NCBI RefSeq assembly: GCF_027364955.1
Contig: NZ_DAHXOI010000001.1
Span: forward strand, 1 to 64,000
Source of the DNA: Ferrimicrobium sp.
Lineage (GTDB): Bacteria > Actinomycetota > Acidimicrobiia > Acidimicrobiales > Acidimicrobiaceae
Direction: 5' to 3'
DNA length: 64,000 nucleotides
The translations under genes were made by a program, and so were the position numbers. The notes below the pieces were generated by a model. It saw only the letters and a program-made list of their open reading frames with translations. It did not search any database and was not told the DNA's origin. The number at the start of each line of letters is the position of its first letter. Position 1 is the stretch's first letter. Of this stretch, positions 1 through 64,000 are shown piece by piece.

Positions 1-73
1 TCAATGCTGCGTCGGCCATGCTCACATGATAGCACAGACTCCGTGACTGTTCAAGTTATTATTGCTTGACTCC

Positions 74-562
74 TTAGACCGCCTCTACCAGCTCTGCATA
101 GCGCCGTAAAGCCGCATCCTCACACGCTTGGGAGTGCAAGAGATAGCGTTCGAAGAGCAATCCCACCACCATCGTTCGTTTGGCTCGATCGCCGTTGGGG
201 AGCAAGAGGTCGAGAAGGTGGCCAAACTGCTCAGCGCCTCGCTCCCTGGCGTCGACCATACAGATCATGAGGGCCGTAATCCATAGTGCCGCTGATGGTC
301 GATCAAAGATGGAGAGCCTCCACATCAGATCACGAGAGGGATCTGCCAGTTCGGTCTCTACCTCCAACGGGATATAGGTCACCTCCTGGAGCAGATCCGC
401 CTTCGAGCTAAAGTAGTGATAGATCAGCGCAGGGTCCACACCAGCGGCTTTTGCAACACTACGAATCGTTAGACTGCTGGCGCCGTCGTTGACGAGAACA
501 TCCATAGCTGCTCGCAGAATCTGCTCTCTGCGTTCGCGCCAGGTTTCTTGAACATTTCCCAT
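74..562 (-). CDS. TetR/AcrR-family transcriptional regulator
   Basis: A 162-residue one-domain regulator. Residues about 30-53 form the TetR helix-turn-helix, with the typical run LTIRSVAKAAG then IYHYFSSKADLL; the rest is the helical ligand-binding and dimerisation domain, which is too variable to name a ligand. The ATG at 562 is preferred over an in-frame TTG at 589 because an AAGGTGG ribosome-binding sequence sits 8 bases upstream of it. It lies upstream of, and on the same strand as, nothing obvious in the window; the next gene upstream (otsB) ends 83 bases away, so it may be read through from the trehalose genes. Target genes are unknown. Confidence 0.85.
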   Translation of the reverse strand: MGNVQETWRERREQILRAAMDVLVNDGASSLTIRSVAKAAGVDPALIYHYFSSKADLLQEVTYIPLEVETELADPSRDLMWRLSIFDRPSAALWITALMICMVDARERGAEQFGHLLDLLLPNGDRAKRTMVVGLLFERYLLHSQACEDAALRRYAELVEAV

Positions 563-644
563 GATCTGATCCACCTTTGCAAGTTGCAAGAAGGTATCGG
601 AGCGATTTGTCGATTCTAAACTTTCTCGCGCGTGCGCGTGATCC

Positions 645-1376
645 TCAGGTATTGCTAACAGAGGTCAATAAGACGAGATAATGGACAAATTGCGATCGGG
701 AAATACTCTCGTCGGCGAGCACAGTTAGCTCAGCTGGAGACTGTTCGGAGGCGATGGCAAGTCCACACGTCGGCGTGTCGAACTCTTGGAGTGCCTTCAT
801 GGCCGGGATATCTCCCACATCATCACCGGCGTACAGCACAGCGGAGTGACCTCCAGCCAGTCGACGCAGTACCGTTCCTTTGTCGGAGTGATCACCAACG
901 CTGACCTCTACCACAGATTTTCCAAAGTCGAGGGTAACGTCGTACTCGCGTTGTTGCCGACGGCTCCAGTCCAGGACCTCAGATGCTCGATCGGGAGCGC
1001 GACGATAATGAAGCGCGAGCGAACTTGGCTTTTCCTCCACCAAAATGGCGGTGGGCAACTCTTGGCGAGCCCGTCTGACGAGCGCCTCAAGCAGGGTTTG
1101 ATCCGTTGGTTCCAGCGTCTCTGGACGGCCATAGTTACCGATGAGATCGACCTTAATACCGACGAATTGCTCCTGAAGATAGTCAGTTGGGCGACCGGAG
1201 AGAATGATGACGTTTGTTTGTCTGCTCAGTTTCACTAGCGGTTGGCGGAGCTGGACATCAAGGCGGGCTTGGCCAGGCGTTGACACGATGGGGGCAAGCG
1301 TTCCATCGAAGTCGAAGACAAGAAGGGCCGTCGTGGGGTGTTGGAGATAGACCTGGCGAAACTCAGCGAAGAGCAC
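645..1376 (-). CDS. otsB: Trehalose-6-phosphate phosphatase (HAD superfamily)
   Basis: Removes phosphate from trehalose 6-phosphate to give trehalose in the cytosol. The 243-residue protein has the HAD motif I DFDGTLAP at residues 22-29 (nucleophile D22, acid/base D24), SGRP for motif II, and GDDVGDIPAM for the metal-binding motif IV, all standard for OtsB. The start is taken as the GTG at 1376, which overlaps the end of the upstream synthase gene by 14 bases; this is translational coupling. An apparently longer reading frame reaching back to 1595 is non-homologous sequence antiparallel in frame to the synthase and is rejected. In this context a related sugar-phosphate phosphatase role, such as on glucosyl-3-phosphoglycerate, cannot be fully excluded. 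Confidence 0.88.
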   Translation of the reverse strand: MLFAEFRQVYLQHPTTALLVFDFDGTLAPIVSTPGQARLDVQLRQPLVKLSRQTNVIILSGRPTDYLQEQFVGIKVDLIGNYGRPETLEPTDQTLLEALVRRARQELPTAILVEEKPSSLALHYRRAPDRASEVLDWSRRQQREYDVTLDFGKSVVEVSVGDHSDKGTVLRRLAGGHSAVLYAGDDVGDIPAMKALQEFDTPTCGLAIASEQSPAELTVLADESISRSQFVHYLVLLTSVSNT

Positions 1377-2721
1377 GGTTGATGGTCTCCAACCACCTTG
1401 TCCACGTATTCTGGCTGGTCCATGATCTGACAGGGTCAAGATCGCCACCCCCGAGCGCCCGGTCGAGTGCCCCTGCTGTCTCAGCGATGTCGAGCGGGTT
1501 GATGAGTTCAAGCCATTGGCCAACGTGCTCGGCGGCGCCAGCTTCGGTAGAGAGCACAATTTGTGCGGTCGGCTTGGCGACGAGAGCAGCTTCAAAGACG
1601 ACGAGGTTCAGGCCGTCGCGCAGCGGGTTGACCAAGAGGGCATCAAAGAGCTGGTAACTCGCAAGGCTTCTGGCGGGATGGTCGGAGAGGTCGAGGTGAA
1701 TAGGGTTCCAGCCTTCATGGAACCAGCGTTCATTGACCTCCTTGACGAGCGTCTCGAGTTCAACGGTCAGACGGCGATACTTGGGAATGGTACTTCGCGA
1801 TGGGTAGGCAAAGAGGAGGGCTCTGAAATTTCCGCGTGCCTTCGGGTTCTGGCGCAGCATGCTATCGATGGCATAGACGCCCCGCAGGAGGTTCTTCGAC
1901 GGTTCAATTCGGTCGACTCTCAGGATTGTGGGGAGCCCCATGGCAAGTGGTTCGAGCCGATCACGCTCGCGGGCGACCGCTTCGTCGGAGACTGAGTTTA
2001 TCATGCCAAGTGTGTCGGCTGGGAGGGGAGCCACTACCGTTGGGGGCAGTCGAGACCCACGGTGGCCGAAGGAATCGATAAAAAATTGTTCCCAATGATG
2101 AGCGTGGAGGCCGATGACGTTAGCGGCAGCGAAGTTACGGAGCAGTTCGTCGCGGACGATTGACGGGATAAGGTCGGATTCAGCCGCCGTGCAGATCGGC
2201 GTATGAAAGAACAGAACGATCGAACCACCGAATCCGCGATCACGCAAGAGTTGGGGCATCAGCATCAGGTGGTAATCGTTGATAATGATTGTGGTAGCGC
2301 TCAGGTCAAGTTTCGATACTGCGTCAGCCATCTGGTCATTGAAACGACGATACTGATCGTAGGCGTCGAAAAAGGCCTGGTCAAAGATTGGCTCGAAGCT
2401 GAGGTCAAAGAGCCCATGGAAAAGATACCAGAAGTATTCGTTGGCGATCACTTGATAGGCGACTCTGTGGTCTTGCGCGTTGACGGGTGCAGGACAGAAA
2501 CCTGGTTGGATCGCCTCATAGCGATGCTCGCGCGCTGCGGTTACTTCGGCTTCGGAGGAGATAGGGAATAACCATCGAATTTCGTCGTGCCCCGGTTGGT
2601 CCATCAGCCCAAGCAAGCCACTTGCGAGTCCTCCTCCTGAGCGGATAAGGGTATGGCCGTCGGCGCCGACCTGCATCGGTCCTCTATTGGTGACAAAAAG
2701 ATATCGTGACTTTTGCTGCAT
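1363..2721 (-). CDS. otsA: Trehalose-6-phosphate synthase-type glycosyltransferase (GT20)
   Basis: Joins an activated glucose (UDP-, GDP- or ADP-glucose) to glucose 6-phosphate to make trehalose 6-phosphate. The 452-residue protein is close to normal GT20 length. Visible family motifs are VTNRGP near the N-terminus, NDYHL at residues 148-152, FFHTP at 171-175, a VDRIEPSKN version of the acceptor-site motif VDRLDYSKG, and PLRDGLNLVVFEA near the C-terminus. It is translationally coupled to otsB by a 14-base overlap and is divergent from glycerate kinase. Because the acceptor-site motif is unusual and the neighbours point to glycerate chemistry, a glucosylglycerol-phosphate synthase-like activity is a possible alternative. 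Confidence 0.85.
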   Translation of the reverse strand: MQQKSRYLFVTNRGPMQVGADGHTLIRSGGGLASGLLGLMDQPGHDEIRWLFPISSEAEVTAAREHRYEAIQPGFCPAPVNAQDHRVAYQVIANEYFWYLFHGLFDLSFEPIFDQAFFDAYDQYRRFNDQMADAVSKLDLSATTIIINDYHLMLMPQLLRDRGFGGSIVLFFHTPICTAAESDLIPSIVRDELLRNFAAANVIGLHAHHWEQFFIDSFGHRGSRLPPTVVAPLPADTLGMINSVSDEAVARERDRLEPLAMGLPTILRVDRIEPSKNLLRGVYAIDSMLRQNPKARGNFRALLFAYPSRSTIPKYRRLTVELETLVKEVNERWFHEGWNPIHLDLSDHPARSLASYQLFDALLVNPLRDGLNLVVFEAALVAKPTAQIVLSTEAGAAEHVGQWLELINPLDIAETAGALDRALGGGDLDPVRSWTSQNTWTRWLETINRALR

Positions 2722-2768
2722 AATGGGTGTCGTGCTTTAGTGTAGTGTCATGTGGTAAGGCGGGATGC

Positions 2769-3794
2769 GTGAAGGTTCTAGCCGCTTTTGACAGCTTGAA
2801 GGGTACCGCGTCGGCACAGGAGGCCTCCCATGCCTTTGCGCGTGCGCTAAGGGCTGACGAGGTAAGAGAGTGTCCCCTCTCTGATGGGGGCGATGGCTTC
2901 CTTGAAGTCCTTGCCCACCGATGGGAACAGGTGGCGACTGTCGATGCTCTTGGTCGTCCATGTCGTGCCCGTCTTGGTTATCGTGCTCTCGATAAGGGCA
3001 ACGTTGAGGTGATCCTTGAGACGGCGGAGGCCATCGGATTAACGCGTATCGGTGGTGCTGCGAACAATGATCCGATACGTGCAGACTCGACCGGCGTAGC
3101 GATCCTGCTCGAAGAGACGTTACGAAGATCAGAGCCACACCGCATTGTGGTTGGTTGTGGCGGTTCTGCGGTTACCGATGGTGGACTTGGTTTTATCCGA
3201 AGGGTACGACAGCGTCGTCTTGCAGTTGATACCAGTTTGCTGAGGGTAGCACTCGACGTGCAGACTCGTTTTAGCGATGCGGCCGTCATTTTTGCTCCCC
3301 AGAAGGGAGCGAGTGCGGAAGCGGTACGACTGCTCACCATGAGGCTTGGCGCGGCACGAAACTGGTACCAGCGTTGGTACGGGATCGATCTTGACCATTT
3401 TGTTGGGACTGGCGCGGCGGGAGGCTTGTCGGGGGCCCTGTTGGCGATCGGAGCCGAGCTCACCTCTGGGTTTGATGAGGTGGCCGATCGAGTCCAATTG
3501 GCGCGCCATATCGGCGATGCTGATCTTGTCGTTACTGGTGAGGGTCGGCTCGATGACACGTCGCTTGGTGGGAAGGTGGTGGGCGGTGTTCTCAGGCTTG
3601 CTGAGAGTCAAGGCACGCCAGTTTGGGTGATTGTCGGCTCTGCTGCACCCGAGACAGTGCAGGCCGTGCGCCAGCGAGGGCACCGGGTATCGGTGTTGAG
3701 TGAGCTTTTTGGTCTAGATGTGGCGTTAGCCAACCCGCTCGAGCTGCTTACTCAGCTAGCCACGGCAGCAAGGGACGAGGCTGGATCGGGCTAG
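2769..3794 (+). CDS. Glycerate kinase (GlxK/GarK family)
   Basis: Phosphorylates D-glycerate with ATP, giving 2- or 3-phosphoglycerate. The 341-residue protein carries the family landmarks in order: AAFDSLKGTASA at the N-terminus, PLSDGGDGF, GCGGSAVTDGG, GTGAAGGLSGALLA, and VVTGEGRLDDTSLGGK near residue 265. The GTG at 2769 is used because the homology begins there and GGTAAGGCGG precedes it; an upstream GTG at 2727 adds 14 residues of no family similarity. It is divergent from otsA and its stop overlaps the stop of the convergent glycosyltransferase by 4 bases. The pairing with a GpgS-like enzyme suggests a link to glucosylglycerate turnover or to 3-phosphoglycerate supply (inference). Confidence 0.88.
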   Translation: MKVLAAFDSLKGTASAQEASHAFARALRADEVRECPLSDGGDGFLEVLAHRWEQVATVDALGRPCRARLGYRALDKGNVEVILETAEAIGLTRIGGAANNDPIRADSTGVAILLEETLRRSEPHRIVVGCGGSAVTDGGLGFIRRVRQRRLAVDTSLLRVALDVQTRFSDAAVIFAPQKGASAEAVRLLTMRLGAARNWYQRWYGIDLDHFVGTGAAGGLSGALLAIGAELTSGFDEVADRVQLARHIGDADLVVTGEGRLDDTSLGGKVVGGVLRLAESQGTPVWVIVGSAAPETVQAVRQRGHRVSVLSELFGLDVALANPLELLTQLATAARDEAGSG

Positions 3795-4552
3795 AGGAGT
3801 TGCGTGATCAGAGATTCCGGGATCGGCTCCTGCGGATCTATCTGGAGCCGCTCGACGCGCTCGAGGAGCGCCCGGATGACCTGCCGAGATTGAATGCCGA
3901 GCGACGAGAGCGGTTGGTGGGGGTGATCTTTGATGCCAAATGGGATTTCGGCGATGGCGCTGCGCCCATAACGCTGCGCGAGTTCCAACAGAATGGCGAT
4001 GTCGACACCGTAGTCATCCGGAAGATCTAGGGAGATCGCGTCGTCACGATAGAACGCCATCTCACCGCTGAGTGGAGACTGTAAGTCGGCACAGGAAGGG
4101 AAGAAAACCTCTAGCAGTGGCTTTGCAGTGAGTTCCGTCACCCGTCCACTGTCATCAGCAGAGTTGCCGTAGGCCGCTTTCGCCAGCCGCAACTGCCGTT
4201 GGCTTGTGAGCGTCCAAACAAGACGACTCAACTGTGCATGCTGCAGCGAGCCTAAGTCCGCATCACAGGTCACGACAATGTCGGCCGTGGACCGTTCCCA
4301 ACCCACCCGCAGCGCTTTACCCTTGCCGGGCCTCCCGTCGCGAATAGCGACAACACGTACCTGTGGGAACTGATGGGCTACCTCTTGGGTCGCGTCAGCG
4401 GAACCATCGTCTACAACGATGATCTCGTCAAAAAGAGCAGGCTGATCAGAGGTGACGATATCGAGCACATGCGGGAGTCGTGGAGCTTCATTGCGAGCTG
4501 GTATGACGAGCGCCACGGTGTTCCTTGGGCTCAGGGAGTTTTTGACGACCAC
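3791..4552 (-). CDS. GT2-fold transferase, glucosyl-3-phosphoglycerate synthase-like
   Basis: A soluble 253-residue GT-A glycosyltransferase with VIPARNEA, VDDGSADAT and the metal-binding TCDADLG. Three segments resemble glucosyl-3-phosphoglycerate synthase (GpgS): GRVTELTAKPLL, the SPLSGEMAFYRD segment, and a C-terminal HPHQPLSSL followed by SRQVIRALL. GpgS transfers glucose from a nucleotide sugar to 3-phosphoglycerate on the way to glucosylglycerate and methylglucose polysaccharides. It is shorter than the mycobacterial enzyme (over 300 residues). GTG start at 4552. Stop-to-stop overlap with glycerate kinase supports a metabolic link. A dolichol-phosphate-sugar synthase-like enzyme is the alternative. 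Confidence 0.72.
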   Translation of the reverse strand: MVVKNSLSPRNTVALVIPARNEAPRLPHVLDIVTSDQPALFDEIIVVDDGSADATQEVAHQFPQVRVVAIRDGRPGKGKALRVGWERSTADIVVTCDADLGSLQHAQLSRLVWTLTSQRQLRLAKAAYGNSADDSGRVTELTAKPLLEVFFPSCADLQSPLSGEMAFYRDDAISLDLPDDYGVDIAILLELAQRYGRSAIAEIPFGIKDHPHQPLSSLGIQSRQVIRALLERVERLQIDPQEPIPESLITQLL

Positions 4553-4768
4553 GACGTATCATCCTAGAAGTTTGCGTGGCCCTATGCGCAGACGGTCTGA
4601 GTACTGGCTCGCCGAGGTCCAAGTTTGCGGGCTTTGCTGCAGGCGCAACGCGGATCGGAATGAGGAAGCTAGACAAGGGATGGTGAGTCCTCTGCGGCTG
4701 ATGCACCGGGTGAACGGAATTTTGAGGGGCAGAGCGTGCGTGAATGGCGTGCAGCCTGGCTAGGATTG

Positions 4769-4791
4769 TTAGCACTCTCATATGTAGAGTG

Positions 4792-4795
<4 letters not shown>
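4769..4795 (+). promoter_or_regulatory. CIRCE operator (HrcA binding site) upstream of groEL
   Basis: A 27-base inverted repeat, TTAGCACTC, nine-base spacer, GAGTGCTAG. It differs from the CIRCE consensus only at the last base. HrcA binds this element to repress chaperonin genes. It begins 75 bases before the groEL start codon. A TAGGAT hexamer at 4761-4766 just upstream could be the -10 element, which would place the operator at the transcription start. hrcA itself is not in the window. Confidence 0.93.
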
Positions 4796-6469
<1,674 letters not shown>

Positions 6470-6482
6470 TCACGGGTTCTTT

Positions 6483-6524
6483 ACGGCAATGGGCGGCACG
6501 CTATGTGTCGCCCATTGCCGTTTT
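6483..6524 (+). terminator. Rho-independent terminator after groEL
   Basis: A perfect 13-base stem (ACGGCAATGGGCG at 6483-6495 pairing with 6509-6521) around a 13-base loop, followed by a TTTT run from 6521. It begins 14 bases after the groEL stop, and so isolates the CIRCE-groEL unit from the hemQ unit. Confidence 0.88.
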
Positions 6525-6661
6525 CTGCCCTGTCGTAGTAGGGTTGGCCGGCGAGCGATTGTTGCTACCGCCGGTGGGGTTCCTAAGGTAGAGGTAGCGG
6601 ATTTGCCCCGCAGGTGTGGTAGCCGGGCGGTGCAGGGTTGGACGCACAAGGAGAAGATAGC

Positions 6662-7408
6662 ATGGTAAGAGATGAGGAAATGATGCAGCCAGAGGAGCCC
6701 AACCAAGGAGCGGATGAACTGGAGATTCCGTGTTCGGAGGTTACCGAGGGACTCAACGTGTTGCATCTCTTTGGGGACGCAACCAAGGATTTCGATCCGG
6801 AACTTGCGACAGCGAGGGTCAAGCAGGCCATTGAGCGTGGGACCCAGGTATTGACGGTTGCCACATTAGGTCATCGTTGTGAGGTCGCCATCATGGCACT
6901 CGATCGTGATCTTCTCGGGCTACGACGTCTTCAGTTGGATTTACGACGTGCTGGCCTGGTCTTTAGTGATTCATTCTTCTCCATCACTGAAGTCTCCGAG
7001 TATGCACGTAATATCACCGAGGAGCGTAAGCGACCCCGTCTTTATCCGAAGTTGCCACCCAAAGGTAAGGATGCGTGGTGTTTCTACCCAATGGCTAAGC
7101 GTCGTAACGTTAGTCAAAATTGGTATGCACTTGGCTTCGATGAGCGCGAGCACCTCATGGGAGAACACGGTGCGTCGGGGCGAAAATTCGCCGGTCGTGT
7201 CACCCAGTTGGTTACCGGTGCGACTGGTGTGAGTGATTGGGAGTGGGGCGTGACGCTATTTGCTCGCCATCCAGATGATTTGAAGGATGTGGTCTATACG
7301 ATGCGCTACGACGAGGCGTCGGCAGTATACGCAGAGTTCGGCCCGTTCTACGTAGGAGTCCTCCAAGATCCTGAGGTAGTCTTCTCCTCCCTCTTCGCTG
7401 ATAATTAG
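6662..7408 (+). CDS. hemQ: Coproheme decarboxylase HemQ (chlorite dismutase family)
   Basis: Last step of the coproporphyrin-dependent heme pathway: two oxidative decarboxylations convert coproheme to heme b. The 248-residue protein has the HemQ hallmarks: the FYPMAKRR motif, whose tyrosine (residue 142) matches the reactive tyrosine of the family; ERE-LM-EHG with the probable heme-ligand histidine at 169; and WEWGVTLFA. ATG at 6662 follows AAGGAG with an 8-base gap; an upstream in-frame TTG is less likely. It leads a compact unit with larE, a NIL-domain gene and an unknown gene. HemE and HemY lie at 15-17.6 kb. Confidence 0.93.
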   Translation: MVRDEEMMQPEEPNQGADELEIPCSEVTEGLNVLHLFGDATKDFDPELATARVKQAIERGTQVLTVATLGHRCEVAIMALDRDLLGLRRLQLDLRRAGLVFSDSFFSITEVSEYARNITEERKRPRLYPKLPPKGKDAWCFYPMAKRRNVSQNWYALGFDEREHLMGEHGASGRKFAGRVTQLVTGATGVSDWEWGVTLFARHPDDLKDVVYTMRYDEASAVYAEFGPFYVGVLQDPEVVFSSLFADN

Positions 7409-7450
7409 TCCTTGGGGACACTCGAAAGCGCTGGAAGGAGGATAGAGAGC

Positions 7451-8311
7451 ATGGCGGTGGATGTAGACACGTCCCTGATCGATGATAAAATCAGCGAAGT
7501 TCGACGCTGGTTTTTGGGTGTCGGCAACGTGGTGGTGGCCCTCTCTGGTGGGGTCGATTCTGCTGTCCTTGCGGCGATGGCGAACAGGGCGCTCGGTGAT
7601 CACGCTCTGGCGGTGACGGCCGTTTCTCCGTCGTTATCGCAAGAAGAACTCGAAGGCGTTCGAGGCTTTGTGCAGCGAGAGTCGTTGAACTTCATGGAGG
7701 TTCACACTGACGAGATTCAAGACCCGAACTATGTCCAGAATGCACCAGACCGATGCTACGTCTGCAAAAGTCATCTTTTTGAGGAGCTTTTGCCCATTGC
7801 GCTTCATCGGAAGGCGACGATTGTCGTTGGGACCAACCTTGACGATCTGGGTGACTACCGTCCGGGCTTGCGAGCTGCGGATGAGTTTGGAGTTGCTTCG
7901 CCCTTTGTGGAGTGTGGGGTAGACAAGTCGATGATCCGGTCGATAGCTCGCTCGTTAGGGCTCGGGGAGCTTGCGGATAAGCCAGCTTCGGCCTGTCTAG
8001 CCTCACGCATTCCCTATGGGGTCCCCGTCACGATCCAGCGATTGAGTGCTGTCGAGCGCCTTGAGCGATTTCTTCATCGCCTTGGCCTCTCGGTCGTACG
8101 AGTACGCCACCATGGCGACATCGCGAGAATCGAGCTACCTCCGGAGATGTTCCAGCGGATGCTGGCTAACCGTGAGCAAATTGTCGCTGAAGCCGAGCGA
8201 CTCGGATTCGTCTATAGTACGCTCGATTTAGGAGGATTCCGGAGCGGTTCGTTGAACCGGGTGCTCAAGGGGGCAAGCGGCGATGAAGGTGATCGTCAAA
8301 CTTTGGTATGA
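7451..8311 (+). CDS. larE: LarE-family ATP-dependent sulfur transferase
   Basis: PP-loop enzyme related to LarE, which adenylates a substrate carboxylate and donates sulfur (in lactate racemase, to the nickel-pincer cofactor precursor). The 286-residue protein shows SGGVDS at 32-37, GTNLDDLGDYRPGLRAA at about 127-143, and DKPASACLASRIPYG at 176-190. It has C102 and C105 in a CxxC plus C182, a three-cysteine pattern like the LarE variants reported to hold a [4Fe-4S] cluster and use it for sulfur transfer, rather than the single sacrificial cysteine. AAGGAGG precedes the ATG at 7451. No larB or larC is in the window, so the real acceptor may be different. The 3' end overlaps the next gene by 29 bases. 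Confidence 0.88.
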   Translation: MAVDVDTSLIDDKISEVRRWFLGVGNVVVALSGGVDSAVLAAMANRALGDHALAVTAVSPSLSQEELEGVRGFVQRESLNFMEVHTDEIQDPNYVQNAPDRCYVCKSHLFEELLPIALHRKATIVVGTNLDDLGDYRPGLRAADEFGVASPFVECGVDKSMIRSIARSLGLGELADKPASACLASRIPYGVPVTIQRLSAVERLERFLHRLGLSVVRVRHHGDIARIELPPEMFQRMLANREQIVAEAERLGFVYSTLDLGGFRSGSLNRVLKGASGDEGDRQTLV

Positions 8312-8522
8312 AGGTGCGCTCATCGGTGAGCCTATTATCGCGAAACTGGCAGGGAACTACGGTGTGACTGCCAATATCAAGCGTGCAAACGTCGAAGACG
8401 ACCTCGGATGGATTCTTTGCACGTTGGAGGGCGATGGGAACTCAGTGGCTGCTGCGACTGATTGGCTGATATCCATTGGAGTAGAGGTGGAGATGGTTGA
8501 GGGGGACAATGACACTCAGTGA
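8283..8522 (+). CDS. Stand-alone NIL-domain protein
   Basis: A 79-residue ferredoxin-like fold protein of the NIL family (named after the N-I-L motif at the end of MetN ATPases). The start MKVIVKLWYEGALIGEPII, then GVTANIKRANVED, then LCTLEGD match the pattern of a beta-alpha-beta ACT-like domain; NIL domains elsewhere are fused to methionine importer ATPases or to ferredoxins involved in sulfur insertion. It has only one cysteine, so no Fe-S site is likely. It starts inside the 3' end of larE (29-base overlap) and its own end overlaps the next gene by 14 bases, implying coupled translation with the sulfur transferase. Confidence 0.8.
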   Translation: MKVIVKLWYEGALIGEPIIAKLAGNYGVTANIKRANVEDDLGWILCTLEGDGNSVAAATDWLISIGVEVEMVEGDNDTQ

Positions 8523-8934
8523 ACCGGTGACCCAAGAGGAGTTTGGGAGAATTTCAGCAGCATTCCTCGATGGTCTCACGATGGCGTTGCCGGCGTACTT
8601 TGCGAGAGTCGAGGCAGAGCTGGTTCGCGAGGGAGAGGTCGATCTCGACTGGCTCACGGAGCTACAGAGTCAAGTTGAGTCGGAGTTGGCGCTACTCCTT
8701 GGGGCGCCAGCGGAGACGCAGCGAGAGCCTCCGGTGGGGCTGATTCGCCGCCGGATGGTGGAAGGGCTGGCCGAAAACGGTTGTGCTGCGAGCATGCCAG
8801 CCCTGCAGCGGCGTGGCCTCCTGCCTGCTAGTGCCGTGGATATCGATTCGGATCTGTCCGCGCTGCACCTCGCCTGGGGCGTAGCCAAGGCCCGCAGGTT
8901 GCGCTCCCTGACTGAAGAACCGACGCGCGGCTAA
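8509..8934 (+). CDS. Unrecognised protein in the hemQ-larE unit
   Basis: A 141-residue soluble, acidic, mostly helical protein that I cannot assign. It starts at the ATG at 8509, directly behind GAGGGGG, overlapping the NIL gene by 14 bases, so it is almost certainly translated as the last gene of the unit. The N-terminal half (to about residue 70) looks amphipathic and rich in Glu and Leu; the C-terminal part contains RRMVEGLAENGC and DIDSDLSALHLAWG. There is one cysteine. No signal peptide or membrane segment. It meets the next, convergent gene with a 4-base stop overlap. Confidence 0.7.
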   Translation: MTLSEPVTQEEFGRISAAFLDGLTMALPAYFARVEAELVREGEVDLDWLTELQSQVESELALLLGAPAETQREPPVGLIRRRMVEGLAENGCAASMPALQRRGLLPASAVDIDSDLSALHLAWGVAKARRLRSLTEEPTRG

Positions 8935-9119
8935 TTATCCTTGCGTTTTGGGATCTCCCAGCCAATTTTGGTCACTCGCGTGCGTGCCTCATAGAAGAGG
9001 CAATCAGGTGGACAGGCGAACGGAAGATCAAGGTTGGCTTTGAGCCTGCACCTTTGAATGCGCTCTCCTGAGGGGAGTGTTTGTAGAACGTAGTGTTTGC
9101 AGGTCTCTTGAATGGCCAC
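8931..9119 (-). CDS. Small four-cysteine protein, probable metal binder
   Basis: A 62-residue protein with cysteines at 7, 24, 36 and 40 (C-x16-C-x11-C-x3-C) in the contexts ETCKHYV, QRCRLKANL and FACPPDCLFYEAR. Four well-spaced cysteines in so short a chain suggest a zinc or iron-sulfur site. Similar short proteins with a CPxxC-LFxE-like ending seem familiar from other actinobacteria, but I cannot name a function. ATG at 9119; it is divergent from the Nudix gene (50-base gap) and its stop overlaps the stop of the unknown gene of the hemQ unit by 4 bases. Confidence 0.65.
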   Translation of the reverse strand: MAIQETCKHYVLQTLPSGERIQRCRLKANLDLPFACPPDCLFYEARTRVTKIGWEIPKRKDN

Positions 9120-9169
9120 CCCTGTAGCGTACCAGTCCTAGGCTTATGGTGAGCGAAGGAATAGGTTGA

Positions 9170-9877
9170 GTGGGTGAAATAGACCAAGGTAGTCAGAGGG
9201 CGACAGATGACCCTCGAGAGTCAGCATCGGCGAATGAGCTGGCGCAGTGGATCTTGTCGCTGGCCGCCATTGCCCAGACGGGGCTAGCATTCAGTGATTC
9301 CCTCTATGAGCGTGAGCGTTATGACGAAATCCTCAAGGTCGTCGGCCGAATGCAACAGGTGGGTCTCTCCCGAAACGCCGGAGTTGATGTGTCGGTTTTG
9401 ACGGAGGGGGGGCCGCGGGGGGTTCCAGGCTATGTGACGCCAAAGACCGCGGTTGGCGCCATCGTGCTCGATTCATCGCAGCGCATGCTCCTCGTTCGCC
9501 GAGCGGATAGTGGAGTCTGGCTCTACCCCACAGGTTGGGCCGATGTTGGATACTCTCCTGCTGAAGTAGTTGTGAAGGAAGTCGAAGAAGAGACGGGGAT
9601 TCGTTGCACGCCGACGCGTCTCCTCGCGGTTCTTGATGGCATGCGACTGGGGTTCACCCGAGTGGCGATGTATAGCTCAATCTTCCTCTGTCGAGCTGAC
9701 GGTGGCGAACTGCGACCGCACCCGCTCGAAACATCGGGAGCGGACTGGTTTGCGATCGATCGACTGCCACCTCGTCTCGAAGCGTTACTGGCGCTACCAT
9801 GGTTGAGTTGGATCCGAGACGGCGAGGAGCCACCACTCACTACGTACTTTGACCCCGTACGGGCTGATCGCGTCTGA
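9170..9877 (+). CDS. Nudix hydrolase with N-terminal Nudix_N-type domain
   Basis: A 235-residue hydrolase of nucleoside diphosphates linked to another moiety. Residues about 22-75 resemble the helical N-terminal domain found in ADP-ribose pyrophosphatase-like Nudix enzymes; the Nudix fold follows. The Nudix box spans residues 122-144: it starts GWADVGYSP and ends KEVEEETGI, so the catalytic EVEEE core is present while the first glutamate of the consensus is Y and the arginine is K, a variant common in this subfamily. GTG start at 9170 with GAAGGA 9 bases upstream. Substrate cannot be told from sequence; ADP-ribose or a related compound is likely. Confidence 0.85.
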   Translation: MGEIDQGSQRATDDPRESASANELAQWILSLAAIAQTGLAFSDSLYERERYDEILKVVGRMQQVGLSRNAGVDVSVLTEGGPRGVPGYVTPKTAVGAIVLDSSQRMLLVRRADSGVWLYPTGWADVGYSPAEVVVKEVEEETGIRCTPTRLLAVLDGMRLGFTRVAMYSSIFLCRADGGELRPHPLETSGADWFAIDRLPPRLEALLALPWLSWIRDGEEPPLTTYFDPVRADRV

Positions 9878-9931
9878 GTTCTACTGAGTCTGAGTCCCAC
9901 TGTGTCGAGAGGTCGGTTGCACCTTCTTTGG

Positions 9932-10786
9932 TTACTCTCCTTGCTGTCTGCGAAGAAAGCGTTCCGCTTCAATGGCGATGGTATCGATCGATGATCGTAC
10001 GTTGAGTTCCTGTTCGTAGTTGGACTCCAGCGACGAGATATAGGCGACGAGATCAGGGTCCCGAGAGACGAAGTCCTTCACCTCTTGATCGGTGTCGCCG
10101 AGGTCTTCTCGGAGCTCTCGGAAGTCCTCTTCCATGCCGAGGAGGATCTCGAGTTGGCGCAGGAGAGCTAGTGCCGAGCGCTGCGCCGGAAACTGGCTGA
10201 GATAGTGTGGCACTTCGACCCAGAGGGAGACGATCTCCGTGCCATAGCTCACTGAGGCTGACTGGAGCACACTGAGAAAACCAGTGGGCCCCTCGTAGCG
10301 AGGACTGTCGAGTTGGAGCAGGTCAGCGACGTCCGGTGTACTTGCATAACCAAAGAGCCGTGGTGGTTTCGTGTGCGGTGCAGGTGCAAGGAGCGAACCG
10401 AGGGTAATGACACGGTCAACAGCCAAGAGGTTAGCTACTGCAAGCAGCTCTGCTGATGCGGTCTTCCATCGAAACTGTGGCTCGGGTCCGAAGAGGAAGA
10501 AGACCGGTCCATAGCGCTTCGTGGTCGCCTCACCGATGACAAGCGTGCTCCAGCGGAGTTCAGAGATACCGTGGTGGTCGATGGTTACCATGGGTCGGAC
10601 CATGGAAAAGTCATAGAACTTCTCTGGATCGAGATACGCAAGATCAACGAGTCCAAGAGCCGTGCCGATCTGATTGTAGGCAATTGTTGCGGCATCACCC
10701 GCATCGGTCCACCCAGAAAGCGCCGCGATGAGCGTCGCGGGCTTTCGGCGTTGGCCAACCCGCCTATGCCAGACGATATCTCTCAT
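9932..10786 (-). CDS. PAC2-family protein
   Basis: A 284-residue member of the PAC2 family, related to archaeal and eukaryotic proteasome-assembly chaperones and widespread, with unknown function, in actinobacteria. The N-terminal ALSGWTDAGDAAT motif, VVIGEATT-like segment (LVIGEATTKRYGP) and the glycine-rich ITLGSLLAPAPHT are typical, as is the acidic helical C-terminus with several Glu/Asp runs. The start is the ATG at 10786, where family similarity begins; a longer frame to 11014 is the reverse complement of the neighbouring acetyltransferase gene and is rejected. Divergent from the GNAT gene with 55 bases between, so the promoters probably share that gap. Confidence 0.82.
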   Translation of the reverse strand: MRDIVWHRRVGQRRKPATLIAALSGWTDAGDAATIAYNQIGTALGLVDLAYLDPEKFYDFSMVRPMVTIDHHGISELRWSTLVIGEATTKRYGPVFFLFGPEPQFRWKTASAELLAVANLLAVDRVITLGSLLAPAPHTKPPRLFGYASTPDVADLLQLDSPRYEGPTGFLSVLQSASVSYGTEIVSLWVEVPHYLSQFPAQRSALALLRQLEILLGMEEDFRELREDLGDTDQEVKDFVSRDPDLVAYISSLESNYEQELNVRSSIDTIAIEAERFLRRQQGE

Positions 10787-10841
10787 CGTATCTATGCTAG
10801 TTGCCAAAGGTGAAAACTGAAGGTAAACGAGAGGAGTTTTG

Positions 10842-11297
10842 ATGATGGCTGTGGACGAGTGGCAAGTCGTACAACCGAAAGAGGGAAACTTCGAGCTTGT
10901 CCAGGCAATCAATCTGCTCCTACCACAACTCTCGCAGCGGGCCGCTCCGCTCACACCTGAAAGGCTCGACCAAGTCCTCGCCGCGCCTTCGTCGCATCTC
11001 TTCGTTGCCGTCAACCGGCAGGGTCAGATCGGCGCCATGTTGACCCTGGTTGTTTTCCCGATATTGACCGGCCAACGAGCTTGGGTGGAGGATGTCGTGG
11101 TAGATACCTCCCTGCGAGGCAAAGGGCTGGGTCGGTTGTTGACCCAACGAGCCCTACAAGTCGCGGAGGAACTCGGGGTGGCGACCGTCGACCTGACGTC
11201 AAGGGCCAGCAGAGTCGCTGCTCATGGTCTGTATGAGTCGGTTGGGTTTGTAGTTCGCGACACAAGTGTGTACCGTTTTGTAGTGGAGGCGAGTTAA
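10842..11297 (+). CDS. GNAT-family N-acetyltransferase
   Basis: A 151-residue acetyl-CoA-dependent acetyltransferase. The acetyl-CoA pyrophosphate loop is SLRGKGLGRLL around residue 92-102, preceded by the VEDVVVD strand, and followed by SRAAxxLYESVGF-type C-terminal sequence (AAHGLYESVGFVVRD). GAGGAG lies just upstream of tandem ATG codons at 10842 and 10845; either could be used. Substrate unknown. It sits 26 bases upstream of citrate synthase on the same strand, so the two may be co-transcribed; a link between protein acetylation and central metabolism would be speculation. Confidence 0.85.
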   Translation: MMAVDEWQVVQPKEGNFELVQAINLLLPQLSQRAAPLTPERLDQVLAAPSSHLFVAVNRQGQIGAMLTLVVFPILTGQRAWVEDVVVDTSLRGKGLGRLLTQRALQVAEELGVATVDLTSRASRVAAHGLYESVGFVVRDTSVYRFVVEAS

Positions 11298-11323
11298 AAG
11301 CCACGAGACAAGAAGAGGAGAAA

Positions 11324-12592
11324 ATGGCTGATTCAATTACGATTACAGACAACCGCACGGGCGAGGCGTTCGAGGTCCCGATCGTTGACGGGACAGTGTC
11401 CGCGGAACAGTGGAACAAGCATTTGCCTGGTATCTGGTTCCTTGATCCGGCTCTCGCGACGACAGCGATGTCTGAGAGCAGTATTTCGTATCTTGATGGG
11501 GAGGCCGGGATCCTCCGCTATCGCGGTTATCCGATCGAACAACTCGCCGAGAAGTCGACCTATCTTGAGGTTGCCTATCTCCTCTTGAATGGCGAACTGC
11601 CGACCGCCCAGCAGCTGTCGGTTTGGGTCGACGAGGTTACCCACCACACCTTCATCCATGAGAACGTGCGCAAGCGTTTTCTTGAGGGTTTCCACTACGA
11701 TGCTCATCCGATGGGCATCCTGGTCTCAGCGGTTGCAGCGCTCTCTACCTTCTACCTCGACGCCAAGGAGATCTTCGACCCCGAGGCTCGTCATCGCCAG
11801 ATCGTACGATTGATTGCGAAGATGCCGACGTTAGCGGCTGCTGCCTATCGCTTCTCCCAGGGCATGCCCTTTGTCTATCCTGATAATGCGTTGAGCTTCC
11901 CTGAGAACTTCCTTTCCATGATGTGGAAGATTGCTGAGCCCCGGTACGAGGCAGATCCCAGGCTGATTCGAGCGGTCGATGTTCTCTTCATTCTCCACGC
12001 TGATCACGAACAGAACTGTTCAACAACGGCGATGCGTGTGGTTGGCTCGGCCCATTCCGATCCCTACTCCTCAGCCGCCGCTGCCTGTGCGGCTCTTTAT
12101 GGACCGCGTCACGGCGGTGCGAACGAGGCGGTAGTAAAGATGCTGACTGAGATCGGCAGTATTGAGAATGTTCCAGATTTTGTTCGCACGGTCAAGGAGG
12201 GACACGGACGGCTGCAGGGTTTTGGTCATCGGGTCTATAAAAATTATGATCCCCGTGCGAAGATCATTAAGAACGTTGCCTATGACGTATTTGATGTGAC
12301 CGGCAAGAATCCACTCCTCGATATCGCCTTGAAATTGGAGGAGGTGGCGCTCTCGGATGAGTACTTCATCTCGCGTAAGCTCTATCCCAATGTCGATTTC
12401 TACTCCGGCCTGATCTATCAGGCTATGGGCTTCCCTGTGGACATGTTCCCTGTGTTATTCGCAATCCCTCGCATGTCCGGCTGGCTTGCACACTGGCAGG
12501 AGTTGCTCGATCAGGACGCCAAGATCGCCCGACCCCGTCAGCGCTATATCGGTGCCGACAAGCGCGACTTCGTGCCGATTGCAGATCGATAG
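11324..12592 (+). CDS. gltA: Citrate synthase
   Basis: Condenses acetyl-CoA with oxaloacetate to citrate, first step of the TCA cycle. The 422-residue protein has all active-site regions: the HADHEQNCSTTAMR helix with the first catalytic histidine, GFGHRVYKNYDPRAK with the second histidine and substrate arginine, and FYSGLIYQAMGFP with the catalytic aspartate region (NVDFYSG). Length fits the long, hexameric-type bacterial enzyme. AGAAGAGGAG precedes the ATG. It is followed by a long hairpin that separates it from the convergent thioesterase gene. A 2-methylcitrate synthase activity cannot be excluded from sequence alone. Confidence 0.95.
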   Translation: MADSITITDNRTGEAFEVPIVDGTVSAEQWNKHLPGIWFLDPALATTAMSESSISYLDGEAGILRYRGYPIEQLAEKSTYLEVAYLLLNGELPTAQQLSVWVDEVTHHTFIHENVRKRFLEGFHYDAHPMGILVSAVAALSTFYLDAKEIFDPEARHRQIVRLIAKMPTLAAAAYRFSQGMPFVYPDNALSFPENFLSMMWKIAEPRYEADPRLIRAVDVLFILHADHEQNCSTTAMRVVGSAHSDPYSSAAAACAALYGPRHGGANEAVVKMLTEIGSIENVPDFVRTVKEGHGRLQGFGHRVYKNYDPRAKIIKNVAYDVFDVTGKNPLLDIALKLEEVALSDEYFISRKLYPNVDFYSGLIYQAMGFPVDMFPVLFAIPRMSGWLAHWQELLDQDAKIARPRQRYIGADKRDFVPIADR

Positions 12593-12600
12593 AGAGTCAC

Positions 12601-12668
12601 TGACAGCTTGCTGCTCGCTAGCGAAGCAGTAGAGCAGCAAGCTGTCACGGCCTCACTCTGATGAGGCC
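12601..12668. terminator. Double hairpin between convergent gltA and thioesterase genes
   Basis: First hairpin: a perfect 16-base stem, TGACAGCTTGCTGCTC (12601-12616) pairing with 12632-12647. Second: GGCCTCA (12649-12655) with TGAGGCC (12662-12668). No strong T-run follows on either strand, but position between two convergent stops and stem length favour a bidirectional terminator. Confidence 0.75.
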
Positions 12669-13499
12669 CTCCTGGGCGACCGACAGGAGCAGTCGGCCTG
12701 CACGATCATACATCCTCCCTTGAGCTAAGCCTCGGGAGTGTTGGGTGGTTGGGCTGCTCATGTCATAGAGAAACCAGTCATCGGCTCTGGCATTGCGGTG
12801 AAACCACATCGCATGATCCAGGCTTGCGGCAAAGATTCTCTGGTCCATCCAAGACAGCTGATGGGGGAGCAGCGTGCTGTCGAGCAGGGTCATGTCTGAG
12901 GCATAGGCAAACAGACAGGCGTGGAGTAGGGGAGAGTCTGGAAGTTGACCGTCGGCTCGCAGCCAGATCATCTGCTGTGGTTTCCGGGGTTGTGGCAGTT
13001 TCGCCATGGTGGGTGGCAAGACATAGCGAATATCGAAGGGCCGTGGCCGGTCATACCACTCTCCCATCAGCTCGGCCCATGGTGCCATCGTCTCTTCGAA
13101 ATCAGGGAGGCTGAGTGGGTCAGGCACTTGGGGCGCCTCGATTTGGTGCTCGAGCCCATCCTCCTCGATTTGGAACGACGCGGAGAGGTTGAAGATGGGC
13201 TTGCCGTGTTGGATCGCAAGGACGCGGCGTGTGCTGAAGCTCTTTCCGTCGCGGATGCGCTCTACCTCATAGAGGAGAGGAATGTTTGGGTCTCCGGGTC
13301 GGATGAAATAGGCGTGAAGGCTGTGCACGGCTCGATCGCTGGCAACCGTTCTCCCGGCGGCCACGAGTGCTTGTCCGGCAACTTGGCCACCGAAGACTCG
13401 TTGACGGTCCTCTCGGGGGCTTTGCCCTCGAAAGATGTTGACTTCGATTGACTCGAGATCGAGCAGGGTGATGAGATCATCAAGGGCTTTTGACACCAT
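12645..13499 (-). CDS. tesB: Acyl-CoA thioesterase II
   Basis: Hydrolyses acyl-CoA to free fatty acid and CoA. The 284-residue double-hotdog protein has the TesB motifs: FRGQSP, RVFGGQVAGQAL, SLHAYFIRPGD, the catalytic aspartate in YASDMTLLDSTLLPHQ-type sequence, SLDHAMWFHR, and the C-terminal SPTTQHSRGLAQGRMYDRAG. The family similarity begins at the ATG at 13499 (MVSKALDDL). An AGGAG lies too close to this ATG, so GTG at 13496 or TTG at 13523 remain possible starts. Convergent with citrate synthase; divergent from the gtrA-like gene. Confidence 0.92.
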   Translation of the reverse strand: MVSKALDDLITLLDLESIEVNIFRGQSPREDRQRVFGGQVAGQALVAAGRTVASDRAVHSLHAYFIRPGDPNIPLLYEVERIRDGKSFSTRRVLAIQHGKPIFNLSASFQIEEDGLEHQIEAPQVPDPLSLPDFEETMAPWAELMGEWYDRPRPFDIRYVLPPTMAKLPQPRKPQQMIWLRADGQLPDSPLLHACLFAYASDMTLLDSTLLPHQLSWMDQRIFAASLDHAMWFHRNARADDWFLYDMSSPTTQHSRGLAQGRMYDRAGRLLLSVAQEGLIRVRP

Positions 13500-13566
13500 T
13501 CTCCTATCTGTGCCCTCTGTCAAGGGCTATGGTTATCAACCGCTGCAACACGACTAGGATTGTCCC

Positions 13567-14049
13567 GTGCAGTCTCTCTATCGCACATTCTATGGCTGGT
13601 TGGTCGCTAAGGTCGGTCTCAAAGCCATTAAGTATGCGCTTGCCTCAGTGGTCTCGGTGGTTGTCACCGAAGTCGTCCTTTTTTTGGTCTTCGGTGTGTT
13701 TCGGCTCTTCTCCGCGGAGGTGTCTAATATCGTGGCTACTGCCGTTGCGGCCGTGCCTTCGTACTACCTCAACCGGAATTGGGCGTGGGGTAAGTCTGGC
13801 AAGTCACATTTTCTTCGCGAGATCGTTCCCTTTTGGACGCTTGCGTTTATCGGGCTCGCCCTCTCTCTCGTGACGGTTGGTTTAGCGCAGTCGTTTGCAC
13901 AGACCCATCACCTCTCGCACCTCGCCGATGCCCTTTTTGTGAACTTTGCATCGCTGTTGGCATTCGGCGTAGTCTGGGTCGGCAAGTTTTTCATCTTCAA
14001 TATCTGGCTCTTTGTAGAGACAGCAACCAGTGAGGTAGAGCCACTATGA
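13567..14049 (+). CDS. GtrA-family membrane protein
   Basis: A 160-residue integral membrane protein with four predicted helices (roughly residues 18-45, 55-72, 90-115 and 128-150). The sequence VPSYYLNRNWAWG between helices 2 and 3 is the GtrA signature. Family members are thought to move or flip lipid-linked sugars for cell-surface polysaccharide synthesis. Starts with GTG at 13567 and its stop overlaps the cobT start by four bases (ATGA), although the two functions look unrelated. Confidence 0.88.
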   Translation: MQSLYRTFYGWLVAKVGLKAIKYALASVVSVVVTEVVLFLVFGVFRLFSAEVSNIVATAVAAVPSYYLNRNWAWGKSGKSHFLREIVPFWTLAFIGLALSLVTVGLAQSFAQTHHLSHLADALFVNFASLLAFGVVWVGKFFIFNIWLFVETATSEVEPL

Positions 14050-15098
14050 ACCAACTACGAGAGGAAGCGAGCCGGTTCCTCGACCGCGATGCAATGGAGG
14101 CGGCGACACAGCTGCAGGGTCGTCTCACGAAGCCGGCCGGATCACTGGGTCGTTTGGAGGATCTGGGTGTGCAGCTAGCTGGTATCAGTGGGGCCTGCCC
14201 TCCTCGTGTCCCCAGCAGACCGATGGTCGTGGTCGCGGCTGGTGATCATGGCGTATTGGTTGAAGGAGTGTCTCCGTGGCCACAGGAGGTCACGACACAG
14301 ATGATCCACAACTTTCTTGCCGGTGGTGCTGCAATCAACGTGCTTGCCGATGAAGTTGGTGCCCAGGTCGTCGTCGTTGACTGTGGGGTCCATGCGGAGT
14401 TTGCGCCAGCACCGATGTTCTACAGTGTCAAGCGAGCGCAGGTCACGGGTAACATCCACGTCGAACCAGCGATGACAGAAGCGGTTGCCGCTGCCCTCAT
14501 CGAGGAGGGCAGACACTTCGCCGCCCAGCAGGCATCGCAAGGCATCGATCTCTTTGTAACAGGAGATATGGGGATAGGTAACACCACGCCATCAGCGGCG
14601 CTGATCGCAACCGTCTGTAGCGTGAGTGCCGTCGATGTGACAGGCCGTGGCACTGGAGTGGATGATCACACGCTTGCAAAAAAGACGGCCATCGTCACCC
14701 AGGTCGTTGATTCGTACTATGGTGATCGATCGAACGCCGTGCAACTTCTCGCACGCATGGGTGGATTCGAACATGCCTTTCTAGCCGGGCTGATCCTCGG
14801 TGCAGCGGAGGCACGCGTTCCGGTTATCCTCGATGGCGTTATCGCCATCGCTGCTGCATTGATGGCTGCAGCGGAGGACCAAGCAGTCGTTGGCTGCCTT
14901 ATCGCCGGGCATCGTTCGGTTGAGCCAGGCGCCTCGGTTGGGTTGGCACATCTTGGGCTGGAGCCTTTGCTTGACCTTCATCTGCGCTTGGGGGAGGGAA
15001 CGGGGGCCGCGCTGGCAGTTCCAATGGTCCGAGCAGCCGCCCGGGTGCTCGCTGAAATGGCTACCTTCGACGCCGCAGGCGTAACGGAAAAAGGTTAG
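14046..15098 (+). CDS. cobT: Nicotinate-nucleotide-dimethylbenzimidazole phosphoribosyltransferase
   Basis: Activates the lower-ligand base of cobalamin: transfers phosphoribose from nicotinate mononucleotide to 5,6-dimethylbenzimidazole to give alpha-ribazole phosphate. The 350-residue protein shows LTKPAGSLGRLE, AAGDHGVLVEGVS, FLAGGAAINVLA, TGDMGIGNTTPSAAL and, near the C-terminus, RLGEGTGAALA with the catalytic glutamate. Full length for the family. No other cobalamin gene is nearby and no cobalamin riboswitch is visible upstream. The product would serve the acyl-CoA mutase at 56.9 kb, among other enzymes. Confidence 0.95.
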   Translation: MNQLREEASRFLDRDAMEAATQLQGRLTKPAGSLGRLEDLGVQLAGISGACPPRVPSRPMVVVAAGDHGVLVEGVSPWPQEVTTQMIHNFLAGGAAINVLADEVGAQVVVVDCGVHAEFAPAPMFYSVKRAQVTGNIHVEPAMTEAVAAALIEEGRHFAAQQASQGIDLFVTGDMGIGNTTPSAALIATVCSVSAVDVTGRGTGVDDHTLAKKTAIVTQVVDSYYGDRSNAVQLLARMGGFEHAFLAGLILGAAEARVPVILDGVIAIAAALMAAAEDQAVVGCLIAGHRSVEPGASVGLAHLGLEPLLDLHLRLGEGTGAALAVPMVRAAARVLAEMATFDAAGVTEKG

Positions 15099-15131
15099 CG
15101 AACCAGTAGTCGCGGCCAGGCAACCGCGAAT

Positions 15132-15157
15132 AGCTGGTGTCTACGCTGACACCAGCT
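15132..15157. terminator. Hairpin between convergent cobT and hemY
   Basis: Perfect 10-base stem AGCTGGTGTC (15132-15141) with GACACCAGCT (15148-15157) and a 6-base loop, overlapping the last codons of hemY. There is no T-run on either side, so it is only a candidate bidirectional terminator. Confidence 0.5.
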
Positions 15158-16475
15158 GTTGTGCGCGTGACCTGGCGGTGGCGATACACGTTGGGATCCC
15201 TGAGCCGTTGATGTAGGCACCAGTGACGCCAATATCCCCATGGAACCGATCGAATAGATCGGCATCCAACTTCGCGACCAACTGGGCATGGTAGGGGCGA
15301 AAATGAGGGAAGGAACGGTTCCAACGGACGATACGGTTCCACGCCGTGGGTAACTGATGGGCTAGCATTTGATTCACCTCAAGGGTCAGTGCCTCCAGCA
15401 GTTCGGTATCCTCCATACGTAGGTGGCGGCGATCATAGAGTGAACCGGTTGATATCCGTAGAAGGGTTCCAGCCTGAGCAGTCCAACCTGGCCACTTGTT
15501 CGAGGCAATTGACACCGCAGTGGTGAGAAGGCCGAGGTTGCGCGCTACTAAGATGCCACTGACCTCGAGAAGGCGTGACGGCAGCGCCTCCTTGGAGTAG
15601 CTGATGAGCATGGAAACTGATGAGTAGTGAATGGCACTCAACAGGCTGCGCCCATCACCGAAGAGGGGACCGAGTAGTGAAGCACTTTGGTAGGCGGGCA
15701 AGGCGAGGAGCAGTCGTTGGCTTGGGTAGGACACCGCCGGAGTCGTGATAAGCACATCGGATGGGCCACGCCGTTCGATCGACTGTACCGGGGCACTGGT
15801 GACGATCGTACACCCTCCAGCTAGCAACGCGTCCTGCAGCTGGTCGATGAGTACCGACAACCCCCCTGATGGTGCTCCAAAGGCTGGTGTGGTCGCTGCT
15901 CCCGAGGACGGTGCAGGCGGAGGCGCATGCAAAATGCTTGGTGCGCTGGTTTGAGCGCTCAATCCGTAGATGGTGTTGGCGTTGATACCTCCGACGAGGG
16001 GCTCAACGTTTGCGTCTGCCCATCGACGTCCATAACGGTTCGCGACGATGGCACCCAGGTCATCGCTGAAACCAGAAGGCCACAGCGAGGGTACTAGCGC
16101 TCCGATAGCGGCTCGTAGACGAGCCGAGGGTGGTACCAGGTGATTGGCGATCGCTTGTTGCGCTCGCAGCGGAGTGCCCAGATTGAGACCTGCTGGAATG
16201 GGCTCGGTCCCTGTGGACGTATACAGGAGGGCTTTGCTGGTTGCTGGGGCGATCTCGGAGAGGACCAAGTGATCGAGGAGTTCGTTCGCCGATGGGTTTC
16301 GACGTAGATAGGAGTCCGGCCCCAGCTCTACCTGAACCCTATCGATGGTGGTCGTCTGTAACTTACCGCCAAGTCGCTCTTCTTGCTCAAAGACCGTTAC
16401 TTCGTGACCGTGTTGCATGAGCTCCCAGGCGGCTCCAAGCCCGCTGATGCCACCGCCAACGATGGCGACCTTCAT
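15141..16475 (-). CDS. hemY: Coproporphyrinogen/protoporphyrinogen III oxidase (HemY/CgoX type)
   Basis: FAD enzyme that oxidises coproporphyrinogen III (or protoporphyrinogen IX) by six electrons. The 444-residue protein opens with the Rossmann dinucleotide fold VAIVGGGISGLGAAWEL followed by FEQEERLGGKL, and ends with GDIGVTGAYINGSGIPTC, the C-terminal FAD-contact segment. Because hemQ is present and is the coproheme enzyme, the coproporphyrin-dependent (CgoX) role is most likely. It is coupled to hemE by a 4-base ATGA overlap, forming a leftward hemE-hemY pair. Confidence 0.92.
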   Translation of the reverse strand: MKVAIVGGGISGLGAAWELMQHGHEVTVFEQEERLGGKLQTTTIDRVQVELGPDSYLRRNPSANELLDHLVLSEIAPATSKALLYTSTGTEPIPAGLNLGTPLRAQQAIANHLVPPSARLRAAIGALVPSLWPSGFSDDLGAIVANRYGRRWADANVEPLVGGINANTIYGLSAQTSAPSILHAPPPAPSSGAATTPAFGAPSGGLSVLIDQLQDALLAGGCTIVTSAPVQSIERRGPSDVLITTPAVSYPSQRLLLALPAYQSASLLGPLFGDGRSLLSAIHYSSVSMLISYSKEALPSRLLEVSGILVARNLGLLTTAVSIASNKWPGWTAQAGTLLRISTGSLYDRRHLRMEDTELLEALTLEVNQMLAHQLPTAWNRIVRWNRSFPHFRPYHAQLVAKLDADLFDRFHGDIGVTGAYINGSGIPTCIATARSRAQQLVSA

Positions 16476-17587
16476 CGGTTGGCTCCGGCCGCTCGGTCGG
16501 TTGTGTCTGGCAGACTAGGCGCACCACGTAGGCTTGCTCCACGCTGGTGGACAAGTTCCACGATGGCGGCCAGGGTGTCTGGGTTCGTCTCAGGCAAGAC
16601 TCCATGGCCAAGATTAAAGATATACCCCTTGGCCTTCGCGGAAGCAGTCAGCACATTTTCGGTTGCCGCCAAGACCGTCTCCGTGGGCGCGAGGAGGATC
16701 GAAGGATCAAGGTTGCCCTGCAAGGCCACCTGTGAGCCCAATCGCGTCGCTGCGTTCCCAAGGTCGATGCGCCAGTCGAGGCCTAACGCTGGAAAGCCGA
16801 GATCGGCAAGGTCCTCCAGCAGACCTGCGGTTTCGACCCCGAAATAGATCACTGGTACCCCCAGTCGCGCGGACGCATCTGCGAGGCGTTGGAGATGCGG
16901 GCGCACCCACGTCCGAAACATCCACGGGCTCAGCGTTCCGATCCATGAATCGAAGATTTGCACCACACTTGCCCCATGGTCAACCTGGACGGTCAGGGTA
17001 GCAATGGCGATATCTACCAGGCGTGAGGCGAGTTCATGGAAGACCTCAGGTTCTTGGAGCATCAGTGTCTTGATGATGGCGTGTGTTCGTGATGGACGAC
17101 CCTCGACGAGGTAGCTAGCGATGGTGAACGGGCCACCACAGAATCCGATCAACGGAACAGTGAGTTCCTGGACACAGAGCGCGACGGCTGCCGCCATTGG
17201 GGCAAGATCGATCGAGGGGTCAACCGCTCTGAGCCGCTGGACGTCGCGCATCGACCTCATGGGTTCTTCGATGACTGGTCCCACCCCAGCGACGATGTCA
17301 ATCCCGACCCCAAGGTTCGTCAGTGGGGCCATGATGTCTGAGTACAGTATTGCGGCATCAACTTGGTAACGTCGCACTGGCTGCAGCGTGATCTCTGCAG
17401 CCAACTCTGGAGACTGCAGCACTTTGAGGATCGATTCTACCCCGCGCACCTTCCGATACTCTGGCAACGAACGGCCAGCTTGGCGCATAAACCAGACGGG
17501 CGTTCGTTCTGTTGGCTCCTGGTGGAGTGCTTTGAGGAGCACGGAGGAACTGAGGTCGGTGGTGGGTGTATTCATAGAGCTACTCAT
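16472..17587 (-). CDS. hemE: Uroporphyrinogen III decarboxylase
   Basis: Converts uroporphyrinogen III to coproporphyrinogen III by four decarboxylations in the cytosol. The 371-residue protein has the two signatures PVWFMRQAGRSLPEYR (with the conserved arginine) and GFCGGPFTIASYLVEG, plus IFDSWIGTLSP, the tyrosine region VIYFGVETAG and FNLGHGVLPETNPD near the C-terminus. Start ATG at 17587; a second ATG four codons on (17575) is equally possible as neither has a strong ribosome-binding site. First gene of the hemE-hemY pair. Confidence 0.95.
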   Translation of the reverse strand: MSSSMNTPTTDLSSSVLLKALHQEPTERTPVWFMRQAGRSLPEYRKVRGVESILKVLQSPELAAEITLQPVRRYQVDAAILYSDIMAPLTNLGVGIDIVAGVGPVIEEPMRSMRDVQRLRAVDPSIDLAPMAAAVALCVQELTVPLIGFCGGPFTIASYLVEGRPSRTHAIIKTLMLQEPEVFHELASRLVDIAIATLTVQVDHGASVVQIFDSWIGTLSPWMFRTWVRPHLQRLADASARLGVPVIYFGVETAGLLEDLADLGFPALGLDWRIDLGNAATRLGSQVALQGNLDPSILLAPTETVLAATENVLTASAKAKGYIFNLGHGVLPETNPDTLAAIVELVHQRGASLRGAPSLPDTTDRAAGANR

Positions 17588-17791
17588 CGAGTCTACCGGC
17601 GCGACACCTGAAGGGTCAGCTATCGATGTGGAGGGACGCCCACGATTGCTCTTGTGAACCTATGCCTGGGGACCGGGTAGAGTGGATGGTCGGGATAGGC
17701 AAGACGTGTGCGAAGGTCACCAATGGCGATAGGTGTAGTTTGGGATATGTAATTGGGTGGCGAATGGCCATCTTGAATTTGGTTGAATTCG

Positions 17792-19948
17792 ATGACGCCT
17801 GACCAACAGGAGCACGCAATCGGTGCGGAGCTTGACGCTTTTGAGCTCGAGCGTGCCTATGTCGAACGGGCGTACCGGACACTCGATGAGCTCAAGTCAA
17901 GGATCCAAGGATCTATGCATCAGGCCCTGGAGCTCCCCAGAGGGGGGACCCCCCAGGCGCGCCTTGAACGCGATGTGACGATCGAGACCTCCCTCACCCG
18001 CCTTGGACGGCTGGAGGTGGGTGCACACCCACTCCTCTTCGGGCGAATCGACCTCAACGATGCCGAGGGTTTAACGTCCTACCACATTGGACGCATTTCT
18101 CTCTCCGACGATACCGGTGACCCACTGGTGGTTGACTGGCGAGCACCAGTCGCCGAAGCATTTTATCGAGCGACTGCACTGCATCCGATGGGGTTGCAAC
18201 GACGATGGCATCTCGCGATTGCACAGCGAAGCCTCGTCGGTCTGGAGTGTGAGGATCTGGTCGCCTCGGATCGAGGCGACCAGGAAGATGCGTTGGTCGG
18301 ACGAGCATCGCTCTACTCTGCCCTTGAGCGCCCACGCACACTCGAGATGGCCAACATCGTCGAGACGATTCAGGCCGATCAAGATGAGCTGATTCGAAGG
18401 CCGCTGAATCGGACCATTGTGATCGAGGGATCGCCAGGAACTGGCAAGACGGCGGTGGCGCTGCACCGAGCAGCCTATCTCGTCTACACGTACCGATGGA
18501 GGCTAGAGCGCCAAGGTGTGCTAGTGCTCGGCCCCTCCGAGTCGTTTGTTCGTTACGTTCGTGCCGTCCTGCCTTCCTTGGGTGAGAGTGGCGTGGAGGT
18601 GCGATCCATCGCTGGGTTACGCGAACCGCGCATGAACTCGACTCCCACCCGTGACGCTTTCGTTGCGCGGTTGAAGGGTGATCCTCGCATGGCTCGTGTT
18701 CTGCGACAGGCGGTCAAGGACCGCGAGCGGCCACTAAAGCAGACCGCGAGCATACCCTTTGGGTCCAGAATTCTTATGGTGTCACCGGAACTCACACAGC
18801 GAGCGATCCTGGCTGGAACTGCGGCCAAGGGGCGTCATAACCAGCGGCGCAAAGCGGTTGAGGCCTACCTTGCGAGGGAACTGGCCATCGAATTTCTTCG
18901 TGGTGGACAACTCTCCATGAGTCCTGCTGATTTAAGCGAGAATGTCATCAACCTCTTCGACGATGACCTCGATCTTCCGTTGCGACTTCCCGAGGACACC
19001 GAGGAGGACATCATTGGTGATGTGGTCCTCCAGCTCCGCAGAGTAGAGCACTTTCAACGGATCGTTGAGCGGATTTGGCCGGCACTCAAGGCGGAGGAGC
19101 TTCTTTTTGATCTCTTTACCCATCGACCATTGTTGCAGCTCGCCGCGAGATCGATCCTTCGTGAGGATGAGGTGGCTGCCTTGTCACTACCACCCGATCT
19201 GGCTTTGACCGAGGTGCACTGGACCGACGAAGACATCATGCTTCTCGACGAGATTGACACGCTCGTTGGGGTACCTCAAGCCAAGATATTCGGTCATGTT
19301 ATAGTTGATGAGGCTCAAGACATATCGCCTATGGCTGCGAGAGTGATCCGTCGACGCACTTCTAAGGACTCTCTTACGGTGCTCGGTGATCTTGCACAGG
19401 CGGTTGGCCCCTATCGCGGGAGATCGTGGCGGGAGGTGATGGGGCCTTTTGGGGTATCTGATTTTGAGCTCATACGACTCCCGATGAACTACCGTTCTCC
19501 ACGGCTGCTTGCCAGGGTTGCTGACCGTCTTCGACGTCGTATACTGGGCGATCAGGCACTTCAGGAGGTCCCGGTCCGGGCGCTTGTCGGGACACTTGCG
19601 ACCACTGTGATCGATCGCTCCAGCCTCGTTCAGCACCTCGAGGACCAGGTGCGTGTGTGGTTGGCCGAGGCCGAGGGTACGGTCGCGCTCGTCGTTCCAG
19701 ATGAGGTCCCGGAGTTGCTCCAATTGATTTGCAATTGCAAAGTCGATGTCGCTAGAGTGTTCGTAGCTAGTGTGTCCGGGGTCAAAGGGATGGAGTTCGA
19801 TTCAGTAGCGCTTGTTGGGTTCGACATACCGGAGGAGGGCGATCTTCTTCGGCGTTCGATGTATGTGGCTCTCACTCGCGCGACTCGTTCTGTCTCGATG
19901 GTTTTCCTCAACTCGATCCCTGGATGGGTCGAGTCCATGCTTGTGTGA
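17792..19948 (+). CDS. HelD-like UvrD/Rep-family helicase (SF1 ATPase)
   Basis: A 718-residue superfamily 1 ATPase. It opens with a helical, Glu/Arg-rich arm (residues about 5-70) of the HelD type, followed by IGRISLSDD and VDWRAPVAEAFYRA, the hallmark of HelD proteins. Walker A is EGSPGTGKTAVALHR, Walker B is VIVDEAQDISPM, and later motifs LIRLPMNYRSP and YVALTRATR are intact. HelD binds RNA polymerase and releases stalled enzyme from nucleic acid; actinobacterial class members are linked to rifampicin tolerance. ATG at 17792 is taken rather than the TTG at 17783. It is divergent from hemE with about 200 bases between. Confidence 0.88.
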   Translation: MTPDQQEHAIGAELDAFELERAYVERAYRTLDELKSRIQGSMHQALELPRGGTPQARLERDVTIETSLTRLGRLEVGAHPLLFGRIDLNDAEGLTSYHIGRISLSDDTGDPLVVDWRAPVAEAFYRATALHPMGLQRRWHLAIAQRSLVGLECEDLVASDRGDQEDALVGRASLYSALERPRTLEMANIVETIQADQDELIRRPLNRTIVIEGSPGTGKTAVALHRAAYLVYTYRWRLERQGVLVLGPSESFVRYVRAVLPSLGESGVEVRSIAGLREPRMNSTPTRDAFVARLKGDPRMARVLRQAVKDRERPLKQTASIPFGSRILMVSPELTQRAILAGTAAKGRHNQRRKAVEAYLARELAIEFLRGGQLSMSPADLSENVINLFDDDLDLPLRLPEDTEEDIIGDVVLQLRRVEHFQRIVERIWPALKAEELLFDLFTHRPLLQLAARSILREDEVAALSLPPDLALTEVHWTDEDIMLLDEIDTLVGVPQAKIFGHVIVDEAQDISPMAARVIRRRTSKDSLTVLGDLAQAVGPYRGRSWREVMGPFGVSDFELIRLPMNYRSPRLLARVADRLRRRILGDQALQEVPVRALVGTLATTVIDRSSLVQHLEDQVRVWLAEAEGTVALVVPDEVPELLQLICNCKVDVARVFVASVSGVKGMEFDSVALVGFDIPEEGDLLRRSMYVALTRATRSVSMVFLNSIPGWVESMLV

Positions 19949-19972
19949 TGGAACGATAGGGTAGCGTCGGGA

Positions 19973-20014
19973 TTGGTCTGACAGGGTTGGTCTGACAGGG
20001 TTGGTCGGACAAAG
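19973..20014 (+). repeat. 14-bp tandem repeat upstream of ctaE
   Basis: TTGGTCTGACAGGG occurs twice exactly (19973-19986 and 19987-20000) and a third, diverged copy follows (20001-20014). The array starts 24 bases after the helicase stop and ends 25 bases before the ctaE start, so it occupies the region expected to hold the promoter of the respiratory cluster. Confidence 0.9.
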
Positions 20015-20038
20015 GAGTGCTGGGAGTGATGGGTAACA

Positions 20039-20635
20039 ATGGCTGAGACGACTGTCGCAGCGCCGACGAGACGAGAACCGATCCGATTCTCAAAGCCATC
20101 CATACTCGGGTTAGGTACCATTGTCTGGCTTGGCTCAGAGCTGATGTTTTTCAGCGGTCTGTTTGCCGCCTATTTCACCATCCGTGCCCATGATGGTTCG
20201 CCTTGGCCACCAGCGGGAACCCACCTCGACACTGTGCAGGCGGGCATCTTCACCGCTATCTTGGTGATGTCGAGTGTGACGATGCAGAAGGCAGTTTTTG
20301 AGGCAGAACACGATCGCCCTAGGAGCGCGATGTGGTGGATCGTCCTGACCTTCATCATGGGAGGATCGTTCATTGCCAACCAAGCAGTTGAGTGGTCGAC
20401 GTTGAAGTTTGGTCCGCAGACCAATGCCTATGGCTCATTGTTCTATGTCATGTCGGGAGTCCATGGTCTTCACGTGATTCTTGGTTTGGTGGCCATGTTG
20501 TTTCTTCTTTTTCGGCTCAAGGGCATCAAGGGTGGTTCCCGTCACTTACCAGGCTTGCAGGCACTGTCCTACTACTGGCACTTTGTTGACATTGTGTGGG
20601 TTGCGCTCTATGCCTGTCTGTTCCTGGTGCACTGA
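20039..20635 (+). CDS. ctaE: Cytochrome c oxidase subunit III
   Basis: Integral subunit III of the aa3 terminal oxidase; it carries no redox cofactor but stabilises subunit I and proton uptake. The 198-residue protein has five predicted helices (five-helix actinobacterial form), with WLGSELMFFSGLFAAYF in the first, FIMGGSFIANQAVEW in the third, GVHGLHVILGL in the fourth and SYYWHFVDIVWVALY at the end, all diagnostic. ATG at 20039 follows GGAGTGATGGGTAAC. It leads the seven-gene bc-aa3 cluster. Confidence 0.96.
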   Translation: MAETTVAAPTRREPIRFSKPSILGLGTIVWLGSELMFFSGLFAAYFTIRAHDGSPWPPAGTHLDTVQAGIFTAILVMSSVTMQKAVFEAEHDRPRSAMWWIVLTFIMGGSFIANQAVEWSTLKFGPQTNAYGSLFYVMSGVHGLHVILGLVAMLFLLFRLKGIKGGSRHLPGLQALSYYWHFVDIVWVALYACLFLVH

Positions 20636-20674
20636 GTGCGCGGTATTTGAGGTGGTTGATGATGAGGGGTTGGT

Positions 20675-21559
20675 GTGGTGAACGATCACAAGATGCGTAA
20701 GAGCAAGAGGCGTTCTCAGCTCACGTGGGCTGTGGGTTCTGCGGTATCGGGTGCGGCGGTACTTGCGCTCGCTACTGTTGCGTTGTATCCCCATCAGGGG
20801 CATACCCAGGCGTTGACGAGTGCCAAGGTGGCGTCGCACGCCAAAGTTGGGGCCAAACCAGTGGCGCACGGCGCCTCTTCGCAGCAGCCGATCGTCTACA
20901 AGAATCCACCTAGAAGCCTGATTCCACAGGGTAGGGAGCTCTTTGCAGAGGATTGCCAGACCTGTCATGGTCCCGACGCTGAGGGTTCAGTGCGAGCTCC
21001 CAACCTACAAGGGCTTGGGGCCGCAACCGTCGATTTTTGGGTAGCGACCGGGCGCATGCCACTGGCAGATCCGACGGAGGAGGCCGAGATCAAGCCGCCG
21101 CGGTTGTCGCATGAGCAGCAGTTAGCGGTGTCGGCCTATGTCGCGTCGCTTGCCCCAGGGGGACCTGCGATCCCGTCCCCGAATCTCGGATTGGCGAACC
21201 TGTCAAAGGGAGAGTCACTCTTTGCGGAGAACTGCGCGGCGTGTCATACCATCACGGGAGCTGGTGATGCGCTGGCAAACAATATCTATGCACCTTCGCT
21301 ATGGGCTGCAACGCCAACGGAAGTCGCCGAGGCCATACGCACGGGACCTGGTGATATGCCTCGGTTCGGTCCGGGCACCTTCTCGAACCAGGAGGTTGAT
21401 GACATCGTTCGCTATGTCAACTACATCCAACACCCCGATGATCGTGGTGGCTTGGCACTTGGCGGTGTTGGTCCAGTGGCTGAAGGTTTTGTAGCCATCC
21501 TCATTGGATTGGGTTCGTTGATGGTAGCGGGTTATTGGATTGGAGGACGGGCGCAATGA
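20675..21559 (+). CDS. qcrC: Cytochrome bc1 complex diheme cytochrome c subunit
   Basis: Membrane-anchored cytochrome cc that carries electrons from the Rieske centre to the aa3 oxidase in actinobacterial supercomplexes. The 294-residue protein has an N-terminal membrane segment (about residues 17-38), two heme c sites, CQTCH (94-98) and CAACH (187-191), with downstream methionine ligands in GRMPL and DMPRFG, and a C-terminal helix (about 265-288). The linker after the first helix is Ala/Lys/Ser-rich. GTG at 20675 (a second GTG follows at once). The last bases overlap qcrA by ATGA. Confidence 0.95.
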   Translation: MVNDHKMRKSKRRSQLTWAVGSAVSGAAVLALATVALYPHQGHTQALTSAKVASHAKVGAKPVAHGASSQQPIVYKNPPRSLIPQGRELFAEDCQTCHGPDAEGSVRAPNLQGLGAATVDFWVATGRMPLADPTEEAEIKPPRLSHEQQLAVSAYVASLAPGGPAIPSPNLGLANLSKGESLFAENCAACHTITGAGDALANNIYAPSLWAATPTEVAEAIRTGPGDMPRFGPGTFSNQEVDDIVRYVNYIQHPDDRGGLALGGVGPVAEGFVAILIGLGSLMVAGYWIGGRAQ

Positions 21560-22452
21560 GCGATACCCAACTCTTTGAGGGTGCCGGAGACCAGGAGATT
21601 CGGCGTCCTTTGATGGAGAAGGTGGTGGCGATTAGTTTTATCGTCTCCGTCATCGGGACCATTGGCCTTGGCGTGACCTATTGGGTCGGCGGCCAACCGC
21701 AGGTCGAAGGTGGGTTCCTCTTCCTCGCGCTCGGCGGCATTGGTGTCGGCATTGTCTCTTGGGGTAAGTATCTCGTCCCGCAGGGGCCCTACGTACAAGA
21801 GCGCCATGAGATGAAGAGCGCGCCCGAAGATCTGGATGCGATGCACGCATCGTTGTCACGAGGGCTGGGGCAAGTAGGTCGGAGAAAATTCCTGCTGCGC
21901 CTCCTCGGGGGAGCGGTGGGCGTCTTTGGTATTATCAACCTATTCCCTTTCCTTCGCTCGCTCGGACCGGTTCCCGGGAAGTCGCTCTTTGTGACTAACT
22001 GGAAGCACGGTTCGGAGCTTGTGACTGCTGATGGTCGAACGGTCTTAGCGAGTGATCTCGAGGTCGGTGGCGTGATGACCGTTTTCCCCAAGGGTTTCGA
22101 GGGTGAACCGTCAAACGCGATCGATCAGGTCATTTTGGTGCGGGCAGCTGATTACGACTTAGTGACTCGGCCGGGGAGAGAGACATGGGGGCCCCAGGGA
22201 TACCTGGCATTCTCAAAGGTCTGTACTCATGCTGGCTGTCCGGTGGGACTATACCAAGAGCTAACCCAGCAACTCCTCTGCCCCTGTCACCAGAGCCTGT
22301 TCGACGTCCTCACTGGCGCGACAAATGTGTTTGGCCCGGCTCCGCGACCATTGCCGCAATTACCGCTCTATGTCGGCTCTGACGGTGTGTTGCGATCGCA
22401 GTCTGGCTTTGATGAACCGATTGGTCCTGGATTTTGGGAGCGTGGAGCGTGA
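21556..22452 (+). CDS. qcrA: Cytochrome bc1 complex Rieske iron-sulfur subunit
   Basis: Carries the high-potential [2Fe-2S] cluster between menaquinol and cytochrome cc. The 298-residue protein has three membrane segments (about 22-43, 52-70, 110-132), the actinobacterial form, and the cluster motifs CTHAGC (223-228) and CPCH (242-245). A Tat-like GRRKFLLRLL (109-118) precedes the third helix, as in actinobacterial Rieske proteins that use Tat for the last segment; tatA lies 5.2 kb downstream. ATG at 21556 follows GGAGG and overlaps qcrC; the stop overlaps the qcrB start. Confidence 0.95.
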   Translation: MSDTQLFEGAGDQEIRRPLMEKVVAISFIVSVIGTIGLGVTYWVGGQPQVEGGFLFLALGGIGVGIVSWGKYLVPQGPYVQERHEMKSAPEDLDAMHASLSRGLGQVGRRKFLLRLLGGAVGVFGIINLFPFLRSLGPVPGKSLFVTNWKHGSELVTADGRTVLASDLEVGGVMTVFPKGFEGEPSNAIDQVILVRAADYDLVTRPGRETWGPQGYLAFSKVCTHAGCPVGLYQELTQQLLCPCHQSLFDVLTGATNVFGPAPRPLPQLPLYVGSDGVLRSQSGFDEPIGPGFWERGA

Positions 22453-24017
22453 GTACGCTAGAAGAAAGAGCGGTTGGGGCCGCTGACTTTGCTGATGAGC
22501 GCTTAGGGGTCGCGAAATTTGCACGCAGCTCGTTCAACAAGATCTTTCCTGATCATTGGTCGTTCATGTTGGGCGAGATCGCGATGTATTCCTTTGTTAT
22601 CCTGATCTTTACTGGAGTATTCCTTACCCTGTTCTATGTGCCATCCCAGCATCTGATCACCTATCACGGATCCTACGCACCGCTACGCGGTCAGAAGATG
22701 TCAGAGGCCTATGCTTCGACACTGAATATCTCCTTCAACGTGCGTGCGGGTCTGGTCATGCGCCAGATCCACCACTGGGCAGCGGATGTCTTCATCGCCG
22801 CGATTGTGGTCCATCTGCTGAGGATCTTCTTTACCGGTTCTTACCGCAAGCCGCGCGAGCTGAACTGGATTATTGGGAGTTCTTTACTGATCCTCGCTAT
22901 CGTGAATGGGTTTATCGGGTATTCACTACCGGATGACTTGATCTCTGGTACGGGTATTCGTATCGCGTTTTCTATTATTCTCTCGATCCCCGTGATCGGG
23001 AGCTATCTGGCCTTCTTTGTCTTCGGTTCGAACTTCCCAGGGACCTCCATCATTCCGAGGTTCTTCATTATTCACGTTTTGATCCTGCCTGCCATTATCG
23101 CAGCTCTGATTGGGGCGCATCTCGCCATTATGTGGCACCAGAAGCACACCCAGTACCCTGGGCGAGGACGAACGAACCGCAATGTCGTTGGTATCCCATT
23201 CTGGCCCGCCTACGCGCTCCAAGCCGGTGGTTTTTTCTTCATTACCTCAGCCGTGATCGCCGCGCTCGGTGGCTTTGTCCAGATCAACCCCATCTGGCTC
23301 TATGGGCCATATATTCCCTACAAGGTCTCTTACGCGGTACAGCCGGACTGGTACATGGGTTGGCTCGATGGCGCGTTGCGCTTGATGCCGAGTTGGGAGG
23401 CGGTCTTTGGGCCAACCTACGGGGGGCATATGATCCCGAATGTCTTCTTCCCAGCGGTCCTGCTCCCGGGAGTCACCTTTGGTTTGTTGTTTGCATGGCC
23501 GTGGATTGAGAAGAGATTCACCAAGGATGATCGTGAGCACAACATCTGTGATCGTCCAAGAGAACATCCCGTACGGACCTCGGTTGGTGTTGGTATCTTG
23601 ATGTTCTACATCGTGTTGTTCTTAGCGAGCGCTACTGATGTTCTGGCGAACACCTTCCAGACTTCACTGAATTTGGTACTGTGGACTCTACGCATCATGC
23701 TCTTTGTGCTCCCGTTGGTAGCTGGTCTCGTCACCTACCTCCTGCTGCGAGAGATGGCGGCGATCCCGACGATTGGTGATCCCAAGATTCCTGTAGAGAT
23801 TCGGCGTGATTTCGATGGATCGTTTACCTTGGCTGAACTGAGTATCCACGGAGAGGAGGAGGAGATCCGAGAACTGCCTGAAGAGGTCGCTTACCGTAGC
23901 TTGGTGGGTGGCAACGGTCATTCGATGAGTTCTCAGGATGCAGCCCCAGGGGATAGCTCGGCGGAGGCGTCTGGGATCGAAGATGACCATGGTGTCTTCG
24001 AGGTTCCGAGGGATTGA
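22449..24017 (+). CDS. qcrB: Cytochrome b subunit of the bc1 complex
   Basis: Membrane subunit that oxidises menaquinol and holds hemes bL and bH. The 522-residue protein is long because, as in other actinobacteria, it carries an extended C-terminus (about residues 445-522) that is hydrophilic and acidic. Heme ligands lie in RQIHHWAADVF and VVHLLRIF and in FIIHVLILPAI and GAHLAIMWHQKH. GTG at 22449 shares bases with the qcrA stop (GTGA); the upstream in-frame TTG is less likely. Spacing to ctaC is 8 bases. Confidence 0.95.
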   Translation: MSTLEERAVGAADFADERLGVAKFARSSFNKIFPDHWSFMLGEIAMYSFVILIFTGVFLTLFYVPSQHLITYHGSYAPLRGQKMSEAYASTLNISFNVRAGLVMRQIHHWAADVFIAAIVVHLLRIFFTGSYRKPRELNWIIGSSLLILAIVNGFIGYSLPDDLISGTGIRIAFSIILSIPVIGSYLAFFVFGSNFPGTSIIPRFFIIHVLILPAIIAALIGAHLAIMWHQKHTQYPGRGRTNRNVVGIPFWPAYALQAGGFFFITSAVIAALGGFVQINPIWLYGPYIPYKVSYAVQPDWYMGWLDGALRLMPSWEAVFGPTYGGHMIPNVFFPAVLLPGVTFGLLFAWPWIEKRFTKDDREHNICDRPREHPVRTSVGVGILMFYIVLFLASATDVLANTFQTSLNLVLWTLRIMLFVLPLVAGLVTYLLLREMAAIPTIGDPKIPVEIRRDFDGSFTLAELSIHGEEEEIRELPEEVAYRSLVGGNGHSMSSQDAAPGDSSAEASGIEDDHGVFEVPRD

Positions 24018-24025
24018 GGTGAAGT

Positions 24026-24829
24026 GTGGATAGGACTAATCAGCAGGGATTGATGCAACGTGTTTTCCACGGTCGTCTTCTACAAGGTGGCAGTGTGTCA
24101 AGAGTGATGAGGCGGCTTGCACCGCTCGTAGGCGTCCTGGGTGCAGGGCTGACGTTGTCCGCGTGCAACCTCCCAAGCTTTGGTGCCTTCAAGGGCAACA
24201 CGGTGCAAGGGAATAGCACCTATCATCTCTTTCAAGGTTTCTTTGTGGCTTCGATCTTTGTGGGTGGCATCACCTTCATTCTCTTGGCATTAGCGATTAT
24301 TCGTTTTCGTCGCAAGGGAGAATCGATTATCCCTAAACAGATTCATGGCAACACCAAGCTTGAGGTGTTTTATACAGTCGTTCCTGTGCTCATTGTGGCC
24401 GTGCTCTACTTTTTCACGGTTCGCGTTGAGAACAAGGTGGATACGGTTGCTCGTAACCCGAATCTGCGCGTCGATGTGACCGGGTTTCAATGGGGTTGGA
24501 AGTTCTACTACCCAAAGTATGGGGTGACGACCATCACCAAGGGTGTCGACCTGTATCCAACGCTCGAGTTGCCGGTCGGCGAGACCGCTACGTTCCGGTT
24601 GGTCTCCAACGATGTGGTCCATGGGTTTTATATGCCTGAGTTTGATTTCTCAAGGTATGCACTCCCGGGCGTCACCAACTATTTCGACTTCACACCTCAA
24701 CACACGGCGAACTTCCTTGGGCGCTGTTCTCAGTTCTGCGGTCTGTACCATGCCGATATGTTGTTCTATGTTCATGTGGTCTCCCCGAGTCAGTTCCAGT
24801 CGTGGATCCATGCTCACCAGGGAGCTTGA
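24026..24829 (+). CDS. ctaC: Cytochrome c oxidase subunit II
   Basis: Holds the binuclear CuA centre that receives electrons from cytochrome cc. The 267-residue protein begins with a basic region and hydrophobic stretch ending in a lipobox, LTLSAC (lipid-modified Cys 47), then two membrane helices, then a periplasmic-side cupredoxin domain with VTGFQWGWKFYYP and the CuA motif CSQFCGLYHADM. GTG at 24026 behind GAGGTGAA; internal starts at 24053 or later would still keep the signal peptide. Between qcrB and ctaD in the cluster. Confidence 0.95.
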   Translation: MDRTNQQGLMQRVFHGRLLQGGSVSRVMRRLAPLVGVLGAGLTLSACNLPSFGAFKGNTVQGNSTYHLFQGFFVASIFVGGITFILLALAIIRFRRKGESIIPKQIHGNTKLEVFYTVVPVLIVAVLYFFTVRVENKVDTVARNPNLRVDVTGFQWGWKFYYPKYGVTTITKGVDLYPTLELPVGETATFRLVSNDVVHGFYMPEFDFSRYALPGVTNYFDFTPQHTANFLGRCSQFCGLYHADMLFYVHVVSPSQFQSWIHAHQGA

Positions 24830-24868
24830 GATGAGTTATTACTGCGAGATAAAGGTTAAGGTGGAACA

Positions 24869-26554
24869 ATGACGATTCTTCAGGAGCCGCAGGTTCAAAC
24901 TGGAGCTGTTCTGCACGAGCAGAAGGTTCCAGGTGGGTTCTATAAGTGGATCACGTCCGTTGATCACAAGGTCATCGGCAAGAACTACATGTATACGGCG
25001 TTGACCTTTATGTTCATCGCTGGTGCGATGGCTCTGTTGATACGCACCCAACTCTTTAATCCGAATGGTCATGTAGTCTCACTGCAGACCTACAACGAGC
25101 TGTTTACGATCCATGGGTCGATGATGCTGTACCTGTTTGCAGGGCCTTTTGCCTTCGGTGGATTCGCAAACTTCATCGTTCCTCTCCAGATTGGGGCGCC
25201 AGATATGGCGTTCCCGCGGCTGAACAACCTCTCGTATTGGCTCTTCCTCCTAGGTGGCGTCACGATGTTGTTTGGCTTCTTCACCGCATCGGGCGCGGCG
25301 GCTTTTGGATGGGTCGCCTATGCGCCGCTCTCGACGGCGCCATACTCTCCTGGTCCTGGTCCCGATCTCTGGATCGTCTCGATCGCGATGGTCGGTTTCT
25401 CGGGTATCTTTACGGCTGTCAACTTGGTGACCACCATCTTCTACCTGCGTGCACCGGGTATGACGATGTTCCGTATGCCGTTGTTTACTTGGAGCATGCT
25501 TGTCACCGGAGTGCTTATCTTGATCGCCTTCCCGGTGTTGACCGCGGCTTTGGTACTGCTGTATGCGGATCGACACTTTGGAGCGCATTTCTTTAGTGTT
25601 GCAGGGGGTGGAGTACCGGTTATGTGGCAGAATCTGTTCTGGTTCTTTGGCCACCCGGAAGTCTATATTCTTGCGCTTCCCTTCTTCGGCATCGTATCCG
25701 AATTGATTCCCGTTTTCTCCCGTAAGCCCATCTTCGGTTACAAAGGGATGATCTTCTCGATCCTGGCTATAGCTGGTCTCTCCACTGGCGTTTGGGCGCA
25801 CCACATGTTCACTACCGGTACCGTGTTGTTACCGTTCTTCTCCGCGATGTCGCTTCTGATTGCAGTTCCAACTGGCATCAAGATTTTCAGTTGGATCGCC
25901 ACCATGTGGGGTGGGCAGATCAAGTTCAACACCTCAATGTTGTTCGCGGTCGGTTTCATCTTTGCCTTCGTGATGGGCGGGATCACTGGAGTGATGTTGG
26001 CATCGCCGCCGATTGACTTCTACACCCATGATACGTATTTTGTTGTTGCGCACTTCCATCAGGTGTTGATCGCGACCACGGTGTTTGCCGGTTTCGCTGG
26101 CATTTATTACTGGTACCCCAAGCTGACCGGCCGGTTTATGCATGAGGGGCTCGGCAAGTGGAACTTCTGGGTGACCTTCATCGGATTCTGGATAACGTTC
26201 ATGCCGCAGTATTTACTCGGGCTACGTGGTATGCCGCGTCGTATCGCTATCTACTCTCCCACTGATGGCTTCACCTTCCTGAATCGGATGTCGACGGTAG
26301 GGTCATACATGATGGGGATTGGTATGTTCCTGTTCTTACTGAACTTCATCGTTTCCTGGCGCCGCCCCCGCCCTGCCGGAGATAACCCTTGGGATGGCTT
26401 TACGCTGGAGTGGGCGACAAGCTCTCCGCCGCCCCCGCACAACTTCCACTCTCTTCCTCCCATTCGGTCGGCTCGTCCGACGTGGGATATGAATCATCCC
26501 GATCACGCTGATGCAGTTCCAGTCCTTACAGGAGGTGACGAAAGTGCGGAATGA
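24869..26554 (+). CDS. ctaD: Cytochrome c oxidase subunit I
   Basis: Catalytic subunit of the aa3 oxidase, holding heme a, heme a3 and CuB, and pumping protons. The 561-residue, twelve-helix protein has the CuB-histidine/tyrosine segment [11 protein letters not shown] with the D-channel glutamate (A1 type), the WAHHMFTTG pair of CuB histidines, and [14 protein letters not shown] with the heme a and a3 histidines. ATG at 24869 follows AAGGTTAAGGTGG-type sequence. The C-terminus is Pro-rich ([11 protein letters not shown]). Its 3' end overlaps ctaF by 11 bases. Confidence 0.97.
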
Positions 26555-26957
26555 GTCGCGAGTCTATCTCGGTATTGGTAGCTTCTTTGTTGTTGTTCTG
26601 ATCATCTATTTCCTATGGAGCCATGAATCAACTGGTTCTGTGCTGCTCTTGGCGAGTGCCGGTCTCGGTCTGATGCCTGGTCTTTATTTGGGCTGGTGGT
26701 CCCGTAGGATGCAGCCACGACTTGAGGATACCGAGGTTGAACCAAAGGATATCACTGGGGTGATCGGTCAGTTTCCCGAGAACACGATTTTCCCGTTTAC
26801 GCTCGGGGTTGGTGTCTGGCTGGTTGGGTTGGCCTTCGTCTTCGGGCTGTGGTTCGCCATCATCGGCATGGGTTTTGTCTTCGGTGCTGCAATCGGGGCG
26901 ACACAGGAGTCCAAACGGGCGTCCTACTCCGAAGTGGAGAATGTGCACCATTCCTGA
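26544..26957 (+). CDS. ctaF: Actinobacterial cytochrome c oxidase subunit IV
   Basis: Small accessory subunit of the actinobacterial aa3 oxidase. The 137-residue protein has two N-terminal helices (about 7-26 and 29-48) followed by [14 protein letters not shown], a short cytosolic loop with [14 protein letters not shown], and a C-terminal hydrophobic pair (about 88-122). The GTG at 26544 sits 9 bases after GGAGGTG and within the end of ctaD, so it is preferred to a start at 26511. Last gene of the cluster; no clear terminator follows. Confidence 0.85.
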
Positions 26958-27676
26958 GGCTCTGTTGCTCCTTCCTGGGCGACTGGTTTCATGAACGCTC
27001 GTCTTTGCCAGGATCGGGTTCACTCTGCCGCTCCTGCCTCAGATAGGCAATAGCGCAACTCTGTGGTAGCGTCGTGCTAGGTGGCGGCTCGGGCTAGTGC
27101 GCCGGGGTCCGGTTGCTTAGCCGTTGGCCACGGTCAATGGCGAGATGGAGTCAGGCCTCTATATTCCCTGCGTCAATCTCGGTAGTTGGGGCGCAATTCA
27201 CGCGATTGGTGGCGCTGTTGCGGGAGTTGTGCCGTTCCCTCACCGCTAGGGGCTACCGTAGGTGCACGACATGTCGTCGTGAGGGACGTGTAACGTAGCA
27301 CGAACCCGTCGAATTGGTGGCCTGCGCTACGCGTGAGTTTGTTGGAAGGCACTGGCGTGTCATGCTTCGGGTCGCCACGGGGCTGTGACGGGTGCCGAGG
27401 TCATCGTGGGCTCTTGGAAGAGGCCGACGAAGGTACGATTGTCGGGTAGTGGTCGTGTAGATGAAAACCACGAAGGAGAAATACTCGGTTGCAGTTGCGG
27501 GAGTCCAAGACTGCCATGATTGAGTGGGTTGTCTCCCATGGCACTCAGGATCGGTAGGACGTCGGCGCCTCCAGGGATGCTCGGTGCGTTACCGCCCGTG
27601 CGGTATCGCTGCATCCCCGGGACTCCGGTGTGTTCACAGCGGGAGAGGATTGGATAACGTTCCGGTGTGGAGCGAG
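26958..27676. other. 719-bp stretch with no supportable gene
   Basis: Between ctaF and tatA. The short open frames on both strands have no protein-like composition, no ribosome-binding site and no recognisable motif. I looked for tRNA, tmRNA, RNase P RNA, SRP RNA and riboswitch hallmarks and did not find them. It is the longest gene-free stretch in an otherwise tightly packed window. Confidence 0.6.
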
Positions 27677-27904
27677 CTATTCTGGGTTGTTGCTCTCGTC
27701 GGGCTTTGTTGCCTCGGCACGTGGCTGCTCGTCGGGCTTGTCCGCAGTGGAGCGGGCGCCTTCGTCGACGCCTTTCTTGAACTCAGAGGTCGCTGACCCA
27801 ATCGAACGAGCGAGACCGGGAAGCCGCTTACCTCCAAAGATGAGGAGGAGCACGACGACGACAACAATGAGGTCGGTAGGACTGAATATATCTGCTAGTA
27901 ACAT
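27677..27904 (-). CDS. tatA: Sec-independent (Tat) translocase subunit TatA
   Basis: Pore-forming subunit of the twin-arginine protein export machine. The 75-residue protein has a short N-terminal hydrophobic helix (about residues 9-25), the hinge FGGKRLPGLAR, an amphipathic helix with SIGSATSEFKKG, and a charged, disordered tail, the standard TatA plan. The ATG at 27904 is chosen; the frame continues to 28030 only by chance. It is divergent from the DedA gene by 50 bases. A Tat client, the Rieske protein QcrA, is encoded upstream in the same region. tatC is not in the window. Confidence 0.93.
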   Translation of the reverse strand: MLLADIFSPTDLIVVVVVLLLIFGGKRLPGLARSIGSATSEFKKGVDEGARSTADKPDEQPRAEATKPDESNNPE

Positions 27905-27954
27905 GGTACTCCTTCGGTACTTCTCCATTAACTTAGCACGAGAGGTTAGGAAAA

Positions 27955-28590
27955 GTGAACTTTCTCGTCTCCCGGCTATTATCTGTTCCTTCGTTGCTGG
28001 CGCTGGTTCTGGTTTTCGCCTTTCCCGCATTGGAAGCCTCTATTTTCTTGGGTTTCATCTTCCCTGGTGAGACCGCTGTCGTGTTTGGGGGCGTCTTAGC
28101 TGCTGAGGGTCGATTCCCGGTATGGCTCGTAGGCGGGATTGCGGCTGCGGGTGCAATTATTGGTGATTCGGTTGGCTATTGGGTAGGTGCTCGGTACGGG
28201 CCACGGGTGATGAAGAAGATTCCACGCCGACTCTTAAAGCCGGAGTCGCTTGACAAGGCTATTGATCTGTTGCGTCGACGGGGGGGGCTTGGCGTGTTTG
28301 TTGGCCGGTTTACGACGGTGCTTCGCGTGTTGATTCCAGGAGCTGCGGGGATTGCCGAGATGCGCTACCGGCGGTTCCTTGTCTTTAATGCGCTCGGCGG
28401 CATCTGTTGGGCTGGCCTCTACACAGGGCTCGGTTATGTCGCAGGAGCGAACTATGCATCCGTTCTCAAGGATGCAAGCCTAACGAGTGAGATTGTGTTG
28501 GCGCTAGTGGTCGTCTTGTTCTTCGGTGTCGGGTTATACCGACACTTTGGTCCGTCCCTGCGTAAGCCAAAGCCGGCTACAGAGGATTGA
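27955..28590 (+). CDS. DedA-family membrane protein
   Basis: A 211-residue membrane protein of the DedA/SNARE-associated family, which act as lipid flippases (undecaprenyl phosphate or phospholipid recycling) and support proton-motive force. Visible: EASIFLGFIFPGETAV at the first helix, GAIIGDSVGYWVG with the conserved acid, RRRGGLGVFVGRF with the essential arginine, and FNALGGICWAGLYTGLGY. GTG at 27955 follows AGGTTAGGAAA. Divergent from tatA. Confidence 0.9.
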   Translation: MNFLVSRLLSVPSLLALVLVFAFPALEASIFLGFIFPGETAVVFGGVLAAEGRFPVWLVGGIAAAGAIIGDSVGYWVGARYGPRVMKKIPRRLLKPESLDKAIDLLRRRGGLGVFVGRFTTVLRVLIPGAAGIAEMRYRRFLVFNALGGICWAGLYTGLGYVAGANYASVLKDASLTSEIVLALVVVLFFGVGLYRHFGPSLRKPKPATED

Positions 28591-28628
28591 TATGTGCCGT
28601 TTTGGGAGTGTGAGAGTGGTTGGAAACC

Positions 28629-29498
28629 TCAGATCTCCCTCCTACGACGAAGTCGCTCGGTGAGGAAGGGGATGGTGAGTGTCCTCGTGGCGTGCAGCTG
28701 GGCGATTGGCGATACCCGTAGGCCGCGAAAGGCAATCTTGACGAGGAGCGATAGGTCACGTTGCAACAGCGCAGCGACCAACATCCGTTGGACGTGCCAG
28801 GCGATGATGCGTTCGCGGTCGGTAGGGTCAAGGAGCGCCATGGCGTCAGTGGTGTGGATCATCCGTTCCAGAGTTGCCCAGAAGCGATGTAGGTCCTTAG
28901 AGACGCCGTCAGGTGAATCACGGTAGAGAACGAATTCCTGTTCAAGAACGGCCAAGGTGCCCTTCTTGGCACAGGCAATCCAGAACGCCCAGTCTTCGAC
29001 GGTATCGAGTTTGGAGTCAAACCCGCCGACCTCGGCTGCGAGCTGGCTGCGCATGAGGACTGTTGATGTTTGGAATTGATTCATCAAGGTGAGGTCTCGG
29101 TAGCTCAACCAACGAAGCGACCAGTCCTGGCGCGGTATGGGAGACGTCCGCGACCAGCGAGTGGCGACGAGGTCGAGCTGTGGGTGTTGCTCCAGAAGCC
29201 TGATCTGGCGCTCCAGCTTCGTCGGATGCCAGACGTCATCGTCGTCGAGGAATGCGATAACGTCGCCATTGACATGAGCTAAACCCGCGTTACGCGCCGC
29301 GGAAACGCCCTGGTTACGCTGCTCGATGATCGTTGCTGCAGGGATGACGCTGCGCGCAATCGCTACGGAATCATCGGTGGAGCCATCATCGACGATGATG
29401 ATCTCATGCGGTGGGGTTGACTGTGCTGTTACGCTCTCCAGAGCAGCGGCAAGGGTGGTGCGGGCGTTGTAGCAGGTGACGATGACTGAGATTTGCAT
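28629..29498 (-). CDS. Family 2 glycosyltransferase
   Basis: A 289-residue cytosolic-facing GT-A enzyme, with ISVIVTCYNARTT, VDDGSTDDS, the GVSAARNAGLA segment and the metal-binding FLDDDDVW near residue 85, and an acceptor-side DTVEDWAFWI at about 167. No membrane segments apart from a mildly hydrophobic C-terminus. Typical of enzymes that build cell-surface polysaccharide or glycolipid; donor and acceptor unknown. It stands alone, convergent with dedA and divergent from murE, so context gives no further clue. Confidence 0.88.
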   Translation of the reverse strand: MQISVIVTCYNARTTLAAALESVTAQSTPPHEIIIVDDGSTDDSVAIARSVIPAATIIEQRNQGVSAARNAGLAHVNGDVIAFLDDDDVWHPTKLERQIRLLEQHPQLDLVATRWSRTSPIPRQDWSLRWLSYRDLTLMNQFQTSTVLMRSQLAAEVGGFDSKLDTVEDWAFWIACAKKGTLAVLEQEFVLYRDSPDGVSKDLHRFWATLERMIHTTDAMALLDPTDRERIIAWHVQRMLVAALLQRDLSLLVKIAFRGLRVSPIAQLHATRTLTIPFLTERLRRRREI

Positions 29499-29578
29499 TG
29501 ACTCCCAGGATTCTGTTGATGGTTGCGGCTGCTAGCCTAGCATCTCATGAGTGACGGCTTTTCGGCGAGACGATCTTA

Positions 29579-31036
29579 TTGCCTGGACTAGCGGAGCTCG
29601 CTGGGCTGTTGCCCTCGGCGCAGCTGATTGGCGAATCGGTGTTGTTGACGGATCTGACGCTTGACTCGCGGGCGGTTCGCCCTGGGTCGCTATTCTGCGC
29701 AACACGGGGCAGCCGTTATGACGGGCATATCTTCATCGATGATGCTATCGAGGCCGGTGCGGCGGCGGTGATGGTCGCGCATCCAGTCAACGTGAAGGTT
29801 CCCCAACTCATCGTCCCATCGGTGCGTCACGCGATCGGCCGTGTTGCGAGTTATTTTTTCGGTGAGCCGTCGAAGTCCCTAGAGGTGATTGGCATCACGG
29901 GCACCAACGGGAAGACGACCACCTCGTACCTGATCGAGTCGGTGTTGAATGGGACCGACCGCAGCGTTGGTCTCATCGGAACGATCGAATCGAGATTTGC
30001 CGGGCTCAATCGGCCGAGCATCTATACGACACCGGAGGCCCCTGACCTGCACCGTCTCTTGGCCGACATGCTCCACGATGGAACGCAGTCCGTCGTCATG
30101 GAGGTCTCGTCGCATGGTATCGACCAGCATCGAATTGATTCGATGCGTTTTGAGGTGGCCGTGTTCACGAATCTGTCGCCCGAACATCTCGACTATCACG
30201 GCACGATGGAGCAGTACTATTACACCAAGGCGCGCCTGTTCGTGCCGGCCCTTACCAATGTCGCTGTCATCGGTACGGATACCGAGTGGGGGCGTCGGCT
30301 AGCCAGTCAAGTGGCGGTTGAACATGTGACCTACGGGCCGGGACCAAGCAATGATTTTGTCGTCTCAGATATTGAGCTCCTTCCGATTGGCACTCGTTTT
30401 CTCCTCCGCCACCATGGACAGACAACCCAGCTGACGGTACCAATTCTTGGCGCACACAATGCGTACAACGCAGCAGCGGCAGCAGCAGTGGGCTTTATCC
30501 TGGGGGTGGACCAAGACGTTGTCTATGCGGGCATAGAGAATTGTCATGCGGTGGCTGGCCGTTTTGAGTCGATCACGATGGGGCAGGATTTTCAGGTCGT
30601 GGTGGACTACGCGCATACCCCAGATGCGATCCGATCGCTTATCGAGACGGTCAGGCTTCAGTCCTCGGTCGGCAAAGTCATCTTGGTGGCAGGGGCTCGC
30701 GGACGACGCGATCGACTCAAGCGCCCAGAGCTCGGCCGCGCTGCGGCGACGAGCGATCTTGCGATCCTGACGGCAGATAACCCAGGTGATGAAGAGCCTG
30801 CTGAGATTGTCGCTCAGTTATTGGCTGGCACCCTCGACGTCGCCACCTCTCGTATTGTGGTCGAACTAGATAGGCGTAGGGCGATCGAGCTCGCTATTGA
30901 CGAGGCTGAACCGGGAGACACGGTGCTCATTGTGGGTAGAGGGCATGAACAGAGCTTGAGAGTTGGACCTGCGGTTGTCTATCTAGACGATCGCGAGGTT
31001 GCGCGGTCGGCGTTGATCGCCCGCAGTAGCCGCTGA
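29579..31036 (+). CDS. murE: UDP-MurNAc-tripeptide ligase (MurE)
   Basis: Adds the third amino acid (meso-diaminopimelate or L-lysine) to UDP-MurNAc-L-Ala-D-Glu. The 485-residue protein has GITGTNGKTTTSYLIE (ATP loop, about residues 105-120), SVVMEVSSHG, TNLSPEHLDYHGTM with the carbamylated-lysine region, and GARGRRDRLKRPELG. The specificity motif, which is DNPR in DAP enzymes, reads DNPG (residues 400-403), so the arginine that contacts DAP is absent. TTG start at 29579 lacks a strong ribosome-binding site and is uncertain. Stands apart from other mur genes; divergent from the GT2 gene. Confidence 0.93.
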   Translation: MPGLAELAGLLPSAQLIGESVLLTDLTLDSRAVRPGSLFCATRGSRYDGHIFIDDAIEAGAAAVMVAHPVNVKVPQLIVPSVRHAIGRVASYFFGEPSKSLEVIGITGTNGKTTTSYLIESVLNGTDRSVGLIGTIESRFAGLNRPSIYTTPEAPDLHRLLADMLHDGTQSVVMEVSSHGIDQHRIDSMRFEVAVFTNLSPEHLDYHGTMEQYYYTKARLFVPALTNVAVIGTDTEWGRRLASQVAVEHVTYGPGPSNDFVVSDIELLPIGTRFLLRHHGQTTQLTVPILGAHNAYNAAAAAAVGFILGVDQDVVYAGIENCHAVAGRFESITMGQDFQVVVDYAHTPDAIRSLIETVRLQSSVGKVILVAGARGRRDRLKRPELGRAAATSDLAILTADNPGDEEPAEIVAQLLAGTLDVATSRIVVELDRRRAIELAIDEAEPGDTVLIVGRGHEQSLRVGPAVVYLDDREVARSALIARSSR

Positions 31037-31039
31037 GAC

Positions 31040-31876
31040 CTACACCCTCTTCCGGTAGATATTGACCGAAAGCGGAATCATGATGATCAAGAGGCCGATG
31101 CACCAGATGATCGCGGTGATGGTCAAATCACCGGTGGTGGACTGGGCTGCACGGGCTGCGACCGGGCCGTCCATGAGGCTCCTTGCGGCATTGACCGCCA
31201 CGCTCAGCGGTTGGTGATTGGCAAAGCCACGCAGCCATGAAGGCATACTCTCCACGGGCACGAAGGCAGATGAGGCGAAGGTCAGTGGGAAGAGCAAGGG
31301 GAAGGCCATCACCTGCGCGGTTTCACTGTTAGGCGCGGCCAGACCGATCAAAGCAAAGAACCACGAAAGCGCATAGGCAAAGAGGAGAGCGATGCCGATT
31401 CCCGCGAAAAACTCCCCGACGTTGGTTCCGATGCGAAAGCCGACTAAGAAACCGACGATCACCATGATGACGATCACCACCAGGTTGCGGATGAGATCGG
31501 CGATGGTTCTTCCCGCCAAAACCGCTGAGCGTGTCATGGGAAGGGCATGGAAGCGTTCAATGAGCCCTTTCTGGAGGTCCTCGGCCAAGCCGACGCCGGT
31601 CTGGACAGAGCCAAAGGCGATCGTCTGGATGAAGATCCCTGGCATCAGATAGTTGACGTAGCTCAGACCAAGCTTGGAGGTCTCTGACCCGATGGCACCT
31701 CCGAAGACGTAGCGGAAGAGCAGTACGAACATCACTGGTTGGATCGTGGAGAAGACCAACGACTGGGGTATGCGGACATAGTTCAGGAGATTGCGCTTGG
31801 TGATCGTGAGGGCATCAGCCACCATCCAATAGAGACGAGAGCGGTGCGGACTGGTCGTAAGTTCTGCGAGTGCCAT
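31040..31876 (-). CDS. ABC-2 type exporter permease (DrrB-like)
   Basis: A 278-residue membrane permease with six predicted helices. It has an N-terminal amphipathic segment, TKRNLLNYVRIPQSLVFSTIQP, the MPGIFIQTIAFGS segment and the ABC-2 signature region PLTFASSAFVPVESMPSWLRG, which matches DrrB-type exporters. ATG at 31876 lies 2 bases past the stop of the ATPase gene; the two overlap or abut as a transport operon. Likely exports a drug, lipid or polyketide-like compound; substrate unknown. Confidence 0.9.
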   Translation of the reverse strand: MALAELTTSPHRSRLYWMVADALTITKRNLLNYVRIPQSLVFSTIQPVMFVLLFRYVFGGAIGSETSKLGLSYVNYLMPGIFIQTIAFGSVQTGVGLAEDLQKGLIERFHALPMTRSAVLAGRTIADLIRNLVVIVIMVIVGFLVGFRIGTNVGEFFAGIGIALLFAYALSWFFALIGLAAPNSETAQVMAFPLLFPLTFASSAFVPVESMPSWLRGFANHQPLSVAVNAARSLMDGPVAARAAQSTTGDLTITAIIWCIGLLIIMIPLSVNIYRKRV

Positions 31877-31880
31877 GGGC

Positions 31881-32828
31881 CTATCCTTCCATTGTCGCTG
31901 GTTGTTCGGTGAGCGCGAGAAAGACATCGTCGAGGCTCGGTTCGCGAAGGTTGATTCTGGTTGGGTTGATCTTTTCGTTGAGCAGACGCTCAAGCACCAG
32001 TGCGGTGGTCGCTGCGCCATCAGCCACAGGAATCTCTAAGCGATTCTCAACCTGTTGTACGGCCGCTGAGGCCAGCGGGTTGACGGCCGCCTTGGCTTTG
32101 TCAGTGACCTCTTCGTCCTTGAAGGAAAGTTCCAGCACCGTTGCTCCAAAGTTCGCTTTGAGCTGATCTGGCGTGCCCTCGGCGATCACGAGACCATGAT
32201 CGACGACAGCGATCCGCGATGCCAGTCGATCCGCCTCCTCAAGGTATTGCGTGGTCAGCAGTACGGTCGTTCCATTCACCAGGAGTTTTTCGATGATCTC
32301 CCAAAGGTCGTTACGACTTTTGGGATCGAGGCCGGTGGTAGGTTCATCGAGGAACAAGACCGGAGGCTGTGCGACGAGGGCCGCAGCGAGGTCAAGGCGC
32401 CGTCGCATCCCTCCTGAGTAAGTACTGAGCACACGTTTGGCTGCGTACTCAAGGCCAAAGTCATGGAGGAGCTCAGCGGAACGGTCCCTTGCAACTTGTT
32501 TCGGGAGGTGGTTGAGCCGACTAATCATGAAGAGATTCTCTTCACCCGTTAGCCGTTCGTCGACTGCCGCAGCCTGACCCGCAAGACCGAGGTGTTCACG
32601 GACCTGTTGGGGGGATTTGGTGACGTCGATGCCCATAATGGTCGCCTGGCCATTGTCGGGAGGGATGATGGTGGTGAGAATCCTGACGATGGTCGTCTTC
32701 CCAGCCCCGTTAGGGCCGAGTAGACCAAAAACGGTTCCAGCCTCCACCTGAAAGCTCACATCCTCCAGAGCGGTAACGCCTCCTTTGAACGTTTTGCGCA
32801 GGTTGCGCACCTCGATGGCTAGGGTCAT
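31881..32828 (-). CDS. ABC exporter ATPase (DrrA-like)
   Basis: A 315-residue ATPase with Walker A GPNGAGKTT, Q-loop region, ABC signature YSGGMRRRLDLA, Walker B LFLDEPTTGLD and the DrrA-type C-terminal extension (residues about 220-315) typical of daunorubicin-resistance family exporters. The ATG at 32828 has GGAGGTG 5 bases upstream and is preferred over a start at 32852. First gene of the two-gene transport operon. Likely partner: the adjacent permease. Substrate not predictable from sequence. Confidence 0.92.
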   Translation of the reverse strand: MTLAIEVRNLRKTFKGGVTALEDVSFQVEAGTVFGLLGPNGAGKTTIVRILTTIIPPDNGQATIMGIDVTKSPQQVREHLGLAGQAAAVDERLTGEENLFMISRLNHLPKQVARDRSAELLHDFGLEYAAKRVLSTYSGGMRRRLDLAAALVAQPPVLFLDEPTTGLDPKSRNDLWEIIEKLLVNGTTVLLTTQYLEEADRLASRIAVVDHGLVIAEGTPDQLKANFGATVLELSFKDEEVTDKAKAAVNPLASAAVQQVENRLEIPVADGAATTALVLERLLNEKINPTRINLREPSLDDVFLALTEQPATMEG

Positions 32829-33177
32829 CTCACCTCCGATGGACTCGATCAAATATCGTGTTGTTTGGGGACTCGGCCGACGAAGACGTCGTTGTTCCGT
32901 GCTCGCTGTCCTCAGGCTAGTTGTTTCTCTACAGATCTTCCTATCTCAACATAGGAATAATGCCTGATTAATCCCGACAGCAGGGGATAAGTTCGTGTCA
33001 GGCCCCATGCTTGCAGCAGACCCTGAGGCCGAGGTTGTCCTGGCCTCAAACAGTTAGCAGGAGCGTCAGGTACCTCACTGGCTTACTTTACCGTCCCTGG
33101 GCGGCCGTCTTTGCCCTACTGTTCTTTGGTGGGCTCGTCAGAGCCGGGTCTCTCGGCGTATCGAGACATGGACCGAG
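32829..33177. other. 349-bp gap without a gene
   Basis: Lies between the ABC transporter operon and the tRNA. It should hold the leftward promoter of the transporter. A 7-base stem (TGAGGCC 33024-33030 with GGCCTCA 33042-33048) could end the leftward tRNA transcript, but has no T-run. No supportable coding frame. Confidence 0.5.
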
Positions 33178-33249
33178 CGCCCCCGGTAGGATTCGAACCT
33201 ACGCACCCGGCTCCGGAGGCCGATGCTCTATCCCCTGAGCTACGGGGGC
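33178..33249 (-). tRNA. tRNA-Arg (anticodon CCG)
   Basis: A complete 72-base cloverleaf on the minus strand. Acceptor GCCCCCG pairs with CGGGGGC; D-arm GCTC-GAGC with an 8-base loop; anticodon stem TCGGC/GCCGG with loop CTCCGGA; T-arm GTAGG/CCTAC with loop TTCGAAT; discriminator G. The CCA end is not encoded. It is divergent from argS, whose product charges it. Confidence 0.96.
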
Positions 33250-33390
33250 TCAATCAGGCGAACACGAGTCTAGCGTTCTCTCAGGTCCAAGACGCCGAGT
33301 GCATTGTCTGCGCTGGTAGCGCTGATATGCTTTGCTCAAAGCTCTTCGTTGCCCGGCGATAGCTGTATTCGATACGTGAAGGAGTGGACA

Positions 33391-35013
33391 GTGGCGATTG
33401 CAGACCGGCTGTTAACGTTGGTGCATACCACTGCACAGGATAGTTTTGCGACACTTCAGGCTGATCCTACACCGTTGCAGGCGGTTGCGATTGATGAACC
33501 AGCGATCCCTGATCATGGCGATTATGCGACAAATGCAGCGATGGTGCTCGCAAAGACACTGGGAGCGCCGCCTCGGATCATCGCTGAGCAGCTCGCCGAG
33601 CGACTTCGTGCCGATGCAATGGTGGATCGGGTGACCGTCGCTGGTCCTGGCTTCTTGAACTTTTGGATCGCTCCCGAGGCGTTGGGCCGAGAGATTACGG
33701 CACTGCTTGACGAAAAGGTTGAGTACTTTCGCCCTGATCTAGGCCACGGCGTCACCGCCCAGGTCGAGTTCGTGTCGGCGAACCCTACTGGTCCGCTCCA
33801 TGTTGGCAATGGTTGGCTTGCGACCTACGGTGATGCGCTGAGTCGGCTGCTCGAATTTGTGAACTATCGGGTGACTCGAGAGTACTACGTGAACGATACC
33901 GGGGGGCAGATTCGACAGCTTGGTGCCTCTATCATTGCGGTCCGGCGTGGAGACGAGGTACCTGAAGGTGGATATCAGGGCGCGTATATCTCTGATCTGG
34001 CGCTGCGTTATCAGGGCGCAGATGATGTGGTGGAGGCTGGTAGCTGGGCTGTCCCGATCATCCTGGAATTGGTCCGAGCAACGCTTGGTTCACTCGGCAT
34101 CGAGATGGATAGTTGGTTTTCGCAGGCTTCGATCGAGGAGTCGGGGGATGTCGCCGAGGTGGTGGCCAAGTTGGATGCCCAAGGAGCGACCTATGAGCGT
34201 GACGGCGCGCTCTGGTTCGCCTCTGAGCGCTTTGGTGATAGCCGTGACCGGGTGATGCGCAAGTCTAACGGAGACTTCACCTACCTTGCCGGAGATATCG
34301 CCTATCACTACAACAAGCTTGTAGTCCGATCGTTTGCGCTGGTGATCGACGTTCTGGGGGCCGATCATCATGGTCAAGTTGCCTCCATGATGGCTGCGGT
34401 GCGCGCGCTCGGCATCGATGAACATCGGTTGGAGATCAAACTTGGTCAGATGGTATCCCTGCTCGAACAGGGCCAAGCGGTGAAGTTCTCCAAGCGCGCT
34501 GGAACGGCGATTCCACTCGACTGGCTGATCCAAGAGTTGGGCCGTGATGCAACGCGGCTGCTGATCCTCTCTAGCTCCATCGATCGCGCCTCGCAGATCG
34601 ACTTGGTGCAGGCAAAAGCGCAGTCGATGGAGAACCCGGTCTATTACATACAGTACGCCTATGCCCGCATCTCGGCATTGCTGCGCAACGTGGTGAGTCG
34701 TGGTGTGAACATTGAAACCAGTTCGCCTGAAGCACTGGCTGGTCTAAGCCATCCTCGTGAGGTAGCCCTGATGAAGGATCTGTTGCGGTTGGAATCGGTG
34801 ATCACACGTGCTGCACACGAGCGGGCTCCCCATAAGATCGTCGGCTGGCTCATGCAGGCGGCCGCTGATTTTCATGGGTTCTACCATGACTGTCCAGTAC
34901 TCACGGCTGAGCCTGCCGTGCGCGACGCTCGACTGACCTTGGCAACAGCCACACAACTCGCGTTAGGGGTTGCGCTTGAACTGCTCGGGGTAACGCCCCT
35001 TGAGGAGATGTGA
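33391..35013 (+). CDS. argS: Arginyl-tRNA synthetase
   Basis: Class I aminoacyl-tRNA synthetase that charges tRNA-Arg. The 540-residue protein has an N-terminal tRNA D-loop recognition domain, the HIGH-type HVGN in NPTGPLHVGNGW near residue 135, the KFSKR loop (KMSKS equivalent), and an anticodon-binding C-terminal domain beginning YAYARISALLRN. Starts at the GTG at 33391, 6 bases after AAGGAG. A longer frame to 33304 is unlikely. It opens the argS-lysA-hom-thrC operon and its 3' end overlaps or abuts lysA. Confidence 0.96.
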   Translation: MAIADRLLTLVHTTAQDSFATLQADPTPLQAVAIDEPAIPDHGDYATNAAMVLAKTLGAPPRIIAEQLAERLRADAMVDRVTVAGPGFLNFWIAPEALGREITALLDEKVEYFRPDLGHGVTAQVEFVSANPTGPLHVGNGWLATYGDALSRLLEFVNYRVTREYYVNDTGGQIRQLGASIIAVRRGDEVPEGGYQGAYISDLALRYQGADDVVEAGSWAVPIILELVRATLGSLGIEMDSWFSQASIEESGDVAEVVAKLDAQGATYERDGALWFASERFGDSRDRVMRKSNGDFTYLAGDIAYHYNKLVVRSFALVIDVLGADHHGQVASMMAAVRALGIDEHRLEIKLGQMVSLLEQGQAVKFSKRAGTAIPLDWLIQELGRDATRLLILSSSIDRASQIDLVQAKAQSMENPVYYIQYAYARISALLRNVVSRGVNIETSSPEALAGLSHPREVALMKDLLRLESVITRAAHERAPHKIVGWLMQAAADFHGFYHDCPVLTAEPAVRDARLTLATATQLALGVALELLGVTPLEEM

Positions 35014-35014
35014 G

Positions 35015-36295
35015 TTGGCTGACCTAGGGGTCCTTCCTGAACATCTCGCCCCTCTAAGTGCCACCGTCGATGGTGTTGGTGAGCTCCTGGTGGGTGGCCT
35101 CGCGGTGAGCGAGCTCGCGGGCCGTTTTGGAACCCCGCTGTTCATCTATGATGAGGGGCATCTCCGGAGCCGGATGCGAGAGGCAGTCAGCGGGTTTGGT
35201 CGAGGACAAGTCATCTACGCTTCCAAGGCATTCCCGACGATTGCCATGGCAAGGATCGTAGATGAAGAACGGTTGTGGTGGGATGCAGCGTCGCTTGGAG
35301 AGATGAAAGCTGGTCTGCTTGGTGGAGTGAGGCCATCGCGTATGGTGCTCCATGGGAATAACAAGTCGATGGAGGAGTTACGGTCGGCGGTCGAGGTGGG
35401 GGTCGGCAGAGTGGTGGTCGATTCATTCGATGAAATCGACCGGCTTGAACGTCTGGCGGGAGATGCGATCTATGTGTGGCTTCGGGTGACCCCTGGTATT
35501 GAGGCGCACACGCATGCCTATGTACGTACGGGGCAACAGGACTCCAAGTTTGGTTTCAATCTTGCCAATGGGGACGCTCAACGCGCGATTACGCGGATGA
35601 AGACGAGTTCACGTTTCGTGCTGTCTGGCCTCCACTGTCACATCGGTTCTCAGGTTTTTGCGCTGGACTCCTTCCGCGATGCGGTGGCGATCATGGTGGA
35701 GCTTGTAGAAGAGAACGATGTTGAGGAGTTGTGCATCGGTGGTGGGTTCGGAGTAGGCTATCTGCGAGATGAGCTGGTCCCCTCGCTTGGCGATTGGACA
35801 CATTGGCTCCGAGAAACCTTCGATGCACATGGCATTGACCCTGAGCGAACCTTTGTTGAACCAGGTCGCGCAATCGCTGCTGCAGCCGCGGTTACCGTCT
35901 ACACCGTTGGAGTCATCAAAACGATACCGGGAGTACGTACGTATGTGGCAGTCGATGGAGGTATGAGCGACAATCCGCGTCCCGTCCTCTACGGGAGTGG
36001 TTACGAAGCCTATGTTCCCTCTCGCTTATTTGCTGCGCATGATACGACGGTGGCCCTTGTCGGTAAACATTGTGAGTCGGGAGATGTGCTCGTACGAGAG
36101 GCCTGTCTCCCGTCGGATCTACGCGTCGGCGAACTCGTCATGACACCTGTCACTGGCGCCTATGGTTGGGCGATGGGATCGAACTATAACAAGCTTCCAC
36201 GACCGGCTGTTGTTGGAGTGCACCAGGGGCAAGCGCGATTGATGGTCCGGAGGGAGACCGTTGATGATCTCTTTCGTTTGGAGTTGGGTCTATGA
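35015..36295 (+). CDS. lysA: Diaminopimelate decarboxylase
   Basis: PLP enzyme converting meso-diaminopimelate to L-lysine. The 426-residue protein has FIYDEGHLR, the PLP lysine in VIYASKAFPT, LHCHIGSQ, the phosphate-binding EELCIGGGFGVGY, FVEPGRAI and the active-site cysteine in GKHCESGD from the partner subunit. TTG at 35015 sits 7 bases after GAGGAG. Downstream of argS (one base gap) and coupled to hom by a 4-base ATGA overlap. Confidence 0.95.
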   Translation: MADLGVLPEHLAPLSATVDGVGELLVGGLAVSELAGRFGTPLFIYDEGHLRSRMREAVSGFGRGQVIYASKAFPTIAMARIVDEERLWWDAASLGEMKAGLLGGVRPSRMVLHGNNKSMEELRSAVEVGVGRVVVDSFDEIDRLERLAGDAIYVWLRVTPGIEAHTHAYVRTGQQDSKFGFNLANGDAQRAITRMKTSSRFVLSGLHCHIGSQVFALDSFRDAVAIMVELVEENDVEELCIGGGFGVGYLRDELVPSLGDWTHWLRETFDAHGIDPERTFVEPGRAIAAAAAVTVYTVGVIKTIPGVRTYVAVDGGMSDNPRPVLYGSGYEAYVPSRLFAAHDTTVALVGKHCESGDVLVREACLPSDLRVGELVMTPVTGAYGWAMGSNYNKLPRPAVVGVHQGQARLMVRRETVDDLFRLELGL

Positions 36296-37572
36296 AAATC
36301 GGTCTCTTGGGGTGCGGAACGGTGGGCAGCGCGCTTGTTTCATTGCTCGACCAGGAGGGAGATCGCCTCGCCTACCTATTGGGTGAACCTCTGGAAGTCG
36401 GGCGCATTCTGGTTCGTAATCCGGACAAGGCACGGAGTGGGCCGATACCAGCTGGCTTGTTGACAACCCAGTTGGCGGAGGTGATCGACGATGATGAGAT
36501 CGAGGTGGTGGTCGAGCTCATAGGGCCTGGTGAGTTTGCTCTCTCCGCGATTCGGGCCGCGCTTGGGGCAAAGAAGTCGGTGGTGACGGCCAACAAGGAG
36601 ATTCTGAGTACTCACTTTCCTGAACTCGAACTCGCTGCGCAGGCCGTGCATCGGGATATCTTCTTCGAGGCGGCGGTGGCAGGGGGCATCCCGCTCATTC
36701 GTGCCTTGCGGGTCTCGCTTTTTGGTGAGCGGCTTTCAAGGATTGTGGGGATCGTGAACGGAACGACCAACTACATCCTGACTCGGATGCAGGAGGAGCA
36801 CCTCAGCCTCGAGGCGGCGCTGGTGGAGGCTCAGCAGCTCGGGTATGCTGAAGCAGATCCTTCGGGAGATCTGTCCGGCAGGGATGCAGCCTCCAAACTT
36901 GCTATCATTGCCAGCATCGCCTTTGGGGGCCATGTTGACGTAGGGGACGTGACGGTGGATGGAATCTGGGGAGTCACCCCATCGGATTTTGACTTCGCGG
37001 AGCGCAGCGGAGGGGTCATCAAACTCCTTGCACAGGCAGAGCGAGACATCACCACCTCGGATGCCCCCGTACGTGTCGAAGTATTTCCAGCGATCGTGAT
37101 GTCGACCCACCCATTGGCCAGTGTTCGCGGCTCCTTCAACGCGGTCTTTGTGGAAGGGTCGGCGGTTGGTCAGCTTATGTTCTCTGGCCCTGGAGCAGGT
37201 GGGCTGCCGACGGCATCAGCCGTCTTGGCCGACGTCATCGACGCAGTGAAGAACCTTCGAAATGCCACGCGAGCACCCATGCGGATCGCTGAGGGTACCC
37301 GCTTTGTCGAGGATTCGGCTATCGAGGCAGTCTTTGCGCTCTCGATGGAGGTGGTGGACGCTCCTGGGGTCCTCGCACAGGTGAGCGAGGTGTTTGGCCA
37401 GCATGGCGTCTCGATCGCGCGCATGGAGCAGGACGAACTCGGTGGCGAGCTAGCGCATCTGGTATTCCTTACCCACCGGACCCGTCTCTCTGCCATGAAG
37501 GCAACGATGGCGGCGCTAGCAGGACTCGATGTGATCGAGCGGTTGCACCAGATTTTGCGCGTCTTGGAATGA
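36292..37572 (+). CDS. hom: Homoserine dehydrogenase
   Basis: Reduces aspartate semialdehyde to homoserine. The 426-residue protein has a Rossmann fold beginning [15 protein letters not shown], a catalytic domain with [11 protein letters not shown] and [17 protein letters not shown], and a C-terminal ACT-type regulatory domain (about residues 345-426, [14 protein letters not shown]) expected to sense threonine. Starts at ATG 36292 overlapping lysA; thrC follows. A thrB gene is not in the window. Confidence 0.95.
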
Positions 37573-37583
37573 GGAGTGAAGGT

Positions 37584-38630
37584 ATGAAAAAGGAGACCTG
37601 GCCAGGAGTGATCGAGCGGTATCGTGCATTTTTACCTGTTGATGCGACGACGCCAGTCGTGAGTCTTGGTGAGGGAGGAACACCCTTACGGTACGCTCCG
37701 CGACTGTCGCGTCGGGTGGGAGCGGATGTCTATCTCAAGCTGGAAGGATTTAATCCCACTGGCTCCTTTAAGGATCGCGGCATGACCATGGCGGTTTCTC
37801 AGGCGCTCGCACAGGGGAGCCGCACTATCATCTGCGCCTCTACTGGCAATACCTCAGCGAGCGCGGCGGCCTATGCAGCTGCTGCGGGGATAGATGCGGT
37901 GGTGTTGATACCCTCGGGTCATATCGCTCTTGGCAAGCTGGCACAGGCGCTTGTCTATGGAGCACAGGTGATTCAGATCGATGGTAATTTTGATGAGGGC
38001 CTCCGCCTCGTTCGTGCTCTTGGAGAGTCTCATCCGTTGACGATTGTCAATTCCATCAACCCCTATCGACTCCAAGGACAAAAGACGGGAGCCTTTGAGG
38101 TGATTGATGAACTTGGGTTTGCCCCTGATGCTCAGTTCATTCCTGTTGGCAATGCCGGCAACATCAGCGCGTATTGGCTTGGCTATCGGGAGTTTTACGA
38201 GGCGGGCTACGCGCAGCAGCTCCCGAAGATGTTTGGTGTTCAAGCAGCTGGCGCTGCACCCATCGTCAACGGCGCGGTCGTGCCACAGCCCGAAACGGTT
38301 GCGACTGCCATCCGAATCGGCAACCCTGCCAGTTGGTCGCTAGCGTTAGAAGCGCGCGATGAATCCGGCGGAGCAATTACGGCGGTGACCGACGAAGAGA
38401 TCCTTCAGGCATATATACTCTTAGCGAGAGATGAGGCAGTATTCTGTGAACCAGCCTCAGCAGCCTCAGTAGCTGGACTTCTCAAAACCCCGGTTATTCC
38501 TGGTTCGTCAATTGTTTGTGTGCTGACCGGGAATGGGTTAAAGGATCCAGACACTGCGGTATCCCAAGTGCAAGTACCAAAGGTAGTGGGTACGTCAATG
38601 AAAGAAGTGGCAGAGGCGATTGGTCTGTGA
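37584..38630 (+). CDS. thrC: Threonine synthase
   Basis: PLP enzyme converting O-phosphohomoserine to threonine. The 349-residue protein is of the short bacterial type, with [11 protein letters not shown], the PLP lysine in [28 protein letters not shown] for phosphate binding, [11 protein letters not shown] and [10 protein letters not shown] near the C-terminus. The ATG at 37584 has GGAG upstream and is preferred over the ATG at 37569, which merely overlaps the hom stop. Last gene of the operon before rho. Confidence 0.94.
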
Positions 38631-38705
38631 TTTTTGAGATCAGGATTTGATGGATACCTCGTCACTCAATTCGCCAAGTTCCTTGGCAAAGAAGGGAAAG
38701 AACTG

Positions 38706-40457
38706 ATGGACGTATCGTCTGGTGCACTTGAATCGCTTGATAAAGAGACACTGATGGGGCTTGCTCGCCAGCTCGATCTTAAGGTCTCTGCTCGGCTGAG
38801 AAAGGCAGAGCTGATCTCGATGATCGAAGGTCGTGGAACCGGAGGCGGATCCGCCACTGGGGAGCCTGTTGGGGAACACGGTAGCCCGGCGGAGCAACGA
38901 GGCGTCGCCTCGTCTGCTCAGACACACCAACGCGATAGCACGAACGGATCCAGCACGAACGGATCCAGCACGAACGGATCCAGCACGAACGGATCCAGCA
39001 CGAACGGGTCGGCTCCCGATGGGACGTCCCGCCAGGAGGCTTCGCAAGCGAGGGCCAGCAGTCATAATCGTCCTACCAATGGGACGAGCGAGTCGAAGCG
39101 CGCTGAGGGTACCCGCGGTGGTCTTGCGACACTGATTCCGCCCATTACGGTGAATCCTACCGAGCGCACGAATGCGCCACAGGTGGATGAATCACCGAGT
39201 CCCTCCCAGCAACCCCGCGGAGAAGATGGGGCTTCGCGTCGCTCTCGACGCAATCGGCGAGGCAAGGATCGAACGGACCGTCCGGAGGGTTCGGAGAGAT
39301 CAGATAGCCAGCAAGCGGTAGAGCTGGTGACCGTCTCTGGTGTGCTGGATCTGCGTGATGATGGCTATGGCTTTCTTCGCACAAAGGGCTATCTCTCCTC
39401 AAAAGATGATGTCTACGTCCCTGCATCATTGGCGCGGAGGATGAGTCTGCGGCGTGGCGACATCGTCGTTGGTGGAGCCCGGCCTGCTGGATCGACGGAG
39501 AAGTATCCTGCACTATCGAGGGTGGATACCGTTACGGGTCTCGATCCAGAAACTGCGAAGGCACGTCGTCGGTTCGAGGATCTCACTCCGCTCTTCCCGA
39601 ATGAGCGGCTCACGCTTGAGACCAGTGCCGACCCGACCAATATCACACCAAGGATCATTGATCTCATCGCGCCGATAGGCAAGGGGCAACGTGGGTTGAT
39701 CGTCTCACCTCCGAAAGCCGGCAAGACGACCATCATGAAGGAGATCGCGAATGCGATCGAACGGAACAATCCAGATGTCGCGCTCATTGTGCTGCTCGTG
39801 GATGAGCGACCTGAAGAGGTTACTGACTTCCGCCGTTCGGTCAAGGGTGAGGTGATTGCCTCGACCTTTGATCGTCCTGCAGAGGAGCACACCCAGGTGG
39901 CCGAGCTCACGATCGAGCGCGCGAAACGTATGGTTGAGATGGGCAAAGATGTGGTGGTCATCCTCGATGGCATCACTCGTTTGGCTCGCGCCTATAACCT
40001 TGCCCAGCCCGCCAGCGGCAGAATTATGTCTGGTGGTATTGACTCAGGAGCACTGTATCCACCAAAGAAGTTCTTTGGCGCGGCGCGCAACATCGAGGAG
40101 GGGGGATCGCTCACCATCCTCGCGACCGCTTTGGTTGAGAACGGATCGAAAATGGATGAGGTGATCTTTGAGGAGGTCAAGGGAACCGGTAACATGGAGT
40201 TGAAGCTTGACCGCCGACTTTCAGAGCGTCGGCTCTATCCTGCTGTTGACGTCAACGGCTCCTCTACCCGCCACGAGGAGTTACTCTTTTCGCGTGATCA
40301 TCTGAACCAGATCTGGAAGCTCCGGAGGGTCTTGAATGCGATCACCCAAGATGGGACGGCCGCAGCAGGACTCGAGTTGTTGCTCGATAAGGTTCGTAGT
40401 ACACGATCGAATAGCGAGTTCCTCGCGGAGATAGCCCGCAGCTCGGGAATGCAATAA
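38706..40457 (+). CDS. rho: Transcription termination factor Rho
   Basis: Hexameric RNA helicase that ends transcripts. The 583-residue protein has an N-terminal Rho-N helical domain ([15 protein letters not shown]), then an actinobacterial low-complexity, hydrophilic insert (about residues 55-195, rich in Ser, Asn, Gly, Arg and Glu), an OSB-type RNA-binding domain starting [16 protein letters not shown], and the ATPase core with PPKAGKTT and [11 protein letters not shown]. The insert contains a perfect 15-base tandem repeat (residues 78-102). ATG at 38706 is chosen; upstream codons have no family match. Confidence 0.95.
38937..39011 (+). repeat. 15-bp in-frame tandem repeat in rho (5 copies)
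   Basis: Five back-to-back copies of AGCACGAACGGATCC, the last with two changes at its end. Each encodes Ser-Thr-Asn-Gly-Ser. Because the unit is a multiple of three, gain or loss of copies keeps the Rho reading frame and only changes the length of the linker between the RNA-binding and N-terminal domains. Confidence 0.96.
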
Positions 40458-40830
40458 GGGGATCAGGCGTTAACGGCCACAGGGGATCGTACGCTATGCT
40501 GATGGGCGGAGTTCGCGGTAGTAGTCTGTTCGCCTTTGTGTGAACTCGGAGTTCGTGGCGCGCTGTCACCAATGGTTGGCAAGCGAGTCTGAGACTCCGG
40601 AGACCGAATGGATGCTTTGGCGCTTCCGTTGCGGTGCGAGAGCGGGCGTTCAGTCCGAATCAATCGGCGATACCGGTGTTGCTGGCGGTGTGGATGATGT
40701 CAGTGGCGGGGTCTTGGCGATGCTGAAGATCCGGCCAACGAGACGGCTCGCGGGCGTGCGTGTTGTTTCGGTTCCGGATGAGAGGGCGTCCTTTTGGGGT
40801 CGCCATGGGAAGAATAGGACAGAGGAAATT
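40458..40830. other. 373-bp gap between rho and rpmE with no clear gene
   Basis: One frame runs from about 40540 into rpmE but the sequence before rpmE has no family match and no ribosome-binding site, so it is treated as untranslated. A GAGTTC...GAACTC inverted repeat near 40509-40547 could form a leader hairpin. No RNA gene recognised. Confidence 0.5.
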
Positions 40831-41049
40831 ATGAAGAGTGATATTCATCCAGAGTACGTGGTGGCTACCGTGCATTGTTCGTGCGGAAACACCTTTGTGA
40901 CTCGTTCGACCAAGGCTGACCTACACATTGAGTTGTGCAACGAGTGCCATCCGTTCTACACGGGCCGGCAGAAGTTGGTGGACACCGGAGGCCGTGTCGA
41001 GCGCTTCCAACGCCGCTATGGTGACCGTTCCAAGAATCGAGCACAATAG
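40831..41049 (+). CDS. rpmE: 50S ribosomal protein L31 (zinc-binding type)
   Basis: Large-subunit ribosomal protein. The 72-residue protein has [11 protein letters not shown], zinc ligands CSC (C16, C18) and CNEC (C36, C39), and [25 protein letters not shown]. The four cysteines mark the zinc-bearing type, as opposed to the zinc-free paralogue used under zinc limitation. ATG at 40831 after GAGGAAATT; a longer frame upstream is not supported. In the usual actinobacterial place after rho and before prfA. Confidence 0.96.
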
Positions 41050-41064
41050 CTCGAGGCTCGTGGC

Positions 41065-42045
41065 TTGGATGCAACTGAGTTAACACCTGCGTCAGTTGTC
41101 GCTCGGACGTATGGCCCGTTCGCGACGGTGTGGGAGGTGGGGGATTCCTGGTGGATCGGTCTCACCTCTGACGCCGTCGTCGTTTGGCCAGTGCCAGCTG
41201 CTGGTTTCTCAGTGCCTTCGGCGAAGACAGTACTTGGTCAGGTGATCAAAGCTCGTCGACGCTATCCGGAGTATCCCTGTAAGGTTGTTCTCCCGACTCA
41301 CGTTGGCAATCGCGATGATCACCTTTTGGTGGCGGTTGAGGACTTTAACTCGGTGTTTGCGAGGGCCACCCCTGACGTTGAGGTGTTGGAGCTGCATCGG
41401 GATGTCTTCTCGCGGCTCTGTCCGCCGTCTCCCCTGGCGGCAGTCGCCCCTGGCACACTCCCGGTTCGATTGCAAGCGTTGGCCCAGCAGGTCTTTGGGC
41501 GAGCGGCGCAACCCGAATATGCGTGGTATCAAGGTTCTGTCTTTGCGGAGTATCGAGGGATTCCAGTACTCGGGATGGCGGGCGAGTCCCTCGTTGTGGG
41601 TATTGATCCGCGCGACCAGGCGATGGCCAAGGAGGCACTGATGACGCCAGAGTCGCTGGAGGCATTCGCCCGAGAGGTTCTCTTGACGCTGCTGGGGTCA
41701 CGCGAGCGCCGCCAAGGTCGATTCGATTTTTCCCGGGTCGCATTGGGCCGTCTCCTGCGATCACGTTTCCGAGTGGAGCACCCTGAGGTCATGCCCATCG
41801 AGTTCGGTACGGTTGGACAGGCCAGGTCGCGTGCCTACGCGAAAACGGGCCAGGATTTCTGCGGATTTGGTAGTGCGGTTGACCTATGGCTCGTCGTGGA
41901 GACGGCTGCTCTCTGGCGGCTGGCTGGTCAAGCGAGACAGGTCACCTACGTACTTGATGGAGAACCAATGAAGGCGTTCGTGGAGTTGGCTAGGCTAGTA
42001 GGAGTTCCCTATTCGATCGAGGTCAAGGAGCTAACCGGTGGCTGA
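41065..42045 (+). CDS. Unrecognised 326-residue protein between rpmE and prfA
   Basis: A soluble protein with no signal or membrane segment. It starts at TTG 41065 and shares bases with prfA at its end (8-base overlap), so it is probably translated as part of the operon. Composition is normal and codon use matches neighbours. Notable segments are VVLPTHVGNRDDH, SVFAEYRGIPVLGMAGESLVVG in the middle (a beta-rich look) and a C-terminal QVTYVLDGEPMKAFVELARLVG. I recognise no catalytic motif or cofactor site. Since this interval in other actinobacteria holds rpmE followed closely by prfA, this gene is a lineage-specific insertion or fast-evolving resident (inference). Confidence 0.75.
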   Translation: MDATELTPASVVARTYGPFATVWEVGDSWWIGLTSDAVVVWPVPAAGFSVPSAKTVLGQVIKARRRYPEYPCKVVLPTHVGNRDDHLLVAVEDFNSVFARATPDVEVLELHRDVFSRLCPPSPLAAVAPGTLPVRLQALAQQVFGRAAQPEYAWYQGSVFAEYRGIPVLGMAGESLVVGIDPRDQAMAKEALMTPESLEAFAREVLLTLLGSRERRQGRFDFSRVALGRLLRSRFRVEHPEVMPIEFGTVGQARSRAYAKTGQDFCGFGSAVDLWLVVETAALWRLAGQARQVTYVLDGEPMKAFVELARLVGVPYSIEVKELTGG

Positions 42046-43114
42046 TAGGCGTCTGGAAAAGTTCGAGCTCGAGTATCAGCGCAGCATCGAGGAGATGTCT
42101 GATCCGAAGCTGTTTCAGGATCAGCATCGAGCTCGCGAGGTCGCACGGCGTCACAAGGCGCTCGAGGCGATCGTCGCGACCCTGCGTGAGGTCGACAAGC
42201 TGCAGGAGGATTTTGCGGCAGCCACTGAGTTCTACCAGGCGGCCCCCCTCGACGAGCGGCCCCTTTGGGGGGATGAGATAGCCTCCCTCGAAACGGCTCT
42301 CGCCATAAAGACAGAGGAGCTTGAGATCCTCCTGTTGCCACAGGACCCAAACGATGGTCGTAATGTGATCCTTGAGATTCGTGGGGCTGAAGGTGGGGAA
42401 GAGGCGAACCTTTTTGCTAAAGATTTGACGGAGATGTATCAGCGTTTTGGTGACCGGATGGGGTGGCGCGTCGAGATGCTGGCTGCAGATCCGTCTGAGC
42501 TTGGCGGCTATAACTTTGCTTCGCTGTTGGTCAAAGGGGATGATGCGTGGCGTCGCTTGAAGCATGAAGCGGGCCCCCATCGGGTCCAACGGGTGCCAGT
42601 TACCGAGACCCAAGGAAGAGTGCATACCTCTTCCGCAACGGTAACGGTATTGCCTGAGGCTGACGAGGTTGAGGTCCAGATCGATCCCAATGATCTCCGG
42701 ATCGACGTCTATCGATCGACAGGCCCAGGAGGACAGTCGGTCAACACCACGGACTCGGCGGTGAGGATTACCCATATACCTACCGGGATCGTTGTGGCGA
42801 TGCAAGATGAGAAGAGTCAGATACAGAACCGTGCCAAGGCGTTGCAGGTGTTGCGAGCGCGACTACTTAAGGCGGAACAGGACCGCGTGAACGAGGAGCT
42901 TTCGCGCACGAGGAAGTCCCAGGTTGGCGGTGGCGGACGCTCTGAGAAGATTCGCACCTACAACTTCAAGGAGAACAGGGTCACTGATCATCGGATCAAA
43001 CTGACGCTGCATCGTCTTGACCAGATTTTGATGGGCGACCTTCTTGAAATCTCTGATGCGCTGATCCAGGACGAGCGCGCCGCACAGCTACTTGATCAGG
43101 ATGATGGTCGCTGA
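42038..43114 (+). CDS. prfA: Peptide chain release factor 1
   Basis: Reads UAA and UAG stop codons and triggers release. The 358-residue protein has the GGQ loop TGPGGQSVN and the codon-recognition PVT tripeptide (RVPVTETQG), followed by the domain-4 end. GGQ glutamine is the target of PrmC, encoded just downstream. GTG at 42038 follows AAGGAG by 8 bases. prfA-prmC-sua5 is the classical gene order. Confidence 0.96.
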   Translation: MADRRLEKFELEYQRSIEEMSDPKLFQDQHRAREVARRHKALEAIVATLREVDKLQEDFAAATEFYQAAPLDERPLWGDEIASLETALAIKTEELEILLLPQDPNDGRNVILEIRGAEGGEEANLFAKDLTEMYQRFGDRMGWRVEMLAADPSELGGYNFASLLVKGDDAWRRLKHEAGPHRVQRVPVTETQGRVHTSSATVTVLPEADEVEVQIDPNDLRIDVYRSTGPGGQSVNTTDSAVRITHIPTGIVVAMQDEKSQIQNRAKALQVLRARLLKAEQDRVNEELSRTRKSQVGGGGRSEKIRTYNFKENRVTDHRIKLTLHRLDQILMGDLLEISDALIQDERAAQLLDQDDGR

Positions 43115-43919
43115 TTTTACGTGCGAGGCTGTCACCGCCTTCGCACCTTCTCCCGCCTCCCCTACCCGGGTGCAACAGCGCTGGTTGGACCAAGCAGCCA
43201 GGGAGGTCGCGGCACGTACCGGGCAGCCTGCGGTTGCCGTGCTTGCCGAGTATCGGTCACGTTTAGATCAGGGTGAGCCACTCCAATACGTGCTGGGAAG
43301 CTGGCAATTTCGATGGCTGAACTTGGAGGTGGACCGTCGGGCACTTATCCCTCGTCCAGAGACGGAACTGCTGGTTGACCTTGTCGTCGCAGAAGTAGAT
43401 AAAATGGGATCGGGAAGGGTTTTAGAGCTGGGTACTGGCACCGGGGCTATTGCGGCATCCCTTGCCCAGGAGTTTCCGATGCTCCAAGTCGTGGCGACCG
43501 ACTTTTCTAGGGGTGCCCTGGCGCTGGCCGCTGCGAATCTTCGCCAGCTGGAACTCGACCAAAGCGTAGAGCTCCGTTTCGGTTGCTGGTGGGAGGCGGT
43601 GGAACCCCAAGAGCGTTTCGACGTTATCTGTTCGAACCCGCCGTATGTGACTGATGATGAATGGCTTGGACTGGACCCGGTTGTCCGTGACTGGGAGCCA
43701 AGAGAAGCGCTGGTAGCTGGAACTTCTGGTCTAGAGTGTTACGAAGTCATTTTCGCGCATGCAGCTTGTCATCTGGAGCAAGGACACGGCGCAGTTGTCG
43801 TAGAGATCGGCGCTGATCAGGGCGCTGAGGTAGTTGCCATTGCTCGCAACGCCTCCTTTGGCGCCGTTATCAAACAGGATTTGGTTGGTAGAGATCGTTT
43901 TGTGGTGGCTCGGCGATGA
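43101..43919 (+). CDS. prmC: Protein-glutamine N5-methyltransferase (PrmC/HemK)
   Basis: S-adenosylmethionine-dependent enzyme that methylates the GGQ glutamine of release factors. The 272-residue protein has a helical N-terminal domain, ALIPRPETELLVD, motif I VLELGTGTGAIA, and the substrate motif NPPYV, all diagnostic. The ATG at 43101 or 43104 overlaps prfA's stop; the precise start is uncertain. Its stop overlaps the start of the sua5 gene (ATGATG at 43916). Confidence 0.92.
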   Translation: MMVADFTCEAVTAFAPSPASPTRVQQRWLDQAAREVAARTGQPAVAVLAEYRSRLDQGEPLQYVLGSWQFRWLNLEVDRRALIPRPETELLVDLVVAEVDKMGSGRVLELGTGTGAIAASLAQEFPMLQVVATDFSRGALALAAANLRQLELDQSVELRFGCWWEAVEPQERFDVICSNPPYVTDDEWLGLDPVVRDWEPREALVAGTSGLECYEVIFAHAACHLEQGHGAVVVEIGADQGAEVVAIARNASFGAVIKQDLVGRDRFVVARR

Positions 43920-44614
43920 TGCACCAGCCGTCACCGATGCTGGTCTATAACCTGCGAACGGGCCGTATCGTTGAACGCGACGAATCCGCTGCTATCGAGT
44001 GGGTGCGGTCGGAACTCCGCGATGGACAATGTGTCATCGCTCCAACCGATACCGTCATCGGTCTCCTCGCCGACGCTCGTAACCCCCTGGCAGTCGCGAA
44101 TATTGCACGCATTAAGGGACGCACGAGCGCGACTCCCGCACCGGTATTGATCGATAGCGTTGCGATGGCGGTGCGATTGGCTACACCGTCGATGATGGGG
44201 CCATTGTCGCGGATTGCCGATCTCTGGCCAGGGCCGCTTTCGGTGATCGTCGATATCGATGATCCACTCGGAGAGGCTGTGAACCCGACAGTTGGAACGG
44301 CAGCACTTCGGGTTCCAGCGGTACCATGGCTCCGTGCACTCTGTCGGGACATGCCGCTCGCTGCTTCTTCGGCCAACCGACATGGCGTGGCTACCGAAAC
44401 TAGCGTCAAGGGGGCCATCGCTGCATTGACGGCTGGATCCTACGATGCCCCCCTTACCCTAGCGATCGATCCATTAGGGGATGGTGCGGCCGGGACCATC
44501 GCATCGACCGTCGTTGACCTCACCTGCCAGCCTCCAACGATCGTCCGACAGGGGGCATTAGCCTATGAGGTCGTTGCCGAGCGACTCCCCGGGCTTACAA
44601 CTCCTATGAGCTAG
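43916..44614 (+). CDS. Threonylcarbamoyl-AMP synthase (Sua5/YrdC/YwlC)
   Basis: Makes threonylcarbamoyl-AMP for the t6A modification of ANN-decoding tRNAs. The 232-residue protein has the YrdC-fold landmarks: [34 protein letters not shown] with the lysine/arginine motif, [21 protein letters not shown], and [10 protein letters not shown]. It is at the short end of the family, lacking the extra Sua5 C-terminal domain, so it is a TsaC-type. Starts within prmC. Confidence 0.92.
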
Positions 44615-44724
44615 TCCCGGTTGTCATGGGCTCATCCCGTAGGCTTTCAAGGTGGGCTTCCCCTACACTCAGTGGTATCGATTCCATGCAGTCGTGGGTC
44701 GACGATTCGAAAGGGGGTGCCCTG

Positions 44725-46005
44725 TTGCGTTCTACTGAGTTGCTCTGGAGCCAAGATCCTGAAGTAGCGCGACTTCTGAGCGAGGAAGAGGAACGACAGC
44801 GAACGACGCTGCAGCTGATCGCCTCTGAAAACTTCACCTCTCGAGCGGTGATGGAGGCGACGGGAAGCGTGTTGACCAACAAATACGCCGAGGGTTATCC
44901 TGGTCGTCGGTATTACGGGGGTAATCAGGTCGTTGATCAGGTTGAGGACCTCGCTCGTAAGCGGTGCAAACAGCTCTTTGGGGCTCCCTATGCCAACGTC
45001 CAACCACACGCCGGTGCAAACGCGAATGCGGCAGCCTACTTAGCACTGCTTGCACCGCGAGATCGGGTACTTGCCATGAGGCTCGACCAGGGTGGACACC
45101 TTACCCATGGTTCGCCAGTAAATTTCTCCGGCCAGATCTATGATTTCATCTCCTATGGAGTACGTGAATCGGATCCGAATCGGGAGTGGTTGGACCTCGA
45201 CCAGATGCGTCAACTCGCCCTCGAGCAACGACCAAAGTTGATTGTGGTGGGGGCTACCGCCTACTCAAGGATCATAGAGGTCGATCCGATCCGCGAAATT
45301 GCCGACGAGGTCGGGGCCTTGGTTCTCTTTGATGCTGCTCACGTGGCTGGGTTGATCGCCGGAGGGGTCTATCCCAACCCACTCTTCACTCGATCCGGGG
45401 CACGGGGTGCCGATGTCGTGACTTTTACGACACACAAAACCTTGCGCGGTCCTCGAGGAGCCGCAATCGTTGCCCACGAGGACCTTGGTAAAGCGCTTGA
45501 CAAAGCGGTCTTTCCAGGACTGCAGGGAGGCCCCCTCGAGCATGCGATAGCCGCAAAAGCCGTCGCTTTTGCAGAGGCGCTCGACCCTTCCTTTCGGGAG
45601 TATGCCGAGCGCGTTGTGGAGAACGCTCGCGTGCTCGCTGATGCACTGAGTTCTGAGGGATTTCGCATCGTTTCGGGAGGTACCGATGTCCACTTGGCCT
45701 TGGTAGATCTACGAGACTTCGATCCAGAACTCGATGGACGTACCGCGCAAGATCGGCTGGATCGTGCGGGGATCACCTGCAACAGAAACCAGATCCCCTT
45801 CGATCCTCGCTCACCCTTTGTCACCAGCGGACTGCGTCTTGGTACCGCTGCAATGACGACGACGGGTATGCGCACCGATCAGATGAAGACGGTGGCTGCG
45901 CTGATCTCGCGGGTGCTGCGCACTGACGATGAGCAGACCCCTCTGGAGGTGCGGCACGAGATAGCTGAACTCTGTCGAGCCTTCCCTCCGCCGCTCGAGA
46001 GGTAA
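44725..46005 (+). CDS. glyA: Serine hydroxymethyltransferase
   Basis: PLP enzyme that interconverts serine and glycine with tetrahydrofolate. From the TTG at 44725 the protein has 426 residues, the usual bacterial length, and similarity starts at once ([14 protein letters not shown]). AAGGGGG lies 7 bases upstream of this TTG. A longer start at ATG 44686 or beyond is possible. Landmarks: [38 protein letters not shown], and the PLP lysine in [11 protein letters not shown], then the C-terminal [11 protein letters not shown]. Confidence 0.93.
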
Positions 46006-46006
46006 T

Positions 46007-47149
46007 GTGCAATACGTCCTGGTAGCGTTCGTCGCAGCTATCGTTACGTTTCTGGTGGTGCCGATCGTTCGACGAATCGCATTCCGGACCGGTCAAGTCG
46101 TACAGCCTGGCGGTCGTATGGCTCACCTCAAGCCGACACCGACCCTTGGGGGAATCGGTATGTTGGTGGGATTTGGGGCGGCGATGGGGTTCGGCAGTCT
46201 GCTGCATGCCTTTCGTCCCGTCTTCACTGACTCCTCCGAACCGATGGGGGTGCTCCTCGCTGCGATCGCCATCACGGGTATCGGTGTGATCGACGATGTG
46301 TGGAATCTGTCTGCTCCCGCCAAGGTCGCGGGACAGGTGTTGTCGGCATCATTGCTTTGGGTCTTTGGCGTGACGATGTTCTGGTTCAAGGTTCCCTTCG
46401 CTGGTATCGTTGTCCTTTCGAACTCATTGACACCGTTGTTGACGGCGATTTGGGTGATCGCCATGGAGAACGCCATCAACCTTATCGATGGCCTTGATGG
46501 CCTCGCCTCTGGTATCGTCGCGATCGCATCGCTCGCCTTTGGTCTCTATTCATTGCGACTTGAGGCGTTGGGGCAGCTGCCGAGCTCCTCCATCGGACCA
46601 CTGATCGCGTTTGCGATACTTGGAGTCTGCGTCGGGTTTTTGCCCCACAACTGGAACCCAGCCAAGATATTCATGGGTGACACCGGCGCCATGTTGCTCG
46701 GGCTCCTCTTGGCTGCCAGCACCTCGGTCGTAGGGGGCCGGACCGCCAACGTCTCCGACCAGACGTTCTTTTTCTTTGCACCATTGGTTATTCCTTTTGT
46801 GATATTAGGAGTCCCAATGGCGGACTTAGTGTTTTCTGTACTTCGTCGCACTGCCCATCATGTGAGCTTTGCGACGCCCGACAAAAAGCACCTTCACCAC
46901 CGCCTCATGGAGATGGGGCATGGGCCGCGCCGCTCGGTGGCGATCCTCTGGGCATGGACAGCCATTTTGTCGGCCTTTGCGCTGCTCCCTACGTATGTTG
47001 GTGGCCTCGGATTCGAACTCCCCATTGCTGTTGCGGCGGTTGGGGTGCTACTGTATACGCTGTTCCATCCTGATTTGAAGGGAACGCATTCGCGGAGCGG
47101 GAGGGCGCTGCAAGTGATTCGTCGAAGGGATAGCGGGATCAGGCGGTGA
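46007..47149 (+). CDS. Undecaprenyl-phosphate sugar-1-phosphate transferase (TagO/WecA-type)
   Basis: A 380-residue membrane enzyme of the MraY/WecA family that starts a cell-wall glycopolymer by putting a sugar phosphate on undecaprenyl phosphate. Around ten helices. Diagnostic motifs: PTLGGIGMLVGF in the first loop, GVIDDVW (DD magnesium site), AINLIDGLDGLASGI, MGDTGAMLLG and the HLHHRLMEMG loop (HxxH-type sequence). It follows glyA by a base. Substrate is likely a GlcNAc-type sugar; in mycobacteria a relative starts arabinogalactan. Confidence 0.9.
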   Translation: MQYVLVAFVAAIVTFLVVPIVRRIAFRTGQVVQPGGRMAHLKPTPTLGGIGMLVGFGAAMGFGSLLHAFRPVFTDSSEPMGVLLAAIAITGIGVIDDVWNLSAPAKVAGQVLSASLLWVFGVTMFWFKVPFAGIVVLSNSLTPLLTAIWVIAMENAINLIDGLDGLASGIVAIASLAFGLYSLRLEALGQLPSSSIGPLIAFAILGVCVGFLPHNWNPAKIFMGDTGAMLLGLLLAASTSVVGGRTANVSDQTFFFFAPLVIPFVILGVPMADLVFSVLRRTAHHVSFATPDKKHLHHRLMEMGHGPRRSVAILWAWTAILSAFALLPTYVGGLGFELPIAVAAVGVLLYTLFHPDLKGTHSRSGRALQVIRRRDSGIRR

Positions 47150-47234
47150 GTTATTCTGGTTTGCGTTCCGGATGGCAGTTGGTTGGTCTGTAGCTGGTAG
47201 AGTAACTAAGGTTTGGTTCGGAAGAGGTTCGATC

Positions 47235-47576
47235 GTGGACAGCCCGTCAGTGGCCCGAGGTATGGTAGCGAGTTTTAGCGAGGCAATTGCCAAAATGATT
47301 GAGTCCTTCGGGACCATGGTGCTTTCGCTCGTTGTCGCCGTCGTGGTTGGTCAGTGGACGCACTCCTGGGCGTGGGGTGTAGGAATAGCCGTTTTTGGAG
47401 TTGTGGGGTCAATTTTGTCGATGTATTACCGCTCGAAGGCGGAGATCGACAGCACTCCTGTGCCAGTCAAGACGCGGCGTCCCGAGAGAGGTGGTGTTTC
47501 GCGTTTGCTCGAGTCAGATCTTGAACTCTCTGACGACGTTCGTCAGGCCGATGCGTGGCTGAGGAGGGACGAGTAG
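47235..47576 (+). CDS. AtpZ/AtpI-like two-helix membrane protein
   Basis: A 113-residue protein with a hydrophobic hairpin (about residues 25-65) and a polar tail. GTMVLSLVVAVVVG and GVGIAVFGVVGSILSMYYR look like the two AtpZ helices. It stands two genes before atpB, the normal position for AtpZ/AtpI, which help load c-subunits or handle magnesium/calcium (family knowledge). GTG at 47235 has GAAGAGG 7 bases upstream; longer starts add no recognised sequence. The tail (SRLLESDLELSDDVRQ) is acidic. Confidence 0.65.
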   Translation: MDSPSVARGMVASFSEAIAKMIESFGTMVLSLVVAVVVGQWTHSWAWGVGIAVFGVVGSILSMYYRSKAEIDSTPVPVKTRRPERGGVSRLLESDLELSDDVRQADAWLRRDE

Positions 47577-47577
47577 C

Positions 47578-48000
47578 GTGTCTAGCACACCTATTCAGCC
47601 TGAGGTGAGTATCGCCAAAGGCTTTCTCATCCGGCTGCTCATCGTCGCCCCAGTGGCGGTTGCCATTTCGTGGGCTCTTGCCGGTGATCGAGGTTTGTGG
47701 TCCGCGTTGTATGGTCTCGCGTTAGTCGCCGTCAACTTCGCCATTATGATCGCGTTCTTCCGTGAGGGTGCCAAATTTGGTATGACGGGTTTGATGGCCG
47801 CTGCTTTTCTCGCACTGCTCATCGGGCTCGGAGTGCTCACGGCGGCGATCATTCCGGTTGCGCATGCGCACTGGATGGATCTTATCGTCTTCGGCCTTGT
47901 GGTGATTCTCGGCCACCTCGCTGCGGTGATTATCGAGGCGCGCCGGGTCTCTGGGCGTTTGGGCGATGATGGTCTTGCTCCCTGGAGATTGGTCAGATGA
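47578..48000 (+). CDS. atpI: ATP synthase I-like membrane protein
   Basis: A 140-residue, four-helix membrane protein (helices about 17-34, 39-60, 68-92, 98-120) of the AtpI/ATP synthase protein I type, which assists c-ring assembly. KGFLIRLLIVAPVAVAI begins the first helix. GTG at 47578 follows the previous stop closely, and the last codons overlap atpB (ATGA at 47997). Position in the operon is the main support; sequence similarity is weak. Confidence 0.75.
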   Translation: MSSTPIQPEVSIAKGFLIRLLIVAPVAVAISWALAGDRGLWSALYGLALVAVNFAIMIAFFREGAKFGMTGLMAAAFLALLIGLGVLTAAIIPVAHAHWMDLIVFGLVVILGHLAAVIIEARRVSGRLGDDGLAPWRLVR

Positions 48001-48767
48001 TTTTTGCGGGCATTAACTTTCCGCCCATAGCGGAGCTGCTGAACTGGAAGCCGATCGCCTTTGGTGGCACGGCGCTCATGTTCAACAAGATCGCCGTCCT
48101 CACACTGCTCTCGGCGGCAATTACCCTTGCGCTGTTCTTTGTCGCTGGACGGCGCCAGAAGCTCGTTCCCCGTGGCATCCAGAACATCATGGAGTCATCG
48201 ATCGACTTTATCACCAACTCCGTCGTGATCGACGTGATGGGTCAAGAGGGGCTAGCGTGGGTGCCGTGGCTCACCGGACTGTTCTTCTTCATCCTGTTCA
48301 ACAACCTCTTTGAAGTCATTCCCTTTATACAGATGCCGGCGACCGCACGAACGAGCGTCACGATCCCTCTTGCGCTCATCGTCTATGTCACCTTTATTGT
48401 GGTAGGCGTCAAAAAGCAAGGCTTTGGTCGCTATTTCAAATCAGCGCTTGTCCCGAGTGGAGTGCCGGTAGCACTGCTGATACTCCTTGTCCCCATCGAG
48501 TTACTCTCTACCTTCATCGTCCGCCCCTTTGCTCTCGCCGTCCGATTGTTTGGCAATATGCTCGCTGGCCACCTCCTGTTGGTGACGTTTGCGGTGATCT
48601 CGGAGGCGCTGTTCGTTCGCAGCATTGGCCTGATTGTGTTGCCGTTACCAGCGGCTACCCTGGTGGTGTTGACAGGCTACGAGATCTTCGTCGGTTTTCT
48701 GCAGGCCTTTATCTTTACCATCTTGACCGCCGTCTACTTAGGCGAATCTTTGGGAGGTGGGCACTAA
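47997..48767 (+). CDS. atpB: ATP synthase Fo subunit a
   Basis: Proton channel subunit next to the c-ring. The 256-residue membrane protein has the essential arginine in PFALAVRLFGNMLAGH and FILFNNLFEVIPF in the helix 2-3 region. The C-terminal helix ends GYEIFVGFLQAFIFTILTAVYLGE. ATG at 47997 overlaps the preceding stop. Eight ATP synthase genes follow in the order a-c-b-delta-alpha-gamma-beta-epsilon. Confidence 0.96.
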   Translation: MIFAGINFPPIAELLNWKPIAFGGTALMFNKIAVLTLLSAAITLALFFVAGRRQKLVPRGIQNIMESSIDFITNSVVIDVMGQEGLAWVPWLTGLFFFILFNNLFEVIPFIQMPATARTSVTIPLALIVYVTFIVVGVKKQGFGRYFKSALVPSGVPVALLILLVPIELLSTFIVRPFALAVRLFGNMLAGHLLLVTFAVISEALFVRSIGLIVLPLPAATLVVLTGYEIFVGFLQAFIFTILTAVYLGESLGGGH

Positions 48768-48792
48768 GGAGTTGGTCTGAAGTTCGCCGTGA

Positions 48793-49128
<336 letters not shown>

Positions 49129-49139
49129 GGAATCGTTTC

Positions 49140-49658
49140 GTGCTTTTCGGAGTAGTTACGCAGTCGCCGAACCCAATTTTGCCCTCGACAGGGGAGATTA
49201 TCTGGTCGGTCATCTCCTTCGGCCTCTTGTTGGTCATATTGGTGAAGTATGCCTTCCCTCCAGTGGCCTCCATGATGGCCAAGCGCAGTGACAAGATCAG
49301 AGACGATCTTGAGGCCGCTGAGTCGGCGCGTCGGGACGCCGAACGTCTCGCAGAGGAGCGCCGCGCTGAGCTTGGTCGCGCACGCGAAGAGGGCCAGCGC
49401 ATCATCGAGGATGCGCGAGCTACCGGTGAGGCGCTGCGCCAAGAAGCAGCGGCTGAGGCACAACGTGAGGCCCAGATGGTACGTGAACAGGCTCAGCTGC
49501 AGGTAGCGGCTGAGCGATCCCGGCTGATCCTTGAGCTTCGGGGTGAATTGGCTGGCATGGCGATCGAACTGTCCACTCGGATACTCGCGCATGAACTCGC
49601 CTCGAGTGAGGTAGATCCCCTGGTGGAGTCCTTCCTCGCGGAGGCGGATTCGGAGTAG
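49140..49658 (+). CDS. atpF: ATP synthase Fo subunit b
   Basis: Peripheral-stalk subunit linking Fo to F1. The 172-residue protein has a membrane helix (about residues 18-40) and a long charged coiled coil (about 45-150), with AERLAEERRAELGRAREE-like heptads. Here it is a separate b protein, unlike mycobacteria where a second b is fused to delta. GTG at 49140 follows atpE by 11 bases; delta starts 3 bases past its stop. Confidence 0.93.
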   Translation: MLFGVVTQSPNPILPSTGEIIWSVISFGLLLVILVKYAFPPVASMMAKRSDKIRDDLEAAESARRDAERLAEERRAELGRAREEGQRIIEDARATGEALRQEAAAEAQREAQMVREQAQLQVAAERSRLILELRGELAGMAIELSTRILAHELASSEVDPLVESFLAEADSE

Positions 49659-49660
49659 AC

Positions 49661-50527
49661 ATGAGAGAGCGAACCCGTGGATTCGCCATCGCCACTCGTG
49701 ATCTTGGGATCAGGAGTGATGAGTTGGCACGCATAACACAAGAGATAGCGGCGGTCGCGGCGCTCGTGACCGACTCCGTCGAATTGACCGATGTACTGAT
49801 CGACCGTGGCCTCCGTTCTGATGTCCGACGATCAGTGTTGGTTGAGCTCTTGAGCGATCGTGTGGACGTGCGGGTCGCTGCGCTCGCTGGCTATGTGGTG
49901 GAGACCGAGTTGGCGGGGGATATTCCCGAAATTCTGGCGGGTCTTGAAGCTGTGCTGCAAAGCACTTACGTCCTTGGTGACGGAATCGAGACGGTGACTG
50001 GTGCGCGCGCGCGAGGATATGCACACGCGATCATGGGCGATCTCGATCGAGATGCTCTGTTGCTCATGCTGGATGAACTCATCAGCGTGACACAGTTGTT
50101 GGCCGGAGACGTTGCGTTGCGAAGGGTGCTGTCAGGTCTTGGCGGCGATCCAGAGCAGCGTATTCACATTGTTGAGGACCTCTTTGGAGGGCGAGTCTCA
50201 CCGGCGGCGTTGTCGGTTATTCGCGCGGTCGTTGCTGTGAGCAACCCGCGCTCCCTAGCGGAGTCGCTCGAGAGGATCATTGGTGACTGCTCCAGGCTGA
50301 TCGAGAGCCAGATTGCCCGAGTGACACTCGCTCGTCAAGCCAATGATATCTACCGTTCGCGGATTGCGTCAACGCTCGAGCATCGTATTGGGCGCGAGCT
50401 GATCGTCGAGTGGAGAGTCGATGAAACACTCATCGGTGGCATGGTCGCCGTCATTGGCGATCGGGTCTACGACGTGAGTGTTGCCAGAGAACTACAGAGG
50501 GCCCAGCAGTTGCTTGCCGGGCGATAA
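49661..50527 (+). CDS. atpH: ATP synthase F1 subunit delta, enlarged by an internal duplication
   Basis: Cap of F1 connecting the peripheral stalk. At 288 residues it is over 100 longer than the usual subunit. Residues about 119-288 hold the normal delta domain: six-helix bundle (GYAHAIMGDLDRDALL...) then the C-terminal domain with RVTLARQ and LIGGMVAVIGDRVYD-type end. Residues about 7-100 are a second copy of the six-helix bundle (GFAIATRDLGIRSDELA ... SDVRRSVLVELLSDRV), aligning with LRRVLSGLGGDPEQRIHIVEDLFGGRV in the other copy. The ATG is 3 bases after atpF. Confidence 0.88.
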   Translation: MRERTRGFAIATRDLGIRSDELARITQEIAAVAALVTDSVELTDVLIDRGLRSDVRRSVLVELLSDRVDVRVAALAGYVVETELAGDIPEILAGLEAVLQSTYVLGDGIETVTGARARGYAHAIMGDLDRDALLLMLDELISVTQLLAGDVALRRVLSGLGGDPEQRIHIVEDLFGGRVSPAALSVIRAVVAVSNPRSLAESLERIIGDCSRLIESQIARVTLARQANDIYRSRIASTLEHRIGRELIVEWRVDETLIGGMVAVIGDRVYDVSVARELQRAQQLLAGR

Positions 50528-50539
50528 CAAGGAGAGACG

Positions 50540-52066
50540 ATGGCGGTAGAGTTGAAAATTGATAAGTCGGAGATCGCTGATGTCATCCGGCGGCGACTAC
50601 AGGAGTACGCGACGACGACCGCAGGCGAAGAGGTCGGCCGAGTGCTGGAGTTCGGTGACGGGATCGCCTCGGTCTCGGGACTCCCCTCGGTGGCGGTGAA
50701 TGAAGTGCTGCGCTTTGCCAACGGGACGGTTGGCCTCGCGCTCAACCTCGAAGAGGATACGATCGGCGTGGTTGTCCTCGGCGAGGAGTCCGGTATCTCC
50801 GAAGGCCAGTTAGTGAAGTCGACGGGCGAGATCCTGTCAGTTCCGGTGGGCGATGCACTTCTCGGTAGAGTTGTCGATCCGCTCGGTCGACCGATCGACG
50901 GGCTTGGTCCTATCGACTCCACAATACAGCGTCGCCTTGAGGTGCAGGCGCCAGGTATTGTCCAGCGCAAGCCGGTTGGAGAACCGCTACAGACTGGAAT
51001 CAAGGCTATCGATGCCATGACTCCGATTGGACGTGGTCAGCGTGAATTGATCATTGGAGACCGCAAAACTGGTAAGACGACGGTGGCGCTCGACACGATT
51101 ATCAACCAGCGTGGCCAGGGTGTGAAGTGTATCTACGTGGCTATTGGGCAGAAAGGTACCTCTATCGCGGCAGTTGTTGACACGTTGCGTGAACATGGGG
51201 CGCTTGAGTATACGGTGATCGTGGCAGCGGCTGCATCTGAGGCTGCGCCGTTCAAGTATCTTGCACCGTATGCAGGCTGTGCGATGGGCCAGCATTGGAT
51301 GGAGAATGGGGAGCACGCCCTGATCGTCTATGACGATCTTTCGAAGCAGGCTGACGCCTATCGGCAGCTCTCGTTGCTTCTTCGTCGTCCACCGGGACGT
51401 GAAGCGTATCCTGGTGACATTTTTTATCTTCATTCTCGGCTTCTTGAGCGCGCGGCGAAGCTGAGCGACGCGCTTGGTGGGGGCTCGCTGACGGCGTTAC
51501 CGATCATTGAGACCAAGGCAGGGGATATCTCGGCCTACATCCCTACCAACGTGATCTCGATCACGGATGGTCAAGTATTTCTCGACTCTGACCTGTTTAA
51601 CTCTGGTCTTCGTCCGGCGATCAACGTCGGGACGTCGGTGTCACGAGTTGGCGGTGCCGCGCAAACCAAGGCGATGAAAGAGGTGTCTGGAAGCCTACGA
51701 TTGGATCTTGCCCAGTTCCGTGAACTCGAGGCCTTTGCCACTTTTGGCTCTGAACTGGATAAGTATGCGCAGGCACAGCTCGATCGTGGTTATCGACTGA
51801 CTGAGCTGTTGAAACAAAATCAAGGAGCTCCTCTCTCCGTTGCCGAGCAGGTAGTGAGCATCTTTGCGGGTACCAACGGTCTTCTTGACGCGCTGCCGGT
51901 GAGTGATGTGTCGAAGTTCTTGGCTGAGATGATTGGGTTCTTGAAGGCTCGACACCCTGATTTCATTGACGGGATTAATGCCAATGGTAAGATGCCGGAC
52001 AAGCAGGCGTTGACGGATGCAATCACCACCTTCGCGGGTGGGTTCGCCACCTCAGTAAAGGTTTAG
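50540..52066 (+). CDS. atpA: ATP synthase F1 subunit alpha
   Basis: Non-catalytic nucleotide-binding subunit. The 508-residue protein has Walker [12 protein letters not shown], the catalytic-site arginine region in the C-terminal half ([14 protein letters not shown]), [24 protein letters not shown] and the VGRVVDPLG-type N-terminal beta barrel. ATG at 50540 has AAGGAGAGACG upstream. Its start is 12 bases past the atpH stop. Confidence 0.97.
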
Positions 52067-52072
52067 GGTCTC

Positions 52073-54461
<2,389 letters not shown>

Positions 54462-54462
<1 letters not shown>

Positions 54463-54854
54463 TGGCGAACGAGACCTTCAATCTGGTGATCGCTAACCCG
54501 GAGTTAGTGCTCTTTGACGAGGAGGTTGAAAGCCTCACCCTTCGTTCGGCACTCGGGGATGCTGCCTTCCTTGCGCATCATGCCCCCTTCGTCGGAGAGG
54601 TGGAGGTGTGTCTGGGCACGGTGGTGAGGAGTCAGGGCGATTCCTTCCAGATTGTGATTGATGGCGGACTGGTTCGAGCCGGCGGTAATCGTGTGGTGGT
54701 TTTGGCCAATGACGCCCAGTTGGCTAGCGACGTTGAACAGGAGTCTCTTCGGCGCAGAAGGCAGCGCTACGAGGAGCGGTTAGAGGAGCTTGATGATGCG
54801 ATCGCGGAGGCTGAACTGCGGTCTCTCGAGCTTCGGGGGAGTCTGATCGACTAG
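54462..54854 (+). CDS. atpC: ATP synthase F1 subunit epsilon
   Basis: Rotor subunit with inhibitory C-terminal helices. The 130-residue protein has an N-terminal beta sandwich (FNLVIANPELVLFDEEVESLTL, and HHAPFVGEVEVCLGTV) and a helical, Glu/Arg-rich C-terminus (ELDDAIAEAELRSLELRG). GTG at 54462 overlaps the atpD stop by one base. Last subunit gene of the operon. Confidence 0.95.
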
Positions 54855-55823
54855 GTGACGCCGCGAGTTCGGTGCTGTGTGGCGGTAACATTTGCTGATC
54901 CAATCGAGACGGAACTCAACGTTGTCAGAAGGCTTCTCGGATCAAGGTCGACTGATTGGATCCCTCCTCATATCACCCTTGCTCCACCAGTGGATTGCAC
55001 TCCGATGGAGGCGTGGTTGTGGGTGGGCAGGATCGGTGCCTTGAGCACACAGGTGGCACCTGTCGATCTCGAGTTGAGCGGCTTTGACATCTTCGCGAAT
55101 CGCCGGATCACGGGACATCTCCCGGTCGTGGTTGGCCGAGGGGCCCTTAGGCAGTGGCATGATCGTTTGGTGGCTCAGCCGGATGAACGCCCCTACCTCC
55201 CCCATGTGACGGTCGTAGAGGACCTTGATCTTGATGCGAGTTCCGTCCTCCGGGAGCGGTTGGCGCGTTACACCTTGGCGGTTCAGGCGAGTGAAGTAAC
55301 CCTGCTGGTCGCCGATGCACGAGGGCAAAGGAGACGTTGGCGACCATTCCTACGGGCCCTCGTAGGCTTTGGTGGTCTGCGACGTCGCGCACATCGATCA
55401 GTTGTGGCAGTCGTATCACAATCGAGTCCATTGTCGCACCCCCAATCTGCGCCCTCGATAAGTTGTTGGTTGCTGAATGTCTCGGGAGAGCTGCTCGGTT
55501 GGGGCGAGGCAATAGGTGGTCCAAGTGGAGTTTGGATACTCAATGACCCGGTGCTACTCGATGGTGACCTCATTGGGTGTGGTTTCGACGAACTGATCGT
55601 CGAGGAGCTGATGGAGTACCTGCGACCTGCCACCATTGTCGGGCAGTCGTCGACCAACATCCTTGATGCCTTTGGAGCCAGGTCGATGAGTCCGGAGGCA
55701 GCACGGTTGTTAGGCCTCGATCAGTTGAGTCTCGACCACCCCGGTTTGGCCATGGCCGATTCGCAGGTGTTGGCTGGCTCTTACGCCATCAGATGGAAGT
55801 TTTTAAGCTTCTCCACGCGATGA
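54855..55823 (+). CDS. 2H-phosphoesterase (LigT-like) with an extra C-terminal domain
   Basis: A 322-residue protein whose N-terminal half (to about residue 170) is a 2H phosphoesterase/RNA 2',3'-cyclic phosphodiesterase: the two H-x-T motifs are PPHITLAPP (H39) and LPHVTVVED (H117). Residues about 180-322 are unlike LigT and I do not recognise them; they contain WLLNVSGELLGWGE and GFDELIVEELMEYL. GTG at 54855 begins directly after the atpC stop, so it rides on the ATP synthase transcript. Its 3' end runs 43 bases antiparallel into glpX. Confidence 0.8.
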   Translation: MTPRVRCCVAVTFADPIETELNVVRRLLGSRSTDWIPPHITLAPPVDCTPMEAWLWVGRIGALSTQVAPVDLELSGFDIFANRRITGHLPVVVGRGALRQWHDRLVAQPDERPYLPHVTVVEDLDLDASSVLRERLARYTLAVQASEVTLLVADARGQRRRWRPFLRALVGFGGLRRRAHRSVVAVVSQSSPLSHPQSAPSISCWLLNVSGELLGWGEAIGGPSGVWILNDPVLLDGDLIGCGFDELIVEELMEYLRPATIVGQSSTNILDAFGARSMSPEAARLLGLDQLSLDHPGLAMADSQVLAGSYAIRWKFLSFSTR

Positions 55824-56767
55824 ACAGCCTCGATCGTTCTCACGGTTTTGCTTCGCGAGCGCATCACGATGGAGTGCGTAATCGCCTGATCGCGATGCGT
55901 GCGAACGCCCCGCAGTAGTTCGGAGTCCGTGATTCCGGTGGCGGCAAAGAAGCAGTCCTGGGAGTTGACGAGGTCTGAGGTGTGGAGAATCTTATCGAGA
56001 TCGTAGCCGGCGTCGATAGCGCGTTGCTTCTCAGTCTCGTCACGTGGCCACAGCCGTGCTTGAATAGCTCCGTCAACGCACTGGAGGCTAGCGGCGGCGA
56101 TCACCGCTTCGGGACTGCCGCCAATGCCCAGGAGCATATCGATGTTGGACGATGGTAGGGCGGTGAGGAGGGCCGCAGCGACATCACCATCACCGATCAG
56201 AAAGATCCTGGCGCCGGCTGCACGGACCTCCTCGATGAGCTCTCCATGGCGAGGTCGATCCAGAATAGCGACGGTAATGTCCGCAGTCTGACAGTGTCGG
56301 GCTTTCGCTAGTTCTACGACGTTTTCTCGTGGGGTGAGATCGAGTGAGACGGCTCCTACCCCTTCCGGTCCCGTAGCGAGCTTGTCCATGTAGACGATCG
56401 GACCAGGAAAGAACATCGATCCTGTGCCAGCGATCGCGATCACACTCATTGCGCCGCTGCGTCCCATCGCCGTTGGGGTGGTACCTTCGATGGGATCGAC
56501 GGCGATATCGACTTTGGGGCCGGTGCCATCACCAACATGCTCACCATTAAAGAGCATTGGTGCGTTGTCCTTCTCTCCTTCGCCGATGATGACGGTTCCG
56601 TCCATCGCAACCACATCGAGGACACTGCGCATGGCGTTCACGGCTGCGCCGTCCGCTGACTCCTTTTGCCCACGTCCCACCCATTGGGTCGAGGCGAGGG
56701 CCGCTGCCTCTGTGACTCGGACAATTTCGAGTGCGAGGTTGCGATCAGGTGGCGTATTATCGATCAT
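55781..56767 (-). CDS. glpX: Fructose-1,6-bisphosphatase, class II
   Basis: Removes the 1-phosphate from fructose 1,6-bisphosphate in gluconeogenesis. The 328-residue protein has the GlpX motifs ALASTQWVGRGQKESADGAAV (read as ASTQWVGRGQKE), EGEKDNAPML, DPIEGTTPTA and GIGGSPEAV. ATG at 56767. Its last codons overlap the 2H-phosphoesterase gene tail to tail by 43 bases. Divergent from the acyl-CoA mutase gene, 115 bases away. In actinobacteria this is the main FBPase. Confidence 0.95.
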   Translation of the reverse strand: MIDNTPPDRNLALEIVRVTEAAALASTQWVGRGQKESADGAAVNAMRSVLDVVAMDGTVIIGEGEKDNAPMLFNGEHVGDGTGPKVDIAVDPIEGTTPTAMGRSGAMSVIAIAGTGSMFFPGPIVYMDKLATGPEGVGAVSLDLTPRENVVELAKARHCQTADITVAILDRPRHGELIEEVRAAGARIFLIGDGDVAAALLTALPSSNIDMLLGIGGSPEAVIAAASLQCVDGAIQARLWPRDETEKQRAIDAGYDLDKILHTSDLVNSQDCFFAATGITDSELLRGVRTHRDQAITHSIVMRSRSKTVRTIEAVHRVEKLKNFHLMA

Positions 56768-56882
56768 CTAGAGTATGGTAGCACAAGGTGGTCTGCGTGG
56801 GGGCAATGCCAAGTCCCGGGCCTATGTACCACTCGTATTGTTCTTATGTCCACGGTGCGCAAAAAGACTAGACTGAGCGCAT

Positions 56883-58562
56883 ATGACACGTTTTGATGAG
56901 TGGGTGGCGAGCTATGGCCGCGCTCCGAAGAGGCAGGATCGTTTCGAGACACTTTCAGGCATCGAACTTGCTCCGGTCTATACCAGTCAAGGCCCTCTTG
57001 ATGCTGCAACCACGACTACGGGGTCACAGGCTGTACTCGCGGAGCATGAGGAGCTACCCGGTAGCTACCCCTATACCAGGGGGATCTACGCCAGTGGTTA
57101 CCGGACCAAGCTATGGACCATGAGGATGTTTGCGGGGTTTTCGTCGGCTCAGGAGACCAACGAACGCTTTCGCGAGCTGCTGGCCGCTGGTGGTACCGGC
57201 TTGTCGGTGGCGTTTGATCTCCCGACCCTGATGGGACGGGACTCAGATGACCCAAAGTCGCTTGGTGAGGTTGGCAAGTGTGGTGTCGCTATCGACACCT
57301 ATGATGACATGGAGACGCTCTTTACTGGCATTCGACTCGGTGATATCACCACCTCGATGACGATCAACTCGCCAGCTGCCTTTATCTTGGCCTCTTTTGT
57401 AGCAGTAGCTGAGGCGAGTGGCGTGTCGAGGGATAAGCTCGGTGGAACGTTGCAGAATGATATTCTCAAGGAGTATCAGGCCCAGAAAGAGTACTACTTT
57501 CCGCCACGGCCCTCGATGCGTCTCGTGCGTGACACCATGACTTTTGCCGCTGCCGAGATGCCCAAGTGGCATCCCCTCTCGGTCTCTGGTTATCATATCC
57601 GCGAGGCAGGGTCCACGGCGGCCGAGGAGTTGGCCTTTACGATCGCCAATGGCTTTGCCTATGTGGAGACGGGTTTAGCCGCCGGGCTCAAGATTGATGA
57701 TTTCGCGCCACAACTGTCGTTCTTTTTTAACGCGCACATTGATTTCTTCGAAGAGATCGCTAAGTATCGGGCAGCACGTCGTATCTGGGCGCGCTGGATG
57801 CGCGAGCATTACCATGCAGAGGATCCCCGATCTTGGCTACTTCGATTTCATACCCAGACTGCTGGCGTCTCTTTGACTGCCCAGCAACCTGAGCTCAATA
57901 TCGTTCGCACGGCGATTGAGGCGTTAGCGGGAACACTTGGAGGCACGCAGAGCCTTCACACCAACTCGATGGATGAGGTGCTCTCGTTGCCTACGCAAAA
58001 GGCGGCCCGGATCGCACTTCGCACCCAGCAGATCTTGGCCTATGAGACCGGCGTGACGAACGTGGTCGACCCATTGGGTGGATCTTATTTCGTCGAAGAG
58101 TTAACCCGAGAGATGGAGCGACAGGCCGAGGAGATTTTTGCCGAGATTGCTGAGTTGGGTGATGGGTCCATGCTCGAGGGCGCGCTACTTGGCATTGATA
58201 CGTTCTATCACGTGAACCGGATCGCTGACTCCGCGTATGAGCTTGAAAAAAAGATCTCTGCTGGAGATCGCATTGTGGTCGGCGTGAATAACTTCGTCCT
58301 TGAGAACGAGGAGCCCATCGATACCTTGGTGATCGGTCCAGAGGTAGAGAGACTCCAGGTACAGCGGCTCCACGATGTCCGCCAGCGGCGAGACTCTGAT
58401 GAGGTCGCTCGCGCGCTTGCCGAATTGCAGGCCAATGCACGAGACCCTGAGGTGAACCTGATGGAGCCGTTGATCCGTGCGTCACGGGCGCGGGTCTCGG
58501 TTGGAGAGGTCATGGAGGCGCTCGCCGAAGTCTTTGGTTATTACGAGGAGCCTGGCATCTAA
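56883..58562 (+). CDS. B12-dependent acyl-CoA mutase, large (alpha) subunit
   Basis: Carries the substrate TIM barrel of a methylmalonyl-CoA/isobutyryl-CoA mutase-type enzyme (559 residues, no B12 domain of its own). LSVAFDLPTLMGRDSDDP, SLGEVGKCGVAID, GTLQNDILKEYQAQKEYYFPP, GYHIREAGSTAAEELA and FFEEIAKYRAARRIWARW are close to the isobutyryl-CoA mutase group. At the specificity position that is tyrosine (MCM) or phenylalanine (ICM), the motif is RMFAGFSS, i.e. Phe83. The small B12-binding subunit is not adjacent. ATG at 56883. Substrate: isobutyryl- or another acyl-CoA rather than plainly methylmalonyl-CoA (inference). Confidence 0.85.
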   Translation: MTRFDEWVASYGRAPKRQDRFETLSGIELAPVYTSQGPLDAATTTTGSQAVLAEHEELPGSYPYTRGIYASGYRTKLWTMRMFAGFSSAQETNERFRELLAAGGTGLSVAFDLPTLMGRDSDDPKSLGEVGKCGVAIDTYDDMETLFTGIRLGDITTSMTINSPAAFILASFVAVAEASGVSRDKLGGTLQNDILKEYQAQKEYYFPPRPSMRLVRDTMTFAAAEMPKWHPLSVSGYHIREAGSTAAEELAFTIANGFAYVETGLAAGLKIDDFAPQLSFFFNAHIDFFEEIAKYRAARRIWARWMREHYHAEDPRSWLLRFHTQTAGVSLTAQQPELNIVRTAIEALAGTLGGTQSLHTNSMDEVLSLPTQKAARIALRTQQILAYETGVTNVVDPLGGSYFVEELTREMERQAEEIFAEIAELGDGSMLEGALLGIDTFYHVNRIADSAYELEKKISAGDRIVVGVNNFVLENEEPIDTLVIGPEVERLQVQRLHDVRQRRDSDEVARALAELQANARDPEVNLMEPLIRASRARVSVGEVMEALAEVFGYYEEPGI

Positions 58563-58926
58563 GCCATCCCTCGCTCTTTGTTCACGGCTGAGCATGGGTC
58601 GGTACCGAGCGGGAGAGGTTGTGTGGGAGAGGCTGTGGTCGAGCGCGAGCCTGCCAGAATCGATTACTCTCGCGTCGCCATGTCTTCGAGCAGAAGATAG
58701 CTCCTTTAGCTAGGGAATTCGATCTGGTTACGTGATAATCGGAACGGATTCCATAGCAATGCTGCTGGTGCTTGCTGGCTACATCCGCGTACTGAGCCTT
58801 GACGGTCCGACCGATAGGAGTGTCAGATCATCATGCGGACTCGTCGTTGAGCGCGAGATGCGACTATCGAGCATGCAACCGATTCGGCAGAGCGCCGGCG
58901 GGTGCACCAGTTCAGTGTGAGGGTGG
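58563..58926. other. 364-bp gap after the mutase with no gene
   Basis: No frame has protein-like composition. A small B12-binding subunit gene, which would be expected here by analogy with other mutase loci, is absent. Nothing else recognised. Confidence 0.55.
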
Positions 58927-59505
58927 TTAGCCCTTTGGAATGAAGGCATCGACAACGGCTAATGCGCGTCGTACCGTAGCCTTGGCGTCGATCACCTTGT
59001 CGGCAATATCCTGGGTGGCGCTCAACATGGTGAACAAAAGCACGGCTGTGCTCTCCGGGTCGGTGAGCTTGAGTAGCTTGAGCGGTTCGACCAAGGGACG
59101 CGACAACTCGAGATAGTACTCCTTGACCTTGCTGGCAATCTCAGGAGTGCGATCTCGGTTCTCAAGGTTCCGAAGCACCTCATGGGCGAGACGCGCATCC
59201 GATGCCGTGACGACCTTGGCAAAACCAGTGATCTGCTCACGCGGCTCACGGTGCCGTTTCATCGCAGCGACGAGTTGTTCTTGGTATCCTGGCAAAACAT
59301 CCTCTGCGAGTTCAAGCGCCAGATGGTTTTCCGATGGAAAGTACAGATAGACACTGTTGCGCCTCAAGCCGGCTCGAGGTCCTACGGCCTCGAAGTTTAC
59401 CGACCTGATGGTTGGATTAAGCAACGACTCCTTGGCGGCATCAAGCAGCGCCTGTCGTCGTTGAGCGTGATGTTCCTTAACTGTGGGGGCCATGATCTTG
59501 GGCAT
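58927..59505 (-). CDS. TetR/AcrR-family transcriptional regulator
   Basis: A 192-residue regulator. The N-terminal helix-turn-helix spans about residues 36-58 (NFEAVGPRAGLRRNSVYLYFPSE) and is followed by an all-helical ligand domain. Start ATG 59505, or the second ATG at 59493. The gene is divergent from the LysM-domain gene across about 80 bases that hold a LexA-type palindrome. Target and ligand unknown. Confidence 0.82.
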   Translation of the reverse strand: MPKIMAPTVKEHHAQRRQALLDAAKESLLNPTIRSVNFEAVGPRAGLRRNSVYLYFPSENHLALELAEDVLPGYQEQLVAAMKRHREPREQITGFAKVVTASDARLAHEVLRNLENRDRTPEIASKVKEYYLELSRPLVEPLKLLKLTDPESTAVLLFTMLSATQDIADKVIDAKATVRRALAVVDAFIPKG

Positions 59506-59569
59506 TGATCAAAGTATATAGCTGTTTTGCTTCCGTCTACCCGAATATCAAATTTCTCTGTCAGAGTCT

Positions 59570-59583
59570 CGAACTACAGTTCG
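59570..59583. promoter_or_regulatory. LexA (SOS) box, CGAAC-N4-GTTCG
   Basis: A perfect 14-base palindrome CGAACTACAGTTCG, identical to the LexA operator core of Gram-positive bacteria (CGAAC-N4-GTTCG). It sits 3 bases upstream of the ATG at 59587 of the LysM gene and 64 bases upstream of the divergent TetR gene. A TATGAT at 59586-59591 could be a -10 element, which would put the box between -35 and -10. Confidence 0.75.
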
Positions 59584-59586
59584 CTT

Positions 59587-59916
59587 ATGATACAAATGCG
59601 AACCGCCCCCATGGTGGCCGATCGATCTCGAGCCTATGAACGCCCACGTCAAGTGCTATTGCGGTTGTTGATCTTGACGATCGTTGTGCTTGCGGTAATG
59701 GTGGTTCTCACCCGGGTTGTTGGTCCACTAGTCGATAGTTCGCATGCCTCTTCCGAGGTTTTCGTCGTTCGTCGAGGTGATACGCTGGTTTCAATCGCTG
59801 AGCGAGTAGATCCGAATATGAATCCGTATCCAATCGTGGCACAGATGGAGGTACAGACACACGGTACTTTCCTCGTGCCCGGAGAACGAATCGTCGTCCC
59901 TATAGCAGCACCATAA
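59587..59916 (+). CDS. LysM-domain membrane protein, probable SOS-controlled division inhibitor
   Basis: A 109-residue protein with a basic N-terminus, one membrane helix (about residues 23-45) and an extracytoplasmic LysM domain (57-105; VFVVRRGDTLVSIAERV). This plan, together with a LexA box directly upstream, matches the SOS-induced cell division suppressors YneA, DivS and ChiZ, which hold back septation after DNA damage. The start is unclear: no ribosome-binding sequence precedes the ATG codons at 59587, 59596 or 59611, so a leaderless transcript is possible. lexA itself is not nearby. Confidence 0.75.
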   Translation: MIQMRTAPMVADRSRAYERPRQVLLRLLILTIVVLAVMVVLTRVVGPLVDSSHASSEVFVVRRGDTLVSIAERVDPNMNPYPIVAQMEVQTHGTFLVPGERIVVPIAAP

Positions 59917-60016
59917 TGACCTTAGGCGAAGTACCTGTTGGGTTGGGAGGTATCGTTGGGTGCCATGGCCGCCAGGCTGTGACACGGTTCGAAGGGCGCT
60001 CTCGGTGTTGTTCTCG

Positions 60017-60961
60017 CTAGTCGGTCGTTAGGATGAGTTTTCCGAATTTCCCAGGTTGGCGGAAACGTTCATAGGCGGTTTCCCCCTCGGCGAGATCGAA
60101 CTGGTGCTCGACGATAATCCGATACGCGCCGGTGGCAAGGTGTCCGAGAAGGTGGTGCTCGACGTCGGCTGCAAGCAGTGACTTCTGCTCCCAGCTGCGT
60201 GCACGAAGTGTTGATGCACGTAGCGTCCCACGCTTGCTCATCAAGAGGCGGAGATCGATCTCTGGTTTGGCCGAGCTACCGACGCCGATCATGACAATCC
60301 TGCCCCCAAGGGCAAGCGATTCGAGGTTGGTTGGAAGATTCTCGCCGGAGACGAGTTCGATGATGACGTCATAGGGCCCGAAGTCGACGATCTCGTCGGG
60401 AGTCACGCTCGTGTGGCAGCCCAGCGAGAAGACTTGTGCGTCGCTCTCGTGACTGCGCACCACGGCGGTGACATGAGCGCCGAGCAATGCACCAATCTGT
60501 ACCGCTGCGTTGCCGACTCCGCCGAGGGCACCATGCACTAGCAGTCGATCGCCGATACTGAGGTGCACCTGACGTATCAACGCGTCGAAGGCGGTGAATG
60601 CTGCCTCTGGGTAGCCACCGGCGATTTTGGGATCGATGCCGTCCGGGACCGGAATGCATGCGCTTGCTGGTATGGTCAGGAAGTCGGCGTGAGCTCCCCC
60701 TCCGGTGATCCCCATCACGAGTTGACCAGGTTGTCGTGTGGTGACCGTGGAGCCGACCTCTACGACTTCTCCGGCGAATTCCAGCCCAAGCCGTTCAGGG
60801 TCAAAGCCTGCTGGGGGAGGGTAGTGGCCGCGCGCTTGGAGCAGATCGGCAGCATTGATACCAGCACTTCTTACCCGCACGAGGACTTCGTGAGGGTCAG
60901 GTTGTGGTGTTGGCACCTCTGCTACCCTAACGGATCCGTTCTTTGCAATGAGTGCGCGCAT
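60017..60961 (-). CDS. Zinc-free medium-chain dehydrogenase, quinone oxidoreductase type
   Basis: A 314-residue NADPH-dependent oxidoreductase of the QOR/zeta-crystallin type. Landmarks: RSAGINAADLLQARGHYPPP at the N-terminus, GLEFAGEVVEVG, and the nucleotide-binding VHGALGGVGNAAVQIG. No cysteine and histidine zinc ligands are visible. Start ATG at 60961 after GAGGGAGAAGCG; an upstream frame to 61042 has no similarity. Divergent from fumC. Confidence 0.9.
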   Translation of the reverse strand: MRALIAKNGSVRVAEVPTPQPDPHEVLVRVRSAGINAADLLQARGHYPPPAGFDPERLGLEFAGEVVEVGSTVTTRQPGQLVMGITGGGAHADFLTIPASACIPVPDGIDPKIAGGYPEAAFTAFDALIRQVHLSIGDRLLVHGALGGVGNAAVQIGALLGAHVTAVVRSHESDAQVFSLGCHTSVTPDEIVDFGPYDVIIELVSGENLPTNLESLALGGRIVMIGVGSSAKPEIDLRLLMSKRGTLRASTLRARSWEQKSLLAADVEHHLLGHLATGAYRIIVEHQFDLAEGETAYERFRQPGKFGKLILTTD

Positions 60962-61129
60962 CGCTTCTCCCTCTGTTGGTGCATCATCGGCGATCACCGT
61001 CAAAACTAAGCCTAGTGTCGGTGAACAACGGGTGGGGAGCACGCTGTTCGAGCGGGTGTCAAGTGGATTTTGGAGACCTACTCCGGTAGCGTGGTGGATG
61101 CAACAGCTGTTCTAACCAGGGAGGTACTG

Positions 61130-62515
61130 ATGACGGAAGAGATGCGAATCGAACACGACTCGATGGGCGAGGTTGAGGTCCCAGCTGCTGCGCTATGGGG
61201 CGCGCAGACGCAACGTGCTGTCAACAATTTTCCGATTTCGGGACAGCGGCTCCCAATGTCGCTCATCAGAGGTCTTGTTTGGATCAAGTGGGCTGCTGCG
61301 AGCACCAACGTAGATTTAGGTATCCTTGACTCCGCGATTGGGGACGCCATCGTCAAGGCCTGCCAGGAGGTGCTCGAAGGCGATCACGACGATCAGTTTC
61401 CTATCGATATTTACCAGACGGGATCTGGAACCTCGTCGAATATGAATGTGAACGAGGTGATCGCCCGCCTTGCTAGTGGTCACTTGGGTGCGCCAGTGTT
61501 ACCCAACGATCATGTCAACGCATCGCAGTCGTCCAACGATGTCTTCCCAACGGCGATGCACCTGGGAATCCTCCTTGAACTCTCGGGATCGCTGCTTCCT
61601 TCGCTTCATCGACTCGCCGATGGCCTTGATGCGAAGGCATCGGAGTTCTCCGAAGTGGTGAAATCGGGCCGTACCCATCTCATGGATGCAACCCCGATCA
61701 CGCTTGGCCAGGAGTTCTCTGGTTACGCAGCGGCGGTTCGCAAGGGGATCGGTCGCATCGAGCTTGCGAGAGATGATGTTGGCGAAGTTCCTCTAGGAGG
61801 AACCGCCGTTGGCACCGGACTCAATGCGCCCCCAGGATTTGCGGGGGGTGTGCTGGCGCGGCTGCAGGACCGGCTTGGGGTACCTATCCGAGAGGCAACG
61901 AATCACTTCGAGGCCCATGGTGCACGAGATGCTGTTGTCTTCCTCTCCGGCGCACTCAAGACGTTGGCGATGGCCTACTACAAACTAGCCAATGACCTCC
62001 GATGGATGTCATCAGGACCACGCTGCGGCCTCGGCGAGATCCATTTGCCTGATCTCCAACCTGGTTCATCGATTATGCCTGGCAAGGTGAATCCGGTGGT
62101 GCCCGAAGCGATGGGTCAAGTCGTCGCCAAGGTCATCGGCAACGATGCGACGATCGCCTTTGGGGGAGCGGCCGGAAACTTCGAACTCAACGTCATGCAG
62201 CCAATTATCGGAGTCGCTATCTTGGATTCGATTCACATTATGAGTACTATTGCGGAATCGATGCTCACCAAATGTATTCTTGGCATCGAGGCCAATGTCG
62301 AGCGCTGTCGCATGTATGCACTCTCCTCGCCGTCAATCGGAACTTCCTTGAACCCCTATATCGGATATGAACAGGCGGCAAAGGTGATTAAGGAAGCGCT
62401 CGCGAGCGACAAAGACTTGCGAACCGTGGTGCTTGAGAAGGGTCTCCTCTCCGAAGCAGAGGTCGATGTCGCACTTGACGTCATGGCAATGACTAAAGGA
62501 GGTATTGTCCGCTAG
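61130..62515 (+). CDS. fumC: Fumarate hydratase, class II
   Basis: Interconverts fumarate and malate in the TCA cycle; iron-free, so insensitive to superoxide. The 461-residue protein has ALWGAQTQRAVNNFPISG, TGSGTSSNMNVNEV, and the class II signature GSSIMPGKVNPVVPEA near residue 320. GGGAGGTACTG precedes the ATG at 61130; a longer frame from 61070 is not conserved. Followed by a strong hairpin. A class-II aspartase is the family alternative, but the N-terminal motifs are those of fumarase. Confidence 0.95.
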   Translation: MTEEMRIEHDSMGEVEVPAAALWGAQTQRAVNNFPISGQRLPMSLIRGLVWIKWAAASTNVDLGILDSAIGDAIVKACQEVLEGDHDDQFPIDIYQTGSGTSSNMNVNEVIARLASGHLGAPVLPNDHVNASQSSNDVFPTAMHLGILLELSGSLLPSLHRLADGLDAKASEFSEVVKSGRTHLMDATPITLGQEFSGYAAAVRKGIGRIELARDDVGEVPLGGTAVGTGLNAPPGFAGGVLARLQDRLGVPIREATNHFEAHGARDAVVFLSGALKTLAMAYYKLANDLRWMSSGPRCGLGEIHLPDLQPGSSIMPGKVNPVVPEAMGQVVAKVIGNDATIAFGGAAGNFELNVMQPIIGVAILDSIHIMSTIAESMLTKCILGIEANVERCRMYALSSPSIGTSLNPYIGYEQAAKVIKEALASDKDLRTVVLEKGLLSEAEVDVALDVMAMTKGGIVR

Positions 62516-62593
62516 TGCTCGGAGTCGCTATGGGACAATAGCGCGACCATGTGATGTGTATCTACAGCGTCGGTAGCCATGTGTTGGAGTGGC

Positions 62594-62624
62594 CACGGCT
62601 GCGGTTTGTCCAACCGCAGCCGTG
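62594..62624 (+). terminator. Hairpin downstream of fumC
   Basis: Perfect 13-base stem CACGGCTGCGGTT (62594-62606) with 62612-62624 around a 5-base loop, between the stops of fumC and the convergent small membrane gene. A T-run is absent on the plus strand but the placement suggests a bidirectional terminator. Confidence 0.7.
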
Positions 62625-62646
62625 ACACCCGGGTTTAGCGAAGATA

Positions 62647-62982
62647 TCAGGCGACTCGTTTGAGGTCGCTGCGCTCGAGTTGGACAGCTTGATCTTCAAT
62701 TTTGCGATGTAACCCAGCGAAGAACCCTACGATCGCATCAAAGAAGAAGGCGATCCCACCAAGCGCCAGACCGGTGATGGTGACGCCTACCCAGTCGGCT
62801 CGTAGATGGCCGATGGCGAATCCAGTCCATAGATTGAGGTTGGCGATCCAAGCGAGTGCGACTCCCAAAATGAGTTGCACAAGTGGTTTGAGTTCTCGGG
62901 TGTGCCCATAGGCGCGCTCCCCAAGGAGACTCAACCCGTAGATACCAAGGCCGAACAGGATGACAAGCCCAAAGAAGTGCAT
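62647..62982 (-). CDS. Small membrane protein of unknown function
   Basis: A 111-residue protein with three predicted helices (about residues 3-22, 32-50 and 64-88): LVILFGLGIYGLSLLGE, VQLILGVALAWIANLNLW and VGVTITGLALGGIAFFFDAI. The C-terminus is a charged segment (about residues 92-111). I recognise no family. ATG at 62982 with GGAGGATCAA just upstream gives a good start. Convergent with fumC across the terminator hairpin. Confidence 0.75.
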   Translation of the reverse strand: MHFFGLVILFGLGIYGLSLLGERAYGHTRELKPLVQLILGVALAWIANLNLWTGFAIGHLRADWVGVTITGLALGGIAFFFDAIVGFFAGLHRKIEDQAVQLERSDLKRVA

Positions 62983-63367
62983 TTGATCCTCCTTTCAACT
63001 TCTGTTGGTTCGTAGGCGTCAACACGCGGACCGCAAGGTTGTATGCCAGCCACATTTCAGGTATTTTTTAGCTTGTGGCTTCGGTCATAGTACTGGGAGG
63101 GTGTGCCTAAACGAACAACGCGGGTGGTGTGCGAATGCGTCTGGCTGGAATCTCGTACCTAGGCACGGCATAGGCGGCCTAAAGGCACACACTCCGTTCC
63201 CTGACCCTTGGAGGTGTATGGGCGGGAGACGACGGCTGTCGGCCGAAGGAAGGCTGTGAGTTCGTCATGTGAGAGGGCAAGAATGAACAAGCGCGAGAGT
63301 TGGTGCCAAAATCGCCGCTGGAGCGAGAGGTCGAGCAAGACGAACAGCCGCTCGTAGACTCTTTGGT
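62983..63367. other. 385-bp gap with a long inverted repeat but no clear gene
   Basis: GTGTGCCT (63101-63108) and AGGCACAC (63183-63190) could pair across about 75 bases, with further partial complementarity inside. No open frame here has protein-like composition. Possible structured RNA or promoter region for the flanking divergent genes; not demonstrated. Confidence 0.45.
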
Positions 63368-63877
63368 ATGGCACTTTTGGAGCACTTTCGGTACCTGGCA
63401 CGCTACGCGATGTTCGATGATCCCGATATCGTGACCGAGTTTGGCTATCTTCTGGCGGAAGGAGCAGACGACCCCGCCGAGCTTAGTCCCGCATTAGTTC
63501 AGTTGTTGAAGGGAATGCCTCAAGCGATCGAGATTTGGAGTGTCACGAATGCGCTGCTCGGGGCCGTTGACCTCGCGGGCGCTGCCGCCGAGCTTGGCTG
63601 GGCACTGATCACACACGTCAGCGGGTGCGAACTTCATCGATCCCCGATCATGCCGCTCGCGGTCAGCGCGCGGTCCGCGCTTCAGATTGGTGCCCTGCAG
63701 GAGTGTCGGACGTGTCGCTTTCGACTGCTCCCTGATGCCTTACTCCACCGATATGCGACGCATTATGGATACCCTGTGGAGGCACTGGGATCCCGTCCGG
63801 TCTATGTTGATGGCGTCAGAGTTCTCTCAAAACAGTATGAGTGGCCGAGCCTGGCTCCAATATTGGCCGATCATTAA
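63368..63877 (+). CDS. Unrecognised 169-residue protein
   Basis: Soluble, helical-looking protein with no signal peptide. Cysteines cluster in the C-terminal half: GCELHRS at about 95 and ECRTCRFRLLP at about 118-128, a possible metal site. The rest is rich in Ala, Leu and Asp, with ELSPALVQLLKGMP and DLAGAAAELGWALI. ATG at 63368; ATG at 63410 is a shorter alternative. No ribosome-binding site of note. It stands alone near the window end, and I cannot name a function. Confidence 0.55.
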   Translation: MALLEHFRYLARYAMFDDPDIVTEFGYLLAEGADDPAELSPALVQLLKGMPQAIEIWSVTNALLGAVDLAGAAAELGWALITHVSGCELHRSPIMPLAVSARSALQIGALQECRTCRFRLLPDALLHRYATHYGYPVEALGSRPVYVDGVRVLSKQYEWPSLAPILADH

Positions 63878-64000
63878 CTGGTCCACCTGGTTAAATTGGT
63901 AAGGGTCAGCACAGATTGATAGAATTAGCCCTCGTCTCATCCGAGTCACTACTTGTGTGAGCGCCAAGATGAAGCTATGAAGTCTCTATCTCTGGAGTAT

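Follow-up and report, generated by a model that had tools for sequence, protein, structure and literature searches.

The sulfur transferase LarE acts in the synthesis of the nickel-pincer nucleotide (NPN) cofactor, and the closest described system is the [4Fe-4S] LarE of Thermotoga maritima, which according to the accessible part of its report has an SGGxDS loop and a CxxC-C set of cysteines, the third shifted by one position relative to Cys176 of L. plantarum LarE (PMC9283937). For the sulfur supply of this [4Fe-4S] enzyme, the evidence in the same part of that report is an in vitro test in which E. coli IscS and cysteine were used. The L. plantarum enzyme (5udq, 6b2o) is of the sacrificial type, giving up Cys176 and having no CxxC. 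HemQ of Geobacillus and Listeria is a coproheme decarboxylase of the Chlor_dismutase family (PF06778) with a CFYPM...NWY region. In MetN, the NIL domain is regulatory and binds methionine. NIL domains also occur in a sulfur-transfer setting, in the homocysteine proteins MA1822 and DvMF_0262, which are described, in the accessible part of the source, as carrying a ferredoxin domain and working with DUF39 (PMC5764234).

The locus studied here lies in a 64,000-nucleotide stretch of a Ferrimicrobium sp. contig (the window) and consists of four genes on the forward strand: hemQ (6662..7408, 248 aa), larE (7451..8311, 286 aa), a stand-alone NIL-domain gene (8283..8522, 79 aa) and a gene for a 141-aa protein that matches no Pfam or NCBIfam family (8509..8934). 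As the initial annotation had recorded, larE overlaps the NIL gene by 29 bases (8283-8311) and the NIL gene overlaps the fourth gene by 14 (8509-8522). The larE reading frame is open from 7412, and an aaggagg ribosome-binding site stands upstream of the ATG at 7451, from which LarE residues are numbered. Between groEL and hemQ, a hairpin followed by a T run (6483..6521, forward strand) is a probable intrinsic terminator of groEL; the RNA of positions 6476-6540 (65 nt) folds into a 17-bp stem with a 5-nt loop and T's after it, at -36 kcal/mol (z -7.69), and none of 200 shuffles was equally stable. A pattern scan did not have this hairpin among its matches, and a promoter scan found one promoter against 1.2 expected. 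Since the hairpin separates groEL from hemQ, a separate transcription unit probably starts at hemQ, and the gene overlaps together with this terminator-like structure suggest that a single transcript probably runs through the NIL gene.

LarE of the window scores 294.8 bits against TIGR00268, above the curated cut-off of 150. It shares with the T. maritima enzyme the loop (here SGGVDS), the CxxC-C layout and the shifted third cysteine; its cysteines are C102, C105, C155 and C182, and the three-cysteine layout of C102, C105 and C182 noted in the initial annotation is indeed present. Unlike the T. maritima enzyme, it is known here from sequence alone, and its gene stands with hemQ and a NIL gene, larB and larC lying elsewhere in the genome. 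The CxxC also sets it apart from L. plantarum LarE, with which it shares the family and the residues that bind the phosphate of P2CMN. S185, R186, R217 and R219 align with S180, R181, R212 and R214 of L. plantarum, and the phosphate-binding S185, R217 and R219 are invariant across the 25 rows of our LarE alignment A3. The phosphate-binding roles of the Ser and Arg residues are given in the accessible part of PMC9283937. A LarE tree groups the window protein with nine other copies from its own family. The CxxC-C layout was found in all 80 further LarE loci examined, which therefore offer no sacrificial-type contrast for the pairing with NIL.

The other genes of the pathway are present in the same genome. 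On contig C39, larB directly precedes larC, any overlap being limited to about 50 bases and depending on the start codon; LarB scores 208.9 bits against NF033503 (cut-off 175), and LarC scores 126.6 bits against LarC1 (cut-off 90) and 96.8 bits against LarC2 (cut-off 50). The sole PF09861 protein of the genome, on contig C4, is an NPN-dependent isomerase of the LarAH14/15/16 family (874 bits, cut-off 740). The search for LarE covered 98 genomes (own, genus, family and order), with 85 above the cut-off, and those for LarC, LarA, NIL and the fourth gene covered 80 of the 98, leaving out 18 of the same family. Across these 80 genomes of the order, both LarE and LarC occur in 61, LarE only in 6, LarC only in 5 and neither in 8 (Fisher 9e-5). 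A larC gene lies about 3 kb from larE-NIL in one genome of the order (G083, locus L112) and at L189. In the LarE tree, three named actinobacterial records with a larE-larB-larC operon (L169, L174, L178) come out within the LarE clade of the order, beside hemQ-larE-NIL copies.

HemQ is coproheme decarboxylase-like and scores 147.7 bits against PF06778 (cut-off 25), sharing that family and the CFYPM...NWY region with the Geobacillus and Listeria proteins. It stays below the cut-offs of the NCBIfam hydrogen peroxide-dependent heme synthase models NF008913 (204.2 bits of 253) and NF042928 (52.3 of 235), aligns with 1vdh (named muconolactone isomerase-like; E 6e-39) and 1t0t (HemQ; E 6e-37), and resembles the Geobacillus/Thermus type more than it does the actinobacterial model. 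Neighbours were counted at 80 larE loci of the order, from 79 genomes; in 56 of them hemQ is no further than 700 bp from larE, a lower bound, as are all these neighbour counts, because some loci reach contig ends. Against the coupling to heme synthesis proposed in the initial annotation, the order groEL-larE-NIL occurs without hemQ at L226 and L237, which leaves that coupling weak overall and hemQ a frequent but dispensable neighbour of larE. HemQ would be a syntenic neighbour that completes heme synthesis by the coproporphyrin-dependent route, as its last step.

The protein of the fourth gene had no Pfam or NCBIfam match at E <= 1. Its family alignment (A1) has a C-terminal WGxAKA, and its model is all-helical (pLDDT 95.0, pTM 0.87); the best Foldseek match had E 0.69 and the best VIA match Z 7.4 (128 residues at 5.9 A), in the range of chance matches between helical bundles. 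At E <= 0.001 its profile picks out 38 of the 80 order genomes, including one marginal hit (G048, 6.5e-4). The gene is kept in six genomes in which larE is elsewhere or was not found (G043, G047, G058, G065, G068, G082), and on this ground we rejected it as a dedicated lar gene; at L122, L124 and L126 it lies near a GlnD gene (Pfam name for one member). The initial annotation had placed it in a sulfur-transfer unit, and of this its position next to larE-NIL stands, with the family also occurring away from larE; its link to sulfur is weak, and it may be a neighbour without a proven tie.

The NIL protein scores 49.5 bits against PF09383 (gathering score 24), and its model (pLDDT 87.9) has the NIL domains of MetN (3dhw, 3tui, 3dhx) as its nearest solved folds (Foldseek E 2e-6, TM 0.83), which it also matches in sequence (profile E 5e-10). 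It differs from MetN in standing alone at 79 aa, with no ABC ATPase domain (17.7 of 499.7 bits against the MetN model), in its NIRRA-type motif (NIKRA in the window) and in having its gene beside larE or sulfur genes. A sulfur-transfer setting is shared with MA1822 and DvMF_0262, whose ferredoxin domain it lacks. The cysteine of a GWIVC motif is found at 58 of 61 loci of the order and at none of 27 in the wider phylum, and no cysteine is conserved throughout the family; this cysteine is therefore not a general sulfur-carrying residue, and we discarded the idea of a persulfide relay through it.

The NIL gene occurs in 44 of the 80 genomes of the order, and in 41 of these it is no more than 235 bp away from larE (median 48, measured from one matched stretch to the other), counting one genome whose larE is a fragment cut by a contig end (G062) and one whose NIL gene is split over two contigs (G071). 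The arrangement larE-NIL-unknown recurs in G012, of the same family. Named larE loci number at least 80 among the matches listed, and 80 were kept. A search of 198 genomes gave 79 NIL-profile matches; of the best 30 of these 79, 24 from outside the order were kept, the excluded ones being three of the order and L248-L250, whose length of 135-147 aa suggests NIL/ferredoxin proteins. NIL lies beside larE in 14 of the 24, on the same strand in 12 and on the opposite strand at L224 and L228, and in one family the order is Rrf2-CysK-TusA-ThiS-ThiF-JAB-larE-NIL-CysE (L262). The expectation that NIL would be conserved beside larE in relatives is thus borne out, in the order and in other families of the phylum, and its link to sulfur is seen at some loci away from larE as well. 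Five of the ten genomes with no larE in the NIL neighbourhood have NIL next to cysE and cysK (L232, L233, L240), in an Rrf2-NIL-NifS-type desulfurase-IscU operon (L242) or beside an IscU-MnmA fusion (L241). Three of these five settings are of one family, and NIL is co-strand with its neighbours only at L242; the opposite strands at cysE, cysK and IscU-MnmA, like those at L224 and L228, mean that these are neighbours and not operons.

Presence alone ties NIL to the pathway less closely. NIL is absent from 26 of the 67 LarE genomes of the order and its co-occurrence with LarC is not significant (p 0.14, 80 genomes), and so it is not needed for NPN. For its association with LarE, p is 0.015 over the whole set of 80, 0.08 when completeness of at least 90% is required, and 0.05 outside the order. 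The 56 NIL-free genomes examined were picked from 119, mostly by low list number. NIL stands next to hemQ without LarE in G063 and G113, while larE copies beside larB have no NIL at L081, L084, L098, L100 and L111 of the order, nor do the larE-larB-larC records L169, L174 and L178. In the LarE tree the NIL-linked copies are clustered and do not form one clade, a pattern compatible with one gain or with several.

The initial annotation reported no larB or larC, proposed that LarE, NIL and the fourth protein transfer sulfur to a substrate other than the precursor of the lactate racemase cofactor, co-expressed with heme synthesis, and named linked larB and larC elsewhere in the genome as evidence that would tell against it. 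Nothing in the window contradicts the reported absence, and the linked pair is found on contig C39. The conserved gene group and three genomes at least 90% complete with LarE and no LarC (G053, G071, G088) favour the proposal; these three are draft genomes, however, and the precursor-binding residues are kept and LarE and LarC co-occur. With larB, larC and an NPN-dependent LarA homologue present, there is no need to postulate another substrate than the NPN precursor; because of the same three genes we rejected LarE as a non-NPN enzyme, and we consider the proposal as a whole very improbable. It is rather unlikely, though less so, that groEL-hemQ-larE-NIL-unknown-nudix-PAC2 is simply an old block of genes with unrelated jobs kept by descent. 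The recurrence of groEL, nudix, PAC2 and further genes in the block at many loci, the genomes that have NIL and the fourth gene without larE, and the weak association of NIL with LarE by presence are consistent with such a block. Against it speak the loci at which NIL stays with larE although neither hemQ nor groEL lies within some 4 kb (L085, L087, L092, L110), and the larE-NIL pairs that other families of the phylum have in different gene surroundings (L224, L228, L238, L243).

As to what NIL itself does, it is quite possible, if short of probable, that it is a small sensor, like the domain in MetN, with methionine, cysteine or something related as its ligand, and that it controls LarE or the operon and hands on no sulfur. 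Its sequence and fold match to the MetN domain, the lack of a family-wide cysteine and the copies near cysE/cysK and an Rrf2 regulator all suit a sensor, against which stands the fact that no DNA-binding or enzyme domain is attached; this is one of two forms left open in our preferred explanation. Much more doubtful, and the least likely of the alternatives, is a part for NIL, with or without LarE, in an unknown pathway by which this family would make homocysteine or methionine. It would fit the accessible part of one report, according to which Acidimicrobium ferrooxidans has none of three homocysteine routes (traditional, DUF39, protein-thiocarboxylate) and Desulfovibrio depends on a NIL/ferredoxin protein to make methionine (PMC5764234), but the window NIL has no ferredoxin domain and NIL is found mostly where LarE is.

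The explanation we prefer, to which we give a probability of roughly 0.7, is that of a LarE of the known pathway, a sulfur-linked NIL partner, and HemQ and the fourth protein as neighbours. Of this, the gene order, the protein families, the motifs and the co-occurrence are directly observed. Judging by its family and the published pathway, the window LarE most likely makes NPN by the known [4Fe-4S] route. LarB would supply the pyridinium biscarboxylate (P2CMN), the carboxylates of which LarE would adenylate and swap for thiocarboxylates, the sulfide coming from a [4Fe-4S] cluster on C102, C105 and C182; LarC would then insert nickel, and the LarA homologue on contig C4 would use the cofactor. 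From its gene neighbourhood and fold, NIL looks like a small sulfur-linked accessory, probably co-transcribed with larE, that would be a conserved partner of the LarE step in part of the Actinomycetota. It may be an ACT/ferredoxin-like adaptor or sensor tying LarE to the cysteine sulfur supply, as it would tie cysteine desulfurase or cysteine synthesis to that supply in other genomes. We put forward only tentatively the wider suggestion that the stand-alone NIL proteins that carry the NIRRA motif are accessories of sulfur mobilisation in Actinomycetota. They would dock in most NIL genomes on [4Fe-4S] LarE, and elsewhere on systems for cysteine synthesis or on cysteine desulfurase/IscU-MnmA, and would either pass sulfide on or set how cysteine sulfur flows.

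LarE is thus most probably an ordinary NPN enzyme, and the previously undescribed part of the locus, as far as we searched, is its NIL partner: among the papers searched, mostly open-access ones, none pairs 'NIL domain' with 'LarE' or 'cysteine desulfurase', or treats a 'NIL domain-containing protein'. An E. coli system for NPN production, described in the accessible part of PMC11796402, would suit a test of this candidate. NIL is a direct candidate for the sulfur supply of [4Fe-4S] LarE, or for its control, and such a role, if true, would give stand-alone NIL proteins a function.

Downstream of groEL (4838-6469), whose end is followed by a strong hairpin and a run of T residues, the forward strand of the window carries hemQ (6662-7408), larE (7451-8311, with its ATG at 7451 behind aaggagg), a NIL-domain gene (8283-8522) and a gene for a predicted helical protein (8509-8934). 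The initial annotation read these genes accurately: the overlaps of 29 and 14 bases are exact, and because LarE starts at ATG 7451 the numbering of its cysteines C102, C105 and C182 is right. An additional cysteine, C155, is common to only part of the LarE family. Beyond the helical-protein gene lie a small opposite-strand ORF (8931-9119, minus strand, 62 aa), followed by one gene each for a nudix and a PAC2 protein. The ORF is conserved in 26 loci, the window included, and has no match in Pfam or NCBIfam; its four conserved cysteines (CKHY...RC...CPxxC) suggest that it likely encodes a small metal-binding protein. HemQ aligns with solved HemQ-type proteins of the Thermus, Geobacillus and Listeria kind and resembles the Geobacillus/Thermus type more than it does the actinobacterial model, though its relatives are from Actinomycetota.

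The proposal that LarE serves a substrate other than the nickel-pincer nucleotide (NPN) is not supported by the rest of the genome (a 3.08-Mb draft in 84 contigs, 97.6% complete, whose contig C1 begins with the window), as larB, larC and a LarA homologue of a family named NPN-dependent are all present. A whole-genome search found a single LarC (298 bits) on contig C39, directly preceded by LarB; the NCBIfam scores are 208.9 bits for LarB (cut-off 175), 126.6 for LarC1 (cut-off 90) and 96.8 for LarC2 (cut-off 50). The sole PF09861 protein of the genome, on contig C4, is assigned by NCBIfam to the LarAH14/15/16 family of NPN-dependent hydroxyacid isomerases (874 bits, cut-off 740) and resembles the solved structures 9q2u (E 1e-36) and 9q3j (E 6e-30), described in PMC12611868 as LarA-like enzymes with one catalytic histidine. 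LarE itself passes TIGR00268 and, when aligned with L. plantarum LarE, retains the serine and the arginine residues to which PMC9283937 ascribes binding of the precursor phosphate; these are invariant in all 25 LarE proteins compared, including that of the window. Its third cysteine is shifted by one position relative to L. plantarum Cys176, the same offset that is described for T. maritima LarE. Judged by its sequence, the protein appears to be a regular LarE of the [4Fe-4S] type that serves NPN synthesis. A second LarE candidate, on C1 near 106.5 kb, scored only 42.8 bits with TIGR00268 and looks MnmA-like by eye.

Among relatives, LarE exceeded the cut-off in 85 of 98 genomes (own, genus, family and order). 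In 80 of these 98 genomes, 61 have both LarE and LarC, 6 LarE alone, 5 LarC alone and 8 neither (p 9e-5). When 80 larE loci of the order Acidimicrobiales were read to about 4 kb per side, which makes neighbour counts lower bounds near contig ends, larB was near larE in 5, larC in 6, hemQ in 61 and NIL in 55; larE and larB/larC are mostly not neighbours in the order. One of the six larC-near loci, that of genome G083 (L112), combines hemQ-larE-NIL with a larC gene roughly 3 kb distant, as does locus L189. Of 80 LarE loci of many phyla, taken among the matches listed, 30 have larB and/or larC within 1.5 kb of larE, and 5, all from Actinomycetota, have NIL within 0.7 kb. Three actinobacterial loci among the 30 (L169, L174 and L178) carry larE, larB and larC consecutively in that order and lack NIL, and their LarE proteins fall inside the clade of the order, beside hemQ-larE-NIL copies (branch support 92), a position that connects this clade with NPN synthesis. 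Six of the 80 (L173, L185, L200, L211, L217 and L218) have a cysteine desulfurase-like gene near larE in the fetched stretch, which fits a cysteine-fed LarE; NIL was seen in none of these six. Four genomes of the order (G058, G060, G067 and G074) keep a PF09861 LarA-like gene with no LarC and no LarE over the cut-off; either the cofactor comes from another source or the LarA family is not always NPN-dependent.

A profile built from 36 NIL proteins detected NIL in 44 of 80 genomes of the order, with larE on the same contig in 41 (the matched stretches being separated by 15 to 235 bp, with a median of 48). The remaining three are G070, with NIL on a different contig from larE and 2.3 kb from the helical-protein gene, G038, with NIL at a contig edge, and G063, with NIL between hemQ and nudix and no LarE. 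The presence of NIL is linked to that of LarE (p 0.015 in the 80 genomes, p 0.08 in those at least 90% complete), but the link is modest since 26 of 67 LarE genomes lack NIL, and there was no significant association with LarC in the 80 genomes (p 0.14). NIL is a common but not required partner of larE.

This pairing extends beyond the order. In a phylum sample of 198 genomes, drawn evenly, 24 outside-order genomes with this NIL type were among the best 30 of 79 matches, and larE is the NIL neighbour in 14 (12 on the same strand, 2, L224 and L228, on the opposite). In three others (G157, G221 and G263), NIL lies no more than about 2 kb from groEL, and LarE is encoded elsewhere in the genome. 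Overall, LarE occurs in 17 of the 24 versus 25 of 56 NIL-free genomes of the sample (p 0.05). hemQ was seen beside none of the 14 outside-order pairs, for 10 of which the reading also extended to about 4 kb as far as the contig reached, and so its proximity to larE (700 bp or less in 56 of 80 loci) reads as local synteny. Upstream genes in other members of the order, named from the Pfam match of one member each, include FdhD, a ThiS-like protein and a PALP enzyme, the latter two in 12 loci each. Both the threonine synthase-like PALP enzyme (in its 12 loci) and the ThiS-like protein (for example L069:8344-8640, minus strand) precede groEL-hemQ-larE; the GGAF end of the latter suggests a putative carrier requiring trimming. 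Acidimicrobium ferrooxidans is reported in PMC5764234 to be without the known homocysteine routes.

LarE was not found in 7 of the 24 NIL genomes. In three, of one family, NIL lies between cysE (over the TIGR01172 cut-off in the one tested) and cysK; one has the order Rrf2-NIL-NifS-type desulfurase-IscU with all genes on the same strand, one an IscU-MnmA fusion adjoining NIL, one (G113) hemQ-NIL-helical-protein gene, and in the last (G265) the neighbours were not placed. NIL is on the strand opposite to cysE, cysK and IscU-MnmA, so that only the Rrf2 case looks like an operon, and these sulfur settings without LarE amount to a small number of independent occurrences, perhaps three lineages. 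A cluster at L262:162-5633 joins Rrf2, CysK, TusA, ThiS, ThiF, JAB, LarE, NIL and CysE (five members named by Pfam, Rrf2 and CysE by similarity). Locus L261, of the same family, has a cluster of the same type, Rrf2-CysK-(TusA)-ThiS-ThiF-(JAB)-larE-NIL-CysE, the full set being seen in L262. TtuB serves TtuA as a thiocarboxylate sulfur donor, and by analogy these clusters suggest that a thiocarboxylate carrier may donate sulfur to LarE.

The helical-protein gene directly follows larE or NIL in the genus of the window and several families; in others it is some genes away or apart from larE altogether. Its profile matches 38 of 80 order genomes, one marginally, and its presence is not correlated with that of NIL (p 1, 80 genomes). 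The window copy has no Pfam or NCBIfam match, and none of four further members has a significant Pfam match. The model is a confident one of five helices (pLDDT 95), with no clear solved relative among the matches listed. At five loci of other families of the order (L089, L122, L132, L134 and L135), larE and/or this gene precedes a GlnD gene, and in L089 and L122 an ammonium transporter gene lies between them (both names from the Pfam match of one member).

The suggestion that NIL takes part in sulfur transfer gained some support from gene neighbourhood. The predicted NIL structure (pLDDT 87.9) folds like the NIL domain of MetN (Foldseek E 2e-6, TM 0.83). NIL could act as a persulfide relay through the cysteine of its GWIVC motif, which is present in 58 of 61 order loci, but this is unlikely as a general function because the cysteine is found in 0 of 27 wider-phylum loci. 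A role as an adaptor, or in sensing a sulfur amino acid, would fit the neighbourhood and predicted fold better. Undescribed in the literature searches made, the arrangement of larE with a stand-alone NIL gene is widely kept.
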